DNA of 64,000 nt from Xestospongia muta. Taxonomy: Eukaryota > Porifera > Demospongiae > Haplosclerida > Petrosiidae. This document shows, piece after piece, positions 1 to 64,000 of the stretch. Made by a program: the position numbers and the translations under genes. The notes below the pieces were generated by a model. It had not been told where the DNA came from. It did not search any database and worked only from the letters and a program-made list of their open reading frames with translations. The DNA lies in the NCBI GenBank assembly GCA_963693285.1, contig OY848919.1, positions 11,403,461 through 11,467,460 of the forward strand, written 5' to 3'. The stretch's first letter is position 1. The number at the start of each line of letters is the position of its first letter.

Positions 1-1483
1 ACGCATGCTTTTATCCCTTTTTATATCTCATCATATTTACTTCAATTGGCTCTAGATTACTATCACAAAGTTCCTGACAGTATCCACAGAAACCTCTACA
101 GAGCTTTGTTTATCCTATACCCATTGGTGGGGTGGTTACTTGATGCTAAGATTGGTCGTTATAAAGTTATAGAATGCAGTATATTCAGTATGTTCATTGC
201 TTCTATATTAATGTCCATTGGATATCTCATACATGCTTCTAGTAATCAACAACAGTCCTCAAATCAATTCATGGTCATGATAATTCTGGGTGTAAGTATT
301 GTCTTTAATTTTGTTGGATTTGCTTGTTTTGATGCTAATATTATTCCCTTTTTAACTGATCAAGTTCAAGGAGCCTCTGAAGAAATGTTAAGTGCTTTGA
401 TCCACTGGCATTTTTGGTGCAGAGCTGTAGCTGAAATTGTTAACATTCTCTTATTAGAAATCTCTTCAATACTTAAAAGTCAGTATTTCACAATGACAAT
501 ACTACTGGTTCATATACTCCTGATTGGAATTATTACTGTCACTACTGCCTTCTGTGAACACTGGCTGGATACTACCCCTCAAATTACCAACCCCATCAAA
601 CTGATTGTTAAAGTACTCAACTAGGCAAGAAAGAACAAACATCCAAGGAATCGTAGTGCTTTGACCTACTGGGAGGAGGACTACCCTTCACGACTAAACC
701 TAGGTAAAGGAAAATATTTCTGTTGGATTTGGTGTTTTAATAAGTCCAATAATATTCATAGAACGACTTCAACATCCAATTGTTCAAGGCAATTTGAACA
801 AATTTGTACATCAGTTACTTGAAAATGAATATTTTCATAATCCAGCATATATGATAATATTTATAGGTCTATTTAATATCTTGATCTATCCTTGTTTCTA
901 TAACTACATTCCCAGTCTCATGAAGAGGATAGGTTTTGGTCTGAGTCTTTGTACATTAAGTGTCTTATATTATGTCATATTAGACCCAGTAGCTCACACT
1001 GTTACACATCATGATGTGTGCTTATTTACTAATACAACAGCAAGTCTGACTCTAGACTATCGTTGGTCATTTCCTCCTGTCATTTTGGCTGCTCTTGGTA
1101 AAATGTTCATTGTACCATTTGCAGTAGAATTCATTGTAGCTCAAACACCTGGTCCAATGAAAGGATTTATGGTTGGACTATGGTTTGCTTTTTATGGATT
1201 TGTACAATTGATTTGTCTCAACCTTTATTATCCCTTCACTGCTATTTCAGACACAGCACAGCCCAGTTGTACTTTCTACTACTACATCACCAAAACTATA
1301 ATAAGTGTAGTCTTCCTGGGGTTGTTTATCTATTTGGCTCATCGTTACACAATGCGTGTTCGTGATTGTCTAATAAACTTTCATATTTTAGCTGAGAACC
1401 ACTATAATAAATATCTGTCTATTAATTCAAGAGATAATGATAGCGATAGTAGTACTTCTTCAAGTTATGAGAACTCCCCATAG
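1..1483 (+). pseudogene. SLC15/POT-like transporter, copy A (5' cut by window edge, broken)
   Basis: The sequence matches copy D (6684-8450) almost base for base from its position 6894, so the start lies left of the window. It encodes the transporter's N-terminal membrane half, including the GRYK loop and the FACFDANIIPFLTDQ segment. The frame then stops at a TAG (622-624) where intact copies have TAT (Tyr) in the NYARKNK loop. A second lesion follows: relative to copy D, 71 bases are missing after position 717, which shifts the frame. The C-terminal half (794-1483) is open and near identical to the other copies. Two independent lesions make a full-length product unlikely. The shared TAG with copy D means one derives from the other, or conversion has spread it. 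Confidence 0.85.
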
Positions 1484-2119
1484 ATAACATTTACAGTGGT
1501 GATTAAAGTCCTTTCTTGTTAAGTTACATGAAAGACTTTTTACTTTCAGTTTCAAAATCAGTAAGAATCTATTTGCTTCAGCAAACATGCATCACATATT
1601 ATTTACTCTATGTTCCACAATGCTGACCTTAAGACATTATGTAGCTCATTCATAAGTACTAAGCAAGATGTTAATTATTAACATAGGGAATTTAAAACTG
1701 TAAATCGTTATTCAACATTTTCAGGTTTGAGTCCTGGGTTAGGTCAGATACATTAGGTCAAGGCTTAGCATTATTGGGTCAGAATTAGGAACGGGTTGGG
1801 TGTAGGACTACTGTTTGATCAAAATCTAGGGTTATGAATTAGGACAGGTTTAAGCATTGAGTAAAAGATATTAACATAATTATGATCGTATGAAGCATTG
1901 TGACAACTGCAATAACACAATAACAATAGCTAGCTTTGTGATCAATAATAATGTCTTAATTCATTTTCACTGTTTTGATATTCACTGAAAAGTACACTAT
2001 ACTCAATTTGGAATAACATTTACACTACTTTATACAAACAGATCAGAAATATTTCTCCAGTGACTAACCCTCACAGTGATTATTTTTTATAGATGATATT
2101 AGTAGTGTAATTCAGCTAA
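1484..2119. repeat. Inter-gene spacer of the transporter array (repeated)
   Basis: This 636-bp spacer is near identical to 3896-4534 (639 bp), and a diverged relative lies at 8451-9092. No coding signal is visible. The conserved spacers show that copies B and C arose by tandem duplication of a ~2.4 kb unit (start-to-start 2415 bp). Any promoter and poly(A) signals for the genes must lie in these blocks. Confidence 0.8.
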
Positions 2120-3895
2120 ATGGCTGCCAGGGTAGAAGGTTCTCTTATATCTACCAGATCATGGAGCACTGATATATCTGAAGCTTCACAAACTTCAGGA
2201 TCTATTGTCCATTCAGTTAGTATAATATCAAGAGATGGTAGTGCTATCAGTAAAGTTCCCAGATGCTGTGGCCATAACTATCGTATTCAGTATGTATTCT
2301 CTAAAGGAGCATATTTACTTCTTCTGTGGGTATTCATGATACATGTTTTTCTCCCTATTTCCACATCACTCCATCTACTCCAACTTGTGTTGGGATATCA
2401 TCATGAAGTTCCTTTCCACAATATAAATGGAAATGTTTACAGAGCTCTGTTTATCCTGTACCCATTGATGGGTTGGTTAGCTGATGCTAAGATTGGTCGT
2501 TATAAAGCTATAATATACAGCATATTCAGTATATTCATTGCTTCTATATTAATGTCCATTGGATATCTCATACACATCTACAATGAGGGACACTACCACT
2601 CACTTAAAATTATATTTATAACTATCCTAGGTGTAAGTATTATCTTTAATGTAGCTGGGTTTGCTTGTTTTGATGCTAACATTATTCCTTTTTTGACTGA
2701 TCAAGTTCAAGGAGCCTCAGGAGAAATGTTAAGTGCATTAATCCACTGGCATTTTTGGTTGAGCTCTCTCTCTGAAGCTATTAACGTGATCATGTCATAT
2801 ACTTCTTCAGTATTACGAAGTCAAAATCTAGTATTAACAACACTAGTGATTCATTCATTACTATTTAGTATTGTTCTCATTACTTCAGCCTGGTATAAAG
2901 ATTGGCTAGACAGTAGCCCTCAAATCACTAATCCATTCAAATTGATTTTCAAAGTACTCAACTATGCTAGAAAGAATAAGTACCCAAAGAATCGTAGTGC
3001 CTTGACCTACTGGGAGGAGGACTATCCTTCCAGACTGAACTTGGGTAAAGAAAAATATGGTGGACCTTTCTTGGAAGAGGAGGTAGAAGATGTCAAAACT
3101 ACAATAAGATTGCTACCAGTTGTTTTCCTTTCAACTGGGTTTGGTATTTTAACAGACTCCATCCAATACATCAAACATCTTCAACATCCAACATTGAATA
3201 GCAATTGGAGAAGAGTTGCCCAAGCTTTAGTTGAAGACTACTTTTTCCATAATGCGATTTATATGATAGTTTTCATCATAGCTTTTGCCATCTTCATCTA
3301 TCCTTGTTTCTATAACTACATTCCCAGTCTCATGAAGAGGATAGGTTTTGGTCTGAGTCTTTGTACATTAAGTGTCTTATATTATGTCATATTAGATCCA
3401 GTAGCTCACACTGTTACACATCATGATGTGTGCTTATTTACTAACACAACAGCAAGTCTGACTCTAGACTATCGTTGGTCATTTCCTCCTGTCATTTTGG
3501 CTGCTCTTGGTGAAATGGTTATTGTACCATTTGCAGTAGAATTCATTGTAGCTCAATCACCTGGTCCAATGAAAGGATTTATGGTTGGACTATGGTTTGC
3601 TTTTTATGGATTTGTACAATTGATTTGTCTCAACCTTTATTACCCCTTCACTGCTATTTCAGACACAGCACAGCCCAGTTGTACTTTCTACTACTACATC
3701 ACCAAAACTATAATAAGTGTAGTCTTCCTGGGGTTGTTTATCTATTTGGCTCATCGTTACACAATGCGTGTTCGTGATTGTCCAATAAACTTTCATATTT
3801 TAGCTGAGAACCACTATAATAAATATCTGTCTATTAATTCAAGTGATAATGATAGCGATAGTAGTACTTCTTCAATTTATGAGAACTCCCCATAG
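2120..3895 (+). CDS. SLC15/POT family-like transporter, copy B (591 aa, single exon)
   Basis: Likely a proton-coupled oligopeptide-type (SLC15/PTR2) membrane transporter. Visible support: a short cytosolic N-terminus; a transmembrane pair around LYRALFILYPLMGWLADAKIGRYK, matching the family 'G..aD...GRY' signature; a FACFDANIIPFLTDQ segment resembling the family DQ motif; a cytosolic NYARKNKYPKNRSALTYWEEDYPSR loop followed by GGPFLEEEVEDVKT, typical of invertebrate SLC15-like proteins; then a six-helix C-terminal half. About 12 membrane segments and 591 aa fit the family. The ATG in AAATGGCTGCC is conserved in all copies. The gene has no introns, unlike most genes in the window. The transported substrate cannot be read from the sequence. 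Confidence 0.85.
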   Translation: MAARVEGSLISTRSWSTDISEASQTSGSIVHSVSIISRDGSAISKVPRCCGHNYRIQYVFSKGAYLLLLWVFMIHVFLPISTSLHLLQLVLGYHHEVPFHNINGNVYRALFILYPLMGWLADAKIGRYKAIIYSIFSIFIASILMSIGYLIHIYNEGHYHSLKIIFITILGVSIIFNVAGFACFDANIIPFLTDQVQGASGEMLSALIHWHFWLSSLSEAINVIMSYTSSVLRSQNLVLTTLVIHSLLFSIVLITSAWYKDWLDSSPQITNPFKLIFKVLNYARKNKYPKNRSALTYWEEDYPSRLNLGKEKYGGPFLEEEVEDVKTTIRLLPVVFLSTGFGILTDSIQYIKHLQHPTLNSNWRRVAQALVEDYFFHNAIYMIVFIIAFAIFIYPCFYNYIPSLMKRIGFGLSLCTLSVLYYVILDPVAHTVTHHDVCLFTNTTASLTLDYRWSFPPVILAALGEMVIVPFAVEFIVAQSPGPMKGFMVGLWFAFYGFVQLICLNLYYPFTAISDTAQPSCTFYYYITKTIISVVFLGLFIYLAHRYTMRVRDCPINFHILAENHYNKYLSINSSDNDSDSSTSSIYENSP

Positions 3896-4534
3896 CTAAC
3901 ATTTACAGTGGTGATTAAAGTTCTTTCTTGTTAAGTTACATGAAAGACTTTTTATTTTCAGTTTCAAAATAAGTAAGAATCTATTTGCTTCAGCAAACAT
4001 GCATCACATATTATTTACTTTATGTTCCACAATGCTGACCTTAAGACATTTTATAGTTCATGCATAAGTACTAAGCAAAATGTTAATTATCAACATAGGG
4101 AATTTAAAACTGTAAATCGTTATTCAATATATTCAGGTTTGAGTCCTGGGTTAGGTCAGATACATTAAGTCAAGGCTTAGCATTATTGGGTCAGAATTAG
4201 GAACTGGTTGGGTGTAGGACTACTGTTTGATCAGAATTTAGGGGTTATGAATTAGGACAGGTTTAAGCATTGAGTAAAAGGTATTAACTTGATTATGATC
4301 GTATGAAGCATTGATGACAACTGCAATAGCACAATAACAATAGCTAGCTTTGTGATCAATAATAATGTCTTAATTCATTTTCACTGTTTTGATATTCACT
4401 GAAAAGTACACTATACTCAATTTGGAATAACATTTACACTACTTTATACAAACAGATCAGATATATCGCTCCAGTGACTAACCCTCACAGTGATTATGTT
4501 TTTATAGATGATATCAGTAGTGTAAAGCAGCTAA

Positions 4535-6307
4535 ATGGCTGCCAGGGTAGAAGGTTCTCTTATATCTACCAGATCATGGAGCACTGATATATCTGAAGCT
4601 TCACAAACTTCAGGACCTATTGTCCATTCAGTTAGTATAATATCAAGAGATGGTAGTGCTATCAGTAAAGTTCCCAGATGCTGTGGCCACAACTATCGTA
4701 TTCAGTATGTATTCTCTAAAGGAGCATATTTACTTCTTCTGTGGGTATTCCTAATACACACATTTCTCCCTATTTCCACATCACTCCATCTACTTCAATT
4801 GGCGCTAGATTATCAGCACAAAGTTCCTGACAATATGAATGGAAACCTCTACAGAGCTCTGTTTATCCTATACCCATTGATGGGTTGGTTAGCTGATGCT
4901 AAGATTGGTCGTTATAAAGCTATAATATACAGTATATTCAGTATATTCATTGCTTCTATATTAATGTCCATTGGATATCTCATAAACATCTACAATGAGG
5001 GACAGTATCACTCACTTAAAATTATATTTATAACTATCCTAGGTGTAAGTATTATATTTAATGTAGCTGGGTTTGCTTGTTTTGATGCTAACATTATTCC
5101 TTTCTTGACTGATCAAGCTCAAGGAGCCTCTGGAGAAATGCTGAGTGCATTGATACATTGGGATTTCTTAGTGAATGCTATATCTGAAGCCATCAACATT
5201 TTTATGTCAAATACATCTACTATATTAGGAAGTAAGCACCTGATAATTGCTATACTTGTCATGCATTTATTACTAGTTGGTTTTGCTATTATTACTTCTG
5301 CCTTTTGTGAACACTGGCTAGATACCACCCCTCAAATTACTAATCCATTCAAATTGATTTTCAAAGTACTCAACTATGCTAGAAAGAATAAGTACCCAAA
5401 GAATCGTAGTGCCTTGACCTACTGGGAGGAGGACTATCCTTCCAGACTGAACTTAGGTAAGGAAAAGTATGGTGGACCTTTCTTGGAGGAGGAGGTAGAA
5501 GATGTCAAAACTACAATAAGATTGCTACCACTTGTTTTCCTTTCAGCTGGGTTTGGTATTTTAACAGACTCCATCCAATACATCAAACATCTTCAACATC
5601 CAACATTGAATAGCAATTGGAGAAGAGTTGCCCAAGCTTTAGTTGAAGACCATAGTTTCCATAATGCCATTTATATGATAGTTTTCATCATAGCTTTTGC
5701 CATCTTGATCTATCCTTGTTTCTATAACTACATTCCCAGTCTCATGAAGAGGATAGGTTTTGGTCTGAGTCTTTGTACATTCAGTGTCTTATGTTATGTC
5801 ATATTAGACCCAGTAGCTCACACTGTTACACATCCTGATGTGTGCTTATTTACTAATACAACAGCGAGTCTGACTTTAGACTATCGTTGGTCATTTCCTC
5901 CTGTCATTTTGGCTGCTCTTGGTGAAATGTTCATTATACCATTTGCAGTAGAATTCATTGTAGCTCAAACACCTGGTCCAATGAAAGGATTTATGGTTGG
6001 ACTATGGTTTGCCTTTTATGGATTTGTACAATTGATTTGTCTTAACCTTAATTACCCCTTCACTGCTATCTCAGACACAGCACAGCCTAGTTGTACTTTC
6101 TACTACTACATCACCAAAACTATAATAAGTGTAGTCTTCCTGGGGTTGTTTATCTATTTGGCTCATCATTACACAATGCGTGTTCGTGATTGTCCAATAA
6201 ACTTTCATATTTTTGCTGAGAACCACTATAATAAATATTTGTGGATTAATTCAAGAGATGATGATAGCGATAGTAGCGCTTGTTCAAGTTGTGAGAATTC
6301 CCCGTAG
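4535..6307 (+). CDS. SLC15/POT family-like transporter, copy C (590 aa, single exon)
   Basis: Intact tandem copy with the same start context and motifs as copy B: GRYKAI loop, DQ segment, ALTYWEEDYPSR loop and GGPFLEEEVEDVKT. Residues 1-100 and the C-terminal ~300 are almost identical to copy B. The block around residues 210-265 instead resembles copies D/E (AFCEHWLDTTPQITNP rather than AWYKDWLDSSPQITNP). That mosaic suggests gene conversion or unequal crossing-over. The C-terminal tail is acidic and serine rich (DDDSDSSACSS), probably cytosolic. Function inferred as for copy B. Confidence 0.85.
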   Translation: MAARVEGSLISTRSWSTDISEASQTSGPIVHSVSIISRDGSAISKVPRCCGHNYRIQYVFSKGAYLLLLWVFLIHTFLPISTSLHLLQLALDYQHKVPDNMNGNLYRALFILYPLMGWLADAKIGRYKAIIYSIFSIFIASILMSIGYLINIYNEGQYHSLKIIFITILGVSIIFNVAGFACFDANIIPFLTDQAQGASGEMLSALIHWDFLVNAISEAINIFMSNTSTILGSKHLIIAILVMHLLLVGFAIITSAFCEHWLDTTPQITNPFKLIFKVLNYARKNKYPKNRSALTYWEEDYPSRLNLGKEKYGGPFLEEEVEDVKTTIRLLPLVFLSAGFGILTDSIQYIKHLQHPTLNSNWRRVAQALVEDHSFHNAIYMIVFIIAFAILIYPCFYNYIPSLMKRIGFGLSLCTFSVLCYVILDPVAHTVTHPDVCLFTNTTASLTLDYRWSFPPVILAALGEMFIIPFAVEFIVAQTPGPMKGFMVGLWFAFYGFVQLICLNLNYPFTAISDTAQPSCTFYYYITKTIISVVFLGLFIYLAHHYTMRVRDCPINFHIFAENHYNKYLWINSRDDDSDSSACSSCENSP

Positions 6308-6683
6308 ATACAACATGATAATGTTCTTTTGTTGTTGAGTTACATGCAAATCATCTTTTACAATTTATTCTCAGTTTCAATGTTTATTTATTGATAACAA
6401 CAACAGTACATGATATTGATAACTACAGAGAGTTTATTGTCAAAATGAATTGTTATTAATTCCTTGTTGTTGAGTACGTAATGTTGAGAATGCATCCATT
6501 GTATTTACAGGGATTAAATATACTCTTACTATGATATACATTCTGTAAGTAAAAGTTATTGATTTGCTTTCACTGTTTAGTTATTAATACACTATGCTCC
6601 ATTATGAAAATATTATGAACAGAGCTGACTATCTACCTTAACAGTGGTCATATATAAGTCTGAATATTAAGTACCAGAGGAAA
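6308..6683. other. Spacer between transporter copies C and D
   Basis: 376 bp of AT-rich sequence. It is not obviously related to the A-B and B-C spacers, which suggests that the C/D boundary is an older or separate junction of the array. I see no gene or RNA structure in it. Confidence 0.5.
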
Positions 6684-8450
6684 ATGGCAGCCAGGATAAA
6701 GGGTCCACCTGTTTCCAGATCACAGTTTACTGATATACCAGAAACTCCACAAACATCAAGATCTTTTGTCTATTTTGTTAATATATCAACAAGAAATAGA
6801 AATATTAGTGGCAAAACTTGCTGTGGTCGTAACTATCGTATCCAGTATAAATTCTCTAAAGGAGCACTTCTTGTTCTATTGTGGGGATTCTTCACGCATG
6901 CTTTTATCCCTTTTTATATCTCATCATATTTACTTCAATTGGCTCTAGATTACTATCACAAAGTTCCTGACAGTATCCACAGAAACCTCTACAGAGCTTT
7001 GTTTATCCTATACCCATTGGTGGGGTGGTTACTTGATGCTAAGATTGGTCGTTATAAAGTTATAGAATGCAGTATATTCAGTATGTTCATTGCTTCTATA
7101 TTAATGTCCATTGGATATCTCATACATGCTTCTAGTAATCAACAACAGTCCTCAGTTCAATTCATGGTCATGATAATTCTGGGTGTAAGTATTGTCTTTA
7201 ATTTTGTTGGATTTGCTTGTTTTGATGCTAATATTATTCCCTTTTTAACTGATCAAGTTCAAGGAGCCTCTGAAGAAATGTTAAGTGCTTTGATCCACTG
7301 GTATTTTTGGTGCAGAGCTGTAGCTGAAATTGTTAACATTCTCTTATTAGAAATCTCTTCAATACTTAAAAGTCAGTATTTCACAATGACAATACTACTG
7401 GTTCATATACTCCTGATTGGAATTATTACTGTCACTACTGCCTTCTGTGAACACTGGCTGGATACTACCCCTCAAATTACCAACCCCATCAAACTGATTG
7501 TTAAAGTACTCAACTAGGCAAGAAAGAACAAACATCCAAGGAATCGTAGTGCTTTGACCTACTGGGAGGAGGACTACCCTTCACGACTAAACCTAGGTAA
7601 AAGAAAATATGGTGGGCCATTTTCAGAGGAACAGGTAGAGAATGTTAAGACTATGTTAAGATTACTACCAATTGCTTTCATTTCTGTTGGATTTGGTATT
7701 TTAATAAGTCCAATAATATTCATAGAACGACTTCAACATCCAATTGTTCAAGGCAATTTGAACAAATTTGTACATCAGTTACTTGAAAATGAATATTTTC
7801 ATAATCCAGCATATATGATAATATTTATAGGTCTATTTAATATCTTGATCTATCCTTGTTTCTATAACTACATTCCCAGTCTCATGAAGAGGATAGGTTT
7901 TGGTCTGAGTCTTTGTACATTAAGTGTCTTATATTATGTCATATTAGACCCAGTAGCTCACACTGTTACACATCATGATGTGTGCTTATTTACTAATACA
8001 ACAGCAAGTCTGACTCTAGACTATCGTTGGTCATTTCCTCCTGTCATTTTGGCTGCTCTTGGTAAAATGTTCATTGTACCATTTGCAGTTTGCAATAGAA
8101 TTCATTGTAGCTCAAACACCTGGTCCAATGAAAGGATTTATGGTTGGACTATGGTTTGCTTTTTATGGATTTGTACAATTTGTCTCAACCTTTATTATCC
8201 CTTCACTGCTATTTCAGACACAGCACAGCCCAGTTGTACTTTCTACTACTACATCACCAAAACTATAATAAGTGTAGTCTTCCTGGGGTTGTTTATCTAT
8301 TTGGCTCATCGTTACACAATGCGTGTTCGTGATTGTCCAATAAATTTTCATATTTTTGCTGAGAACCACTATAATAAATATCTTTGTATTAATTCAAGAG
8401 ATAATGATAGCGATAGTAGTGCTTGTTCAAGTTGTGAGAACTCCCCATAG
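6684..8450 (+). pseudogene. SLC15/POT-like transporter, copy D (premature TAG plus paired indels)
   Basis: The ATG (6684) opens a frame of 277 residues ending at TAG 7515-7517, the same Tyr-to-stop change as in copy A. After the stop the frame stays open to 8450. Within it, a 7-base insertion near 8089-8096 and a 4-base loss near 8180 together restore frame. The ~30 residues between them read CNRIHCSSNTWSNERIYGWT and so on, instead of the family's EFIVAQTPGPMKGFMVGLWF helix. Without readthrough the product would be only the first membrane half. The rest is well preserved, so the gene is young or still converting. TAG followed by GCA is not a recognised strong readthrough context, so I call it a pseudogene; a shortened protein is possible. 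Confidence 0.8.
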
Positions 8451-9092
8451 GTATGTGTACAATAGTGTTTCAATTTCTTTTCTTGTTAAGTTTAATGAAA
8501 ATATTTTACTTTCAGTTTCAAAATCAGTAATAATCAATTTGTTATAACAACTATATAATTATATTACTGGTAAACATGGATAGTTGTATTTGTAGCGTAA
8601 AACATTTTTTTTCGGAAATATTTTATTTATTTTGTATCCCCAAGGATGAGCTTAAGACATTGTGTAGTTCGTTTTTGAGTAACTAGCAAGCAGAATTATA
8701 AAGTTCAAAATGATGTATTCTGTGCTCAACATTTAAATGTAGTTTTATTTGTGTGGGACAGAGTTGGATAACATTGTGTCAGGATTGAGTATAGGATTTG
8801 GTCAAGGATTAAGAATTGGGACAGGGTCATGGTTTGAGTCAATGATATTACCATCATTATATGATTGTGTGAAGTATTGATGACAGTTGCAATAACACCA
8901 TAGCAACAGCTTAAGAAAATGTCTTGATTCACTTTCAGTGTTTTGATATACACTTAAAAAGACACTGTACTCTATTAGGAAAAACATTCACACCACTTTA
9001 TAAAAACACATCAGAATATCTCACCAGTCATTAACAATTATTAACCTTCACGGAGACTGTTATTATAATACTAGTACATGTAATCCATCTGA
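8451..9092. other. Spacer between transporter copies D and E
   Basis: 642 bp. Parts resemble the 1484-2119 spacer: the GTTAAG...TTTACTTTCAGTTTCAAAATCAGTAA start, and the run ending in GTATTGATGACA-TTGCAATAACAC. It is more diverged than that spacer. No coding potential seen; short minus-strand frames here look fortuitous. Confidence 0.6.
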
Positions 9093-10868
9093 ATGGCTGC
9101 CAGGATAGAAACTTCTCTTATATCTACCAAATCATGGGGCACTGATATATCCGAAGCTTCACTGACTTCAGTACCTTTTGTCCATTCAGTTTGTAATTCA
9201 TCAAGAGACAATAGTGTTATCAGTAAAGCTAACAGATGCTGTGGTCGTAAGTATCGTATTCAGTGCATCTTCTCTAAAGGAGCACTTCTTGTTCTACTGT
9301 GGGGATTCTTAACGCATGTTTTTATCCCTTTTCATATTTCAATACACCTACTTCAACTGGCGTTAGCTTACCATCACAAAGTTCCTGAAAGTATCCATAT
9401 AAATCTTTACAGAGCTCTGTTTATCCTGTACCCATTGATGGGTTGGTTAGCTGATGCTAAGATTGGTCGTTATAAAGCTATAGTATACAGTATATTCAGT
9501 ATATTCATTGCTTCTATATTAATGTCCATTGCATATCTCATACACATCTATGATGGTGGACAACAGGTTTCAGTTCAAATTATAGTCATGATTATTCTCG
9601 GTATAAGTGTTTTCTTTAATATAGCTGGATTTGCTTGTTTTGATGCTAATGTTATTCCCTTTTTAACTGATCAAGTTCAAGGAGCCTCTGGAGAAATGTT
9701 AAGTGCTTTGATCCACTGGCATTTTTGGTTGAGTGCTTTAGCTGAAATTGTTAACATTCTCTTATCAGAAATGTCTTCAATACTTAAAAGTCAGTATTTC
9801 ACAATGACAATACTACTGGTTCATATACTCCTGATTGGAATTATTACTGTCACTACTGCCTTCTGTGAACACTGGCTGGATACTACCCCTCAAATTACCA
9901 ACCCCATCAGACTGATTGTTAAAGTACTCAACTATGCAAGAAAGAACAAACATCCAAGGAATCGTAGTGCTTTGACCTACTGGGAGGAGGACTACCCTTC
10001 ACGACTAAACCTAGGTAAAGGAAAATATGGTGGGCCATTTTCAGAGGAACAGGTAGAGGATGTTAAGACTTCATTAAGGTTACTACCAATTGTTTTCATT
10101 TCTGTTGGATTTGGTGTTTTAATAAGTCCAATAATATTCATAGAACGACTTCAACATCCAATTGTTCAAGGCAATTTGAACAAATTAGTACATCATTTAC
10201 TACAGAGTGAAGGCTTTCATAATTCAATTTATATGGTAGTTTTTATAGCCATATTTAATATCTTGATCTATCCTTGTTTCTATAACTATATTCCCAGTCT
10301 CATGAAAAGGATAGGTTTTGGTCTGAGTCTTTGTACATTAAGTGTCTTATATTATGTCATATTAGACCCAGTAGCTCATACTGTTACACATCATGATGTG
10401 TGCTTATTTACTAATATAACACAGCATTTGGCTTTGGATTATCATTGGTCATTTCCTCCTGTCATTTTAGGTGCTCTTGGTGAAATGTTCATTGTACCAT
10501 TTGCAGTAGAATTCATTGTAGCTCAAACACCTGGTCCAATGAAAGGATTTATGGTTGGACTATGGTTTGCCTTTTATGGATTTGTACAATTGATTTGTCT
10601 CAACCTTCATTACCCCTTCACTCTTATCTCAGACAGAGCACAGCCCAGTTGTACTTTCTACTACTACATCACCAAAACTATAATAAGTGTAGTCTTCCTG
10701 GTGTTGTTTATCTATTTGGCTCATCGTTACACAATGCGTGTTCGTGATTGTCCAATAAACTTTCATATTTTAGCTGAGAACCATTATAATAAATATCTGT
10801 CTATTAATTCAAGAGAAGAGAGAGATAGAGATAGTGATGAGAGTGATTGTTCCAGTTGTGATAACTAA
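9093..10868 (+). CDS. SLC15/POT family-like transporter, copy E (591 aa, single exon)
   Basis: Last and most diverged intact member of the array. It keeps the GRYKAI loop, the FACFDANVIPFLTDQ segment, the ALTYWEEDYPSR loop, GGPFSEEQVEDVKT and the C-terminal helical half. It has Tyr (NYARKNK) where A and D carry the stop. The middle block matches A and D closely (YFTMTILLVHILLIGIITVT), so E probably resembles the unbroken ancestor of those copies. The tail is longer and charged (SREERDRDSDESDCSSCDN). Predicted multi-pass membrane transporter; substrate unknown. Confidence 0.85.
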   Translation: MAARIETSLISTKSWGTDISEASLTSVPFVHSVCNSSRDNSVISKANRCCGRKYRIQCIFSKGALLVLLWGFLTHVFIPFHISIHLLQLALAYHHKVPESIHINLYRALFILYPLMGWLADAKIGRYKAIVYSIFSIFIASILMSIAYLIHIYDGGQQVSVQIIVMIILGISVFFNIAGFACFDANVIPFLTDQVQGASGEMLSALIHWHFWLSALAEIVNILLSEMSSILKSQYFTMTILLVHILLIGIITVTTAFCEHWLDTTPQITNPIRLIVKVLNYARKNKHPRNRSALTYWEEDYPSRLNLGKGKYGGPFSEEQVEDVKTSLRLLPIVFISVGFGVLISPIIFIERLQHPIVQGNLNKLVHHLLQSEGFHNSIYMVVFIAIFNILIYPCFYNYIPSLMKRIGFGLSLCTLSVLYYVILDPVAHTVTHHDVCLFTNITQHLALDYHWSFPPVILGALGEMFIVPFAVEFIVAQTPGPMKGFMVGLWFAFYGFVQLICLNLHYPFTLISDRAQPSCTFYYYITKTIISVVFLVLFIYLAHRYTMRVRDCPINFHILAENHYNKYLSINSREERDRDSDESDCSSCDN

Positions 10869-11077
10869 ATGTACAAATAACACTTTGTCAATGTATTCAT
10901 TACTTTCAAATTTTAATATACAATTTATATTTAGTTTCAAAATCTGTTGTCTTCTTGTTGGTTGACATAACAATATTTGATCACATGTAACACCAGCTTC
11001 AGCCTATGAATAACTTACTTATATTGTCAATTTTTTGTGGGTGTGATACTTGAGAGAAACACCCACTTTTAAACACA
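10869..11077. other. Short intergenic region between transporter array and TTC12-like gene
   Basis: About 209 bp, AT rich. It must hold the 3' end of transporter copy E and the promoter of the next gene. No specific element recognised. Confidence 0.4.
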
Positions 11078-13013
11078 ATGGGGGAAGAAAATAAAGGGCT
11101 TGAAGACTTTTTATCAAAAGTGGATCAAGTTGGTAAGTATAGTACTAAAGAATTCATAGTTAGATTTTTATGTGAGGAATCTTAATCCATAAACTACACT
11201 CTAGTATTGATGCTATCGATTTTTTCATGAAAGGTTGACTAAAGACATATATATTGATTTTATTGAACAAGCTGTTTTAAAGATGACCTTTCGATTTGGA
11301 TCACTTATCCCAGTCTCATAGGTTTAAGTACAAATCCACAATCCAACATATGTTATACTATATACTGATACCACACCCTAATACTATTATTTCGTGTATG
11401 TAGCAAACTTACTGCTAGACTCAATAGACTTTCATAATTTTTATTATTTGAAGCTAATATAGAAGAAAGACTAGTACATAATAAAGGACAGTTTGTGACG
11501 TTCTAACATTTCTATTATAAAGAGGTTTCGCTCTTTGTTAACTTAGGACTTAAGTTCTGAGTACAATTACTTTGTTTCAAGGAGGATTTATCCATGTATT
11601 TTATGTTATTCTGTTACTTTATTACTTGCTAAATTTCAGTTAAATGTTATATGTCATAATGACTGGTTGTCATGTGTAGGTGACTTAGTGCATAACTTGG
11701 CCATATCTAATGATCAATCTGTTACTGAAGCTCTAAAAACTGCTGATGATTACTTTAAGAGTGAAATGGCTCATGATAAAGAAGAAGAAAAAGGATTTAA
11801 TAGAACTGTGATCAACACGAGTAGAGATATGGAAAGAGGAGATAATCCTAACACAAGTACAGAAGCTGGTACTTTATCTGTTGGACTGTCTCTTTATCCA
11901 ATCATCATACTTGTATCTCTCTGTTTATTAATTTTGATTGTCCATCTGCTTTGTCTATTTATTTATGTATTTCATTTATTCATTGTTTCTAGAATCCATA
12001 GTATATATGCCTGTGTGTGTCCATACATCTTTCTCTTTGTCCATTAATCTGTCTATCCGTCCATTTTCTAGAGTCATTTTGCAAGGCTTTAGAAGAAGAC
12101 GCACAAGAAAGAGCGAAAGAAAGGGAGCAACGACAAAGAGTCGGAAAACAAAAGAAAAAAGAAGCCAATGTAGCTTTTAGATCAGAAGACTACACTAAAT
12201 CTCTTACATTATATACTGAAGCAATACAGCATATCCCAGATGATATACAACTTTATACTAATAGAGCATTAGTAAGTTATACCTGTACATGAATATTATA
12301 CGGGTGTCTGTGTAAGTATTATTAAGGAAATAATATTCAGAAATTTATTATATAGATAAGATTGTTTTAAATTACAGAGTTGTGATCAAGGTTGATTCCG
12401 GTGCCAAAGTTATATACTGTGTTCTAATGTACTGTATACTCACAAATATCACTTACATTATAAGATTACATGCAATTAGTATCTACATTATTCTATCCTT
12501 ATAGACATACATGCGATTAGAACGATATGAAGATGCTATAAAAGATTGTGATCTAGCTATCAGGGTATGTAAGTGATATTGCTTGAGTTTGTTGTATACC
12601 GCTCTGATAATAAAAGCCATTGTTTGTATTGAGCACATACTTTAGCAAAGATGCTGTTATTGGTGTAGTATTTTGTTTATTGTATTGTTGATTTTATTCT
12701 ATAGTTAGATGCAAAGACATTAAAGGGCTATCTACATAAAGCAAAGTCACTTAATATATTAGAGAGATATAATGAAGTAAAGAGACTGTTTTGCTAAGTT
12801 ATAATTTAAAGATTATTCGTAGGCTACTGAGTGCTTGGAAGAAGCATTAAAAATGGTTCCAGAGAGGAGACGTATTATAAGAGGTATGAATAATATGTAT
12901 TGATTTTATATTAACTAGCAAATATAATGATAGGACTTGATTTTGTCCACTTGTATTGTGTCTATTCTATTTTTTTAGATTATATGAATGATATTGGAAA
13001 TCTCAGTATTTAA
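11078..13013 (+). CDS. TTC12: TTC12-like tetratricopeptide repeat protein (7 exons, 223 aa)
   Basis: Exons read from splice sites and frame: 11078-11132, 11680-11868, 12072-12271, 12505-12564, 12705-12776, 12823-12883, 12979-13013, all with GT/AG introns and matching phases. The product starts MGEENKGLEDFLSKVDQV, resembling the TTC12 N-terminus (FLK.VD.I). An ESFCKALEEDAQERAKEREQ helix follows, then about three TPRs (KKKEANVAFRSEDYTKSLTLYTEA; LYTNRALTYMRLERYEDAIKDCDLAI; GYLHKAKSLNILERYNEATECLEEAL). It ends just after the TPRs. Vertebrate TTC12, a cytoplasmic dynein-arm assembly factor, is about three times longer and carries C-terminal armadillo repeats absent here. Either a short paralogue or a lineage-specific truncation. 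The TPR fold is sure; orthology less so. Confidence 0.7.
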
Positions 13014-13436
13014 AACAATGACACTTTCCTGTGTCTGATCAATTATTTGATGTCGTATCAACCAGTTCACTTATTATGCATGAACTTTATTATTAACTTA
13101 GTTGATAGATATATAAATTATTTAAATTATGTACTATCACATGTGCATTATTAAAAATAATTATTATATTAATGTTTAATTCTACACATGGTAGGATTTT
13201 AGTATATCTGATTTTATATTAACATGTATATAGTACCTCCTTTTTCCATAACAATTGGGTATATTGTAATAAAAATGTTATATATATATAATATTGGAGA
13301 AAGTAAAAATATTCGTACAAAACTAGAAATAACATCAAAAATATGTACATATATAAGGACATATGGTAAGTTAAATGAGAGAGATAAAAAGTAAAAACCT
13401 TTATAGTTATGTTATAAGTTAATAATATGACAAGTG
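13014..13436. other. Convergent intergenic region
   Basis: Very AT-rich 423 bp between the 3' ends of the TTC12-like gene (plus) and STXBP4 (minus). It should contain both poly(A) regions. I see no gene in it. Confidence 0.5.
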
Positions 13437-16316
13437 TTATGTAGTGGGTGAAACTTCTCTCCTGGATTTTGGTGAGGCTCGTGTTACAGGTGGTTCTCTT
13501 GTGCTTGGACGAATCTTCTTGTTGGATGGTGTCACTGTCAGTTTGTCCTGCCTAATGGATAGACATTTATGAATGAATAGGCAAAGTATAAATAGACATG
13601 TAACAAGTGGGCATATGGATAGGATTGAGTGAATTGATGAATGTATTAATAAAGGACCTCATCCAATTGTTACTTACCTCTGTATTATAGTAGGCACTGC
13701 ACTACCAGCTATGTACATACTTGTCTCAGCAGGAGAGGGTTCTTTTTGAATCTTCTTATTGGATGGAGGTGGGGCTCTTGTAAGGGGATGTACCCACGAT
13801 GTGACCTGCTCTTGATGGCTATAGAACAGACAAAGTGGCAAGAAATTGGTGAATAGACAAAAATCTCTTTAATCTTAAATTTAACATAAGTATGATGTAC
13901 ATGTATCTTATGTATGTTAGTTGATCGAATATTTATTATTTTATTTTGTACATGTACGTATAGTGATCATCATCTCTCTTTATAGTATTAAGTGTGATGG
14001 CTTTAAAATACAATACTTTAACAGTAATATTAGTTATACTATAAATTGTGTACTTACTTGATGAAATACTTGCGTCCATCTTCACTGTACTCTTCTTCCC
14101 AGCCATGTGGCAGAACTGTAGGTAATATTATTATAACATACTCCATTATATAGTATATGTATTGCTACTTACCATCAACACTAAGTATTTGTCTCACGGC
14201 TATCAATGTCTCTTTAGCTTCTTGTACCAAACTACTCCCTGTCTTTCTAGCATGTTGAGACAAGTACAGTGGAGGACGTGGATTACCAGTAACTGGATCA
14301 CCTCGTATAACAGACCCTCCTTTTCCTTGTGGATGGAATCTGAAGAGAACATGAAATAATATGGATAGAGTTGAGTATGTGTGGGAAGGAATAATCAACA
14401 ACTTACACAATTCGACTTAAGTCAGCCGAATTGACCAACAAGTCATGACAATTCTATGGAGAAGAATATAATACAATTATACTATCATGGTGTGTTACTT
14501 GCCTCTACAAATTGGGACAATTTCTCTGTTGCTACTTGATATCGTCTTAGAGCAGCTTCTTTCTTTCTCATTTCACAGTCTTTCACTGCTAGCTTTTTAC
14601 TAAAATCATTACCAGTCTAAAAAAGACATCATAAGTCTTTATTAGTAATATTAATGTCATCTTGTTGTATAGTACTGAACGTAATGGAGATCATATTTGT
14701 ATTGAATATTTTTGGTAGAACTAAATGTACTGTTTAGCAGAATGTAATGTGATGTTAGTGTTAACATATAAGCTAGCATTTCCTATTGAAGTAATAATTG
14801 CCTAATTATCTTACTCTCTGTTTCTTCAATAAAGCAATCTCATCTTGACTTCTTTTATGTTCCTAGAGTTATGATCAAAGAAATCACTCAATGTACTTAT
14901 ATTTTTAACTTACATTCTCTAGTTGTTGCAATGAGTCTTGTAGTAGCTGTTTCTCTTTGTCTTTTTGCATTAAAAGTTCCTAAAAATTAAACTTAGTTAG
15001 CTGTTTTAAAATCCGTCTACATTTCATCTGATACACGTACGTCTGATACATTTAATCTGATACATGTACATCTGATACATGTACACGTATGTGTATGTGT
15101 ATCTTCTAACATGTAGATTCATCCTTTGTTTTATTAGTGTATTTAATTTCTGTCTATCTTACAAGTCATCTGCTTATGTATCCATCTTGTTCTTCTCTTT
15201 GTCCATCATCAATCCATACATCCATCTATCCATCCATCCATCTATTTATTCAATTATTTCATCAATCCATCAATCCACATGTCAGTCCATTGTCTATACA
15301 TACCCTCAGGTACTCTACTTCCTTTATTGCTGCATCTCTCTTAGTCCTCAACAAATCTTCGCTCTCTCTTTTCTTCTGTTGTTCTCTCTCTAACTCTTTC
15401 TCCTTCTCTCTCTGAAGTGCCAAGTCACGAAGTTGTCGTCTCATCTCCTCCAACCTAGCATCAGTATCACCTCCTCCTATCATAATATCATAGTTTAGAT
15501 TAATCATATATTGATGAATGTTTTATATTTTACACAACTATATAATGAATTTATTGATGTTGTTTACCTGTTGTAGTTGGAGACACTTGTATTGATGACA
15601 TCAAACTATCTGGAGGTGAACTTATGGGCAGAGTAGCCTATAAAATAAAAAAAGCATAAGAGTTTGAAATATCTATCTAATAAATAAAAGCATAAATTAG
15701 AACAATTAATACTTACTGTTAAATCATTAAAATTTGGCAGATAGTTCTGGCAAAGAAGTTGTTAATTATATCGCTTATACTATCGTCTAGTGAGACTATG
15801 TATTGACATCAATAATAATTATTAATGTTGCTATGGACATTTGTTGTTATAGTGATGCAATAATTCATGAAAATTAAACAATAGCTATTAATTAAATATG
15901 TGATAGGTTTCTGCTTTGTTTGTGATAGCATTGACAACACGATGCATTTTAATCTTTAAAAACAATATTGACACTCTGATTTATATGAGCTCCGTATCAT
16001 ATTACTTACTCTATCTTGTGATGGTAGTGATGGTATAGTTGATGATGGTGGAGGCATTTTGGACAATGCAATAGTTGTTCTCTGAGTTAAAGCTTCGAGT
16101 AATTTAGTTTGAGAGTTTGAGTCTTCTAGTTTGAAAGAGCACATTTCTTGAACAACACGAACAAAATCAGCATAAATCACCTAATGTGTGATATAAAAAT
16201 TGATCATTTAATAATTGTCTATATTACCTTTCCACTTTGATCTGGATGAAGTTTAGCAGTAAGCTCATCACGTTGTTCATCACTAAGAATATGACCAATA
16301 TAACCAAGAGCCTAAA

Positions 16317-16410
<94 letters not shown>

Positions 16411-19400
16411 GAAATCGGAAGATAGTTAACTCTTATGCATACCCATATCAGTTTGTCAAGTCTGAACTTGTTATGAGGATCAACAGACAGTCTCTTCTGA
16501 TAAGGATCAACATGAGGGCCTTTCTTCTTCACTACTTGACTTGATGGTGAATCTACTCTTTTCACAGGCATTGGCTCTTTAGTTAATTTCTCAATGTCTT
16601 TTTGAGTGATTGTTTTCTCAGTTGGTTTGCTCTCTCCTCCTGTTGTAGTTACATAATACAGACTAGGTACATTAGTGGCTGGTGAGCGAATAGATGGTAA
16701 CCCAGTAGCATTTTCTGTAGGAGAATGAAGAGAAGATGAAACGTTTGATGTAACAGGATGTTCTGTCACAGAGAGAGGAGGCTCAGGGCTTGATTCCTCA
16801 GGGTGTTTGAGACTGAAAACTTCAGTTGAAGGCAGTGTGGTAGGAGGAGGTGTTGTTGGTCGTTTGTCAGAGGAAGGGTTAGCTCCTGGTCGTTTGTATT
16901 CAATAGTGTAGGAAGAGGCACTTCAAGAATTAAAAAAATGTAGTACATTACAAATTACTACTATTTACATGCACAAATGTCTAAGTTGTGATTAGCTATG
17001 TACCAATTAGTGACATTATACTATTAACTACAACATTTACTATACAATATTACATTAATACATAATTATGTATGACATTTGTACCTGTTTTTGATCTGTG
17101 TGAGAAGAGTAAGTGCCCTCTCACGTGTCAAGTTTTCAAATGATTCTCCATTGATTGAAACAATTCTGTCATCAATTTTAAGACGACCATCCTACATTCA
17201 AAGAATAGGTTATTATTTAACTACATATTATAAATCATAAAGTTTTTTAATATAATAAACTTATACATGGAAATTAAGATTTCTATGTAAATGTCACACA
17301 CAATACAAATTTTAATTCTATGTATGTTTGTCACTAGTACATTAGACTAATGACAACTCTATGAATAATTTATGTACCTTGGCAGCGTCCATACCAGGTA
17401 GTACTTTATTTATGGTGATAAAGGGTCCATCAATACGATTAGTGCCACCTGTAATACCAATACCAAGACCGCTAGATTTTGAAAATGTGATTTTCACAAG
17501 TGGACCTGAGGATTTTTCAGTTTGTTGTTTCCTAAATAACAAAAAACCAGTGACTGTCCATTTGTCCTGCCTAATAAATAGGCACTTATAAATGGATTGG
17601 CATATATAGAATAGACAACTAAGAAGTTGATAGATAAATAGGATCAAATGAATTGATGAATGTATTAACAAAGAAAGTTATCTAATTGTACTTACCTCTG
17701 TATTATAACAGCCACTGCACTACCAGCTATGGACATACTTGTCTCAGCAGGAGAGGATTGTCTCTTGAGCGGACTAGACTTCACCTCTTCCTCTTCATCT
17801 TCCTCGATTCCTGGAGGAAGAGACGTGGGTAGCGGAGGAGGATGATCCCCAGATGTTGCTGAAAGAGGTCTTCCACTTAAAAAGATATTGACATCACTGA
17901 GATGAACAGGTTGCTAAAATGATGTAGTGAAAAAGTGCAATAAATAAATTTAATTAGCAACTTATTTTCAGTTCAATTTGAATAATATATTATATTATAT
18001 TAGAACTGATCATAATTATATATAATTTTAATAATAATAATATAATATTATATAGAACTAATTATACACAACATTATTACTAATTGTACACAACGTTATT
18101 ACTAATTGTACACAACGTTAATACTAATTGTACACAACGTTAATACTAATTGTACACAACATTATTACTAATTGTACACAACGTTATTACTAATTGTACA
18201 CAACGTTAATACTAATTGTACACAACGTTAATACTAATTGTACACAACGTTAATACTAATTGTACACAACATTAATACTAATTATAGACAACATTAATAC
18301 TAATTGTACACAACATTAAACTAATTGTACACAATATTATTGGTTGATTTGAGCTGATATGATCTGTGCACTTTTGTTTCATTGTTCAACCTTTTTATTT
18401 TTATATGTTTGTGTGCATGTATGATATCTTACTGTTTCCAAGTCTCCACCTTCTTGGGTACTAGCGTCACTAGTATCAGATACTTGAGTTAGGTCACTAG
18501 AAGTGGCTGAACTCCTTTTATTGTTTGTAGGTATATTGTCTTCCTCAATGAGATCAAACTCTTGTGTAACTGGACGTGATGGTGGTTGCTCTTGAGAAGG
18601 TGGTGGAACAAGAGCTGTTAAAAGAACAAAAAGGATTGAATAGATAGGTAGATGGATAAATGGACCATACATGTGTGGGATGACGAATAAGTGAATCAAT
18701 AAATGATATGATTAATTATATGGATGGATGGATGGTGGGCAGAAGTATGGCTTTACAAGGTGTGCAGAGTAAACATCATGTAGTAAATTAAAATTTTTTT
18801 GTCCATGTTTATAACTGTATTTCATTATTCCCATGTTACTATAATAGACATTTATTATACTATAATTAATACAGTATGTCTTTGTAGGAGTTGTTACCTG
18901 ATTGTCCTGGGATTGTGTGTACAGAAAGAGATAATCTTTTGAACTCATTTTGTGCTGTGATGTCTCTAGCAACAAGTAAATCAATCTCGTCAGTGGAAGC
19001 ACAAGAACGTAATATTGACACAGCTCTAAAAAGAGAGAAATGTATACATCATTCTACTCATATACATGTACATATTAACTTTTCATTTTTTACTTTATTT
19101 GTCTATTTCCTTCTTTGTTTGTAAAGCATTATGTATTGACATCAACCATCCTTTCATCTCCAAATATTTATCTATTTAACTGCCAGTTATTCATTCATCC
19201 ATTGGTCCATCATCAATCCATCCATCCATCTGTCCATCATCCATCCATCCATTCATTTTATTTGTCATTCTGTCCATTCATCATTTCTATAACAATATAC
19301 TTTTCATTTGATACTCCAACCAAAGTAACACCATTAGCTTCAAGTAACTGATCACCAATCATCAAACCACCTGTAAATAACAGTAGATATATTACACAGT

Positions 19401-20231
19401 ATAATAACAATTAATGATTACTGTAGTGTTATATACAGTATAATAACAATTAATGATTACTGTAGTGTTATATACAGTATAATATATATACATGTAGCTC
19501 AGCAATATAAATAAATTAATAATAAAATAAATTAATATATAAATATATTGTAATATAAATGTGCATTTATAGAGGATAGCTGTGGTGGTTTAAAGGGAGC
19601 AGACTTTATATACTTTGCATTTCATAATTAGATAGATATACTCATTAACAGCTACTTACCATTTTTATCTGCTAGTTGACCTGGTATCACATCTTTAATA
19701 TACACCCCAAAGTTATTTTCTGAAGATCGGACATTTCTTCCTCCTACGACAGTGATCCCTAGTCCTCCTCTGGTACCAGTGAGTCGTACATTGATAGCAT
19801 TACTCCGTCGTGTACGTGGTGAGGGACCCTCCAGTTGCTCTATAGTATTGTCTACAGTAGCACTAAAAGAAGTAAACAATATTACTTGCAATTAAAAGTA
19901 GACTCTATCTTAGAATGAAATATCTCAATCCATAGTAAGTCAGAAAGGACAATGATTTATACATGAAATATATATTAAATTTATCTTATACTACTAGTTA
20001 CTGTAGATAATGTTCCCTGTATTAAGGACACTTAAAGAGAGTTCTCAGAATTTCATTGTGAAGAAGAGATCTCAATTCTCTAGTACAACATGGTGCTAAT
20101 ACAAGAATACAATTGCATTTGCTAATAGTCTGCTAGGAATGCTTTCTTTAACTAACAATGCCGAACTCCATTGATTGGCAGTAATACTCTCATTTTTCAT
20201 TAATCTTTCTTGTACTGCAGTCTTACCTCAT
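13437..20231 (-). CDS. STXBP4: Syntaxin-binding protein 4 (Synip) orthologue with two PDZ domains
   Basis: Scaffold protein; the vertebrate protein binds syntaxin-4 and regulates SNARE-driven GLUT4 vesicle traffic. In reading order: a tiny first coding exon (ATGAG, 20231-20227, then GTAAGA) completes MSATVDNT with the next exon; PDZ1 (19865-18895; GGLGITVVGG core); Ser/Pro linkers; PDZ2 (17532-17085; GLGIGITGGTNR...DGRLKIDDRIVSING); a linker (16920-16441); an EF-hand-like segment (ALGYIGHILSDEQRDEL...DQSGK..YADFVRVVQEM); coiled coil (15480-14530); a WW domain (14116-13760; LPHGWEEEYSEDGRKYFI...TSWVHPL); and a basic tail ending TAA 13439-13437. Domain order matches human STXBP4 except that human has one PDZ. 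The assembly of about 20 short exons is by eye, so minor boundaries may be off. Confidence 0.85.
13545..13765 (-). repeat. Duplicated exon/intron block in STXBP4, 3' copy (partner 17550-17765)
   Basis: The exon end encoding SPAETSMYIAGSAVPTIIQR, plus its following intron (CTGCCTAAT...GAATTGATGAATGTATTAA), closely matches the block near 17550-17765 that encodes SPAETSMSIAGSAVAVIIQR. The homology includes intron sequence, so it is a DNA duplication inside the gene. It places the same peptide both between the PDZ domains and after the WW domain. Confidence 0.8.
16320..16407. repeat. Compound (AT)n(AG)n microsatellite in an STXBP4 intron
   Basis: About 54 bp of AT followed by about 31 bp of AG. 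On the gene strand the CT part precedes the AT part and the acceptor ...CATTTAG of the exon beginning GCTCTTGGTTATATTGG, so the tract lies next to a 3' splice site. Confidence 0.9.
18057..18343. repeat. ~20-bp minisatellite (TACTAATTGTACACAACGTTA-like) in an STXBP4 intron
   Basis: About 14 head-to-tail copies of a unit close to ACTAATTGTACACAACGTTA. Copies differ mainly at ACGTTA/ACATTA and TTATTA/TTAATA. It lies in the intron between the linker exons at 18.4-18.6 kb and 17.7-17.9 kb. Confidence 0.9.
19394..19482. repeat. Two-copy ~41-bp direct repeat in an STXBP4 intron
   Basis: The unit ACAGTATAATAACAATTAAT...GTAGTGTTATAT occurs twice in immediate succession. Confidence 0.8.
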
Positions 20232-20349
20232 CTTGTATCTTCACTTAGTGACTAGCTAGGATACGCCCCTTTACTGCACCACTCAAACGAGCCCCACCCT
20301 ATTTTGCAACAGGTGTGGTCAATAACAAAAGCCACGCCCCGAAATCAAA
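20232..20349. promoter_or_regulatory. Bidirectional promoter interval between STXBP4 and NFYC
   Basis: Only 118 bp separate the two divergent start codons. The interval is GC richer than its surroundings and has four GC/CACC-type boxes: ACGCCCC (20263-20269), GCCCCACCC (20291-20299), GGTGTGGTC (20312-20320, the reverse type) and CCACGCCCC (20332-20340). Such motifs are bound by Sp/KLF factors. No TATA box is evident. Untranslated exons could shift the true start sites. Confidence 0.6.
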
Positions 20350-23111
20350 ATGTTACCAACTTCTCTGGCCTCAAGTTCCTCTTTACAGACTGTTCACGAC
20401 GTTAATAATGTCTTGACATCTTCTCTAGCATCAAATCATCCAATACCTGATCTTCTGCATGTCGAACCTGGTCAAGAAAATGACGGATTACTCCAGACTA
20501 TGGCAGGAGGTGGAGTGTCATTGTCAGCTGCTACTAGTGGAGCAGAAACTAGTGTTGAATTGGTAATATATAATATTACATTGTAATATAATGACAAATG
20601 AAATTCATTATAGTTAGCTGTTGATAGAGAGGTTGTATTGTAATGATAAAAGTAAATCTTGAGACTCCAGGAATGTAATATGTTTTTATTACTCATTAAT
20701 GTATAATTTGATTATGTGGGAGGGGCCTAACATATGGCAGAACAATGTATATGGTTTCATTGATTTCCTTGTGATTTCAAAATATATTGATCTCTAAGCC
20801 AAGTAGTGTAGAGACATAAACAGACTGTTTGGGTATCAGACATTTTGATTTCAACAGTGAAAGTGTACAATATTTTAACTTCTTATTGAGTTCCCATGAT
20901 GGGAAATTTGTTTGACACACAACATTACCTGAGGAATACTATTGTCTAATAGCACAAGCTAGCTATTATGTCACATGACTTTGTTAAACAATACCTCACT
21001 AAATTACATGTACATTATATTATATTATTCAGATACATTATATTATATTATTCAGATAAATTATATGTTATATTAAAGTGTGATGCAATGTGCTAAGAAT
21101 TGCCTGCTAATAATACTTTCATTGTAATGCATTTCTTTATTAGGTATCTCAGCTCACTGATCTCAGTTCAGTTAGCCATAATTCATTCAGTTCAGTTCTC
21201 CTCCAACCAACGGGTCCATTAATGACATCTGCTCAAAAAAGACTAAACAATTTATTTGAAGACGAGAAAGAGAAAACAGAGACACTATCTGATGTAAGCC
21301 ACACCCACATTTATTATGATATTCACTTTATTTGAAAGCTAAAACATACATAGATTTTCTAATAAGTTATCAATCTGGACTACTCTCTTAAGTACTACTC
21401 TCTTTTAATTGTATTCAATTTGTTTTAACTGTACCTGCTTGTATCACAGTTATATATCTGCTTAATAGTATAGTGTATTGAGGTAATGTAATAACTTGAA
21501 GTTATGATAATACACTAGGAAGTAGGTGGTCTATAATATAATAGTAGATATATCACAGTTATATATCTGGTTAATGGTATAATGTATTGAGGTAATGTAA
21601 TAACTTGAAGTTATGGTAATACACTAGGAAGTAGGTTGTCTATAATATAATAGTAGATATATTACAGTTATATATCTGGTTAATAGTATAGCATTACTAT
21701 ATATTATTAATAATGTTTGCTGTAGTGTTAACTTCAATGTTTTAAGTTATAGTCATGAAGTAAGTAAATAGCCTACAATATAATAGTAGATATACACAAT
21801 ATTATTAGGTAATGTAATCTTGGTATATGACATATCTCTTTATTATAGGAACATTGGAAATATCCTGAGTATCCATTAGCTAGAATAAAGAAGATTATGA
21901 GAATGGATGAAGATGTCAAGGTAAGAAACTAAAAATACTAACAGTCGGTTTAATAATGTGTCTTAATATTTACTCTAGATGATAAGTGGAGAGGTACGTT
22001 ATGATAGGGGGTGTGGTCATTATGTAATACATGGATTGGTCTTATTGTAGGTACCTATATTGTTTTCTAAAGCTATTGAGTTATTTGTGACTGAATTAAC
22101 ATTGAGAGCATGGATCTATACTGAGGAGACTAAGAGGAGAACAGTACAAGTAAGATACCACTGTGACCACACCTATTTAGACACATCCACTTTAAGTACC
22201 TTATAAAGTGACGAATTAGTTAGGTGTGGCTACACTGAGCTTTAGCATATGTAATATATGTTTCTGTAGAGAAGTGATTTAGCAATGGCTATTGCTAAGA
22301 ATGACATGTTTGATTTTCTCATTGATATTGTCCCAAGAGAAGAGATACATTCTCGTACTAAAACAATAAGGGTAAGATGGATGGATGGTAGATCAATGGA
22401 TAGATAGATGGATGGATGATAGAGCAATGGATAAATAGATGGATGGATGGTAGAACAATGGAAAGACAGATGGATGGATGATAGAGCAATGGATAAATAG
22501 ATGGATGGATGGTAGAGCAATGGATAGATAGATGGATGGATGGTAGAGCAATGGATAGATAGATGGATGGATGAACGGATAGATGGATGGATAAAGAAAT
22601 TAATTTAAATGTTATTTTTGTTATTTTAGGATGTTCCTTCAGAGACACCAACAACCACTCCTCAAATCAATTCTGATCTCATTCAAAGTTATCTTCAACT
22701 CCTCACGCAACAAACAGAAGCTGCCACTAGTGAGAGTGGTGATGGTGCTAAAGAAGAAGCAGAAGGAGGAGGACTAGCATCTGATCCAGCTCTAGCTAGC
22801 TTAGCAGCCACTTCTACTTTAATGCAACAAGTATGTAGTACATTACTGTACAGTAAATGTTACTAGAAATAGACTCTATTAGGTTGTCACTGTGTAATAT
22901 ATATTAGTATAAAGCTATACTCTGTACTAGTATTAGAGTTATGTGGTCTCTCCTCTAGCAAGTCCAGTTACTTCAACAGTTAGCTCAGATACAACAACAA
23001 CAACAAACTCAAGAACAACAACTGCCTCCTCAAGTACCAGTGACTTCTCTTCCTCAGCAACCCACAAATGTAAGAGGCAGTCTTTCATTTTAATTCTTCT
23101 ATCTCTGTAAC

Positions 23112-23159
<48 letters not shown>

Positions 23160-23749
23160 TCTCTCAATCTCTCTCTCTCTCTCTCCCTCTCTCCCTCACA
23201 CACCCACACAGTCTGTTTCAGATATTCAGACTTCTCATTTCACAGAACTTAATGTTCCTAGTTCCATGGAAACAACAGCTTCACATAACATGGCTCCTAG
23301 TAACAGTAATCTCCTAGGATTAACAACACATCCTGGTAAGAAGATCAATCTATATGGCAATACCTCCATCTCTCCTTACAGATCATTATCAACATCATGG
23401 TGAACCTGGTGCTGACTTTGTAACTTTACTTACTTCAAATCAAGTAGACCAGCTCCCCACGTCTCAACCTCTCACATCCTCTTCTCATCTCTCTGAGTTG
23501 ACACACCTCAATGGAGAGGGTGTCCAACGTCTTATTATTCATCCAGGGGGTGTGGTTACGCAACCATTCACAACTTTAGAGGAACATCCCACGGTAACTA
23601 CAGGAGAGTCATTATTCTCAGATCACTCATCAGGTCTACAAGTTGGGTCATCTACAGATGAGTTTACAACAGATCATTTTGTAACTGGATCTAGTTTGGG
23701 ACCAACAGCTTTAGTATTTACAGACTCTACTAGTGATATGCATACTTGA
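20350..23749 (+). CDS. NFYC: Nuclear transcription factor Y subunit gamma (10 exons, 484 aa)
   Basis: NF-YC forms the histone-fold heterodimer with NF-YB that, with NF-YA, binds CCAAT boxes in promoters. Exons: 20350-20562, 21144-21293, 21849-21920, 21979-21993, 22051-22149, 22270-22371, 22630-22830, 22959-23069, 23212-23335, 23382-23749; phases agree throughout. Exons 3-6 encode the histone fold: [80 protein letters not shown], matching the invariant NF-YC core. The remainder is a Gln/Ser/Thr-rich activation region, with a 72-codon N-terminal lead and a long C-terminus typical of the family. Exon 4 is a 15-nt microexon (MISGE). Fragments of this gene's 3' end recur at 29.8-30.4 and 45.9-46.25 kb. 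Confidence 0.93.
21444..21690. repeat. ~108-bp tandem repeat in NFYC intron 2
   Basis: Slightly more than two copies of a unit starting ATCACAGTTATATATCTG; repeats of that start occur near 21444, 21553 and 21660. Copies differ by a few substitutions. Confidence 0.85.
22372..22590. repeat. GATGGATG/AGAGCAATGG minisatellite in NFYC intron 6
   Basis: About six copies of a ~31-bp unit built from GATGGATGGATG(G/A)TAGAGCAATGGATA. It belongs to the same GGAT family that forms the large arrays at 46.4 and 55.1 kb. Confidence 0.85.
23107..23192. repeat. (CT)n tract forming the polypyrimidine tract of NFYC intron 8
   Basis: Interrupted CT repeat ending ...CACACCCACACAG immediately before exon 9 (23212). 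The paralogous acceptor at 45.9 kb carries a (TTC)n/(CA)n version instead. Confidence 0.85.
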
Positions 23750-23892
23750 TCAACTCTTTATGTACTTATTTATAAAGTGTCTACTTTCTATCTTATTATC
23801 ATAACAAACTGAATTTGAAATTGCTCAAACATTAAATTTTAATAGAAACACTTGTATATAGAGCTAAAGTAAATCTCTGATAAACATGTCAT

Positions 23893-26800
23893 TTAATCAG
23901 ATGCAATGCTTACACCTCCACTTGGATGATACCTTACAATTGTACGTGATTCGATGTAAACTTCAAAGTACCAGACAGAGTCATCTTTAAAACTCAACAA
24001 TTGGGTAATCTTTGGTTTAATAGCTTTTGATTCATTGCCAGCTGTATAGAGATCTTCTGACACAAAAAGTTTGAGACAAGTACTTGCAGGTTGAGGTTCA
24101 TGAGAGCTACGTCTACGAACATCTTTCCCTTTAAAAATGGAATGTTTCAAATAAGGGATGAAGTGTTGATCTACATATATTTTTAAAAACTTTTCTTCAG
24201 TTTCATTGCCTTTCACTTTAAGGATAACTTGAAATAGTTCATAATCGAACCATGTGCAAAGCTTCGATAACTCAGAAAACACTGCAGTGATACTGTCATC
24301 ACTAGGATGTTGCTGACTATGCATGAAGTGAGTATCACTACGATATTGCTGACTATGCATGAAGAAAGTATCACTATGATATTGCTTACTATGTTTGAAA
24401 CCACCATAGCTATAAATAAGAGACCAAATAACACCAGGTTTAACATTACGTTCCATAAACGATTCCATAAGTTGAGTAACAAATATGGCATAAGCTTCAC
24501 GTACACTACGATTTTCATCTATAAGAATATTTCTTACTGCTTCTCTCTCACTGTATGTCAAGTCATCCCAGTTAGGTATCATTGGATGTATCTCTGGCAA
24601 TGATGTAATTTTCTTTGAAAGGTATTTCAAAATGGCCTCAGTAACATACCGTTCTTCTATTACTAAGAATGTTTTTAATAGCTCGACAGAAGTAGCAGCA
24701 CTGCCATTCTTTCTTTTCCACGCAAATAGTATAGCATTCTTTATTTCAACATCACTTTGTTTACTCTGTGAGATACTATCCAGTATTTGCTTTGATAAAC
24801 CAAGAGCGTGACCAGCTCTTTCATAGTCATCCATACATTTTGCAACGTCTATAATAAGGTCATCATCACATTCCTCCTCCAAATTCTCAAACAGTAGGTC
24901 ATATTGACTTGTGAGATTTAAAATATCTACAATAAAGATGATATACCATATCTAATGTAAAGTATCATAACAGTAACCATAAAATTTGGGCATGTCTTTT
25001 ATGACTGTTCATTTGCCCTCCCCCAAACATTCTATACTCTAAAGTGTAGGGCTAGTATAGCCATGAACATGAATATCAACAAGGACTTCATAAAATATAG
25101 ATTTGCTATTACTTTATATTGCAGGCTATTTTGATTATGTTGCAAAGTTTAACTACGATAACTGAAACGTATGCTACTGATTGTTACTTGTAACAATTAC
25201 TATAACAAACTACTGATTCATTTAGTGGGGGCTCAGCCACCATTTTGATCTGTCCAGGGGAAAGGATTTTGTCCTCATCTTTGATATGTACGTGTATATC
25301 TTACCAGTAAGAGTTGATAGTTGTGTAGCAATACTTTTGCCAACAACTGCTGCTGGTCCACCAAGATCATCAAGAATTTTAAGAAGACTTTGATAATGTG
25401 TTTGTACTTCTTCAGCACTATTTGTAGACTGCAATCCTGCTTTAATCTCATCATATACACTAGTGAATTTTTTTGGTCTAGATGAAGATCTAGACATTAA
25501 TTTAGCTTCAAATGCTTTCTCAACAAATGATGTAATACTTCCCTTTAGTGCTGTGTTAAGTTTGTCAAAGTAGGAATCCAAACCAGCAATAACAGCTTTT
25601 TTGTAGCTTTTTAGACGCTATATATTTAAAATACTTCAATTATAACATTATAAAAACAATGACACATACCATAGAACCACCTAGCAGTGGCATCCAACCT
25701 TTAAAGTCACTAGTTGTATTTGAATCTGATGAAGAAAGTCCTGCAAATGTAATGAAAACATTATACATCAATTGTCTTCATTCACTTGGTAAGTTATATT
25801 AAATCAATAGCTACATTCTGTGTTGTAAACAGTGCCAGTATTATTTGACTAATGCATCATCTATATTATCTTAGGACACTTTTATGATAAATAAAATATT
25901 TTATCCACTACAGCACAATACATGTCAACTAAGTTGATGTTGGTTTTTACATAATTGGTACAAAATGCTTGTTTTGAAAAAAATACATTTTCGTTCTATA
26001 ATTATATCTCTTACTTTCCATGGTCTCTAACTCAATAATTCTTTCTTCTCGTTCTCTCACTTGTAAAGTTAATGATGTTATTTTCTTCTTTAGCATCTCC
26101 ATTTCTTTTTGGTTGTCTATAATTTATTGTACAATAAAACAATAATTAACAAAGTAACAATAATAAGTGATATGTACTACTAACAGTACTATAGTTCACC
26201 TTCTTTTTCTCTGGTGAACTTCTCAATCTCCATTGTCTTTGCTTTACTCATTTTAGACTGAGCAGATAATTGCATATGTAATTCTGACTCTAATAAAATA
26301 GACAAACATTTTCTAATTCTAAAATTGCTCTGAATTTATGATGGTTTTCCACAAAATACTAAATATTAGTTGATTATAGAATCTTTGGTATAGTAGAGTA
26401 ATTTTCTTAAGTTAACCCTCCCTCCCAATAAGTGTAACTGGTAATGTATGCTAATTAATGTATCTAGGACATATGAAAGAAGACATGCAATTTACTATGA
26501 AAATTGTGATCATGATATAAACATTTCTTTAAAGGTACATACATACCTGGTAGTGGCTGTTCTTGGACATCTACATGTACATCAACAGTACTAAATTCTA
26601 TTAAAACAATATATGTTGCACATGTAATTGTTATTATGATATCTACCTTTTGATTCAAAAAGAGTAGACTTCAAATTCTGTATTTCTTCTTCTTTCTCTC
26701 TTAGAAAGTGGCAAACTGACTTTTGTATTTCTCCTTCTTTCTCTCTTAGAAAGAGGCAAACTGATTCCAATTCTTCCTCAACTGCCACTAAAACATTTAT

Positions 26801-28606
26801 TAAACATTATTTATTTAAAGAATAGAACTCACTTCTGATAACTTTTGTCCTGGAATGTGTTGTCTCATTTAATTTCTCTTTCAATAGAACAAGCTCTTTG
26901 TCAAGACTTCTAAATTCCTATATATAATATGTCCAAATATGAAAATTAAAACCACTTCTCTCCAACCTGATCTCTGTTAAGGCCATCCCAAACAGTGTGA
27001 TAGCCAATTGTCAGCTTTATTAATCCAATGCTCCTTAGTAGGTCAAGATTTGGTTTTGCTTCTATTAGTAGAATATCCATTATATTTTGTGGAGCATAGC
27101 AGGTTACAGTGATTGAGTATTCTTCTGTCAAGCCTCTGACATGAACATTTTTAGCCAATTTATTGAATGCTTTTCGAAGCAAAACTTTGATATCACAAAG
27201 AGAGTGCTTATCAGCTTCCCAATCTACAATAAACTCAACAGTGTCACATTTGAGAAGTGAAGACGAAACTATGGCGAAACTTTCATTAAAACAAACATTA
27301 AGTGTTATCTCTTCACAAAACTCTTCGACTGCAACTTTGTAAGCTAGTATGTGATCTTTGGCTTCTTGGATATTGAAATAATCGACAAATGCTTCTAAGT
27401 ACTCGATGTCAATAATGGTGTTTTTATCTTTGACAATAACCATAATATCTGTCAATGTTTGAGCATTGTCAAGCTGAGGTCTCAATTCATTGTAACACAA
27501 TAGAAGATAGCTTTTGAGGTCTTCCAAGGAAGAATCCTTAGCTTCAATAAGATGAGTGACAGTCTTAATAAGAGTACCATAATATATACGCATCCGTGTA
27601 AAATAACATTTTTGATCGGACTCAATATTAACCTTCGGCACTAATAAAATAAACAATAATTTAGTCATTAAATATAAAATTTGAAATACCTGTCACTTCA
27701 ACTGGTGACATGGCACTAGCAACTGGACCTGTTTATAACAGCAGATAAACTTATTATATGTTTACTGATTTCTATAATGTACCTGGAAAAGATAGTAGTG
27801 TATTATTCTCAGTTGACAAAAGTAGTTCTATGTTATCTTGTGACATTTCAGGTAAAATTGGAGGGAAGATATCCTCTAAAAAATAGTAAAGTTAAAGTTA
27901 TTTCACATAATTATATCTAAGTGCTTACCATACTCCTTGAGCATATCTTGAGCAATATGTACTGTTTTTCTAGAACGCAGTAAGATGCTTGCAAAAACCC
28001 TCAATTGGTTAGGGTCTTTTGATACTTTAGTACGTAGTTGTTTAAAAACACAATCAGCTGGTGAACCTCTCAATATCTTGATGTCATCATATGTTTCCTT
28101 AGAGATGACTCCCTCTGTATACAATAGATGAACTATCTTTGTTGGAAGAATAAGTTGCCAAAGCCTTTCTGAGTGCTTTTGTAATATACGACTGGTAAGT
28201 TCTATTTGAACAACTGTTAAGAACAAGACATAAAATAGTAATAATAACAACACATTAATAAAACATTGTTGGTGGCTTATGGTCAGTTGTTCTTACTTTT
28301 TGGTGATGCCTTCTTATATTCCTCAGCAATTGTGTTTTCTTTAAGAGCGTCTTTCTTCAGTGTTTCTATAATCTCTCTCCTTGTAGCATTAGGGTTAGAA
28401 CTAAGCCACAATTCGAACATTTTCAAAGCTTTGAAATCACTATCCTCAGATAACTGTCTAATATCGTTTAGCTTTGTAATATCTAACTTGAGGAGTACAC
28501 CAAGCTTGTGCCAGTTTGTACCAACTCTGACATGCTCGTATAACTCATTAACAGTTGGTTTACCATTTAAGAAGTCCTCCAAATCCACATCTCCTTCAGC
28601 AGCCAT
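23893..28606 (-). CDS. Death-fold modular protein 1: Death-CARD-conserved domain-coiled coil-Death-helical domain
   Basis: Minus-strand multi-exon gene. It begins MAAEGDVDLEDFLNG (28606) with an N-terminal Death domain (W..LG..L.L....L..I). A CARD-like exon follows (28217-27930; IVHLLYTEGVISKETYDDI...LRVFASILL), two short linkers, then a ~230-aa conserved domain (27640-26960; see the MATH gene for a homologue). Coiled-coil exons come next (26900-26040), a helical exon (25610-25300), and a final exon (24925-23893) with a second Death domain (HALGLSKQILDSI...AILFAWKRKNGSAAT) and a C-terminal helical domain (FVTQLMESFMERNV...CTWFDYELFQVILK), ending TAA 23893. Nearly all junctions are phase 1. 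These folds assemble homotypic signalling complexes in apoptosis or innate immunity; that role is inferred. No NACHT ATPase is seen. Confidence 0.7.
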
Positions 28607-28609
28607 AAC

Positions 28610-29578
28610 TCAACCTAATTAATGCCGTAATTTCTAATTATCGAGATTTCTATTAAACACGTGCCGTGTATTGTAAACTATGATTACATCAACCTGCATC
28701 ACTAAATATTATGCTGCATTAGATAGAATAGACTTTACAAGACTAAGTGATGACAAACCTATCAGAAAAATGACTGATTTACCAATATTTACTATTCTTC
28801 CTGGAGTGGACGACTGCTTACAAATGAGACAGAATTTTGCTGTGATTGTCAGGCTTTGGCTGAATGAAATTGGTCAATGATGGCAACTTGTTAAATGTCT
28901 ACTGAGGAAGGCAGTTTAATAGGAGCGCTAGTATGGAGTGTCTCTTTTGATCCTCTTCAAGCATGGCAATCAATGTTCTGTATACTAATATTTACCAAAT
29001 GCCTAAAAAAGACTACTTGAATTAATGACCCTTCAGTGCTTTGCATGGATATCGAGTCAGAAACCATATGGACATATCAAACAGACATCATAAATACATG
29101 CCAATAACAATTCATTTGGTATAATTATTTATCATTATCAAAAAATGGATACTTATCTATATTCATAAATCACCCAATAGCTATTCTGTAGCTGACTGAG
29201 TTCCCTACTTATAATTGCAATAAAAAGCTAAACCGTTTTAAAACAATAAGAATAATAATACAATGACCAGAAATACTTTCACTTTCATCATAGAGTATTT
29301 GTTTCTCTAAATACACTAACCTTTTTCCATGATGTATGTGAAACTATAAAAGTGTGATGACAAGGATACTTTCATTTTCAAGTTATTTTTTCTAAAAACC
29401 GTATAATATATTTTTAGTACGTATGCAAATATTAGATCAATATTCTTGTATGGTTAGTTGAACTGTCATACTAATCAAACATTTGGACAGTATGTAACTA
29501 CAAATCAAGCAATTATTAATAATTTAATTTATTGACAAAGTAATAATGAGATATAATAATTTTGTCATGCTATAGGAA
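28610..29578. repeat. Non-coding part of the segmental duplication (partner 58920-59888)
   Basis: Close to a kilobase upstream of Death gene 1, near identical to the same position upstream of the right-hand copy, apart from scattered substitutions and small indels. A 66-codon frame starting MITSTCITKYYAAL is open in both copies (28680 and 58989), but it has no recognisable domain. I do not call it a gene. Confidence 0.8.
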
Positions 29579-29692
29579 GTGTTTATCTTCATTATTCTAA
29601 CATGTAGAGAATCATCATCACTAACATACTGAGTATTACGTGATTCATCAAACTCCAAAAATTTGTGTGATTCATTGTAAACTTCAAAATAC
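29579..29692 (-). pseudogene. Chimeric remnant: 3' end of the MATH gene fused to 3' end of the Death gene
   Basis: 29579-29672 matches the C-terminal end of the MATH gene (59880-59978; codes for the end around FDESRNTQYVSDDDTLHVRIM). The sequence then switches, across a shared GTGATTC-like stretch, to the Death gene's 3' end (TGATTCATTGTAAACTTC...TACCAGACAG, compare 46303-46335 and 23949-23981). It marks a duplication breakpoint. No intact reading frame remains. Confidence 0.75.
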
Positions 29693-29803
29693 CAGACAGC
29701 TGAAATTTCAAAGATTTCAAAAATTTCAAAGATTTTAGGGAGATTTTGAGGATTTCAAAATCTTTTTGGATTGTACCAAGAGACCCATTCTTATACTAAA
29801 TCT

Positions 29804-30412
29804 ACATGGATAAAATGGATGGATAGGCAAATCAATGGATCTTACTTTGGAGACACCTCAATCTCTCCTCAAATCAATTCTGATTTCATTAAAAGTTATC
29901 GTCAACTTCTTACATAACAAAAGAAGCTGCAACTGTTAGCGAGAGTGATATACATTGAGTTTCAGATATAGACTTCTTATTTTATAGAATGTAGTGTTCA
30001 TAATTCATGGAAACAACAGCTTGACATGGCATGGCTCTTAGTGAGTGTAATCTCCTAGGATTAACAACACGTCCTGGTAATATGACTGATCTATTTGTCA
30101 ATACGTCTGTTTTCAAAAATGAGTCATTGTCAACCTCATGGTTAATCTGGTGCTGACTTGTCACTCTATTTACATTGGATCAAGTGGTCCAGTTCTTCGT
30201 TTTTTGACCTCTCATAACATCCTTATTTCATCTCTCTGAGTTGACACACCTCAATGGAAAGGGTTTCAAATGTTTCATTATTCATACAGGAGATGTAGTT
30301 ACATGACCATTCACAATGTTAGAGGAACAACATCCCACAGTAACTACTGAAGAGTCATTATCTCAAGACTACTCACCAGTAGCCCACACAGGCCTCAAAG
30401 TGAAATAATATG
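29804..30412 (+). pseudogene. Decayed fragment of the NFYC 3' region
   Basis: Recognisable pieces of NFYC in order: GGATGGAT intron repeat, exon 7 start (ACACCTCAATCTCTCCTCAAATC...), exon 9 (CATGGAAACAACAGCTT, then CTCCTAGGATTAACAACAC) and exon 10 (CAACCTCATGGTTAATCTGGTGC; GAGTTGACACACCTCAATGG). There are many stops, e.g. the TAA where exon 7 has CAA in the LTQQ segment, and internal deletions. More diverged than the copy at 45.9 kb, so older. Confidence 0.8.
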
Positions 30413-30487
30413 TAAAAAGGATGTTATTTAATTCAATTCTAATTAATATAAATATATATATTTCTGATAGAAATGCATGTTAATATC

Positions 30488-33400
30488 TTATGTTATGCTG
30501 TAATCTTGAAAGTGTAATATGGCGCCATCTTCTAAGCCTAACAATTTAGCAAGGTTACGCTGAACCGTTTTAATTTGGTTTCCAGTTATGCAGAGATCCG
30601 TAGGGACTTGAAAAAGGAGATTTGTATGTTGAGATTGACTATTCATATCACAAGGTATCTCAAAAATAGAGCGCTTAAGATATGGTACGAGATTATCTTC
30701 TTCATATGTTCTCAAATATAGTTTTTCATCTTCATTTCCTAAAATCTGAATTACAACTTCAAATGACTCATAATTGAACCATGTGCAGTGCCCAGACAAA
30801 TCAACAAGCACGTCAGTTATACTGTCGTCTTTATCAAAATTAGGTTGAAGTGAATTGTTATATATGTGAACAAGAGGCTTCACTAAGTTTGGATCAACCT
30901 GACGTTTTCTAAATGATTCTATAAGTTGGACAACAAAAGTTGAATAAGCTTTACGTACATGACGATTCTCATCCATTAATTTATTTCTCACTGCCTCTTT
31001 TTCACTGTCTTCTAAATCATCCCAGTTAGGAAAACGATCTTTGGCTTTCTCAGGAGCAAGATGAATTAGTCTCCTTGTCCGTGACTCTGGTGTAGCTTTC
31101 TTTGAAAGGTATGTTAAAATAGATTTAGCAACGACATTATCTTCCATTTTTAAGAAGGCATTTAAAAGTTCCATAGTGGTAGCAGCACTACCATTTTTTG
31201 CTTTCCATTCCCATAATATGGCAACTTTTCTTTCTACATCATCTTGTTTGTCTTGTGTAATACTCTCCAATGTTTTACTTGATAATTTTAGACTATCACT
31301 TATCTTAAGTTGGTCAACTAATTGTAAGTGTCGAGAGACTTCAATCAAAAGACTGTCGTCACATTCTTTATCCAGGTCTTCATATTGCAGGCATACATAT
31401 GGAATCACGCCTGTTGAATCGGCTGAGTCCACATAATGACTCAAAAAATTTCTAAGATCTGAAATTAACGAAGTAATTATAAAATAAAGCACAATATTCC
31501 TCAAGTATAATTTAAGTTGAATATTTATGTCTATTTATGTAGTAATAAAATGGATAATTATGATTACATACCTAATAATTTTGATAGCCTTTCTTTAAGA
31601 TCTCCACCAACAGCTGCTGGTGGTCCACCAAGGTCTTTAAGAATGTCAACAAATTTTTGACAATACTCCTGTATTTCTTCAACAGTATTTTTCAACTCCA
31701 ACCTGGTCATGAACTCTTCATTTATGTCAGAAAAACATTTATTATACTGTAGCTGATCATAACTACAATGTACAGCAGCTCCCTTGACAGGTTCAGTTAT
31801 CAAACCAACCTCGTAAGCTTTCTCAGCAAACGTCACAATACATGTTTTTAGTACTGAGCTTAAACAAGTGTACTGGGATCTGAACAAGTAGCCAACACCA
31901 TTTTTGTAGAACGCTGTCAATTTTGCTATTAAAAGAAAGGAGAGTGGGTTCATTTGAAGCAAAATCATGTGTGACAAATGATCTACAATCTTGAACAAAT
32001 TTAAACCATGCCAATTTTGGTTTATTTATGCTACTTAATGTACCTAGGACATATGAATAAAGGCATGCAAATTGGCTATAGAAAATTGTGATCATAATAT
32101 AAAATTTTCTTCAAAGGTGTATACATACCTGGTAGTGGCTGTTCTTGGACGTCTACATGTACATCAATGGTGCTATATACTATGAAAACAATAGATGAGT
32201 GCTCTTAAGATAAGTAGTTAGTTCTAGCAAAACATTATTTGACTAACACAACATCTATATTATCCTAGGAAACTTTTATCATAAATAAAATATTTTACTA
32301 TGGCACAATACATGTAGCAATTAAGTCAATGTTGGAGGTGTGACATAACAAAACATCTTATTTGGTTTATAATTAAATCACGTACTTTCCATAGTCTTTA
32401 ACTGACTACTTCTTTCTTCTTGTTCTCTCACTTGTAAAGTTAGTGATGTTATTTTCTCCTTTGACATATCCATCTCTTTTTGGTTGTCTATAATAATTTT
32501 GTATTAACAATTACATAATATATGATATGTACTAGTAACAGTACTATAGTTCACCTTCTTTTTCTCTGGTCAACTTCTCAACCTCTTCTTGTTTCTCTAC
32601 TAATACTTTATCAGTAGCTATATAGAACATAACCATATATGGTATGTACTACTAACAGTACCATAGCTAACCTTCTTTCTCTCCAGTTAACTTCTCAATC
32701 TCTCGTTGTTTATCTACTAATACTTTATCAGTAACTATAGAACATAACCATATATGGTATATACTACTAACAGTACCATAGCTAACTTTCTTTTTCTCCA
32801 GTCAACTTCTCAATCTTTCTTTGTTTCTCTATTAATACTTTATCAGTAGCTATAGAACATAACCATATATGGTATGTACTATACTAACAGTACTATAGCT
32901 AACCGTTTTTCTCTCTAGTCAACTTCTCAATCTCTCTTTGTTTCTCTATTAATACTTTATCAGTAGCTATAGAACATAACCATATATGGTATGTACTATA
33001 CTAACAGTACTATAGCTAACCGTTTTTCTCTCTAGTTAACTTCTCAATCTCCATTGTCTTTGCTTTGCTCATTTTAGACTCAGCAGATAATTGCATATGT
33101 AATTCTGACTCTAATAAAGTAGACAAATATGTTGTAATTCTAATAGTTTAAATTGTCCTATGATTTAATGATGGAGTTTTCCACAAAATACTAAATAATA
33201 ATAAGTTGATAATAGAATCTTTGGTGTAGTAGAGTAATTTTCTTAAGTTAACCCTCCATCCCAATAAGTGTAACTGGTCATTTATGCTAATTAATGTACC
33301 TAGGACATATGAATACACCACAAAATGTATCTAGAGGTCCAGCAAAAAGTGTATACAATTAATTATATTGTGATATTATTATTATAAATTACTATTAGTA

Positions 33401-36400
33401 ACTAATTAAATATAGACATCCTGCTAGATCTCTATCACTCTCTCAAAATCATAACTACATTACAAAGATATGTTGGCACCATTAGTTATGTACAGTGTGA
33501 ATGTAGTATGATGGTCACAATAATTATGGCAATTTAAAAATCAATTCAGGTCACCACATATGAATGTCAACAGGCTATGTTTTACCTCTCAAAGGTCCAG
33601 GATTGAGTTCAACATCACCTAATAATATAAGAAGTACCAAAAGAAATATAACCAGGGAGAAAAGTAGGTTTGTAACACCTCCATTTTCAGAACATAGCCA
33701 TGACTCTATCCACATAGCTCCCCTTATAGAAGTACATGCTATATCACAACAATGCCACAATCCAATGCTGATCCTCCATTGACATATATCAATCTTTGCA
33801 AATTGAAGCAGTGAGGTGACTGAGAATACTCCTAAAGCACTTTCAAACTTGCTTAATTAAAATTATAGTCTGATAAGCAGACCCTTCACTTCTACTTTTA
33901 TGTTAGGAAGGCTATCCTCCACCATCTCTCAATGTAAAAGTGGAAGCAATTACAATTTACATAATACATATATATATATATTTATTTAATACATGTTACA
34001 ATTTGTAGTTTTGTATTATTTGTATGATCCATAATAATAATAAATGAATTGTTACCTTTTTCTGGCTGATACTGAGTCATCGCTTCAAGAGGTTGCACTC
34101 TTGCTCTTGGTATATGTAATTCTTTGTAGTAGATAGAAAAGAGAGAATTATAGTAAAACTATATATATTATCAAGGTTATTAATAACCAACATTATTATA
34201 CTTTATATTAATAGTTCAAGAACATAAAACATTGAATGATTATCTTTTAATGATATTAAGTACCTTTCAATTATGTTTCTAATTGCAAACTATTAAAGTC
34301 ATAAATAATTGAGCATAAATTTTTATAATTGAAGTTGGATATATATATATATACACAATGCTTTTAATAGATTTTTCATGGGTCACTTATATAACATTTT
34401 AAATTACATTTGTGGTATAAGATAAGAATCTACACATATTTAGTATTTATTGATCACTCAGTTTATTGCTCACAAGGAACCCTAGTGGGAATATATATGT
34501 AGTGAGAACCTGCTCCAAGATCACGTGAGGTTTCTATTTGTTATTGCTGCGCTTTGTATGGAGACTCTTTTTAACAATGGATGGAAGTGAAGTTAGTGAC
34601 ATACAGTTGATAATGCAACATTTTGTTCATTGTTACTAACCTCACTTTTACAAGTGCCAACATCAGTTCCTTTCATGCTAGTAGGTGCTTATGGCACTCT
34701 TAGCGGATAATGATAAAATAAGTAATAAAATTTGATAAAATGGTAAGTTAGTATTTCTAGGTATTGCTCTGCTTTTAAAGGCATATTTTAGTGGTTTGTC
34801 AGCCATGACACTTGGAAAAGGTTAAGATTAAAGTGTTGTCACTTTCTCCTGAAACAGAATGCTTGGAGCTTTTTTACACAATGGTCCTGATCCTCCATTT
34901 TTGCAAGGGTCACCCCATGTTAAAATTTATAATTTTTGAACTATTTGTATGATATATACGCTTACTCTCATCAGTATTAATAAAAATAAATGAACTTTTT
35001 TATACCTTTTTCTAGATAATACATGTATAAATATATATGCATGCTTACTCTCTCCAGCACCTTCTTTATTAGTATCCATCAAAAGCTCCTCCTCAATCTT
35101 TTGACTTAACAGTGGATGACTAGTTTTAAGATGATCGTTCACCTCTAATAAAGTAAGAGATTTAAGATAAAATCATATTATTCACTGCACCTTTTAATTT
35201 TTCCATTAAATGCATGATTCTTTTCTCTTTCTCTTTTAATTGTAATGTAAGAGATGTTATAATTTCTTGTAATTTTTCTATATCTTCCTGTTTCTCTTGT
35301 GTAATCAATTCTATCTCCTTTCCTGTCAATAGAGATTATAGATCATTCTATTACTAAGTATATAATTAGTAATGCAACATGTCTTGTTTCTATAAGCAAT
35401 TGTATTGATCAGTTTAACTTGATGTATTTATACATTTATGCTTATTAATGTCAGTTCGTTATAAGAAAGTTATTCATTACTCAATATAATGCATGTATAT
35501 CTTCACAACTTACACATAATATTTAGGCAGTGCCTACAAGTCCAGCATGCATGAACCTTCTGTCCATTGTGTATTATACTTATCTATACCCTAAAAGTAT
35601 CAACTAATTTGCAGTTTCTTTAAATCTGGCTCTGCATATCAATGTCATTGCCATGCAATTCATGTTGATTTGATTGTTCTTCATAAGCCATTAATGAATC
35701 AGGAGAAACAGGATCTCTATATTAAGCTATAGTAATCTTAGCACAATACTTGAGATTTATTTAATCTTTAGCATATGAATCTTTTACATTTCATCAAATA
35801 CTACTTCTGCAAAAGATCATTCACAGTGCAATGTAAATAACGGTGTCATCATATTATTGATATTTTAAAGTCAATACAATTAGACATAGTATTATGCAAT
35901 TTGTGATATAAAAATAAACCAAACTGACTTTTTGTTTCCACTTTATTTTCTAAAGACAGAGAACGTTGTCTATGTGCTTTCTCCTTTTCCTGCAAAACTT
36001 TACTAACAATTGATACTTCTGGTATCTCAGAAAAAGATCTATAGTAAATATAAATTACATTCAGCATTAAAACTACTTAAATCATAACACTCACAAAAGA
36101 GAGATTAGGTCAATATTGACTTTGTAACTTTGTTTCGATTTTTCCCAATCAATATATGTAAACAGAGGAGATTCAGGGGAACTGCTTTCCAAAATCACTG
36201 TGGGAAGACTAAATATCAACTCAATACAGCCATCATTGTAGTCTTCAAAATTGATCACTGTGTTATATTCAAAACCTATTAATCTTGCTAGCCCTCGTTG
36301 AATAGCATTTACTTCTCGTCCAGTTAGGTAGAGATCTTCAGATACTTTGAAAACAAGTTTTGTACGCTGATATTGATCACCAGTAGGACCACATGGTATC

Positions 36401-37724
36401 TCAAAAATTGAATGCTCCAGGTAAGTGACAAGTCGGTCTTCATATGTTTTGAGATAAGCTTTTTCAACTTCATTTCCATGGTTTTCTATAATAACTTTAA
36501 GCAATCCATAGTTGAACCACGAGCAGTGTTTAGTTAATTCAGCAAACACTATAAAAATGTCATCACCTTTAGAAAAAGAAAACACTTTTTGATTATTAAC
36601 GAAGACATTTGCAAGTGCCTGAACACATGCTGGTTTAACATTACGCTCACTAAATGAATGCATAACGTGGGCAACAAAAGATGTAAAAGCTTTCTTTACA
36701 TCAACATATTCATCTGTTAATTTGTTTCTCTCCACCTGCTGCTCAGTCTCTGTTAATGTTGTCCAGTTTGGATATGTCTTTTGTGGAGAAATACGAAGTG
36801 TCGAAGCATCTCCTTCTGATGTTTTCCTTGAAATATATTTCAAAATGGATTTAGCAGCTGGTTCATTTTCCATTGCTAAGAAGGATTTTACTAGTTCAAT
36901 ATAGGTAGCAGTATTTTGTCTCTTTCTTTTCCAGGTCCATAGCACAGCATTCTTTCTATCGATATCATCTGGTTCATTTGAAATACTTTCAAGAATATCA
37001 CTTGATAGATTAAGGCTATGACCTACTTCCATATAATCATTAATATGTCGTACAACTTCAATAAAAACACTGTCATCACATAGTTTATTTAAATCCATAT
37101 ATTGTAAACCAAATTGACTGAAATAATTTGAAAGGTCTGTACAAAAAGAGAAAATATGGAATAGGTTACTTTAGATAAAGAGTTATAATAATAATTTCAC
37201 ATTTAGCAAATCTGCTGAACATTGTATTGAATCAATTTTTATAATTGATCATATTACTATAAACATATATACAAACCAAGAACCACAATTGTTTATTCAT
37301 CATCTTCGAAATATTTATAAAGATAAAAACACTTCTGATTACCACATGTTTCCTATTTTTATAAACTCAGCATACTAGTACAATTGTAGAGAGTTCTATA
37401 GTTTGTAATTAAAAAAAAAACTTGCCTAGATATTCAAGTATCTCATCCACTTTACTCTTGTTATCAACAATAGGACCTCCAATGGCAGAGATTACTGTTT
37501 CCCAAATGACAGGAGATGATTGAGTATTAATCCAGATTTGGATTACTTTAGAAAGTTTGGTTTTATCATCATATTGAACAGCTCTGGATAAACTGTCCAA
37601 TTCATTGGTATGAACATTAAAAGCCAAACCAATACAGTGCCATTTACTGCTGATATCGGCTAATAAAGGTAGAAGATCATCATGATTGGGAGCCTCTTTT
37701 AACATATTAGAAATATCTGGAAAA
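30488..37724 (-). CDS. Death-fold modular protein 2: Death-Death-coiled coils-helical exon-Death
   Basis: Supported exons in reading order: Death-like exon (37724-37425; DISNMLKEAPNHDD...KWHCIGLAF); large exon (37136-36097) with a second Death domain (HSLNLSSDILESI...AVLWTWKRKRQNTAT) and the FVAHVMHSFSERNV...CSWFNYGLLKVIIE helical domain; coiled-coil or linker exons (36040-34055); a possible 2A exon (33819-33586); coiled coils (33115-32390) including a tandemly repeated 63-nt exon; a helical exon (31925-31570); and a last exon (31458-30488) with a third Death domain and ILHFQDYSIT end. It is paralogous to gene 1's 3' half. The 5' end is unsettled: the first supported exon accepts a one-base phase, fitting a leader at 41484-41130 (2A-like) or one near 38226-38088. 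Probably a signalling adaptor; role inferred. Confidence 0.65.
32556..33115 (-). repeat. Tandemly amplified coiled-coil exon with its intron (~117-bp unit)
   Basis: Five related exon/intron units in a row. Three or more encode a 21-residue coil close to TDKVLVEKQREIEKLTGEKE, each 63 nt, phase 1 at both ends, separated by near-identical introns (GTTAGCTA...AGTAC...CCATATATGG). The most upstream unit (33115-33022) is the longer ESELHMQLSAESK exon, also present in gene 1 at 26.2-26.3 kb. Exon number can change here without breaking the frame. Confidence 0.85.
33586..33819 (-). CDS. Candidate exon encoding a hydrophobic segment and a 2A-like GDVELNPGP motif
   Basis: On the minus strand an AG acceptor (TATTCTCAG) opens a 234-nt segment without stops that ends in AGAG|GTAAAA, phase 1 on both sides. 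It encodes SLLQFAKIDICQWRISIGLW, an internal Met (MWIESW), a hydrophobic run (NLLFSLVIFLLVLLILLGD) and DVELNPGP (33593-33616), then two residues to the donor. D[VI]E.NPGP is the 2A/StopGo consensus, at which the ribosome fails to form the Gly-Pro bond. The next downstream exon (33115) starts in matching phase. It could be an internal exon or an alternative first exon using the internal Met. It could also derive from a retrotransposon; no reverse transcriptase is seen beside it. Confidence 0.55.
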
Positions 37725-38087
37725 AGGGGATAAAACATAATATCTGCATTAATTAATGATATGAATTTTGGTAGTGCATTCACACAATCAGTATATATGA
37801 TTACATATCAACTCTATAATTGAAAGCATTACATAAACATACAATAGTTTGTGAATCATATGAATATAATTAGCATAAGCAAATATAACAAACTTTATAA
37901 AACAATTTTAGCTATATATTGAATATATCTTTAGTTCTATACTAGATACAATATTTTCTCCTCACACATCATGTGGAAACTCTGCTCAATCCATTCTACA
38001 TCATAAGCAAGAGGCATTTTACATAAACTGAGAATTACGATGTCTGTAGTTTACATCTCTGTAGTCTATTTGCGTTCACCTTACTGG

Positions 38088-38226
38088 TAATAAAATGATC
38101 ATAACTTTCTAATAACTTAACCAAATTCAAACCGTCCGCTTTTTTGGCGCCATACTTTATATGATACGAGTCACAAGAACACGATTTACTGTCCATAAGC
38201 AAAGCATAGGAGATGCCATTGACCAT
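38088..38226 (-). CDS. Possible alternative first exon of Death gene 2
   Basis: An open segment starting MVNGISYALLMDSKSC ends in ATTACCA|GTAAGG. That donor leaves one base, compatible with the Death exon at 37724. No recognisable domain, and only splice-site and phase support, so weak. Confidence 0.25.
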
Positions 38227-38822
38227 GAGAATGTGATCTCGTGAATTTCATTAATCAATAAAACAGCTGCTGCTTGAAGAGAGAAATTAGTTCGCTAAGA
38301 AATACATTCTAATTGTAAAAGTTTAATAGATATAGGTAAAAGTAATATGCTACTGCAGCTAATAAATTTGTTCTTACAAGAAAAGAAAATCAACTCTATA
38401 CACACAGACATGTGGGTTATTATTTCATGTGATAACTCAAACAATAACACCACAAGTATTTAATTTGTGATGGTTTGATATGTATTATGTATACTACTTA
38501 CACCCACTACTAATTTCTGGTGGCAAGGTAAACGCGAACAGATTAAAGTATATTTTAAGAAGTTATGTTTAATTAGTACAAAGGTAGGTTAAAGAAACTT
38601 TCCAATATAGCAAATAGGCAGTGACTACAGGTCTAGCTGTAAATCCATAGTTTGTTATGTATTAAACTGATCCCCACCCAATAAATAATAAACATTTGAA
38701 GTATATGCAGCAAAGTATGACTTCATGAACAAGTATAAGAAGTCATTTACCCACATAGAGGACAGTGTTATTTGTATAGTTGCAATGGTCAAAGAATTTG
38801 ATCTGTACAATGACTATATACA
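38227..38822. other. Non-coding interval
   Basis: AT-rich sequence with no convincing exon on either strand. If the 2A leader at 41.1 kb is used, this lies in a ~3.4 kb first intron of Death gene 2. Confidence 0.4.
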
Positions 38823-39064
38823 CTGCAAAAACTGATTGGTTGATTTAACCACTATTTGGTTAACAGGTTACATAATGTAAACTGAAAGCAAACATAATAT
38901 AGTTTTGATTACTATTGTCCTATGGAATTAATTGTTTATCAAATCAAAATGTTCTTATTTGAATTCTTTAAAAATCACTTTTAGTTCTAACATTTAGTAA
39001 ATAATTTTGATCATGTAACCTGTATAACCATATATTGGTTAAATCAACCAATTAATTTTTACAG
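38823..39064. mobile_element. MITE-like element with ~45-bp terminal inverted repeats
   Basis: The left end CTGCAAAAACTGATTGGTTG... (38823 on) and the reverse complement of the right end CTGTAAAAATTAATTGGTTG... (39064 back) align over about 45 bases with a few mismatches, continuing through ATTTAACCA...TGGTTA.ACAGGTTACAT. The 242-bp element has no coding capacity. I could not define a clear target-site duplication, so the superfamily is unknown. Confidence 0.7.
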
Positions 39065-41129
39065 GATATGACAAATGTTCTGGAATTTCTTATCACAATA
39101 TTGGAGTAAAGAAAGTAAGGTTTTATATAAACTGTCTTTGTAAATAAAACAGTGGTCTGTCATAGTGGTATTCTTGGAATATGTTATAGCTGGTCTGTAA
39201 TAGGTCACTATGATAACAATATAATGGTATTTGATCTCTAACTTTTTAGTCAAAACTGATTATTAGTATTGTTATTTTGTAATTTGATTGTTAATTTAAT
39301 AATTGATAATGTTTATTGTGAAAGTTTAAATGAGGTAAAAATTATCTTCCTTAACTTGATATATAACAAAGAAGCAGGAACAATTTATTAGACAATTCTT
39401 AACAAAGACAAAATCAAAAAAGATAAGCTTTTTCTTCACCTAATAGTTAATACCACATAAAGAATACCTTACTATTCATGAATTCTCAAAATTATTGTAT
39501 GAACCATGTACATCACACACCATAGATAATAAAATACTCTATTACATCTGGTCACATCCTGTTCTGTGAAAATTGCATGGATTTTTAGACAACCAAATAA
39601 TACTGCTGAAATAATTACTTGAGTGCTTAAGATGATAATTACAAAAGAAATGTTCTAAACTGTTACTGAAGATGGTAAGTAACTTAATTTTGGTTTTGTG
39701 AAATGCAAAGAGGTGGTGGAAACAGAAAGGAAGAAGAATTTCATTATTTGGTAATTTTCTTTGTATGATACTTGCAAACAATCCATGAATTTGTGACTCA
39801 GCTTCATTTTGTTTACATGATAATTAAAAGTGCAAATGAAAATAAACCTTATACCACTGCTGTATATGGCAAACAATGTAGTTTAATAACCATACAGGTG
39901 TGTCTGATCATGCTCAAAGCTAGTGCTTATTGCTATATAGTTTGTTTTTCTGCTGCTGGGAAGGAGGGGCCCAGGATATTTATGATTGTGGTGTCTTTTA
40001 CATAATGTTCAGCCTATCACTTTAGAGAGCCAGCTTACGTGAACAGCAAACTTTGATAATAATAAATAATAATGTAGAAAATATTTGAGCCTTCATACGT
40101 AAGTATTTTTATTGTTATTTTTCTTCATTTATCATTTATTTCTTTGCTAAAATGAAGTAGTTTTTGGCTGATTAATTCATTAACCATTTTGCCTGACATG
40201 TTTTGCTTGCCAGGTGCATGCTCCCATTAAGGTTGTTTGGACCATGTGTTAACTATAAAGTATATCATTGTTGTATGTGACTTTCCTAGACGACAAATGA
40301 AATATAATGAATCTTGCTACACAATATGGGAGCAGATCATGATTCATGGCAATGTAATAAGGTGTGTAAACATGATCCACTATATGGCTTATAAGCCTTT
40401 TAAAACACTAAATCTGTAAAATTAATATGACTACAAATTATACGTTAAAGCATGTCAGACAATTTATGAACAATTCCTTCTGATGTTAATAAAAAATATG
40501 AGGTATCTATCAATCAATAAAGCTTAGATGTTAAAATAATATTATGTATCTATTTAGTTGATCAAAACTCGTTATCACATTTGTGTTGGACTTGTGGTAT
40601 GCTGGGCTGGCTTGGGGTTGGCCTTGTGGCTTAAAACAATTTTCACAATGGTTTAAGGTTACTACACAAATTATATAAGTCATTTCCTATAGAAATCTTC
40701 AACCTATTGTATAACCTACATTTAAAGGAGACTACTCATTGCTTTTTAATATCTTGAACATTAAATTAATACAAGCTTTCAATAATATTCATATGCACAA
40801 AGTGCACTTAGTTATGGATGTTATTTTGTTGCCATGGATTCTGATCTGTTGCTATCACATAACATTATGAGTTGGATATGACGTCTTATGAAACAAACAC
40901 AATTCAAAGATATGGGTTGGTTCTGGCTTACATTTCCTCTAGTTTATAACAATTACAATAAGAGTTTGATTGAGACTGGATACTTAGGAAAGTTTGAAGT
41001 GTTTCAGATATACTATGTAATATATCTTGTAACATATTATGCATTATATAGAATGAAAGGTTTGGAAAAGTAACCAAAAATATAGTGGCAAAATTTTACT
41101 TGGTTTTAGTAAATTATTATTATGTATAC
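39065..41129. other. Non-coding interval
   Basis: About 2 kb of AT-rich DNA with only short frames (60-80 codons) lacking domain features. I recognise no gene, RNA or mobile element. Confidence 0.4.
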
Positions 41130-41484
41130 CTGTTTTAGGCCCAGGGTTGAGTTCAATATCGCCTGACATTATGAGTAGAAAGAGAAACACAACCAGAGAA
41201 AAGGCCAGGTTACCGCCAACCTTACAATCTTCTAAATCAGACCATAGTGACTCCGTCCATCCAGTAGAACTAGCAGTTCCCTTGGTAATTGGTACCTGAC
41301 AAGAACACCACAAGCCAATAGTAAGTCTCCACTGGCAGATATCTATCATGATTAAAATAAGAAACGGAAACTGATAAATGCGGCCCGAGCTGAAGCTTAA
41401 GAGACTCAACAAAAAAGGAGGACGAAATTTGGTATCGGATTTCCTGAATACCATTGGGGTGGGCGAGCCTGATCGACCTGTCAT
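41130..41484 (-). CDS. Candidate leader exon with 2A-like GDIELNPGP motif
   Basis: An ATG at 41484-41482 (MTGRSGSPTPMVF) opens 118 codons ending in ACAG|GTATAC (phase 1). It contains MIDICQWRLTIGLWCSCQV, a TESLW segment, a hydrophobic run (LAFSLVVFLFLLIMSG) and GDIELNPGP (41163-41137), then KT and the donor. The order IDICQWR..IGLW - [TI]ESLW-like - hydrophobic - 2A is the same as in the 33.6 kb exon, although the DNA is diverged. The next coding segment downstream on this strand is Death gene 2's exon at 37724, whose acceptor fits this phase. The inferred product: a short signal-like leader separated by StopGo from a Death-domain protein. Other in-frame Met starts exist (MVFRKS, MIDICQW). 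Confidence 0.55.
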
Positions 41485-41489
41485 TATGA

Positions 41490-43068
41490 TATTATAACGA
41501 ATCCCGTTATGCAGCAGATGACAATGAACTTTGACCTCACGTGACGACACGTTTTTGGTGGGAGATAACTGTTCAGCTGGAAAGAGACATGAGCCAAGCT
41601 GTTAGCTCTGCTGAGTCTGCTGAAAACTCTAAATCTGACACTCAGTCTGGTAACAATGAGATACCAACTGAAAACAAAGACAAAAGTACGTGAACTACGT
41701 TAATTGTAAATATAATTCATGCTTATGTTTAGCTTATTCTTGTCATATTTGTGGCAAGTCATTTTCAAAGGATAGACTGATTTCTCATTTAAGCTAACTC
41801 ATAATGAATGTACTGATCTTCAGAAATCAAGTTACAGCAACTGATTTTTTTGCCCATTCAAATGTGAATCATTACCACCATTTCAAACAATGAAATTGTT
41901 GCTGGACCACTGTCAGTCAATTCACAAAGAATCTCTTGGTATGTGTCAATAATTTTTCACTAGATGATCTGAATTGATTGCCACTCTGATCACTCATATA
42001 TCGCATTGATTAAATGTAACAACCTACAATTTAGGCACAAAACTCCTCAAGTTTGACTCACTTCAGCAATATTACAAATGGAAAGAGTTAGAGGAGGAGG
42101 ATACATATACTACCTATGTTCAACGACAATCATTTTACAAACCAAAATTGAACGATGGTACATACAAGATATAGACTCAATCGTTTTCATGGATAATTAT
42201 TATATTTTTTCTTTAGCTATAAAAACCACCAATTATTTTTCCTGCTGCCAAGATGGAGAGTATTGGGGCAATCCTTCACAAAGAAAAACAAACAAAAAGA
42301 AGCCCCATCAAAAACCTACACATAAACTTAATGCTGTTTGTTTGTCTCGAATGTATGTTGATGAGTACCATGACCATCATGTGGAGGTGACTTATATTAC
42401 AGCTCATACTAATCATGACCTTGGGCCTAAGGAAATCCCACACCTACTATTACCAAAACGTGTTAAAGAAGAAGTGGCTGGAAAGGTTAACAAAGGCATT
42501 CCTTGCCAATGGATGTTGGAAGGTATGTATAATTATAAATGTTTATTTTACTATTTAATCACACAATGTGATTTTGTTTAGATGTGAGAGAGAATGTTGG
42601 CCATCGAGTTAACAGACAAGATTTTGACCAAACAGTTTCACGAAAACATTTTCTATCAACTCAAGACATTAGAAACATCAAGCGTTCTGTGCAAGACAAC
42701 CAAGTCAAGAGACATGAGAACGATGCAACATCAGTTGATATGATTGTACGAGAGCTAGAAATGGAGCCTTTTTAATCCTGTTCTAGTTTACAAGCGACAA
42801 GGCATGGTTATGCCTGAATATCCTACTCTTGATAGTGATTCATTTGTCCTAGCTATTCAAACAGAATTCCAAATGAAACTGTACAAATGAATGAAGAGAA
42901 CACTTATATGTCACTGACCTGAGTTAAATGTAAATTTTCACCAGCACAACAATCGTTATAATAATATAAGTGATAATAGATATCAGTCAGTCAGTCCTGC
43001 CTACTTTTGTCGTCACGTGAGGTCAAAGTTCATTGTCATCTCGCTGCATAACGGGATTCTATTATAAC
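41490..43068 (+). mobile_element. Mutator-like (MULE) DNA transposon with 9-bp target-site duplication
   Basis: The element spans 41499-43059 (1561 bp). Its ends are ~52-bp terminal inverted repeats starting GAATCCCGTTATGCAGC and running through CAATGAACTTTGACCTCACG; the two arms differ by essentially one base (a G lost in the left arm). Immediately outside each end is the same 9-bp word TATTATAAC (41490-41498 and 43060-43068), a target-site duplication. A 9-bp duplication with long inverted repeats is typical of the Mutator superfamily. The internal gene encodes a C2H2 finger and a FAR1/WRKY-GCM1-like finger but no DDE domain, so it is an internally deleted, non-autonomous copy. Confidence 0.85.
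41589..42889 (+). pseudogene. Transposase N-terminal fragment (C2H2 plus FAR1-like zinc finger) inside the MULE
   Basis: Starts MSQAVSSAESAENSKSD and is split by short introns. Exon 2 encodes a C2H2 finger (YSCHICGKSFSKDRLISHL.LTH), broken by a one-base loss after CATTTAAG. Later exons give CPFKCESLPPFQTMKLLLDH, TKLLKFDSLQQYYKWKELEE, and a long exon (42219-42522) with C...C...HTNH spacing (VCLSRMYVDEY...VTYITAHTNH) like the FAR1/FLYWCH-type DNA-binding domains of MULE transposases. The last exon (DVRENVGHRVNRQDFD...IRNIKRSVQDN) hits a TAA at 42773; one base out of frame the family sequence continues (NPVLVYKRQG...FVLAIQTEFQ). Frameshifts and the lack of a catalytic core mean it cannot make active transposase. 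Confidence 0.7.
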
Positions 43069-43622
43069 ATATTATAATAATGCTCAATTAAAGAATGTTA
43101 AAATTTATAATACAGTGCAAGTTTAACTAAAGCACGTGTTATGTTCAAGAAGGACTTTTACGCTATATTAGAGTATTACGGAAGTGGTCGTTCAGCCTCG
43201 CCCCACAATTATAATTATTAATTTTAATAGTTATTACCTAATAAATACGCTTCTTAGATTTCCTGAAATAGATGCAAATTCATATGATGTTTAATGTACA
43301 TTTATAACTTACATCCATGTAGTTACAAGTAATATACTGTTAATAAAATTATATTATCTAACTTGCTTGTGTTTGCTTCCATCGTTGTATAATTTTCATG
43401 CATAGTTGTGTTAAATGCAATAATAAAAAATAGGCTTATCATTTCAAATCTTTAATTTCATTTGCTTTGTGTGTTCATGTACCTATAAATACATGTGTCA
43501 AATTATTCTTTTATTTAAAAAAATCCTGATTATAATAACTATCATGCACATATTTAAGATGAAGTTTGTTAATTTGAAACCTTGTTCTTACAAATAGTCT
43601 ATATAAAACATAGAATTAGGAG
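43069..43622. other. Non-coding AT-rich interval
   Basis: About 550 bp between the MULE and the copia remnant. No gene seen. Confidence 0.4.
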
Positions 43623-45560
43623 ATGCAAAGGTATGCTCAGCCTTATGCTATTGAAACTATCATGAGAATGATGGTTACACTTCATTGGTATGATAATGAA
43701 AATGCAATGTGTATGAATGAGAAAACCGCCAAAGTTGTGATAAGCAGAGATGTGGTCTTTAATGAAAATGATTTTTGGGTAAACAAAACTGAAGCAGAGA
43801 CAATCATCCCAACTGAGGTGAATGTTCAAGTAGACTCTGATGAGAATAACACTCAATCTAATAAGCCAGTGGGAGAGATACGTCAGTCTATTAGGCAGAG
43901 ACATCCTCCAGTTAGGTTTGGAACGGATGAATATGTCGAAGCTGCAATAGTGAATGAAGTTGTAGAACCTGAAAGTATAGAAGAAGCATTTGCCACTGAA
44001 AATTGGAGTTCAGCAGCTAATGCGGAGTATGAATCCTTAATGGAGAATAATACTTGGGAACTGGTCGATCTACCAGAAGGTCGAAAGTCGATAGAATGTT
44101 AATGGATTTTTAAAGTTAAGAGAGGAAGTGGTGGTGACATAAAGAGATATAAAGCTCGTTTGGTGGCAAAGGGATTTGCTCAAAAGTATGGAATTAATTA
44201 TGAAGAAACCTTTTCACCAGTGGTATGTTATTCCTCGATTCGAACCCTGTTGGCATATGCTATACAGAATGATATGCTAATACACCAAATGGACGTTGTG
44301 ACAGCATTCCTCAATGGAACACTTGAAGAAGATATATACATGCAACAACCGGCAGGATATGTCCAACCAGGAAAAAAAATGGTTAGCAAGTTAAAGAAAT
44401 CGTTGTATGAACTAAAACAATCTTCCAGGTGTTGGAACAAGGAATTCAAAGAACATATGGAATCAGCTAACTTTAAGCAGAGTACTGCAGATCCATGCAT
44501 CTTTACTAAGACAGAAGAATCTGGAGAAATTATAATAGTTGCTGTATACGTAGATGATCTGATAATTGTTACCAAGACAAATGAGAAGATGAACAAAATA
44601 AAGAGAAATCTAATATCAAAATTCAAAATGAAAGACTTAGGAAAATTACATCACTGTCTTGAGATAACAGTTGAGTATGATGAGAGCAGGAGGTGCTTGT
44701 GGCTACATTGGTTACATCAGAAGTCATATATCTCAGCAATGTTAGAAAAGTTTGGATTGTCACAAGCTAAGACTGTATCAACACCTGCTAATCTTAATGA
44801 GAAGCTCAAAAGGGATGATGGAACCAGCAAATTGATGGATCCTACACTGTACCAGTCTATGGTTGGAAGCCTCTTGTATGCGGCTATAGCCACTCGTCCC
44901 GATATTTCACAAGCAGTGGGAGCAGTGTCAAATTATTGCTCAAATCCAAGTGAAGCTCACCTAGCAGTGGTAAAGAGGATCCTAAGATACTTAAAGGAGA
45001 CCATTAACTTAGGACTGAAATATGAGAAATTAGAAAGTAGTACTCTAGTAGGATACTCAGACACAGATTGGGCGGGTGACTTCAATGATTGTCATTCTAC
45101 ATATGGTAATCTATTTTTACTTGCTGGAGGACCAGTAAGCTGGCTGAGTCAGAAGCAATCTACAGTGGCCTTATCAACTGCAGAGGCAGAATACATGTCA
45201 TTATGTGGTGCCACACAAGAAGCTGTTTGGTTAAGACGACTACTTAGTGATTTCAAATTTTGTCAAGAAGAACCAACAGATATAAAATAAGATAATCAAG
45301 GGACAATTGCAATAGCAAGAAACCCAGTTTCCCATTCTCATACCAAACACATCGACATCAAATATCATTATGTACGTGAAACAATTCTGGATGGATACGT
45401 TACATTAGAATATTGTTCGACTGAGCAAATGATTGCCAACTTGCTCACAAAGCCACTTCCTCATGATCGATTTGAAACATTACGAAATTTAATGGGACTA
45501 GAATCGTTACCAACCACTATTCAAACTGATAAATCAAGTGGGAGTGTTGGAGAACAGTGA
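43623..45560 (+). mobile_element. Ty1/copia retrotransposon remnant: integrase end, reverse transcriptase, RNase H
   Basis: One continuous frame holding only the 3' part of a copia polyprotein: the integrase C-terminal end (KTAKVVISRDVVFNENDFW), the reverse transcriptase (WIFKVKRGSGGDIKRYKARL, HQMDVVTAFLNG, and the catalytic YVDD in VAVYVDDLII) and RNase H (GYSDTDWAGD, STAEAEYMSL, then DNQGTIAIARNP...HTKHIDIKYHYVRE...TKPL). It is interrupted by TAA at 44100-44102 and 45288-45290, where the family has sense codons. Gag, protease and most of integrase are missing, so it is 5' truncated and inactive. It ends TGA 45558-45560, inside the presumed 3' LTR. Confidence 0.92.
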
Positions 45561-45740
45561 TCTACAAGTATGAATATTTATGTAAACATAGTTATGTAAT
45601 ACTTCCTGTTAATGATGCTATATAAAATGAATGATTTTTTGTACTGTTTATATATATCTATTGATCTCTCTCTCTCTCTCTCCTCTCTCTCGTTTGACTT
45701 GCTATTTCTGATTATATTGATCATTGTTATATTATGCTCT
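45545..45740 (+). repeat. Presumed copia 3' LTR (start only)
   Basis: A purine run (AAGTGGGAG) is followed by TGTTGGAGAACAGTG at 45545, typical of a polypurine tract and a copia LTR 5' end. With no 5' LTR in the window for comparison, the LTR end cannot be set; the coordinate given is a guess before the TTC-rich tract. Confidence 0.5.
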
Positions 45741-45754
45741 CTCAAGAATCAATT

Positions 45755-45894
45755 CTTCTCTTCTTCTGCTTCTTCTTCTTCTTCTCTCTTCTTCTGTCTT
45801 CTTCACTCTGTCTTTCTTCTTCTTCTCTTCCTTCTTCTCTTCTTCTTCTTCTTCTTCTTCTTCTTCTTCTTCTTCTCATACACACACACACACA
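45755..45894. repeat. (TTC)n/(CT)n/(CA)n microsatellite before a duplicated NFYC acceptor
   Basis: Long pyrimidine tract ending in CACACACACACAG directly before TCTGTTTCAGATATCCAGAC, the copy of NFYC exon 9. It is the counterpart of the CT tract at 23107-23192. Confidence 0.85.
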
Positions 45895-46252
45895 GTCTGT
45901 TTCAGATATCCAGACTTCTCATTTTACAGACCTTAATGTAATTAATTATAACCCATGGTAGCTACATGTACAGGAGACTCATTATTCCCAGATCACTCAT
46001 CAGGTCTACATGTTGGGTCATCTACAGATGAGTTTACAACAGATCATTTTGTAACTGGATCTAGTTTGGGACCAACAGCTTTAGTATTTACAGACTCTAC
46101 TAGTGATATGCATACTTGATCAACTCTTTATGTACTTATTTATAAAGTGTCAACATTCTATCTTATTATTATAACAAACTGAATTTGAAATAATTCAAAA
46201 CATTAAATTTTAATAGAAACACTTGTATATAGAGCTAAAGTAAATCTCTGAT
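45895..46252 (+). pseudogene. NFYC 3' fragment (exon 9 start joined to exon 10 end)
   Basis: The start of exon 9 (TCTGTTTCAGATATCCAGAC) runs for ~40 bases, then after a short non-matching piece continues in exon 10 at CAGGAGACTCATTATTC. From there it follows the functional gene through the stop (ATGCATACTTGA) and 3' UTR with few changes. It lacks the histone fold. Much less diverged than the 29.8 kb fragment. Confidence 0.9.
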
Positions 46253-46356
46253 AAACATGTTATTTAATCAGATACAAACCTTGGATAATACATGATTCCA
46301 CATGATTCATTGTAAACTTCAAAATACCAGACAGAGTCATCTTTAAAACTCAACAA
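46253..46356 (-). pseudogene. 3' terminus of the second Death gene 1 copy, cut off by a minisatellite
   Basis: Matches 23885-24000 (the gene 1 C-terminus around [18 protein letters not shown], here [18 protein letters not shown]) with a small internal difference after the stop. Homology ends at ACTCAACAA, where the GGAT array begins. The adjoining part of the same exon resumes at ~55775. Confidence 0.85.
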
Positions 46357-47562
46357 TGATGAATGGATGCATGGATTGATAGATGGATGCATGGATTGAA
46401 GGATGAATGGATTGATGGATGGATGGATGGATTGATACTTGATAGATGGATGGAAGGATTGATAGATGGATGGACGGATTGATGGATGGATGAATTGATG
46501 GATGGATTGATGGATTGATACTTGATAGATGGATGGAAGGATTGATAGATGGATGGACGGATTGATGGATGGATGAATTGATGGATGGATTGATGGATGG
46601 ATTGATGAATTGATTGATGGATGGATTGATGAATTGATTGATGGATGGATTGATGGATGGATGGATGAATCGATGGATACATGGATTGATGGATGGATGG
46701 ATTGGTGGATGGATTGATGGATGGATGGATGAATCGATGGATGCATGGATGGATTGATGAATTGATGGATGCATGGATTGATGGATGGATGGATTGATGG
46801 ATGGATGGATGGATGAATCGATGGATGCATGGATTGATGGATGGATGGATTGATGGATGGATGGATGGATTGATGGATGGATGGATGAATCGATGGATGG
46901 ATGGATGAATCAATGGATTGATGGATGAATCGATGGATGCATGGATGAATTGATGGATGGATTGATTGATGGATTGATGAATTGATTGATGGATGGATTG
47001 ATGGATGGATGGATGAATCGATGGATGCATGGATTGATGGATGGATGGATTGGTGGATGGATTGATGGATGGATGGATAAATCGATGGATGCATGGATGG
47101 ATTGATGGATGGATTGATGGATGCATGGATTGGTGGATGGATGGATTGATGGATGAATCGATGGATGCATGGATTGATGGATGGATGGATTGATGGATGG
47201 ATGGATGAATCGATGGATGCATGGATTGATGGATGGATGGATTGATGGATGGATTGATGGATGGATGGATGAATCGATGGATGGATGGATGAATCAATGG
47301 ATTGATGGATGAATCGATGGATGCATGAATGAATTGATGGATGGATTGATGGATGAATTGATGGATGGATGGATTGATGGATGGATGGATTGGTGGATGG
47401 ATTGATGGATGGATGGATGAATCGATGGATGCATGGATGGATTGATGGATGCATGGATGAATCGATGGATGCATGGATGGATTGATGGATGGATTGATGA
47501 ATTGATGGATGGATGGATTGATGGATGGATTGATGAATTGATGGATGGATGGATTGATAGAC
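46357..47562. repeat. 1.2-kb GGAT/GATT minisatellite array (left boundary of the insertion)
   Basis: Head-to-tail mixtures of GGATGGATTGAT, GGATGAATCGAT and GGATGCATGGATT units, with higher-order repeats of roughly 100-250 bp, e.g. GATACTTGATAGATGG recurring at 46435 and 46516. All minus-strand frames are open because the units lack stops, giving long Ser-Ile-His-Pro translations that I do not regard as proteins. Confidence 0.95.
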
Positions 47563-47856
47563 AAGTCATACTTTGGCCAGGTTAAGAAGATACTTAGCAT
47601 TCTCTTCTACTTCATTAGGCAGTGTCATTAAGTATGTTAAATGACGTAGACATATTTGTTCTTCCTCTTCTTCTTCATTGTCTTCAGTAGTTTGTGGAGC
47701 AGTTGGGTCCTCCATCAATGACAGCTAAACAAGGAGGCCATGTCAAGTTGATATTGACGTGACATTATTAGCCTGTATACCAAGATGCTCCTCCCACTTG
47801 TTATTGATCGAATAAGTATATCTAGTAATTGTAGAGCATTAGTTGGCCAAGAAGAC

Positions 47857-47895
<39 letters not shown>
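47857..47895. repeat. (AG)n microsatellite at a 3' splice site
   Basis: Read on the minus strand, a pure CT run leads directly into ..CTAG|TCTTCTTGGCCAACT, the acceptor of the SSWPTNALQLLD exon. Confidence 0.9.
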
Positions 47896-47899
<4 letters not shown>

Positions 47900-48412
47900 A
47901 GCAGTACATATATTGGTGAGGTCATAGTATATCTTACTTTCTCCATTAATTTCAGTCTACATGTTCTCTCTATTAACCATGATGTGAACCTATTCTACAT
48001 AATAAATTAAGTTATACACAATGTATAATAAATTCTGTACCAATTGACTTGGAAAATGACATAAAAAGCATGGCAGAATATCTGCTTTCAGCCACAGTCC
48101 GATGTCAGTGGAAGGGACTGATTCCGGTACTGTTTGCAGTAAATTTAGCATTTGATCTCCATTAATTTGAGAGATTAAATGAGTCTAAAATAAAAATTGA
48201 AAAGTCTTTAATGTGACTAATTAGTGTTCCATTACATTGATCCATTTGTTAATCCATCCATCGATCCATCTGTCCATCCATCAGTCCATGCATCCATTCA
48301 CCTGGTGCCGACCCCAAACACAACTAGCAGAACTCAGTTCACCAGACTGAGTACATCGAACAAACTCAGACACCAAACTACCCTCCATAAAACCTCTCCA
48401 TGATGAAGGACT

Positions 48413-49196
48413 ACATAAAAATCATACCACATATTAATTGCAATGAGTACAGTTACCTGTACTGTTGTGAACCAGTAATTAATTGATAAGTAACTATACT
48501 CTGTCTGAGTTGAGTTGAGCTAGCCAGACATGTAAATAACTTTGCCGTTTTACGTGCTATCCGCATGGAACTTGCACCAATCAATTCAGCTTGCAAATGC
48601 GCTATTTATATATAAAATTTGGCTCTCTAGTGCTACAAGAAAGTAGCAAACTATAAACTCCATACATTTTCAATGGCATACCTTTGTCATACTTCAAATT
48701 CCACACCTTCGAATAACCCTTTTTACCTTGAGAAGTCAGCTGTGTGTCACGTGGCAATTCAAAATTACAGTTCTAATTATATGAACAAACGTTCTATTAT
48801 AATTTTTACTATTAAAATAATAATCAGATATTGTCTTTTGCGATTTAAGGCAGCTATAAAGCCGCCGTGGTTCTAAAAGAACCTTTTAACAAATGATGCT
48901 GGCATGTGAAACTCCTGTGGCATCAGCAGTTCTTTTAAGAGGTCCTTGAGTACGTTGACGCCTGTAGAGTTCCTCGAAATAGTCATAGACATTCGCAACA
49001 ACCTCTGTTGCTTTGTTTGCAACCTCAGTCTCTTCCCCTTTGTATCTTCACAAACATGTGGAAAAACGTGGTCTGTTCGCATTACATTAACGTGAAAAAG
49101 TAATGAATAATATTAAAATGTACTTCAGTGCTAAGTGGATAAAGTAGGTGAGAAAATACCTCACCTTACATTCCATGCATAACACACCTTTTTTTA
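48413..49196. other. Interval without a recognised gene
   Basis: Holds the region upstream of the orphan gene. A minus-strand frame (49082-48873, MRTDHVFPHVCEDTKGK...) and short plus-strand frames are open, but I see no domain or conserved motif in them. Confidence 0.4.
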
Positions 49197-49270
49197 ATGA
49201 AGGGTTCAACTCAACTCGGACAGAGTATAGTTTGTTATTATAATATAACATTATATCGCTTTTGTATAAG

Positions 49271-50507
49271 TATGTTTGTACGTGGAATTTCTCTTCTAGA
49301 TCTTCCATGTAATGACAGTTTGAAACGTTTCCGAAATTCATATAAATTGTATGAATTATTTACTCTATGCCGAAAAATCCTTCTGACACCTCCCACTGCC
49401 GACCAAAGCTTTTCTGATTTTCCATCTATTCATTTACTGATAAATCCCACTTCACCCACGTTGGAAGAGAGTCAGTCATATTCAACTATTCATGAAATTT
49501 TAGTTTCACCAGCATTTCTTGGACTTGCTGCCAGAAAACACTCAAAAATGTACTTCAAGTCTCCTCCAGATGCAACTCTATTTGTGGCTCATATTGGCAT
49601 ACTAAATGTGATTGTAGACGTAGAGTCTGTAATGCCTTCTCTTACTTATTCTATTGACCCAGAAGGAGGAGTATATATTGTACCTTCTGAAAGTGAAAGA
49701 AATCAGTTTATCCCTCCAGATGTGAAAGAAGTTATTTATATGTCTGCAGAGCAACTAGAGATTCACTCAACAACTATGCCACAGAAACTCTGTGATCGTC
49801 ACTGGACCAAAGGTTTGATTAAATCACCACAGGCTGACTATGAACAAACATTCATGGTTCATCCATCTCAAAAGAAGGACACAACAAATTTAAAACAGCA
49901 AGGTGTGAAACCCTCTCAAGACCCCAACAAAACTAAAGTAATGAATTTTCTTCCACGGGGGTTTAAAATAGAGAGAAATTTTGGATCTGTTCACCTACCT
50001 CCTGGTCATCATGTACTCCTTCATTGTGAGCATGTAAGATCAAAGTATAAAGATGCCAATTGTTTTGATAAAGGCATTACATTGTTCCTAGCAATCGGAG
50101 ATGGCTCAAAGAAGTATCCAGCTGATCAACGTTATGTTATATATCATAAATATGATCCCGGAATGTACTTCAACATGGCTGTCTTTGTTTCAAAGGATGA
50201 TCTGTCTGTTCTCAATGTTATAACTGATGATAAACCACAGCCAATAGCTCAGAGGTTGTGTGAAGATTCTCATTTTAGAGAAAACATTCATTTCACATTA
50301 AAGACAGCTATGCATTGCACAGGATATAGCAGTTTAAAGTCTCTTTTACTCGGTATTAAAGAGAAAAGGTTAGCTTACTATTTTATACAGATATACACAA
50401 TTATTCATAATAATATAATGTACAGTGGAAAATATTGGCAAGACTTTTATTTGGTGATTAGACAAATTGTGTTAGCCATGCTACAAATGTTTTACAATGT
50501 TGTTTGA
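49271..50507 (+). CDS. Orphan protein, first domain copy
   Basis: Long frame; the first well-placed Met after a poor upstream stretch is MFVRGISLLDLPCND (about 49271). I do not recognise a family. Features: a Ser/Thr/Pro-rich N-terminal third; a central part with VIVDVESVMPSLTYSIDPEGGVYIVPSE; and a C-terminal ~140-residue region (NFLPRGFKIERNFGSVHLPPGHHVLL...ITLFLAIGDGSKKYPADQRYVIYHKYDPG..FNMAVFVSKDDLSVLN) clearly repeated in the frame at 51123-51698. A donor at KEK|GTTAGC (~50370) would drop the last ~45 codons. It is on the opposite strand to, and between, the two exon groups of the KNTC1-like fragment. Function unknown. Confidence 0.55.
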
Positions 50508-50922
50508 GTATTTTAAGAGAGGGAACCTATTGTACCATCACCTTTTAATGACAGCAGTCTGTATATGCTTGTAAACCTGTTGGCCTCATAAGTCTCAAAT
50601 TTATGTAAATACCGTGTGTCAATTATACAATAGTATTATAATATTAAGTGAAATTGTTAAATTAAAAACTTGCTTAAACAAACAGTTTTGGCTTTTCTCA
50701 AGATTTAATGCTTGTTTATATTACCTGCTGTACAGTAATTGTTTGACATATTGCGAGTGTTAATGATACTGCTAGACCATTTGATGAAATCTGATCATAA
50801 CGTATCATTTTTTATTATATAATGATCCTATTTTAGTACTAGTGATGATTTATTACCATTCTTTTTCCCATCAGAGTGGATCTGAAATGTATGACAAGAT
50901 ATTGATGTTGGTACTGTATCAA

Positions 50923-51165
50923 TTGGTGTGACAATTGCATGGAACTAGCTGCTGTTGGACTTACAAAACAGGTTGAAAATGTTGGTACTGTATCAATCGG
51001 TGTGACTGAATTAATGATACTGGTAGACCATTGGAACCAGCTGCTGTTGGACTTACAAAACAGGTTGAAAATGTTGGTACTGTATCAATCGGTTTGACTG
51101 AATTAATGATACTGGTAGACCATTGGAACCAGCTACTGTTGGACTTACAAAACAGGTTGAAAATG
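50923..51165. repeat. 92-bp tandem repeat upstream of the second orphan domain
   Basis: Almost three copies of GTTGGTACTGTATCAATCGG...GGACTTACAAAACAGGTTGAAAAT; full copies start at 50981 and 51073. The first copy is shorter by an internal deletion. The unit length (92) is not a multiple of three, so it cannot be a simple protein repeat. Confidence 0.85.
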
Positions 51166-51698
51166 GTGTTATCATGAAATTTTGCAGTGACAATTGTAAA
51201 GTATCAATCAATAGTAGTTCACCTAAATCTTTAAACTTGTTACCATCTCTTTTCAAGCTTAGCGTTAAAGATGGAAAGGTCAATGTTCTACCACCAACTG
51301 GACACACCATATTACAGCGTGTTAATGATTATTATGATGAGTATGGAGAAGAATCGGCAGCTTGTCAAACTACTTACATATGTGTTGGTAATGGTACTAC
51401 TGAATTTCCAAAAGATAAGATATACATCATATATAAATTATCTACTGCACTTAGACATACTCTTGCAGCCTTTTTCGTCTCGGATGATCTAACCCTTAGC
51501 CTTTTGACCATACTGCCTGAAAAATGTGATATTGAGGTTGTTAAATCATTGATGGTCTCAATTCAGAAAACTATTGAGCCTGTACTGAAAGATGTTGCAT
51601 CAGAAGCTGGTTTTTCAAGCTTTCCGGGATGGTCCTCAGCAGCAATACAAGGTGAAGAGTCTTACTTTGCATCATTTCCATATTATAAGCGTTTCTAA
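51123..51698 (+). CDS. Orphan protein, second domain copy
   Basis: 191-codon frame (MEPATVGLTKQVENGV start; the real start may be upstream through splicing, or at MKFCSDNC). It aligns with the C-terminal region of the frame at 49271-50507: NLLPSLFKLSVKDGKVNVLPPTGHTIL, then TTYICVGNGTTEFPKDKIYIIYKLS, then AAFFVSDDLTLSLLTILPE. This gives the shared pattern of basic strand, P.GH..L, GxGxxxFPKD.xYIIYK and FVSDDL. The two may be domains of one spliced gene or tandem paralogues. Ends TAA at 51698. No known family recognised. Confidence 0.55.
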   Translation: MEPATVGLTKQVENGVIMKFCSDNCKVSINSSSPKSLNLLPSLFKLSVKDGKVNVLPPTGHTILQRVNDYYDEYGEESAACQTTYICVGNGTTEFPKDKIYIIYKLSTALRHTLAAFFVSDDLTLSLLTILPEKCDIEVVKSLMVSIQKTIEPVLKDVASEAGFSSFPGWSSAAIQGEESYFASFPYYKRF

Positions 51699-52204
51699 TT
51701 TTATACTTATTCATAAGGACTGTATATTAAATTAATTTAATGTAACATTGTATGGGTCTTCATGTCTTAACTCAAATCTTTTAGCATGGAATCAAATATA
51801 TTTTGTTTGGCCTGGATCAATTACACATAATGATTTTTAATAAGAGATGATTTATAAAAACATATGCTACATGAGGTGACCTTTAATATAACAATAGATT
51901 AACTGAAGAAACCTAGCTTTGACCTGAGCCACTCTTCTGTAAGTTCGTGATATTATCAATGGGTTATTTGCATGTGATATGTTTTTTAATGTCAAATTTT
52001 ATTGCTAATTTTTTAAATTGAATTATAAGTTTATTGCTGTGATCTCCATAATGGTGTGCATCTCTCCATTAATCTAGTTTGATAATTAAGGCAAACGATT
52101 ATTTCTGACAATTGAAAAGTAATTAAAGCTGGATGTAACCGATGTATATGAGTCACGCGTTTAATGACTGAGTGTTGGTAGGAGGAGTGTGAGTCGTGCA
52201 TTCT

Positions 52205-52232
52205 GATTGGTCAATTATAAGTTCCCGCCATT
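52205..52232 (+). promoter_or_regulatory. CCAAT plus E2F-like site before a possible start
   Basis: ATTGGTCAAT (inverted CCAAT, about 52206) is followed 16 bp later by TTCCCGCC (52222-52229), an E2F-type box, immediately before ATG 52233. The combination is common in cell-cycle promoters, but the gene it would serve is not clear. Confidence 0.35.
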
Positions 52233-52330
52233 ATGGTAGAATTAACATTCCAGGACACGCAGGATTGTGTGTCTGAGTCTGTAAGAGAGCGTGATCCCTT
52301 AAAGTTGATCTTTATAGACTATAAAAAGAT
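52233..52330 (+). CDS. Possible short first coding exon, unknown
   Basis: MVELTFQDTQDCVSESVRER followed by DPLKLIFIDYKKI, ending near a possible donor (GATAG|GGTTGT is weak). The composition looks protein-like, but the following sequence (TCGTTGGATCGTCTCT repeats, then T-rich DNA) is not coding. No downstream exon was identified. Confidence 0.25.
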
Positions 52331-52886
52331 AGGGTTGTCGGCCATGTTCAGTGCACTGCACCTCCGTGGGATCGTTGTCGTCGTTGGATCGTCTCTCTCG
52401 TCGTTGGATCGTCTCTTTCATCGTTGGATTTCACTCGTTTTTTGTCACCTTTATTGTTTTTTGTCATCCTTTTCTTTATTTTTGTAACTTTTCTTTTTAA
52501 AATTTCTTCATTTATTTCTTTATTGATTGTCTAATTCCTTTTTTTCGTTCCTACAGGTCTTACTTTTCTAACTGATGTGCTTTGATATTTTCCTACCTCA
52601 ATGATGTTCTCTGACTGTTCTAGCTCTGATGTTCTCTAACTGTTCTAGCTCTGATGTTCTTTGTTGTTCTCCTTCCTGATGACTCTGACTGTTCTGATGT
52701 TCTCTGACTGTTCCAGCTCCTGCCTGATGTTCTCTGAATGTAAAAGATGAGTTTGCTCTCCTGGTCATTGGACTCTCTCCTGTCTTCCTTCCAGCCTTCT
52801 TTCCTCTTCTTTTATTTTTTTTATTTTTATTTTGGGCTATCTAGCCTATACATTATACACACACTCATACAATCTCTACAAATCAT
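52331..52886. other. T/CT-rich region with short direct repeats
   Basis: Contains TCGTTGGATCGTCTCT-type repeats (52382-52430) and GATGTTCTCTGACTGTTC(T)AGCTC repeats (52600-52735). It looks like low-complexity or decayed mobile DNA; no gene recognised. Confidence 0.5.
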
Positions 52887-52960
52887 CTCTCCCCTGCCGC
52901 TTGGCGGCCTAAAAAAAATTTTTTTAAAAAAATCCTAGGCCGCCAGGTGGCGGGGGAGAG
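52887..52960. repeat. GC-rich 25-bp inverted repeat with AT loop
   Basis: The left arm (52887-52911, CTCTCCCCTGCCGCTTGGCG...) pairs with the right arm (52936-52960, ...GCCAGGTGGCGGGGGAGAG) at 22 of 25 positions across a 24-nt A/T loop. It is the most GC-rich hairpin in an AT-rich region. It might be an end of a mobile element or a transcript hairpin. Confidence 0.8.
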
Positions 52961-53239
52961 CTCTGATCCTGTAGGGTGCGTGTGTGTGTGCTGTGTGTGT
53001 GTAGGTTGGTGGTCCTTTTTCACTTCCTCTGTCTCTCTTCGCTCTCCATCCATCCATTCTTTGTCACTACAAGTTCATTTACTCTTTTTCTTTCCCTGTA
53101 GGAGCAGTCCTGTTGAAAAAGGTGAGCTATCTCTCCATCCATTCAATTCTTTACTTCATTGATGCAGTTTTAACAGATTTTCTCTCTCTCTTTTTCTATG
53201 TTCTCTATGATCTGGACTGGCTCTGTCATCAAGTGGATT

Positions 53240-53850
53240 GGAGGACTCTTCATCTTTGAACTTTTTATTTTCTTGTTTTTTTTGTTTTTGATTTATTTGT
53301 TTTTTTTGTTTTTTTGTTTTTGATTTCTTATTTGTTTTTTTTGTTTTTTTGTTTTTGATTTCTTTTTTGTTTTTTTTGTTTTTGATTTCTTATTTGTACT
53401 TAAAAACTTTTTGTTTTTGTTTTGTTATTTGTAACTTAAAAACTTTTAAATTTGTTCTTTTAAAATCTATTCTTAATATTAAATTCTCTCATTTAAATTT
53501 ATTCTTTTTTAAAAAAATTAATCTTTAATTCTTAATATTAAATCTATTCAAAATCTACTCGTTCTTTTAAAACTTAAAAAAAATTCCTTCTTTTATTCTT
53601 AAATTCGCTCATTTAAATCTATTAATATTCACTTATTTATTATTCTTAATATTAATAAATTTATTCTTTATTCTTTAATATCAATAAACTTATTCTTTTT
53701 TATTTTTATTCTTTATCTTTCACTCATTTAAATTTATTCTTTTTTATTCTTAAATTTGCTCATTTAAATTTATTCCAAATATCTTCTTTTTTTAAATCTA
53801 TTCAAAATCTATTCTTTAATTCATCCTTTTAAAACAAATTCTTAACATTA
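53240..53850. repeat. T-rich low-complexity tract
   Basis: Repeats of TTTGTTTTTGATTTCTTATTTG at 53268-53400, then runs of TTTAAAA, TTATTC and TTTAAATCTATTC. No coding potential. Confidence 0.85.
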
Positions 53851-54594
53851 CCTTTTAAAGATTACAAATGTTTTAATCATAAACCTTCTAAACAAGATTC
53901 TAAACAGTCAATCTTGTTAATTATGAAAACAACAATGAATTAGTTACAACTAGTTACTGATACCAGCTTACAAGATTAGATTTTGTGAACAGACTCAATT
54001 AGTTTCTGAGCTATCATTAATTGTTTTAACAGACATTTCTATAACTGTAATATCTAATGTGTTAACTATCCATCAAGTTCAAGATGCACAGAATTAGAAT
54101 CACTCAAACTCAGGCAGTGGTGACATAACTCTAGCAGCTGGTTCAGTAGTAACAATACTACAACATTAACTGCGTGGACTAAAAATGCAGAACCTTTACA
54201 TCATCAATATTAACATAGTGAGTATAATAGTCAGCATACAATATTAGGAGTTCGTTATTACACATCATGTAACAATATCAGTTGTAGTGATTGGACAGAT
54301 GTTACAGAACCAGTAAGTCCCTGTAGCTCTATTAACATTGAAGTAACCTCACTCTCACTTAGAGGGCCAATTACATCCTAAGACAATAAAAATATTAATA
54401 ATAATATTTATTCAGACTGCTATACTCAGCTAACAAATATTGTATTAGGGCCACATGTATTTAACCTTGATATAATTTTGTAGTTGTTCTTCAGGTAATA
54501 GCAGAGCACATGCTAAAGAGTGGACTGGCATACCAATACTGCGAAATGCTTTACCTAATCCCACTATATCTAGATCATGAATAAAAGGACATCT

Positions 54595-54749
<155 letters not shown>

Positions 54750-55077
54750 CATGATTGAAAAGCACCAACTGTTGTTTTAATATGGAGTCCTTCCAGTTCA
54801 GAGACAAAGAGAATAACTTGTACATACTCCCTATAGAGAGAGACATGAAACTTGAAAATGGCAGTGCTAGTAAATACAGACTCTATCAATACATTAGTGT
54901 TAATAGAGTCAATACAAGTAGACATTGTACTTACTTGATGTTAGTAACTGAAGCCTCACTGATTCTTTCAATCAACTCAATAGAAGCAATAGAAAACAAA
55001 ACTTGAATTGCTTGTATACAAAGACTGTGTACCTCCTAGTACTTTGGAACTCTGAATAGATAAATAGTAATAATAAT

Positions 55078-55760
55078 TAATGGACAGATGAACGGATAGA
55101 TGGATACCTAGATGAATCGATGGATGGATGGATGGATGGATGGATAGATGGATGGATGAATTGATTGATAGATGAATGGATTGATAGATGGATGCATGGA
55201 TTGATGGATGGATGGATTGATGGATGGATGGATGGATTGATAGATAGATGGATGGATTGATAGATGGATGGATGGATTGATAGATGGATGCATGGATTAA
55301 TGGATGGATTGATGGATGGATGCATGGATGAATGGATTGATGGATGGATGGATGAATCGATGGATGGATGGATGCATGGATTGATGGATGGATGGATTGA
55401 TGGATGGATTGATGAATGGATTGATACTTGATAGATGGATGGAAGGATTGATAGATGGATGGACGGATGGATTGATAGATGGATGGATGGATTGATAGAT
55501 GGATGGAAGGATTGATAGATGGATGGACGGATGGATTGATAGATGGATGGATGGATTGATAGATGGATGGACGGATGGATTGATAGATGGATGGATGGAT
55601 TGATAGATGGATGGATGAATGGATTGATAAATTGATTGATGGATGGATTGATAGATGGATGGATGAATGGATTGATAAATTGATTGATGGATGGATTGAT
55701 AAATTGATTGATGGATGGATTGATAAATTGATTGATGGATGGATGGATGGATTGATGGAC
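55078..55760. repeat. 0.68-kb GGAT/GATT minisatellite array (right boundary of the insertion)
   Basis: Same unit family as the 46.4-47.6 kb array (GATGGATGGATTGATA, plus GATACTTGATAGATGGATGGAAGG shared with it). The right edge of each array is followed by the same GACAAGTCATACTT (47560-47573 and 55758-55771). Confidence 0.95.
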
Positions 55761-55772
55761 AAGTCATACTTT

Positions 55773-58700
55773 TGTAATCTTTTGTTTAATAGCTTTTGAT
55801 TCATTGGCAGCGTCATAGAGATCTTCTGACACAAAACGTTTGAGACAAATACTTGCATGTTGAGATTCATGAGAGCTATGTCTACGAATATCTTTCCCTT
55901 TAAAAACAGAATGTTTCAAATAAGGGATGAAATGTTCATCTGTGTATATCTTTAAAAACTTTCTTCAGTTTCATTGCCTTTCACTTTAAGGATAACTTGA
56001 AATAGTTCATAATTGAACCACGTGCAACGCTTCGATAACTCAGAAAACACTGCAGTGATACTGTCATCACTGGGATGTTGTTGACTATGAGTACCACTAT
56101 GATATTGCCAACCATGTTTGAAATCACCATAGCTATATATAAGAGACCAAATAACACCAGGTTTAACGTTACGTTCCATAAATGATTCCATAAGTTGAGT
56201 AACAAATATGGCATAAGCTTCACGTACACTACGATTTTGATCTCTAAGAATACTTCTTACTGTCTCTTTCTCACTGTATGTCAAGTCATCCCAGTTAAGT
56301 ATTATTGGATGTATCTCTGGCAACGATGTAATTTTCTTTGAAAGGTATTTCAAAATGGCCTCAGTAACATACCGTTCTTCTATTACTAAGAATGTTTTCA
56401 CTAGCTCAACAGAAGTAGCAGCACTGCCATTCTTTCTTTTCCACGCAAATAGTATACCATTCTTTATTTCAACATCATTTGTTTACTCTGTGAGATACTA
56501 TCCAGTATTTGCTTTGATAAACCAAGAGTGTGTCCAGCTCTTTCATAGTCATCCATACATTTTGCAACGTCAATAATAAGGTCATCATCACATTCCTCCT
56601 CCAAATTCTCAAACAGTAGCTCATATTGACTTGTGAGATTTAAAATATCTACAATAAAGATGATATACCATATCTAATGTAAAGTATCATAACAGTAACC
56701 ATAAAATTTGAGCATGTCTTTTATGACTGTTCATTTGCCCTCCCCCAAACATTCCTTATCCTAAAGTGTAGGGCTAGTATAGCCATGAACATGAATATCA
56801 ACAAGGACTTTCATAAAGTATAGATTTGCTATTACTTTATATTGCAGGCTATTTTGATTATGTTGCAAATTTAACTGTGCTAACTGAAATGTAGCAAGTA
56901 CGCTACTGTTTGTTACTTGTAACAATTACTACAACAAACTACTGATTCATTTAGTGGGGGCTCAGCTACCATTTTGATCTGTCCGGGGGGAAGGATTTTG
57001 TCCCCATCTTTGATATGTACATGTATATCTTACCAGTAAGAGTTGATAGTTGTGTAGCAATACTTTTACCAACAACTGCTGCTGGTCCACCAAGATCATC
57101 AAGAATTTTAAGAAGACTTTGATAATGTGTTTGTACTTCTTCAGCACTATTTGTAGACTGCAATCCAGCTTTAATCTCATCATATACACTAGTGAATTTT
57201 TTTGGTCTAGATGGAGATCTAGACATTAATTTAGCTTCAAATGCTTTCTCAACAAATGTAATACTTCCCTTTAGTGCTGTGTTAAGTTTGTCAAAGTGGG
57301 AATCCAAACCAGCAATAACAGCTTTTTTGTAGCTTTTTAGACGCTATATATTTAAAATACTTCAATTATAACATTATAAAAACAATGACACATACCATAG
57401 AACCACCTAGAAGTGGCATCCAACCTTTAAAGTCACTAGTTGTATTTGAATCTGATGAAGAAAGTCCTGCAAATGTAATGAAAATTATACATCAACTGTC
57501 TTCATTCACTTGGTAAATTATATTAAGTCAATAGCTACATTCTGTGTTGTAAACAGTGCCAGTAGTTCTAACAAACCTTTATTTGACTAATACAACATCT
57601 ATATTATCTTAGGACACTTTTATGATAAATAAAATATTTATCCACTACAGCACAATACGTGTCAACTAAATTGATGCTGGTTTTTACATAATTGGTACAA
57701 AATGCTTGTTTTGAAAAAAATACATTTTCGTTCTATAATTATATCTCTTACTTTCCATGGTCTCTAACTCAATAATTCTTTCTTCTCGTTCTCTCACTTG
57801 TAAAGTTAATGATGTTATTTTCTTCTTTAGCATCTCCATTTCTTTTTGGTTGTCTATAATTTATTGTACAATAAAACAATAATTAACAAAGTAACAATAA
57901 TAAGTGATATGTACTACTAACAGTACTATAGTTCACCTTCTTTTTCTCTGGTGAACTTCTCAATCTCCATTGTCTTTGCTTTACTCATTTTAGATTGAGC
58001 AGATAATTGCATATGTAATTCTGACTCTAATAAATTCTGTATTTCTTCTTCTTTCTCTCTTAGAAAGTGGCAAACTGACTTTTGTATTTCTCCTTCTTTC
58101 TCTCTTAGAAAAAGGCAAACTGATTCCAATTCTTCCTCAACTGCCATAAAACATTTATTAAACATTATTTATTTAAAGAATAGAACTCACTTCTGATAAC
58201 TTTTGTTTGATATCAATAATGGTCTATAAGTGCTTACCATACTCCTTGAGCATATCCTGAGCAATATGTACTGTTTTTCTAGAACGCAGTAAGATGCTTG
58301 CAAAAACCCTCAATTGGTTAGGGTCTTTTGATACTTTAGTACGTAGTTGTTTAAAAACACAATCAGCTGGTGAGCCTCTCAATATCTTGATATCATCATA
58401 TGTTTCCTTAGAGATGACTCCCTCTGTATACAATAGATGAACTATCTTTGTTGGAAGAATAAGTTGCCAAAGCCTTTCTGAGTGCTTTTGTAATATACGA
58501 CTGGTAAGTTCTATTTGAACAACTGTTAAGAACAAGACATAAAATAGTAATAATAACAACACATTAATAAAACATTGTTGGTGGCTTATGGTCAGTTGTT
58601 CTTACTTTTTGGTGATGCCTTCTTATATACCTCAGCAATTGTGTTTTCTTTAAGAGCGTCCTTCTTCAGTGTTTCTATAATCTCTCTCCTTGTAGCATTA

Positions 58701-58915
58701 GGGTTAGAACTAAGCCACAATTCGAACATTTTCAAAGCTTTGAAATCACTATCCTCAGATAACTGTCTAATATCGTTTAGCTTTGTAATATCTAACTTGA
58801 GGAGTACCCCGAGCTTGTGCCAGTTAGTACCAACTCTGACATCCTCGTATAACTCATTAACAGTTGGTTTACCATTTAAAAAGTCCTCCAAATCCACATC
58901 TCCTTCAGCAGCCAT
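55773..58915 (-). pseudogene. Second copy of Death gene 1, decayed and split
   Basis: Near-identical paralogue of 24002-28606: N-terminal Death exon (58915-58592), CARD-like exon (58526-58240), coiled-coil exons, helical exon and the last exon's Death domain. Lesions: the ~1.7 kb run holding the conserved-domain exon is absent (the sequence jumps at TAACTTTTGTTTGATATC, ~58200); two coiled-coil exons are fused by deletion at ~58035; single bases are lost at ~56476 (ACATCATTTG for ACATCACTTTG) and ~55963 (ACTTTCTTC for ACTTTTCTTC); the C-terminal exon is cut at ~55775 by the 9.4 kb insertion, its end lying at 46253-46356. The first two exons remain open, so a short Death-CARD protein is possible. 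Confidence 0.85.
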
Positions 58916-58919
58916 AACT

Positions 58920-59888
58920 CAACCTAATTAATGCCGTAATTTCTAATTATCGAGATTTCTATTAAACACGTGCCGTGTATTGTAAACTATGATTACATCA
59001 ACCTGCATCACTAAATATTATGCTGCATTAGATAGAATAGACTTTACAAGACTAAGTGATGACAAACCTATCAGAAAAATGACTGATTTACCAATATTTA
59101 CTATTCTTCCTGGAGTGGATGACTGCTTACAAATGAGACAGAATTTTGCTATGATTGTCGGGCTTTGGCTGAATGAAATTGGTCAATGATGGCAACTTGT
59201 TAAATGTCTACTGAGGAAGGCAGTTTAATAGGAGCGCCAGTATGGAGTGTCTCTTTTGATCCTCTTCAAGCATGGCAATCAATGTTCTGTATACTAATAT
59301 TTACCAAATGCCTAAAAAGACTACTTGAATTAATAGCCCTTCAGTGCTTTGCATGGATATCAAGTCAGAAACCATATGGACATATCAAACAGACATCATA
59401 AATCTATGCCAATAACAATTCATTTGCTATAATTATTTATCATAATAAAAAAATGGATACCTTATCTATATTCATAAATCACCCAATAGCTATTCTGTAG
59501 CTGACTGAGTTCCCTACTTATAATTGCAATAAAAAGCTAAACCGTTTTAAAACAATAAGAATAATAATACAATGACAAGAAATACTTTCACTTTCATCAT
59601 AGAGTATTTGTTTCTCTAAATATACTAACCTTTTTCCATGATGTATGTGAAATTATAAAAGTGTGATGACAAGGATACTTTCATTTTCAAGTTATTTTTT
59701 CTAAAAACCGTATAATATATTTTAGTACATATGCAAATATTAGATCAATATTCTTGTATGGTTAGTTGAACTGTCATACTAATCAAAAATTTGGACAGTA
59801 TGTAACTATACAAATCAAACAATTATTAATAATTTAATTTATTGACAAAGTAATAATGAGATATAATTATTTTGTCATGCTATAGGAG
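58920..59888. repeat. Non-coding part of the segmental duplication (partner 28610-29578)
   Basis: Separates the Death gene copy from the MATH gene's 3' end. Few differences from the partner, consistent with recent duplication. Confidence 0.85.
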
Positions 59889-59891
59889 GTG

Positions 59892-62800
59892 TTATATCTT
59901 CATTATTCTAACATGTAGAGTATCATCATCACTAACATACTGTGTATTACGTGATTCATCAAACTCCAAAAATTGGTGTGATAAAAAGTTTGGAAATCCA
60001 AATCCTCGATATTGTCTTCCTGACAAAAGCCCAGTCAGTCCTGTTAAACGAGCTCCATACTCTCCTTTTGGGTCAGTCTTCTCATTAAATTCTATAAGTC
60101 GTTCAGCATGGCTCTTGGTATCCCTCTGGTTGACAATTTGAACAAGAAGATCACCACGAAAAGGAAATGGTAAAATGGTGTCATTTTCACCTTTCATGAG
60201 ATGAACAAAAAGGGAGATGTACTTGTTCTTCCATTTATCTCGGCCATTGGGATAGACCAGAAGAGACAATTTGTAACCATTCTCATGAGAATAAAATGGC
60301 TCACTAATGCATTCTTCATTAGATCGTTGACGCTTTGAGAAGTTATCGATCATAAAGTCAAGAATAGGTAAGGAATCACTTGATATTGAAGATACCATGG
60401 GTGGTGAAAAAGGAACAATTACTTCTTTAATACGAATTGAAATGCTGTCTTCTACTAGAAAGTCAGATGTACTGGTCAGAATGTCTTGAGGAATAAAAAG
60501 AGCAATACCTTCACCAACTCTATTTGCTAGACCAGCTTTGACCGGAATGCCATTAATAACTCGACTACAAGCTTGTACATTAGAGGAATCACCAAATACT
60601 ATATTCTGTTCATAATGATCACGATCATATCTATGATTTATGAGCTGAACTTTTACTTTTCCTCGGAATGGCCATGACAATTTCTCATCATTTTTACCTG
60701 CCATTAGATGGATGTAGAGACTCAAATGTGTTCCTAGTCCCTCATCTTCACCATTAGCTACAATACGAACACGCATTTCATAGCCATTTGAATGAGAGAG
60801 AAAACTAGGACTATACCACTCTTCATCACTTTTCTTGTAGCTGTTAAAATTAGACATAACAGTTTGAACTGGTGGACTCTGTAACTCTGCATTCCAACCA
60901 TCATATAGTAATGGTACTCGTGAACCTATAACAAAGAACATGTATTATTTAGAGCTATCAATTAATCAAATACCAATTGTTCTTTTACTAATTATCATAT
61001 CCATTTCTTGCTCCATTTGTCTGATCTTTAATTGCTTCATCTTAAGTTTGTCCTCTGTATATATGAACAGTGATTCATTCATTGTATTGATTATTAATTT
61101 AATGTATTGAATGATAATATTATGTATTATAACATACCTGATTCCCTTAATAGGCTGTTAATCTGTAAAAGTTTAGTATTGAGAATCTTTTTTTCCATTT
61201 GATGGCGCTCTAATTGAGAAAGAAAACGTATATTATAATACTGCTACAATCAATCAACATTAACTGAACTATCAATACTCTCACAGTACTATGTATTAAT
61301 GAACATAATGTATACCTTTTTCTTCTTCTGAAGATTTTAATGCTTCTTTAAGTTGTTCCTTTTCAAAAGACAATTTTTTAATTTTTTCTTCAAGCCATTT
61401 AGATTCTAAGGAATTCAAAAATCCACTTATAATAACCAAAAAACAAATACAGAGACACACAAGAAGCTTTAGAGCTTCTTAGTATTCAATTTTTATGTAC
61501 TGTATATTTTCATATTACATTTACTTTTGCATTGAAAGTTTGTGCTTTCCAATAAAATGTAAACAAAAGTAGCAACTACAGTCAATAAATTGTGATGGTA
61601 AAGTTTACCATTTTCATTTTTATTTACGTAAGGATTGGTATTGTAACTGTTATATTTGAAAGTTAAATGATACTAACTTCCCTATATAAATATAATCATT
61701 GAATAGAAATAAAGAATCATGAAAAGCTTATATTAAGTTAATTATTAAGGTACATAATATGAGTTAATAATTTCATGGTATTGTTCCTAACCTTTTCGGG
61801 TAAGGGATGTTTTCAAATCTTCTATCTCATGTGTCATTGCAGAACACTTCTTTTTATAAACTTCCAGTTGATTTTTTAACTTTTCGTGACTAGCATCAGG
61901 CAGATCTTTTTCTTTGTTAGATTCTATTGTTATTTATAAATTCAATTAAAAGAATTATTTCCAACTCACTTTCATTTTCCATTTTTGTCATTAAGTCAAT
62001 TGTCTGTTGTCCCTTTGACTCTTTCTATATTTAGCATGACTTTATAATTATATTATTGTAATCTTTACCTCATTTCCTTTAAGTTTATCACAAACTGTAT
62101 AGTAACCGATTGTCAGTCTTATAACATCACAATCCTCTACTGCTTGCCTGTTCTCATTGACTTCCATTAGTAACACACTAACCATGTGTTGTGGTGTATA
62201 GCATGTAACAATAATAAAGCTCTCCTCTCTAATATCTGTGATATATATTCTGTTGTGGTTGTCTTTGAAGAACTTTGTAAGCAATTCTTGAATATCTTTC
62301 AACTTGTGTTTGTGAGGTTTCCACTCCAAAGTGAGCTGAATAGTCTCACAGGTGAGAAGATAAGAAGACAAATCTGTCTTGAAGCTCTCATTATAGCACA
62401 TATTAAGACTGACTTCTTCACAAAATATGATAACTGTCTTTTTGTAGGCTGAGATATGAGATTCCGCTTCTGTAATCTCAAGACGGTCTACAACAGCCTC
62501 CAAGCAATCAACATTGATGATATTATATTTCTCCACAATAATAGTTATGACATCATCAGATGATTTAGCATGTGCTAGTTGTGGTTTTAATTCTCTATAA
62601 GATCTTTGAAGGTACGTTTTGAGGTCAGCTAGTGAAGGAACATCCACAGAAATGAGACTTCTGATACTGCTAATAAGCATTTCAAACTTTTGACGCAAAA
62701 TTTTAAATGTGAATGGATGAATAGGTTCCACAATAGTTTCACTACCTAAGAGAAATACCAGAAACTTTCATTTAAATTATTATTACATTACCTTCATGTG

Positions 62801-63660
62801 GAGTTTTCTCACTCTCTGTCTTCTCAGTAGAATTTTCTATACAATGTATTAATCTTAATGACATTCAATAATCTTCTTACTTGACACTAATAGATATAGA
62901 CAACACAAAAACGTAACAATCAGTGCATTAAATCATATCTTACCTTCAACTAGTTCTTGTTGAATTTGAGGAACACTTGTTTGCAGTAAAAATTTTTCTA
63001 TAAATGGGTTAATATACATAATATGTTTTTTGTATTATTACCGTAATCCTTAAACATTTCTTTAGCAATAGGTACCGTTTTCTTCGAATGGAGTAAAATG
63101 GCAGCAAATACTCTTAGTTGGTATGGATGTTTAGACAATGTTGTACATAGAGCTGCCAAAGGACTATCAGCTAATGAGCCTTGTAAATTCTCTATCTCAT
63201 GTAATGTCTTTTTAGAGATGACTCTTTCTGTGTACAACAGTTGAACAATCTCTACAGAAAGAAACATTTTTGATAAACTATCAGAGTATCTATCAAATAT
63301 TAGACTAGCAGCATCACTCTTCTTAGCATCTATTAAAAAACATTTTTAAAAATTATACTTTGCTCTTGTTTGATATTACCATTGGATATTGCTGCCATCT
63401 GAGTGTAGCTATAAGAATTCTATAGATATACATGACTAAATGCTAAAATGGATATAGGTATGCATACCAGACTTGTATCATCATCAAAGTCTTTAGTGTT
63501 TTGTGTTGGCACCAATGTAGTTAATACTGTATGAAGTAAAACATTGGAAAATTAAGTCTCTTTATATTAATACTATATTGTCCATGCTATTACCTATATC
63601 ATGCATTGGCAATATTGCACCCATTTCTGTACCTTGAGTATTAGATTGATAATCTATACA
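59892..63660 (-). CDS. CARD-conserved domain-coiled coil-MATH-MATH protein (5' end beyond window)
   Basis: In reading order from the right edge: short linker exons (DYQSNTQGTEMGAI; LTTLVPTQNTKDFDDD; MAAISN); a CARD-like exon (63331-63040; IVQLLYTERVISKKTLHEIENL...LRVFAAILLHSKKTV); two linkers; a ~225-aa conserved domain (62745-62070), homologous to Death gene 1's domain at 27.6-26.96 kb (both with IIVTCYTPQ/ITVTCYAPQ and LTIGY.TV.D); coiled-coil exons (62030-61040); then one exon (60926-59892) with two tandem MATH/TRAF-C domains (GYEMRVRI...LSLYIHLMAG...WPFRGKVKVQLIN; GYKLSLLV...ISLFVHLMKG...FPFRGDLLVQIVN), ending DDTLHVRIMKI. MATH domains bind receptor tails in TRAFs; there is no RING finger in the visible part. 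A signalling adaptor is inferred. More exons lie beyond 63660. Confidence 0.75.
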
Positions 63661-64000
63661 TTAACAAAAATAGTCATAAATGCTGCATTTAGAATTCATA
63701 TTAGGAACTTTGTGGGTTTTATAAATTAGAGTGATACTATAAATTTGCAACCCTTGCTAACACTTTTAACACAAATTTTATAAATAAACAAAGTTAATTC
63801 ATCAATTTTTAAGAAGCCATTTGTCAAATTTGGTAATCCACCACAAAATGTTTTACTACGATGATTAAAAATATTAACAGTTTGAGTACAGTCTAAAATA
63901 CTGAATTTATGTATAACAATAAACTTCTCAAAAAAATTCAGGAAAGTAATTAAGAAAGCTTTTTATTATACTTAAATGCATTATACATACCACAAGCTTT
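63661..64000 (-). other. Intronic or upstream sequence of the MATH gene at the window edge
   Basis: AT-rich, no exon recognised. The open-ended splice pattern of the preceding exon (acceptor near 63655) implies more gene to the right. Confidence 0.4.

Follow-up and report, generated by a model that had tools for sequence, protein, structure and literature searches.

Leader exons and Death-domain bodies in the window

The window, a 64,000-nt stretch of the Xestospongia muta genome, carries two leader exons on the minus strand, each followed by a candidate helical-domain exon and an exon for a Death-domain body (Table 1). The leader exon at 33586-33796 (hereafter copy 1) lies within a minus-strand ORF of 93 open codons (33856-33575), whose end reads ...TNLLFSLVIFLLVLLILLGDVELNPGPLRG and then gtaaaa, giving a hydrophobic stretch, GDVELNPGP, and LRG in succession. 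The sequence-only reading had described here a 234-nt piece (33819-33586) between an AG (33821-33820) and a GT (33585-33584), and this piece is indeed open and in phase 1 at both ends. The 2A-like, or StopGo, motif DVELNPGP is located after a hydrophobic segment, as described, and the placement in a Death-domain gene agrees with position, PF00531 being matched in the ORF at 30488-31534 (E 7.7e-8). The Death body of copy 1 is open across 348 codons. In the second leader exon (hereafter copy 2), the ATG is intact, and the encoded peptide is MIDICQWRLTIGLWCSCQVPITKGTASSTGWTESLWSDLEDCKVGGNLAFSLVVFLFLLIMSGDIELNPGPKTG. The bodies behind both leaders are Death-domain bodies without NACHT.

Table 1 Features of the two leader-bearing loci in the window. 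Positions are those of the window.
Feature	Position	Strand	Remarks
Leader exon homolog, copy 1	33586..33796	minus	Head KIDICQWRISIGLW, middle, hydrophobic segment, StopGo motif, 7 nt, phase-1 donor
AAG at the family start-codon position	33794..33796	minus	Met in 101 of 104 copies with the head
In-frame ATG in the exon (MWIESWLCSENGG...)	33713..33715	minus	5' of the hydrophobic segment
Hydrophobic segment LLFSLVIFLLVLLILL	33620..33667	minus	By hydropathy
StopGo core DVELNPG/P	33593..33616	minus	Predicted skip between Gly (ends 33596) and Pro (starts 33595)
GT donor	33584..33585	minus	Phase 1, 7 nt past the motif
Candidate coiled-coil exon	33021..33110	minus	Phase 1/1
Four candidate 63-nt coiled-coil mini-exons	32555..32966	minus	32966-32904, 32849-32787, 32734-32672, 32617-32555; phase 1/1
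Candidate helical-domain exon, copy 1	31572..31925	minus	Resembles CARD/Death by eye, without a Pfam match; uncertain start with several possible acceptors
Death-domain body exon, copy 1	30488..31458	minus	PF00531; phase-1 acceptor; at least 106 matches of the body in the genome
Second leader exon, copy 2, intact (MIDICQWRLTIGLW...SGDIELNPGPKTG)	41130..41349	minus	Motif DIELNPGP 41137-41160; donor GT 41129-41128
Candidate helical-domain exon, copy 2	37426..37716	minus	Phase 1/1; GC-AG type donor (ctag/gcaagt)
Death-domain body exon, copy 2	36091..37136	minus	PF00531, E 8.8e-6; phase-1 acceptor

A family of leader exons across the genome

The pattern D[VI]ExNPGP occurs at 150 exact sites in the 158-Mb genome (54 forward, 96 reverse), a count obtained again as two parts of 84 and 66, and the reversed pattern has no site in the same 158 Mb. 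A protein search with the 93-codon ORF gave at least 150 scored matches, self included, among 173 candidates, and the best match other than self has an E of 1.3e-32. The exact motif is present in 129 of these 150 matches and absent from 21; since the motif is part of the query, the search is not fully independent of the motif count. Since 150 motif sites stand against none for the reversed pattern and the ORF has 150 matches, the motif of copy 1 is not a chance occurrence. The counts for leaders (150 of 173), NACHT (98; 155 candidates, 102 scored), and Death bodies (106; 190 candidates, 116 scored) are lower bounds. DNA was read for 142 of the 171 sites, including 130 of the 150 exact ones, and the other 29 are on C14.

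A search expression found the head MIDxxQWRxSIGLW in 104 of the 130 exact-motif sites with DNA. Counts out of 104 thus leave out 26 head-negative sites, of which at least three (L020, L051, and L083) are leaders that the expression missed. The family shares one layout: the MIDxxQWRxSIGLW head, a variable middle, a hydrophobic segment, ...LLILSG-D[VI]ELNPG/P, and a phase-1 splice donor. The start position is Met in 101 of the 104 head-bearing copies, the exceptions being copy 1 (Lys) and the copies at C4:4570436 and C4:5091996 (both Leu). This family start codon favors the alternative offered by the sequence-only reading, in which the piece would serve as a first exon encoding a recoding leader. 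The length to the NPG glycine is 62-78 residues (median 72; 71-74 in 78/104), and W7, R8, G12, G64, D65, E67, N69, P70, G71, and P72 are invariant in an alignment of 15 chosen leaders.

The donor is similarly fixed. A GT lies exactly 7 nt past the motif in 94 of the 104 copies, compared with at most 9 at each other offset among the first 20, and it takes the form GT[AG]A in 76 of those 94. Five of the remaining 10 have a same-phase GT elsewhere, and five have no GT in the region searched. The phase-1 donor fits the phase-1 acceptors of the downstream Death, CARD-like, and NACHT exons.

The hydrophobic segment has a hydropathy of at least 1.6 in all 104 leaders and is preceded by about 45 hydrophilic residues, so that the leader does not qualify as a classical signal peptide. 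From the best 19-residue hydropathy window to the NPG glycine, 3-9 residues remain (5 residues in 72/104). An L-rich hexapeptide ending in (A/S/C)G precedes the core in 103/104, and Leu occupies the variable core position in 95/104. A profile of the 15 leaders matches 891 protein clusters at E<=0.01; among the 120 listed, the core is kept in 116, and the start coincides exactly with Met in 112, a figure that leans towards Met because cluster starts are set by gene callers.

In 34 independent sister pairs, dN/dS is 0.23 in the head (bootstrap interval 0.16-0.35), 0.40 in the hydrophobic part (0.29-0.54), and 0.80 in the middle (0.60-1.02). The value for the motif, 0.13 (0.05-0.22, 34 sister pairs), is biased because the sites were partly chosen by the motif. 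The sets used for dN/dS, hydropathy, and the tree include two copies in slipped register (C4:2941243 and C4:3800242). The head and the hydrophobic part of the leader are under purifying selection. While the mean divergence of the exon is 11%, identity is 63.5% in the 30 nt 5' of the ATG and 54.7% at the intron start, both ungapped. The Met start, the fixed donor offset, the dN/dS values, and the drop in identity at the exon edges indicate a unit with the behavior of a first coding exon.

Judged by its sequence, copy 1 is among the least typical members of this family. Leu precedes its motif glycine, in place of the Ser, Ala, or Cys found in the other 103 of the 104, so that its upstream hexapeptide ends in LG, and an AAG replaces the ATG with which the leader would begin at the N-terminus. 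Copy 1 may have decayed, may start at the inner ATG (33715), or may receive its start from an upstream exon. The first of these, that copy 1 is functionless today while the family is real, is a serious possibility with a little less than an even chance in our estimate. The AAG and the unusual Leu speak for decay; on the other hand, the exon has kept its open frame and its donor, the Death body has stayed open, and an in-frame ATG is left. A start at this ATG would give a shorter, signal-peptide-like leader.

The family could also consist of plain signal-anchor leaders, which would target the product to a membrane, with NPGP kept for some other reason or skipping weakly. The hydrophobic segment, found without exception, suits such a role, and the available part of PMC12909245 suggests membrane-bound NLRs for sponges. 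However, the residues kept are those of StopGo (D, V/I, E, N, P, G, and P, with an L-rich SG ahead), and their codons are synonymously variable. Furthermore, Death and NACHT modules are cytosolic in other systems. We consider a plain anchor unlikely.

The main proposal of the sequence-only reading was an internal exon, symmetric in phase 1 and placed amid a Death-domain gene, whose StopGo motif would split the product of one transcript into two proteins. The AG and GT that frame the open 234-nt piece are compatible with this proposal, and an upstream exon would be useful to copy 1, which lacks the family start codon. The acceptor AG is present in 9/104 leaders and in four of the 10 Death-body leaders whose start region is readable, namely copy 1 and three of the nine others. 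However, these three have the ATG, as do nearly all relatives (101/104), the AG is absent from 95/104, and identity falls off 5' of the ATG. For the family, we reject an internal exon on the basis of the start codon, the AG, and the identity drop; for copy 1, it is a minor and quite improbable alternative.

Bodies downstream of the leaders

A NACHT match follows 46 of the 171 leaders on the same strand at a distance of up to 5 kb, and the Death body of the window follows 12. In 1000 circular shifts of the leaders, the means are 0.7 for NACHT and 0.35 for the Death body, and the maxima are 8 and 6. No leader of the 171 has a NACHT or Death-body match on the opposite strand in the 5 kb that follow it. 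Over the same distance upstream, NACHT matches occur for nine leaders on the same strand and for three on the opposite strand, and Death-body matches for three and two, respectively, as expected from tandem arrays. Seen from the receptors, 46 of 98 NACHT matches have a leader within 5.5 kb upstream, and none of those on C2 (16), C13 (4), C15 (2), and C5 (1) has one in this range. For 112 of the 171 leaders, including those on C14 and many C4 copies, neither a NACHT nor a Death-body match lies within 5.5 kb; 20 places were read over 10 kb.

The modules behind the leader are of several kinds. Locus L028, read by eye, shows the order leader-Death-CARD-NACHT, is open over 1401 codons, and has junctions in phase 1; Death and CARD score below the Pfam cut-offs there. 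TPR and CHAT ORFs come next on the same strand at L020, a large ankyrin ORF at L016, a RING-B-box-NHL ORF at L026, and a B-box-NHL ORF at L027; at these four loci, the join to the leader is suggested by position only. In this genome as a whole, we infer the leader-body joins from position and phase. A protein search for full-length gene models with the leader gave 28 candidates, none at E<=0.01, so no deposited protein backs a gene model. In a tree of 101 leaders, those of NACHT and Death bodies are split by one weakly supported branch (82/35), and the columns are too few to address exon shuffling. What suggests a moving exon is not the tree but the fact that homologous leaders stand before different bodies.

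An array at C1:14.53-14.65 Mb contains leaders with intact and altered motifs side by side. Behind three leaders with NPGP (L012, L014, and L015) lie a Death exon that is open for 98-103 codons and a NACHT P-loop motif. In four sister leaders, the motif reads NPAT or NPIN; the Death exon behind each of them is truncated to 47 open codons, and no NACHT P-loop motif of that form is present in their 10-kb loci. From these sequences, it seems that a gene either retains both its skip motif and its receptor body or loses both, in few independent events, as the four altered leaders look like recent duplicates. We also considered the NPAT/NPIN leaders as secretion signals of a beta-helix/multi-TM ORF and rejected this, the ORF being about 4 kb off with its own Met and hydrophobic start. 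With a broken Death exon following all four, these loci resemble NLR genes that have decayed.

Eight fetched 2A sites differ in context (L017, L021, L024, L025, L031, L086, L089, and L102). In these, the open frame continues from NPGP into VK[CY]V, extended to VK[CY]VC in six of the eight. Two of the three ORFs scanned at such sites match a PHD finger (L017 and L021), while that of L025 has no domain match in the scan, and the L017 locus also holds RVT_1. 2A leaders are reportedly found at the N-terminus of non-LTR retrotransposon ORFs, as described by Odon et al. in 2013, and are said to combine, like the leaders here, a Leu-rich segment with D[VI]ExNPGP near the protein start. The retrotransposon-like sites of this genome read directly into an ORF, lack the QWR head, and include reverse transcriptase in one locus. 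RVT_1 matches were scored for 150 of 966 candidates, not including the one at L017; the 5 kb downstream of each of the 171 sites contain no scored match, and extending the distance to 10 kb adds a single one.

The sequence-only reading had named a retrotransposon, with reverse transcriptase copies elsewhere, as the result that would overturn it; although such elements seem to be present, the odd-context sites are distinct, leader-type sites have a donor 7 nt past the motif and then host domains, and the RVT_1 test, with 150 of 966 candidates scored, points the same way, so that we reject the origin of the leader as part of a non-LTR element whose ORF starts with a 2A leader as very improbable. 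Since the head, Met, and donor are conserved, selection is purifying, NACHT and Death bodies lie downstream, and the 150 scored RVT_1 matches show no association with the leaders within 5 kb, the segment at 33586-33796 is likely a copy of a host family of first coding exons that encode StopGo signal leaders.

Relation to known StopGo leaders and a possible targeting switch

The closest known counterpart is in the sea urchin Strongylocentrotus purpuratus, in which 2A-like signal sequences of NLR proteins (SpNLR2A) have been described (Roulston et al. 2016, PMC4981915). In reporters with SpNLR2A6, skipping leads to a cytosolic product, and a product formed without skipping enters the exocytic pathway (PMC4981915). 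By its own account, that study did not investigate the fate of the leader itself (PMC4981915). In both animals, an N-terminal hydrophobic leader ending in a StopGo motif is placed before invertebrate NLR genes, with the same possible logic of dual targeting, and the position before a NACHT body is shared by 46 of the 171 sponge leaders. However, going by the same part of that study, the sea-urchin leaders at the very N-terminus have 26 residues, against a median of 72 here with the conserved QWRxSIGLW head. Unlike SpNLR2A as described there, the present leader is a separate phase-1 exon and also stands before Death-only ORFs and, by position only, before TPR-CHAT, ankyrin, and B-box-NHL ORFs. 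The sponge family thus resembles the sea-urchin NLR leader on paper and is not the same thing, given the differences in length, head, exon, and body types.

In viruses, the accessible text of PMC12846837 describes an LLLLSG-like class of StopGo, which has an L-rich hexapeptide ending in (A/S/C)G and prefers Ser at the variable core position. As far as that text goes, the sponge leaders share the core, the type of upstream hexapeptide, D as the first core residue, and the preceding G. The cores of copies 1 and 2 both fit the general StopGo octapeptide (D/G/C/N)(V/I)ExNPGP. They differ from this viral class in that they belong to cellular genes, act as leaders instead of lying between the parts of a polyprotein, and usually have Leu, not Ser. 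No paper title among the matches listed concerns 2A leaders in sponges. The work of Odon and a study of sponge NLRs said to have been published by Yuen in 2014 may hold earlier notice.

We infer the skipping, targeting, and splicing of the leaders from their sequence, and the mechanism that we propose is conditional on them. The ribosome exit tunnel spans 30-40 residues. When the ribosome reaches NPG/P, the hydrophobic segment would still be in the tunnel, and the choice to skip or not would fall before the segment becomes accessible to the signal recognition particle. Upon skipping, the ribosome would free a leader of about 72 residues that resembles a tail-anchored mini-protein, its hydrophobic part being near the C-terminus; the receptor or adaptor would then begin with Pro and remain in the cytosol. 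Without skipping, the fused hydrophobic segment would emerge and direct the entire protein to the ER or a membrane. The ratio of skipping would thereby set the shares of the cytosolic and membrane forms. A fold model of the leader (copy 2 aligned with 43 of the 120 listed relatives) has a mean pLDDT of 60.5, which is low confidence.

Given the variety of bodies, the leader would seem to be a movable exon with a reach beyond NLRs, and the conservation of its head is a hint that it may be functional once cast off. More broadly, we put forward, as a tentative idea that is possible rather than probable, that StopGo works in this non-bilaterian animal as a genome-wide, exon-borne immune switch. A movable phase-1 leader exon would sit on NLRs, Death-domain adaptors, and TPR-CHAT, ankyrin, and TRIM-NHL-like genes; their products would be split between the cytosol and membranes, and the shed leader with its QWRxSIGLW head would be a tail-anchored protein with a job of its own.

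StopGo motifs are very rare in cellular coding sequences, according to the available text of PMC12846837, and at least 104 leader-type StopGo sites with the full head are present in this one animal genome. After the sea urchin, the family is another instance of immune receptors preceded by 2A leaders. If the leader acts as proposed, one message could yield membrane-targeted and free forms of the same protein. Predicted transmembrane domains have been reported for sponge NLRs in the accessible parts of PMC12909245 and PMC6208332, and the leader family offers a testable reason for the membrane-bound look of some of them. If the idea of a genome-wide switch is true, the predictions of membrane-bound NLRs in sponges would reflect unskipped or misread StopGo leaders.

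Leaders preceding other body types

The join between leader and body is by position only at L016, L020, L026 and L027. Downstream of the L020 leader, in the same orientation, lie a TPR ORF and a CHAT-domain ORF, and the open frame behind L016 spans 1782 codons with many ankyrin repeats. L026 and L027 are sister leaders, and the B-box-NHL make-up of their downstream ORFs (with RING also at L026) matches that of TRIM-NHL proteins.

Features of the leader family and candidate exons
Feature	Position	Strand	Description
L020	C1:568606	-	divergent leader, MVDISIWRARIGLFN...AGDVEVNPGP
L016	C1:17330305	+	leader; ankyrin-repeat-rich open frame downstream
L026	C2:9116508	-	leader; RING and B-box-NHL ORF downstream
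L027	C2:9172311	-	leader; B-box-NHL ORF downstream
NPGP site	C4:3571034	-	frame continues past motif
NPGP site	C9:3767260	+	frame continues past motif
NPGP site	C9:3787043	+	frame continues past motif
L009	C1:14532791		NPAT or NPIN for NPGP
L010	C1:14541363		NPAT or NPIN for NPGP
L011	C1:14546049		NPAT or NPIN for NPGP
L013	C1:14576035		NPAT or NPIN for NPGP
Coiled-coil mini-exons (candidate)	window 32966-32555	-	four of 63 nt each, mutually similar, 115-117 bp apart
Helical-exon donor (candidate)	window 37426	-	GC-AG type, ctag/gcaagt

Altered motifs, sites without the usual donor and NACHT clusters with no nearby leader

At the three NPGP sites on C4 and C9, RAEDQ... or RTEDQ... follows the motif and the usual donor 7 nt after it is absent, as if the body lay in the same exon.

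The head and hydrophobic segment are both retained in the NPAT/NPIN leaders. Behind each lies a broken Death exon, and in three of the four loci a beta-helix ORF of 1340 codons with several hydrophobic segments lies ~4 kb downstream.

No leader was found within 5.5 kb upstream of the NACHT clusters on C2, C13 and C3:1.31-1.38 Mb, so the leader is confined to a subset of the NLR repertoire.

Candidate exons in the window

The GC-AG site is likely the donor of the helical-domain exon of copy 2, the second leader in the window. The putative mini-exons are a tandem exon duplication, through which coil length could vary.
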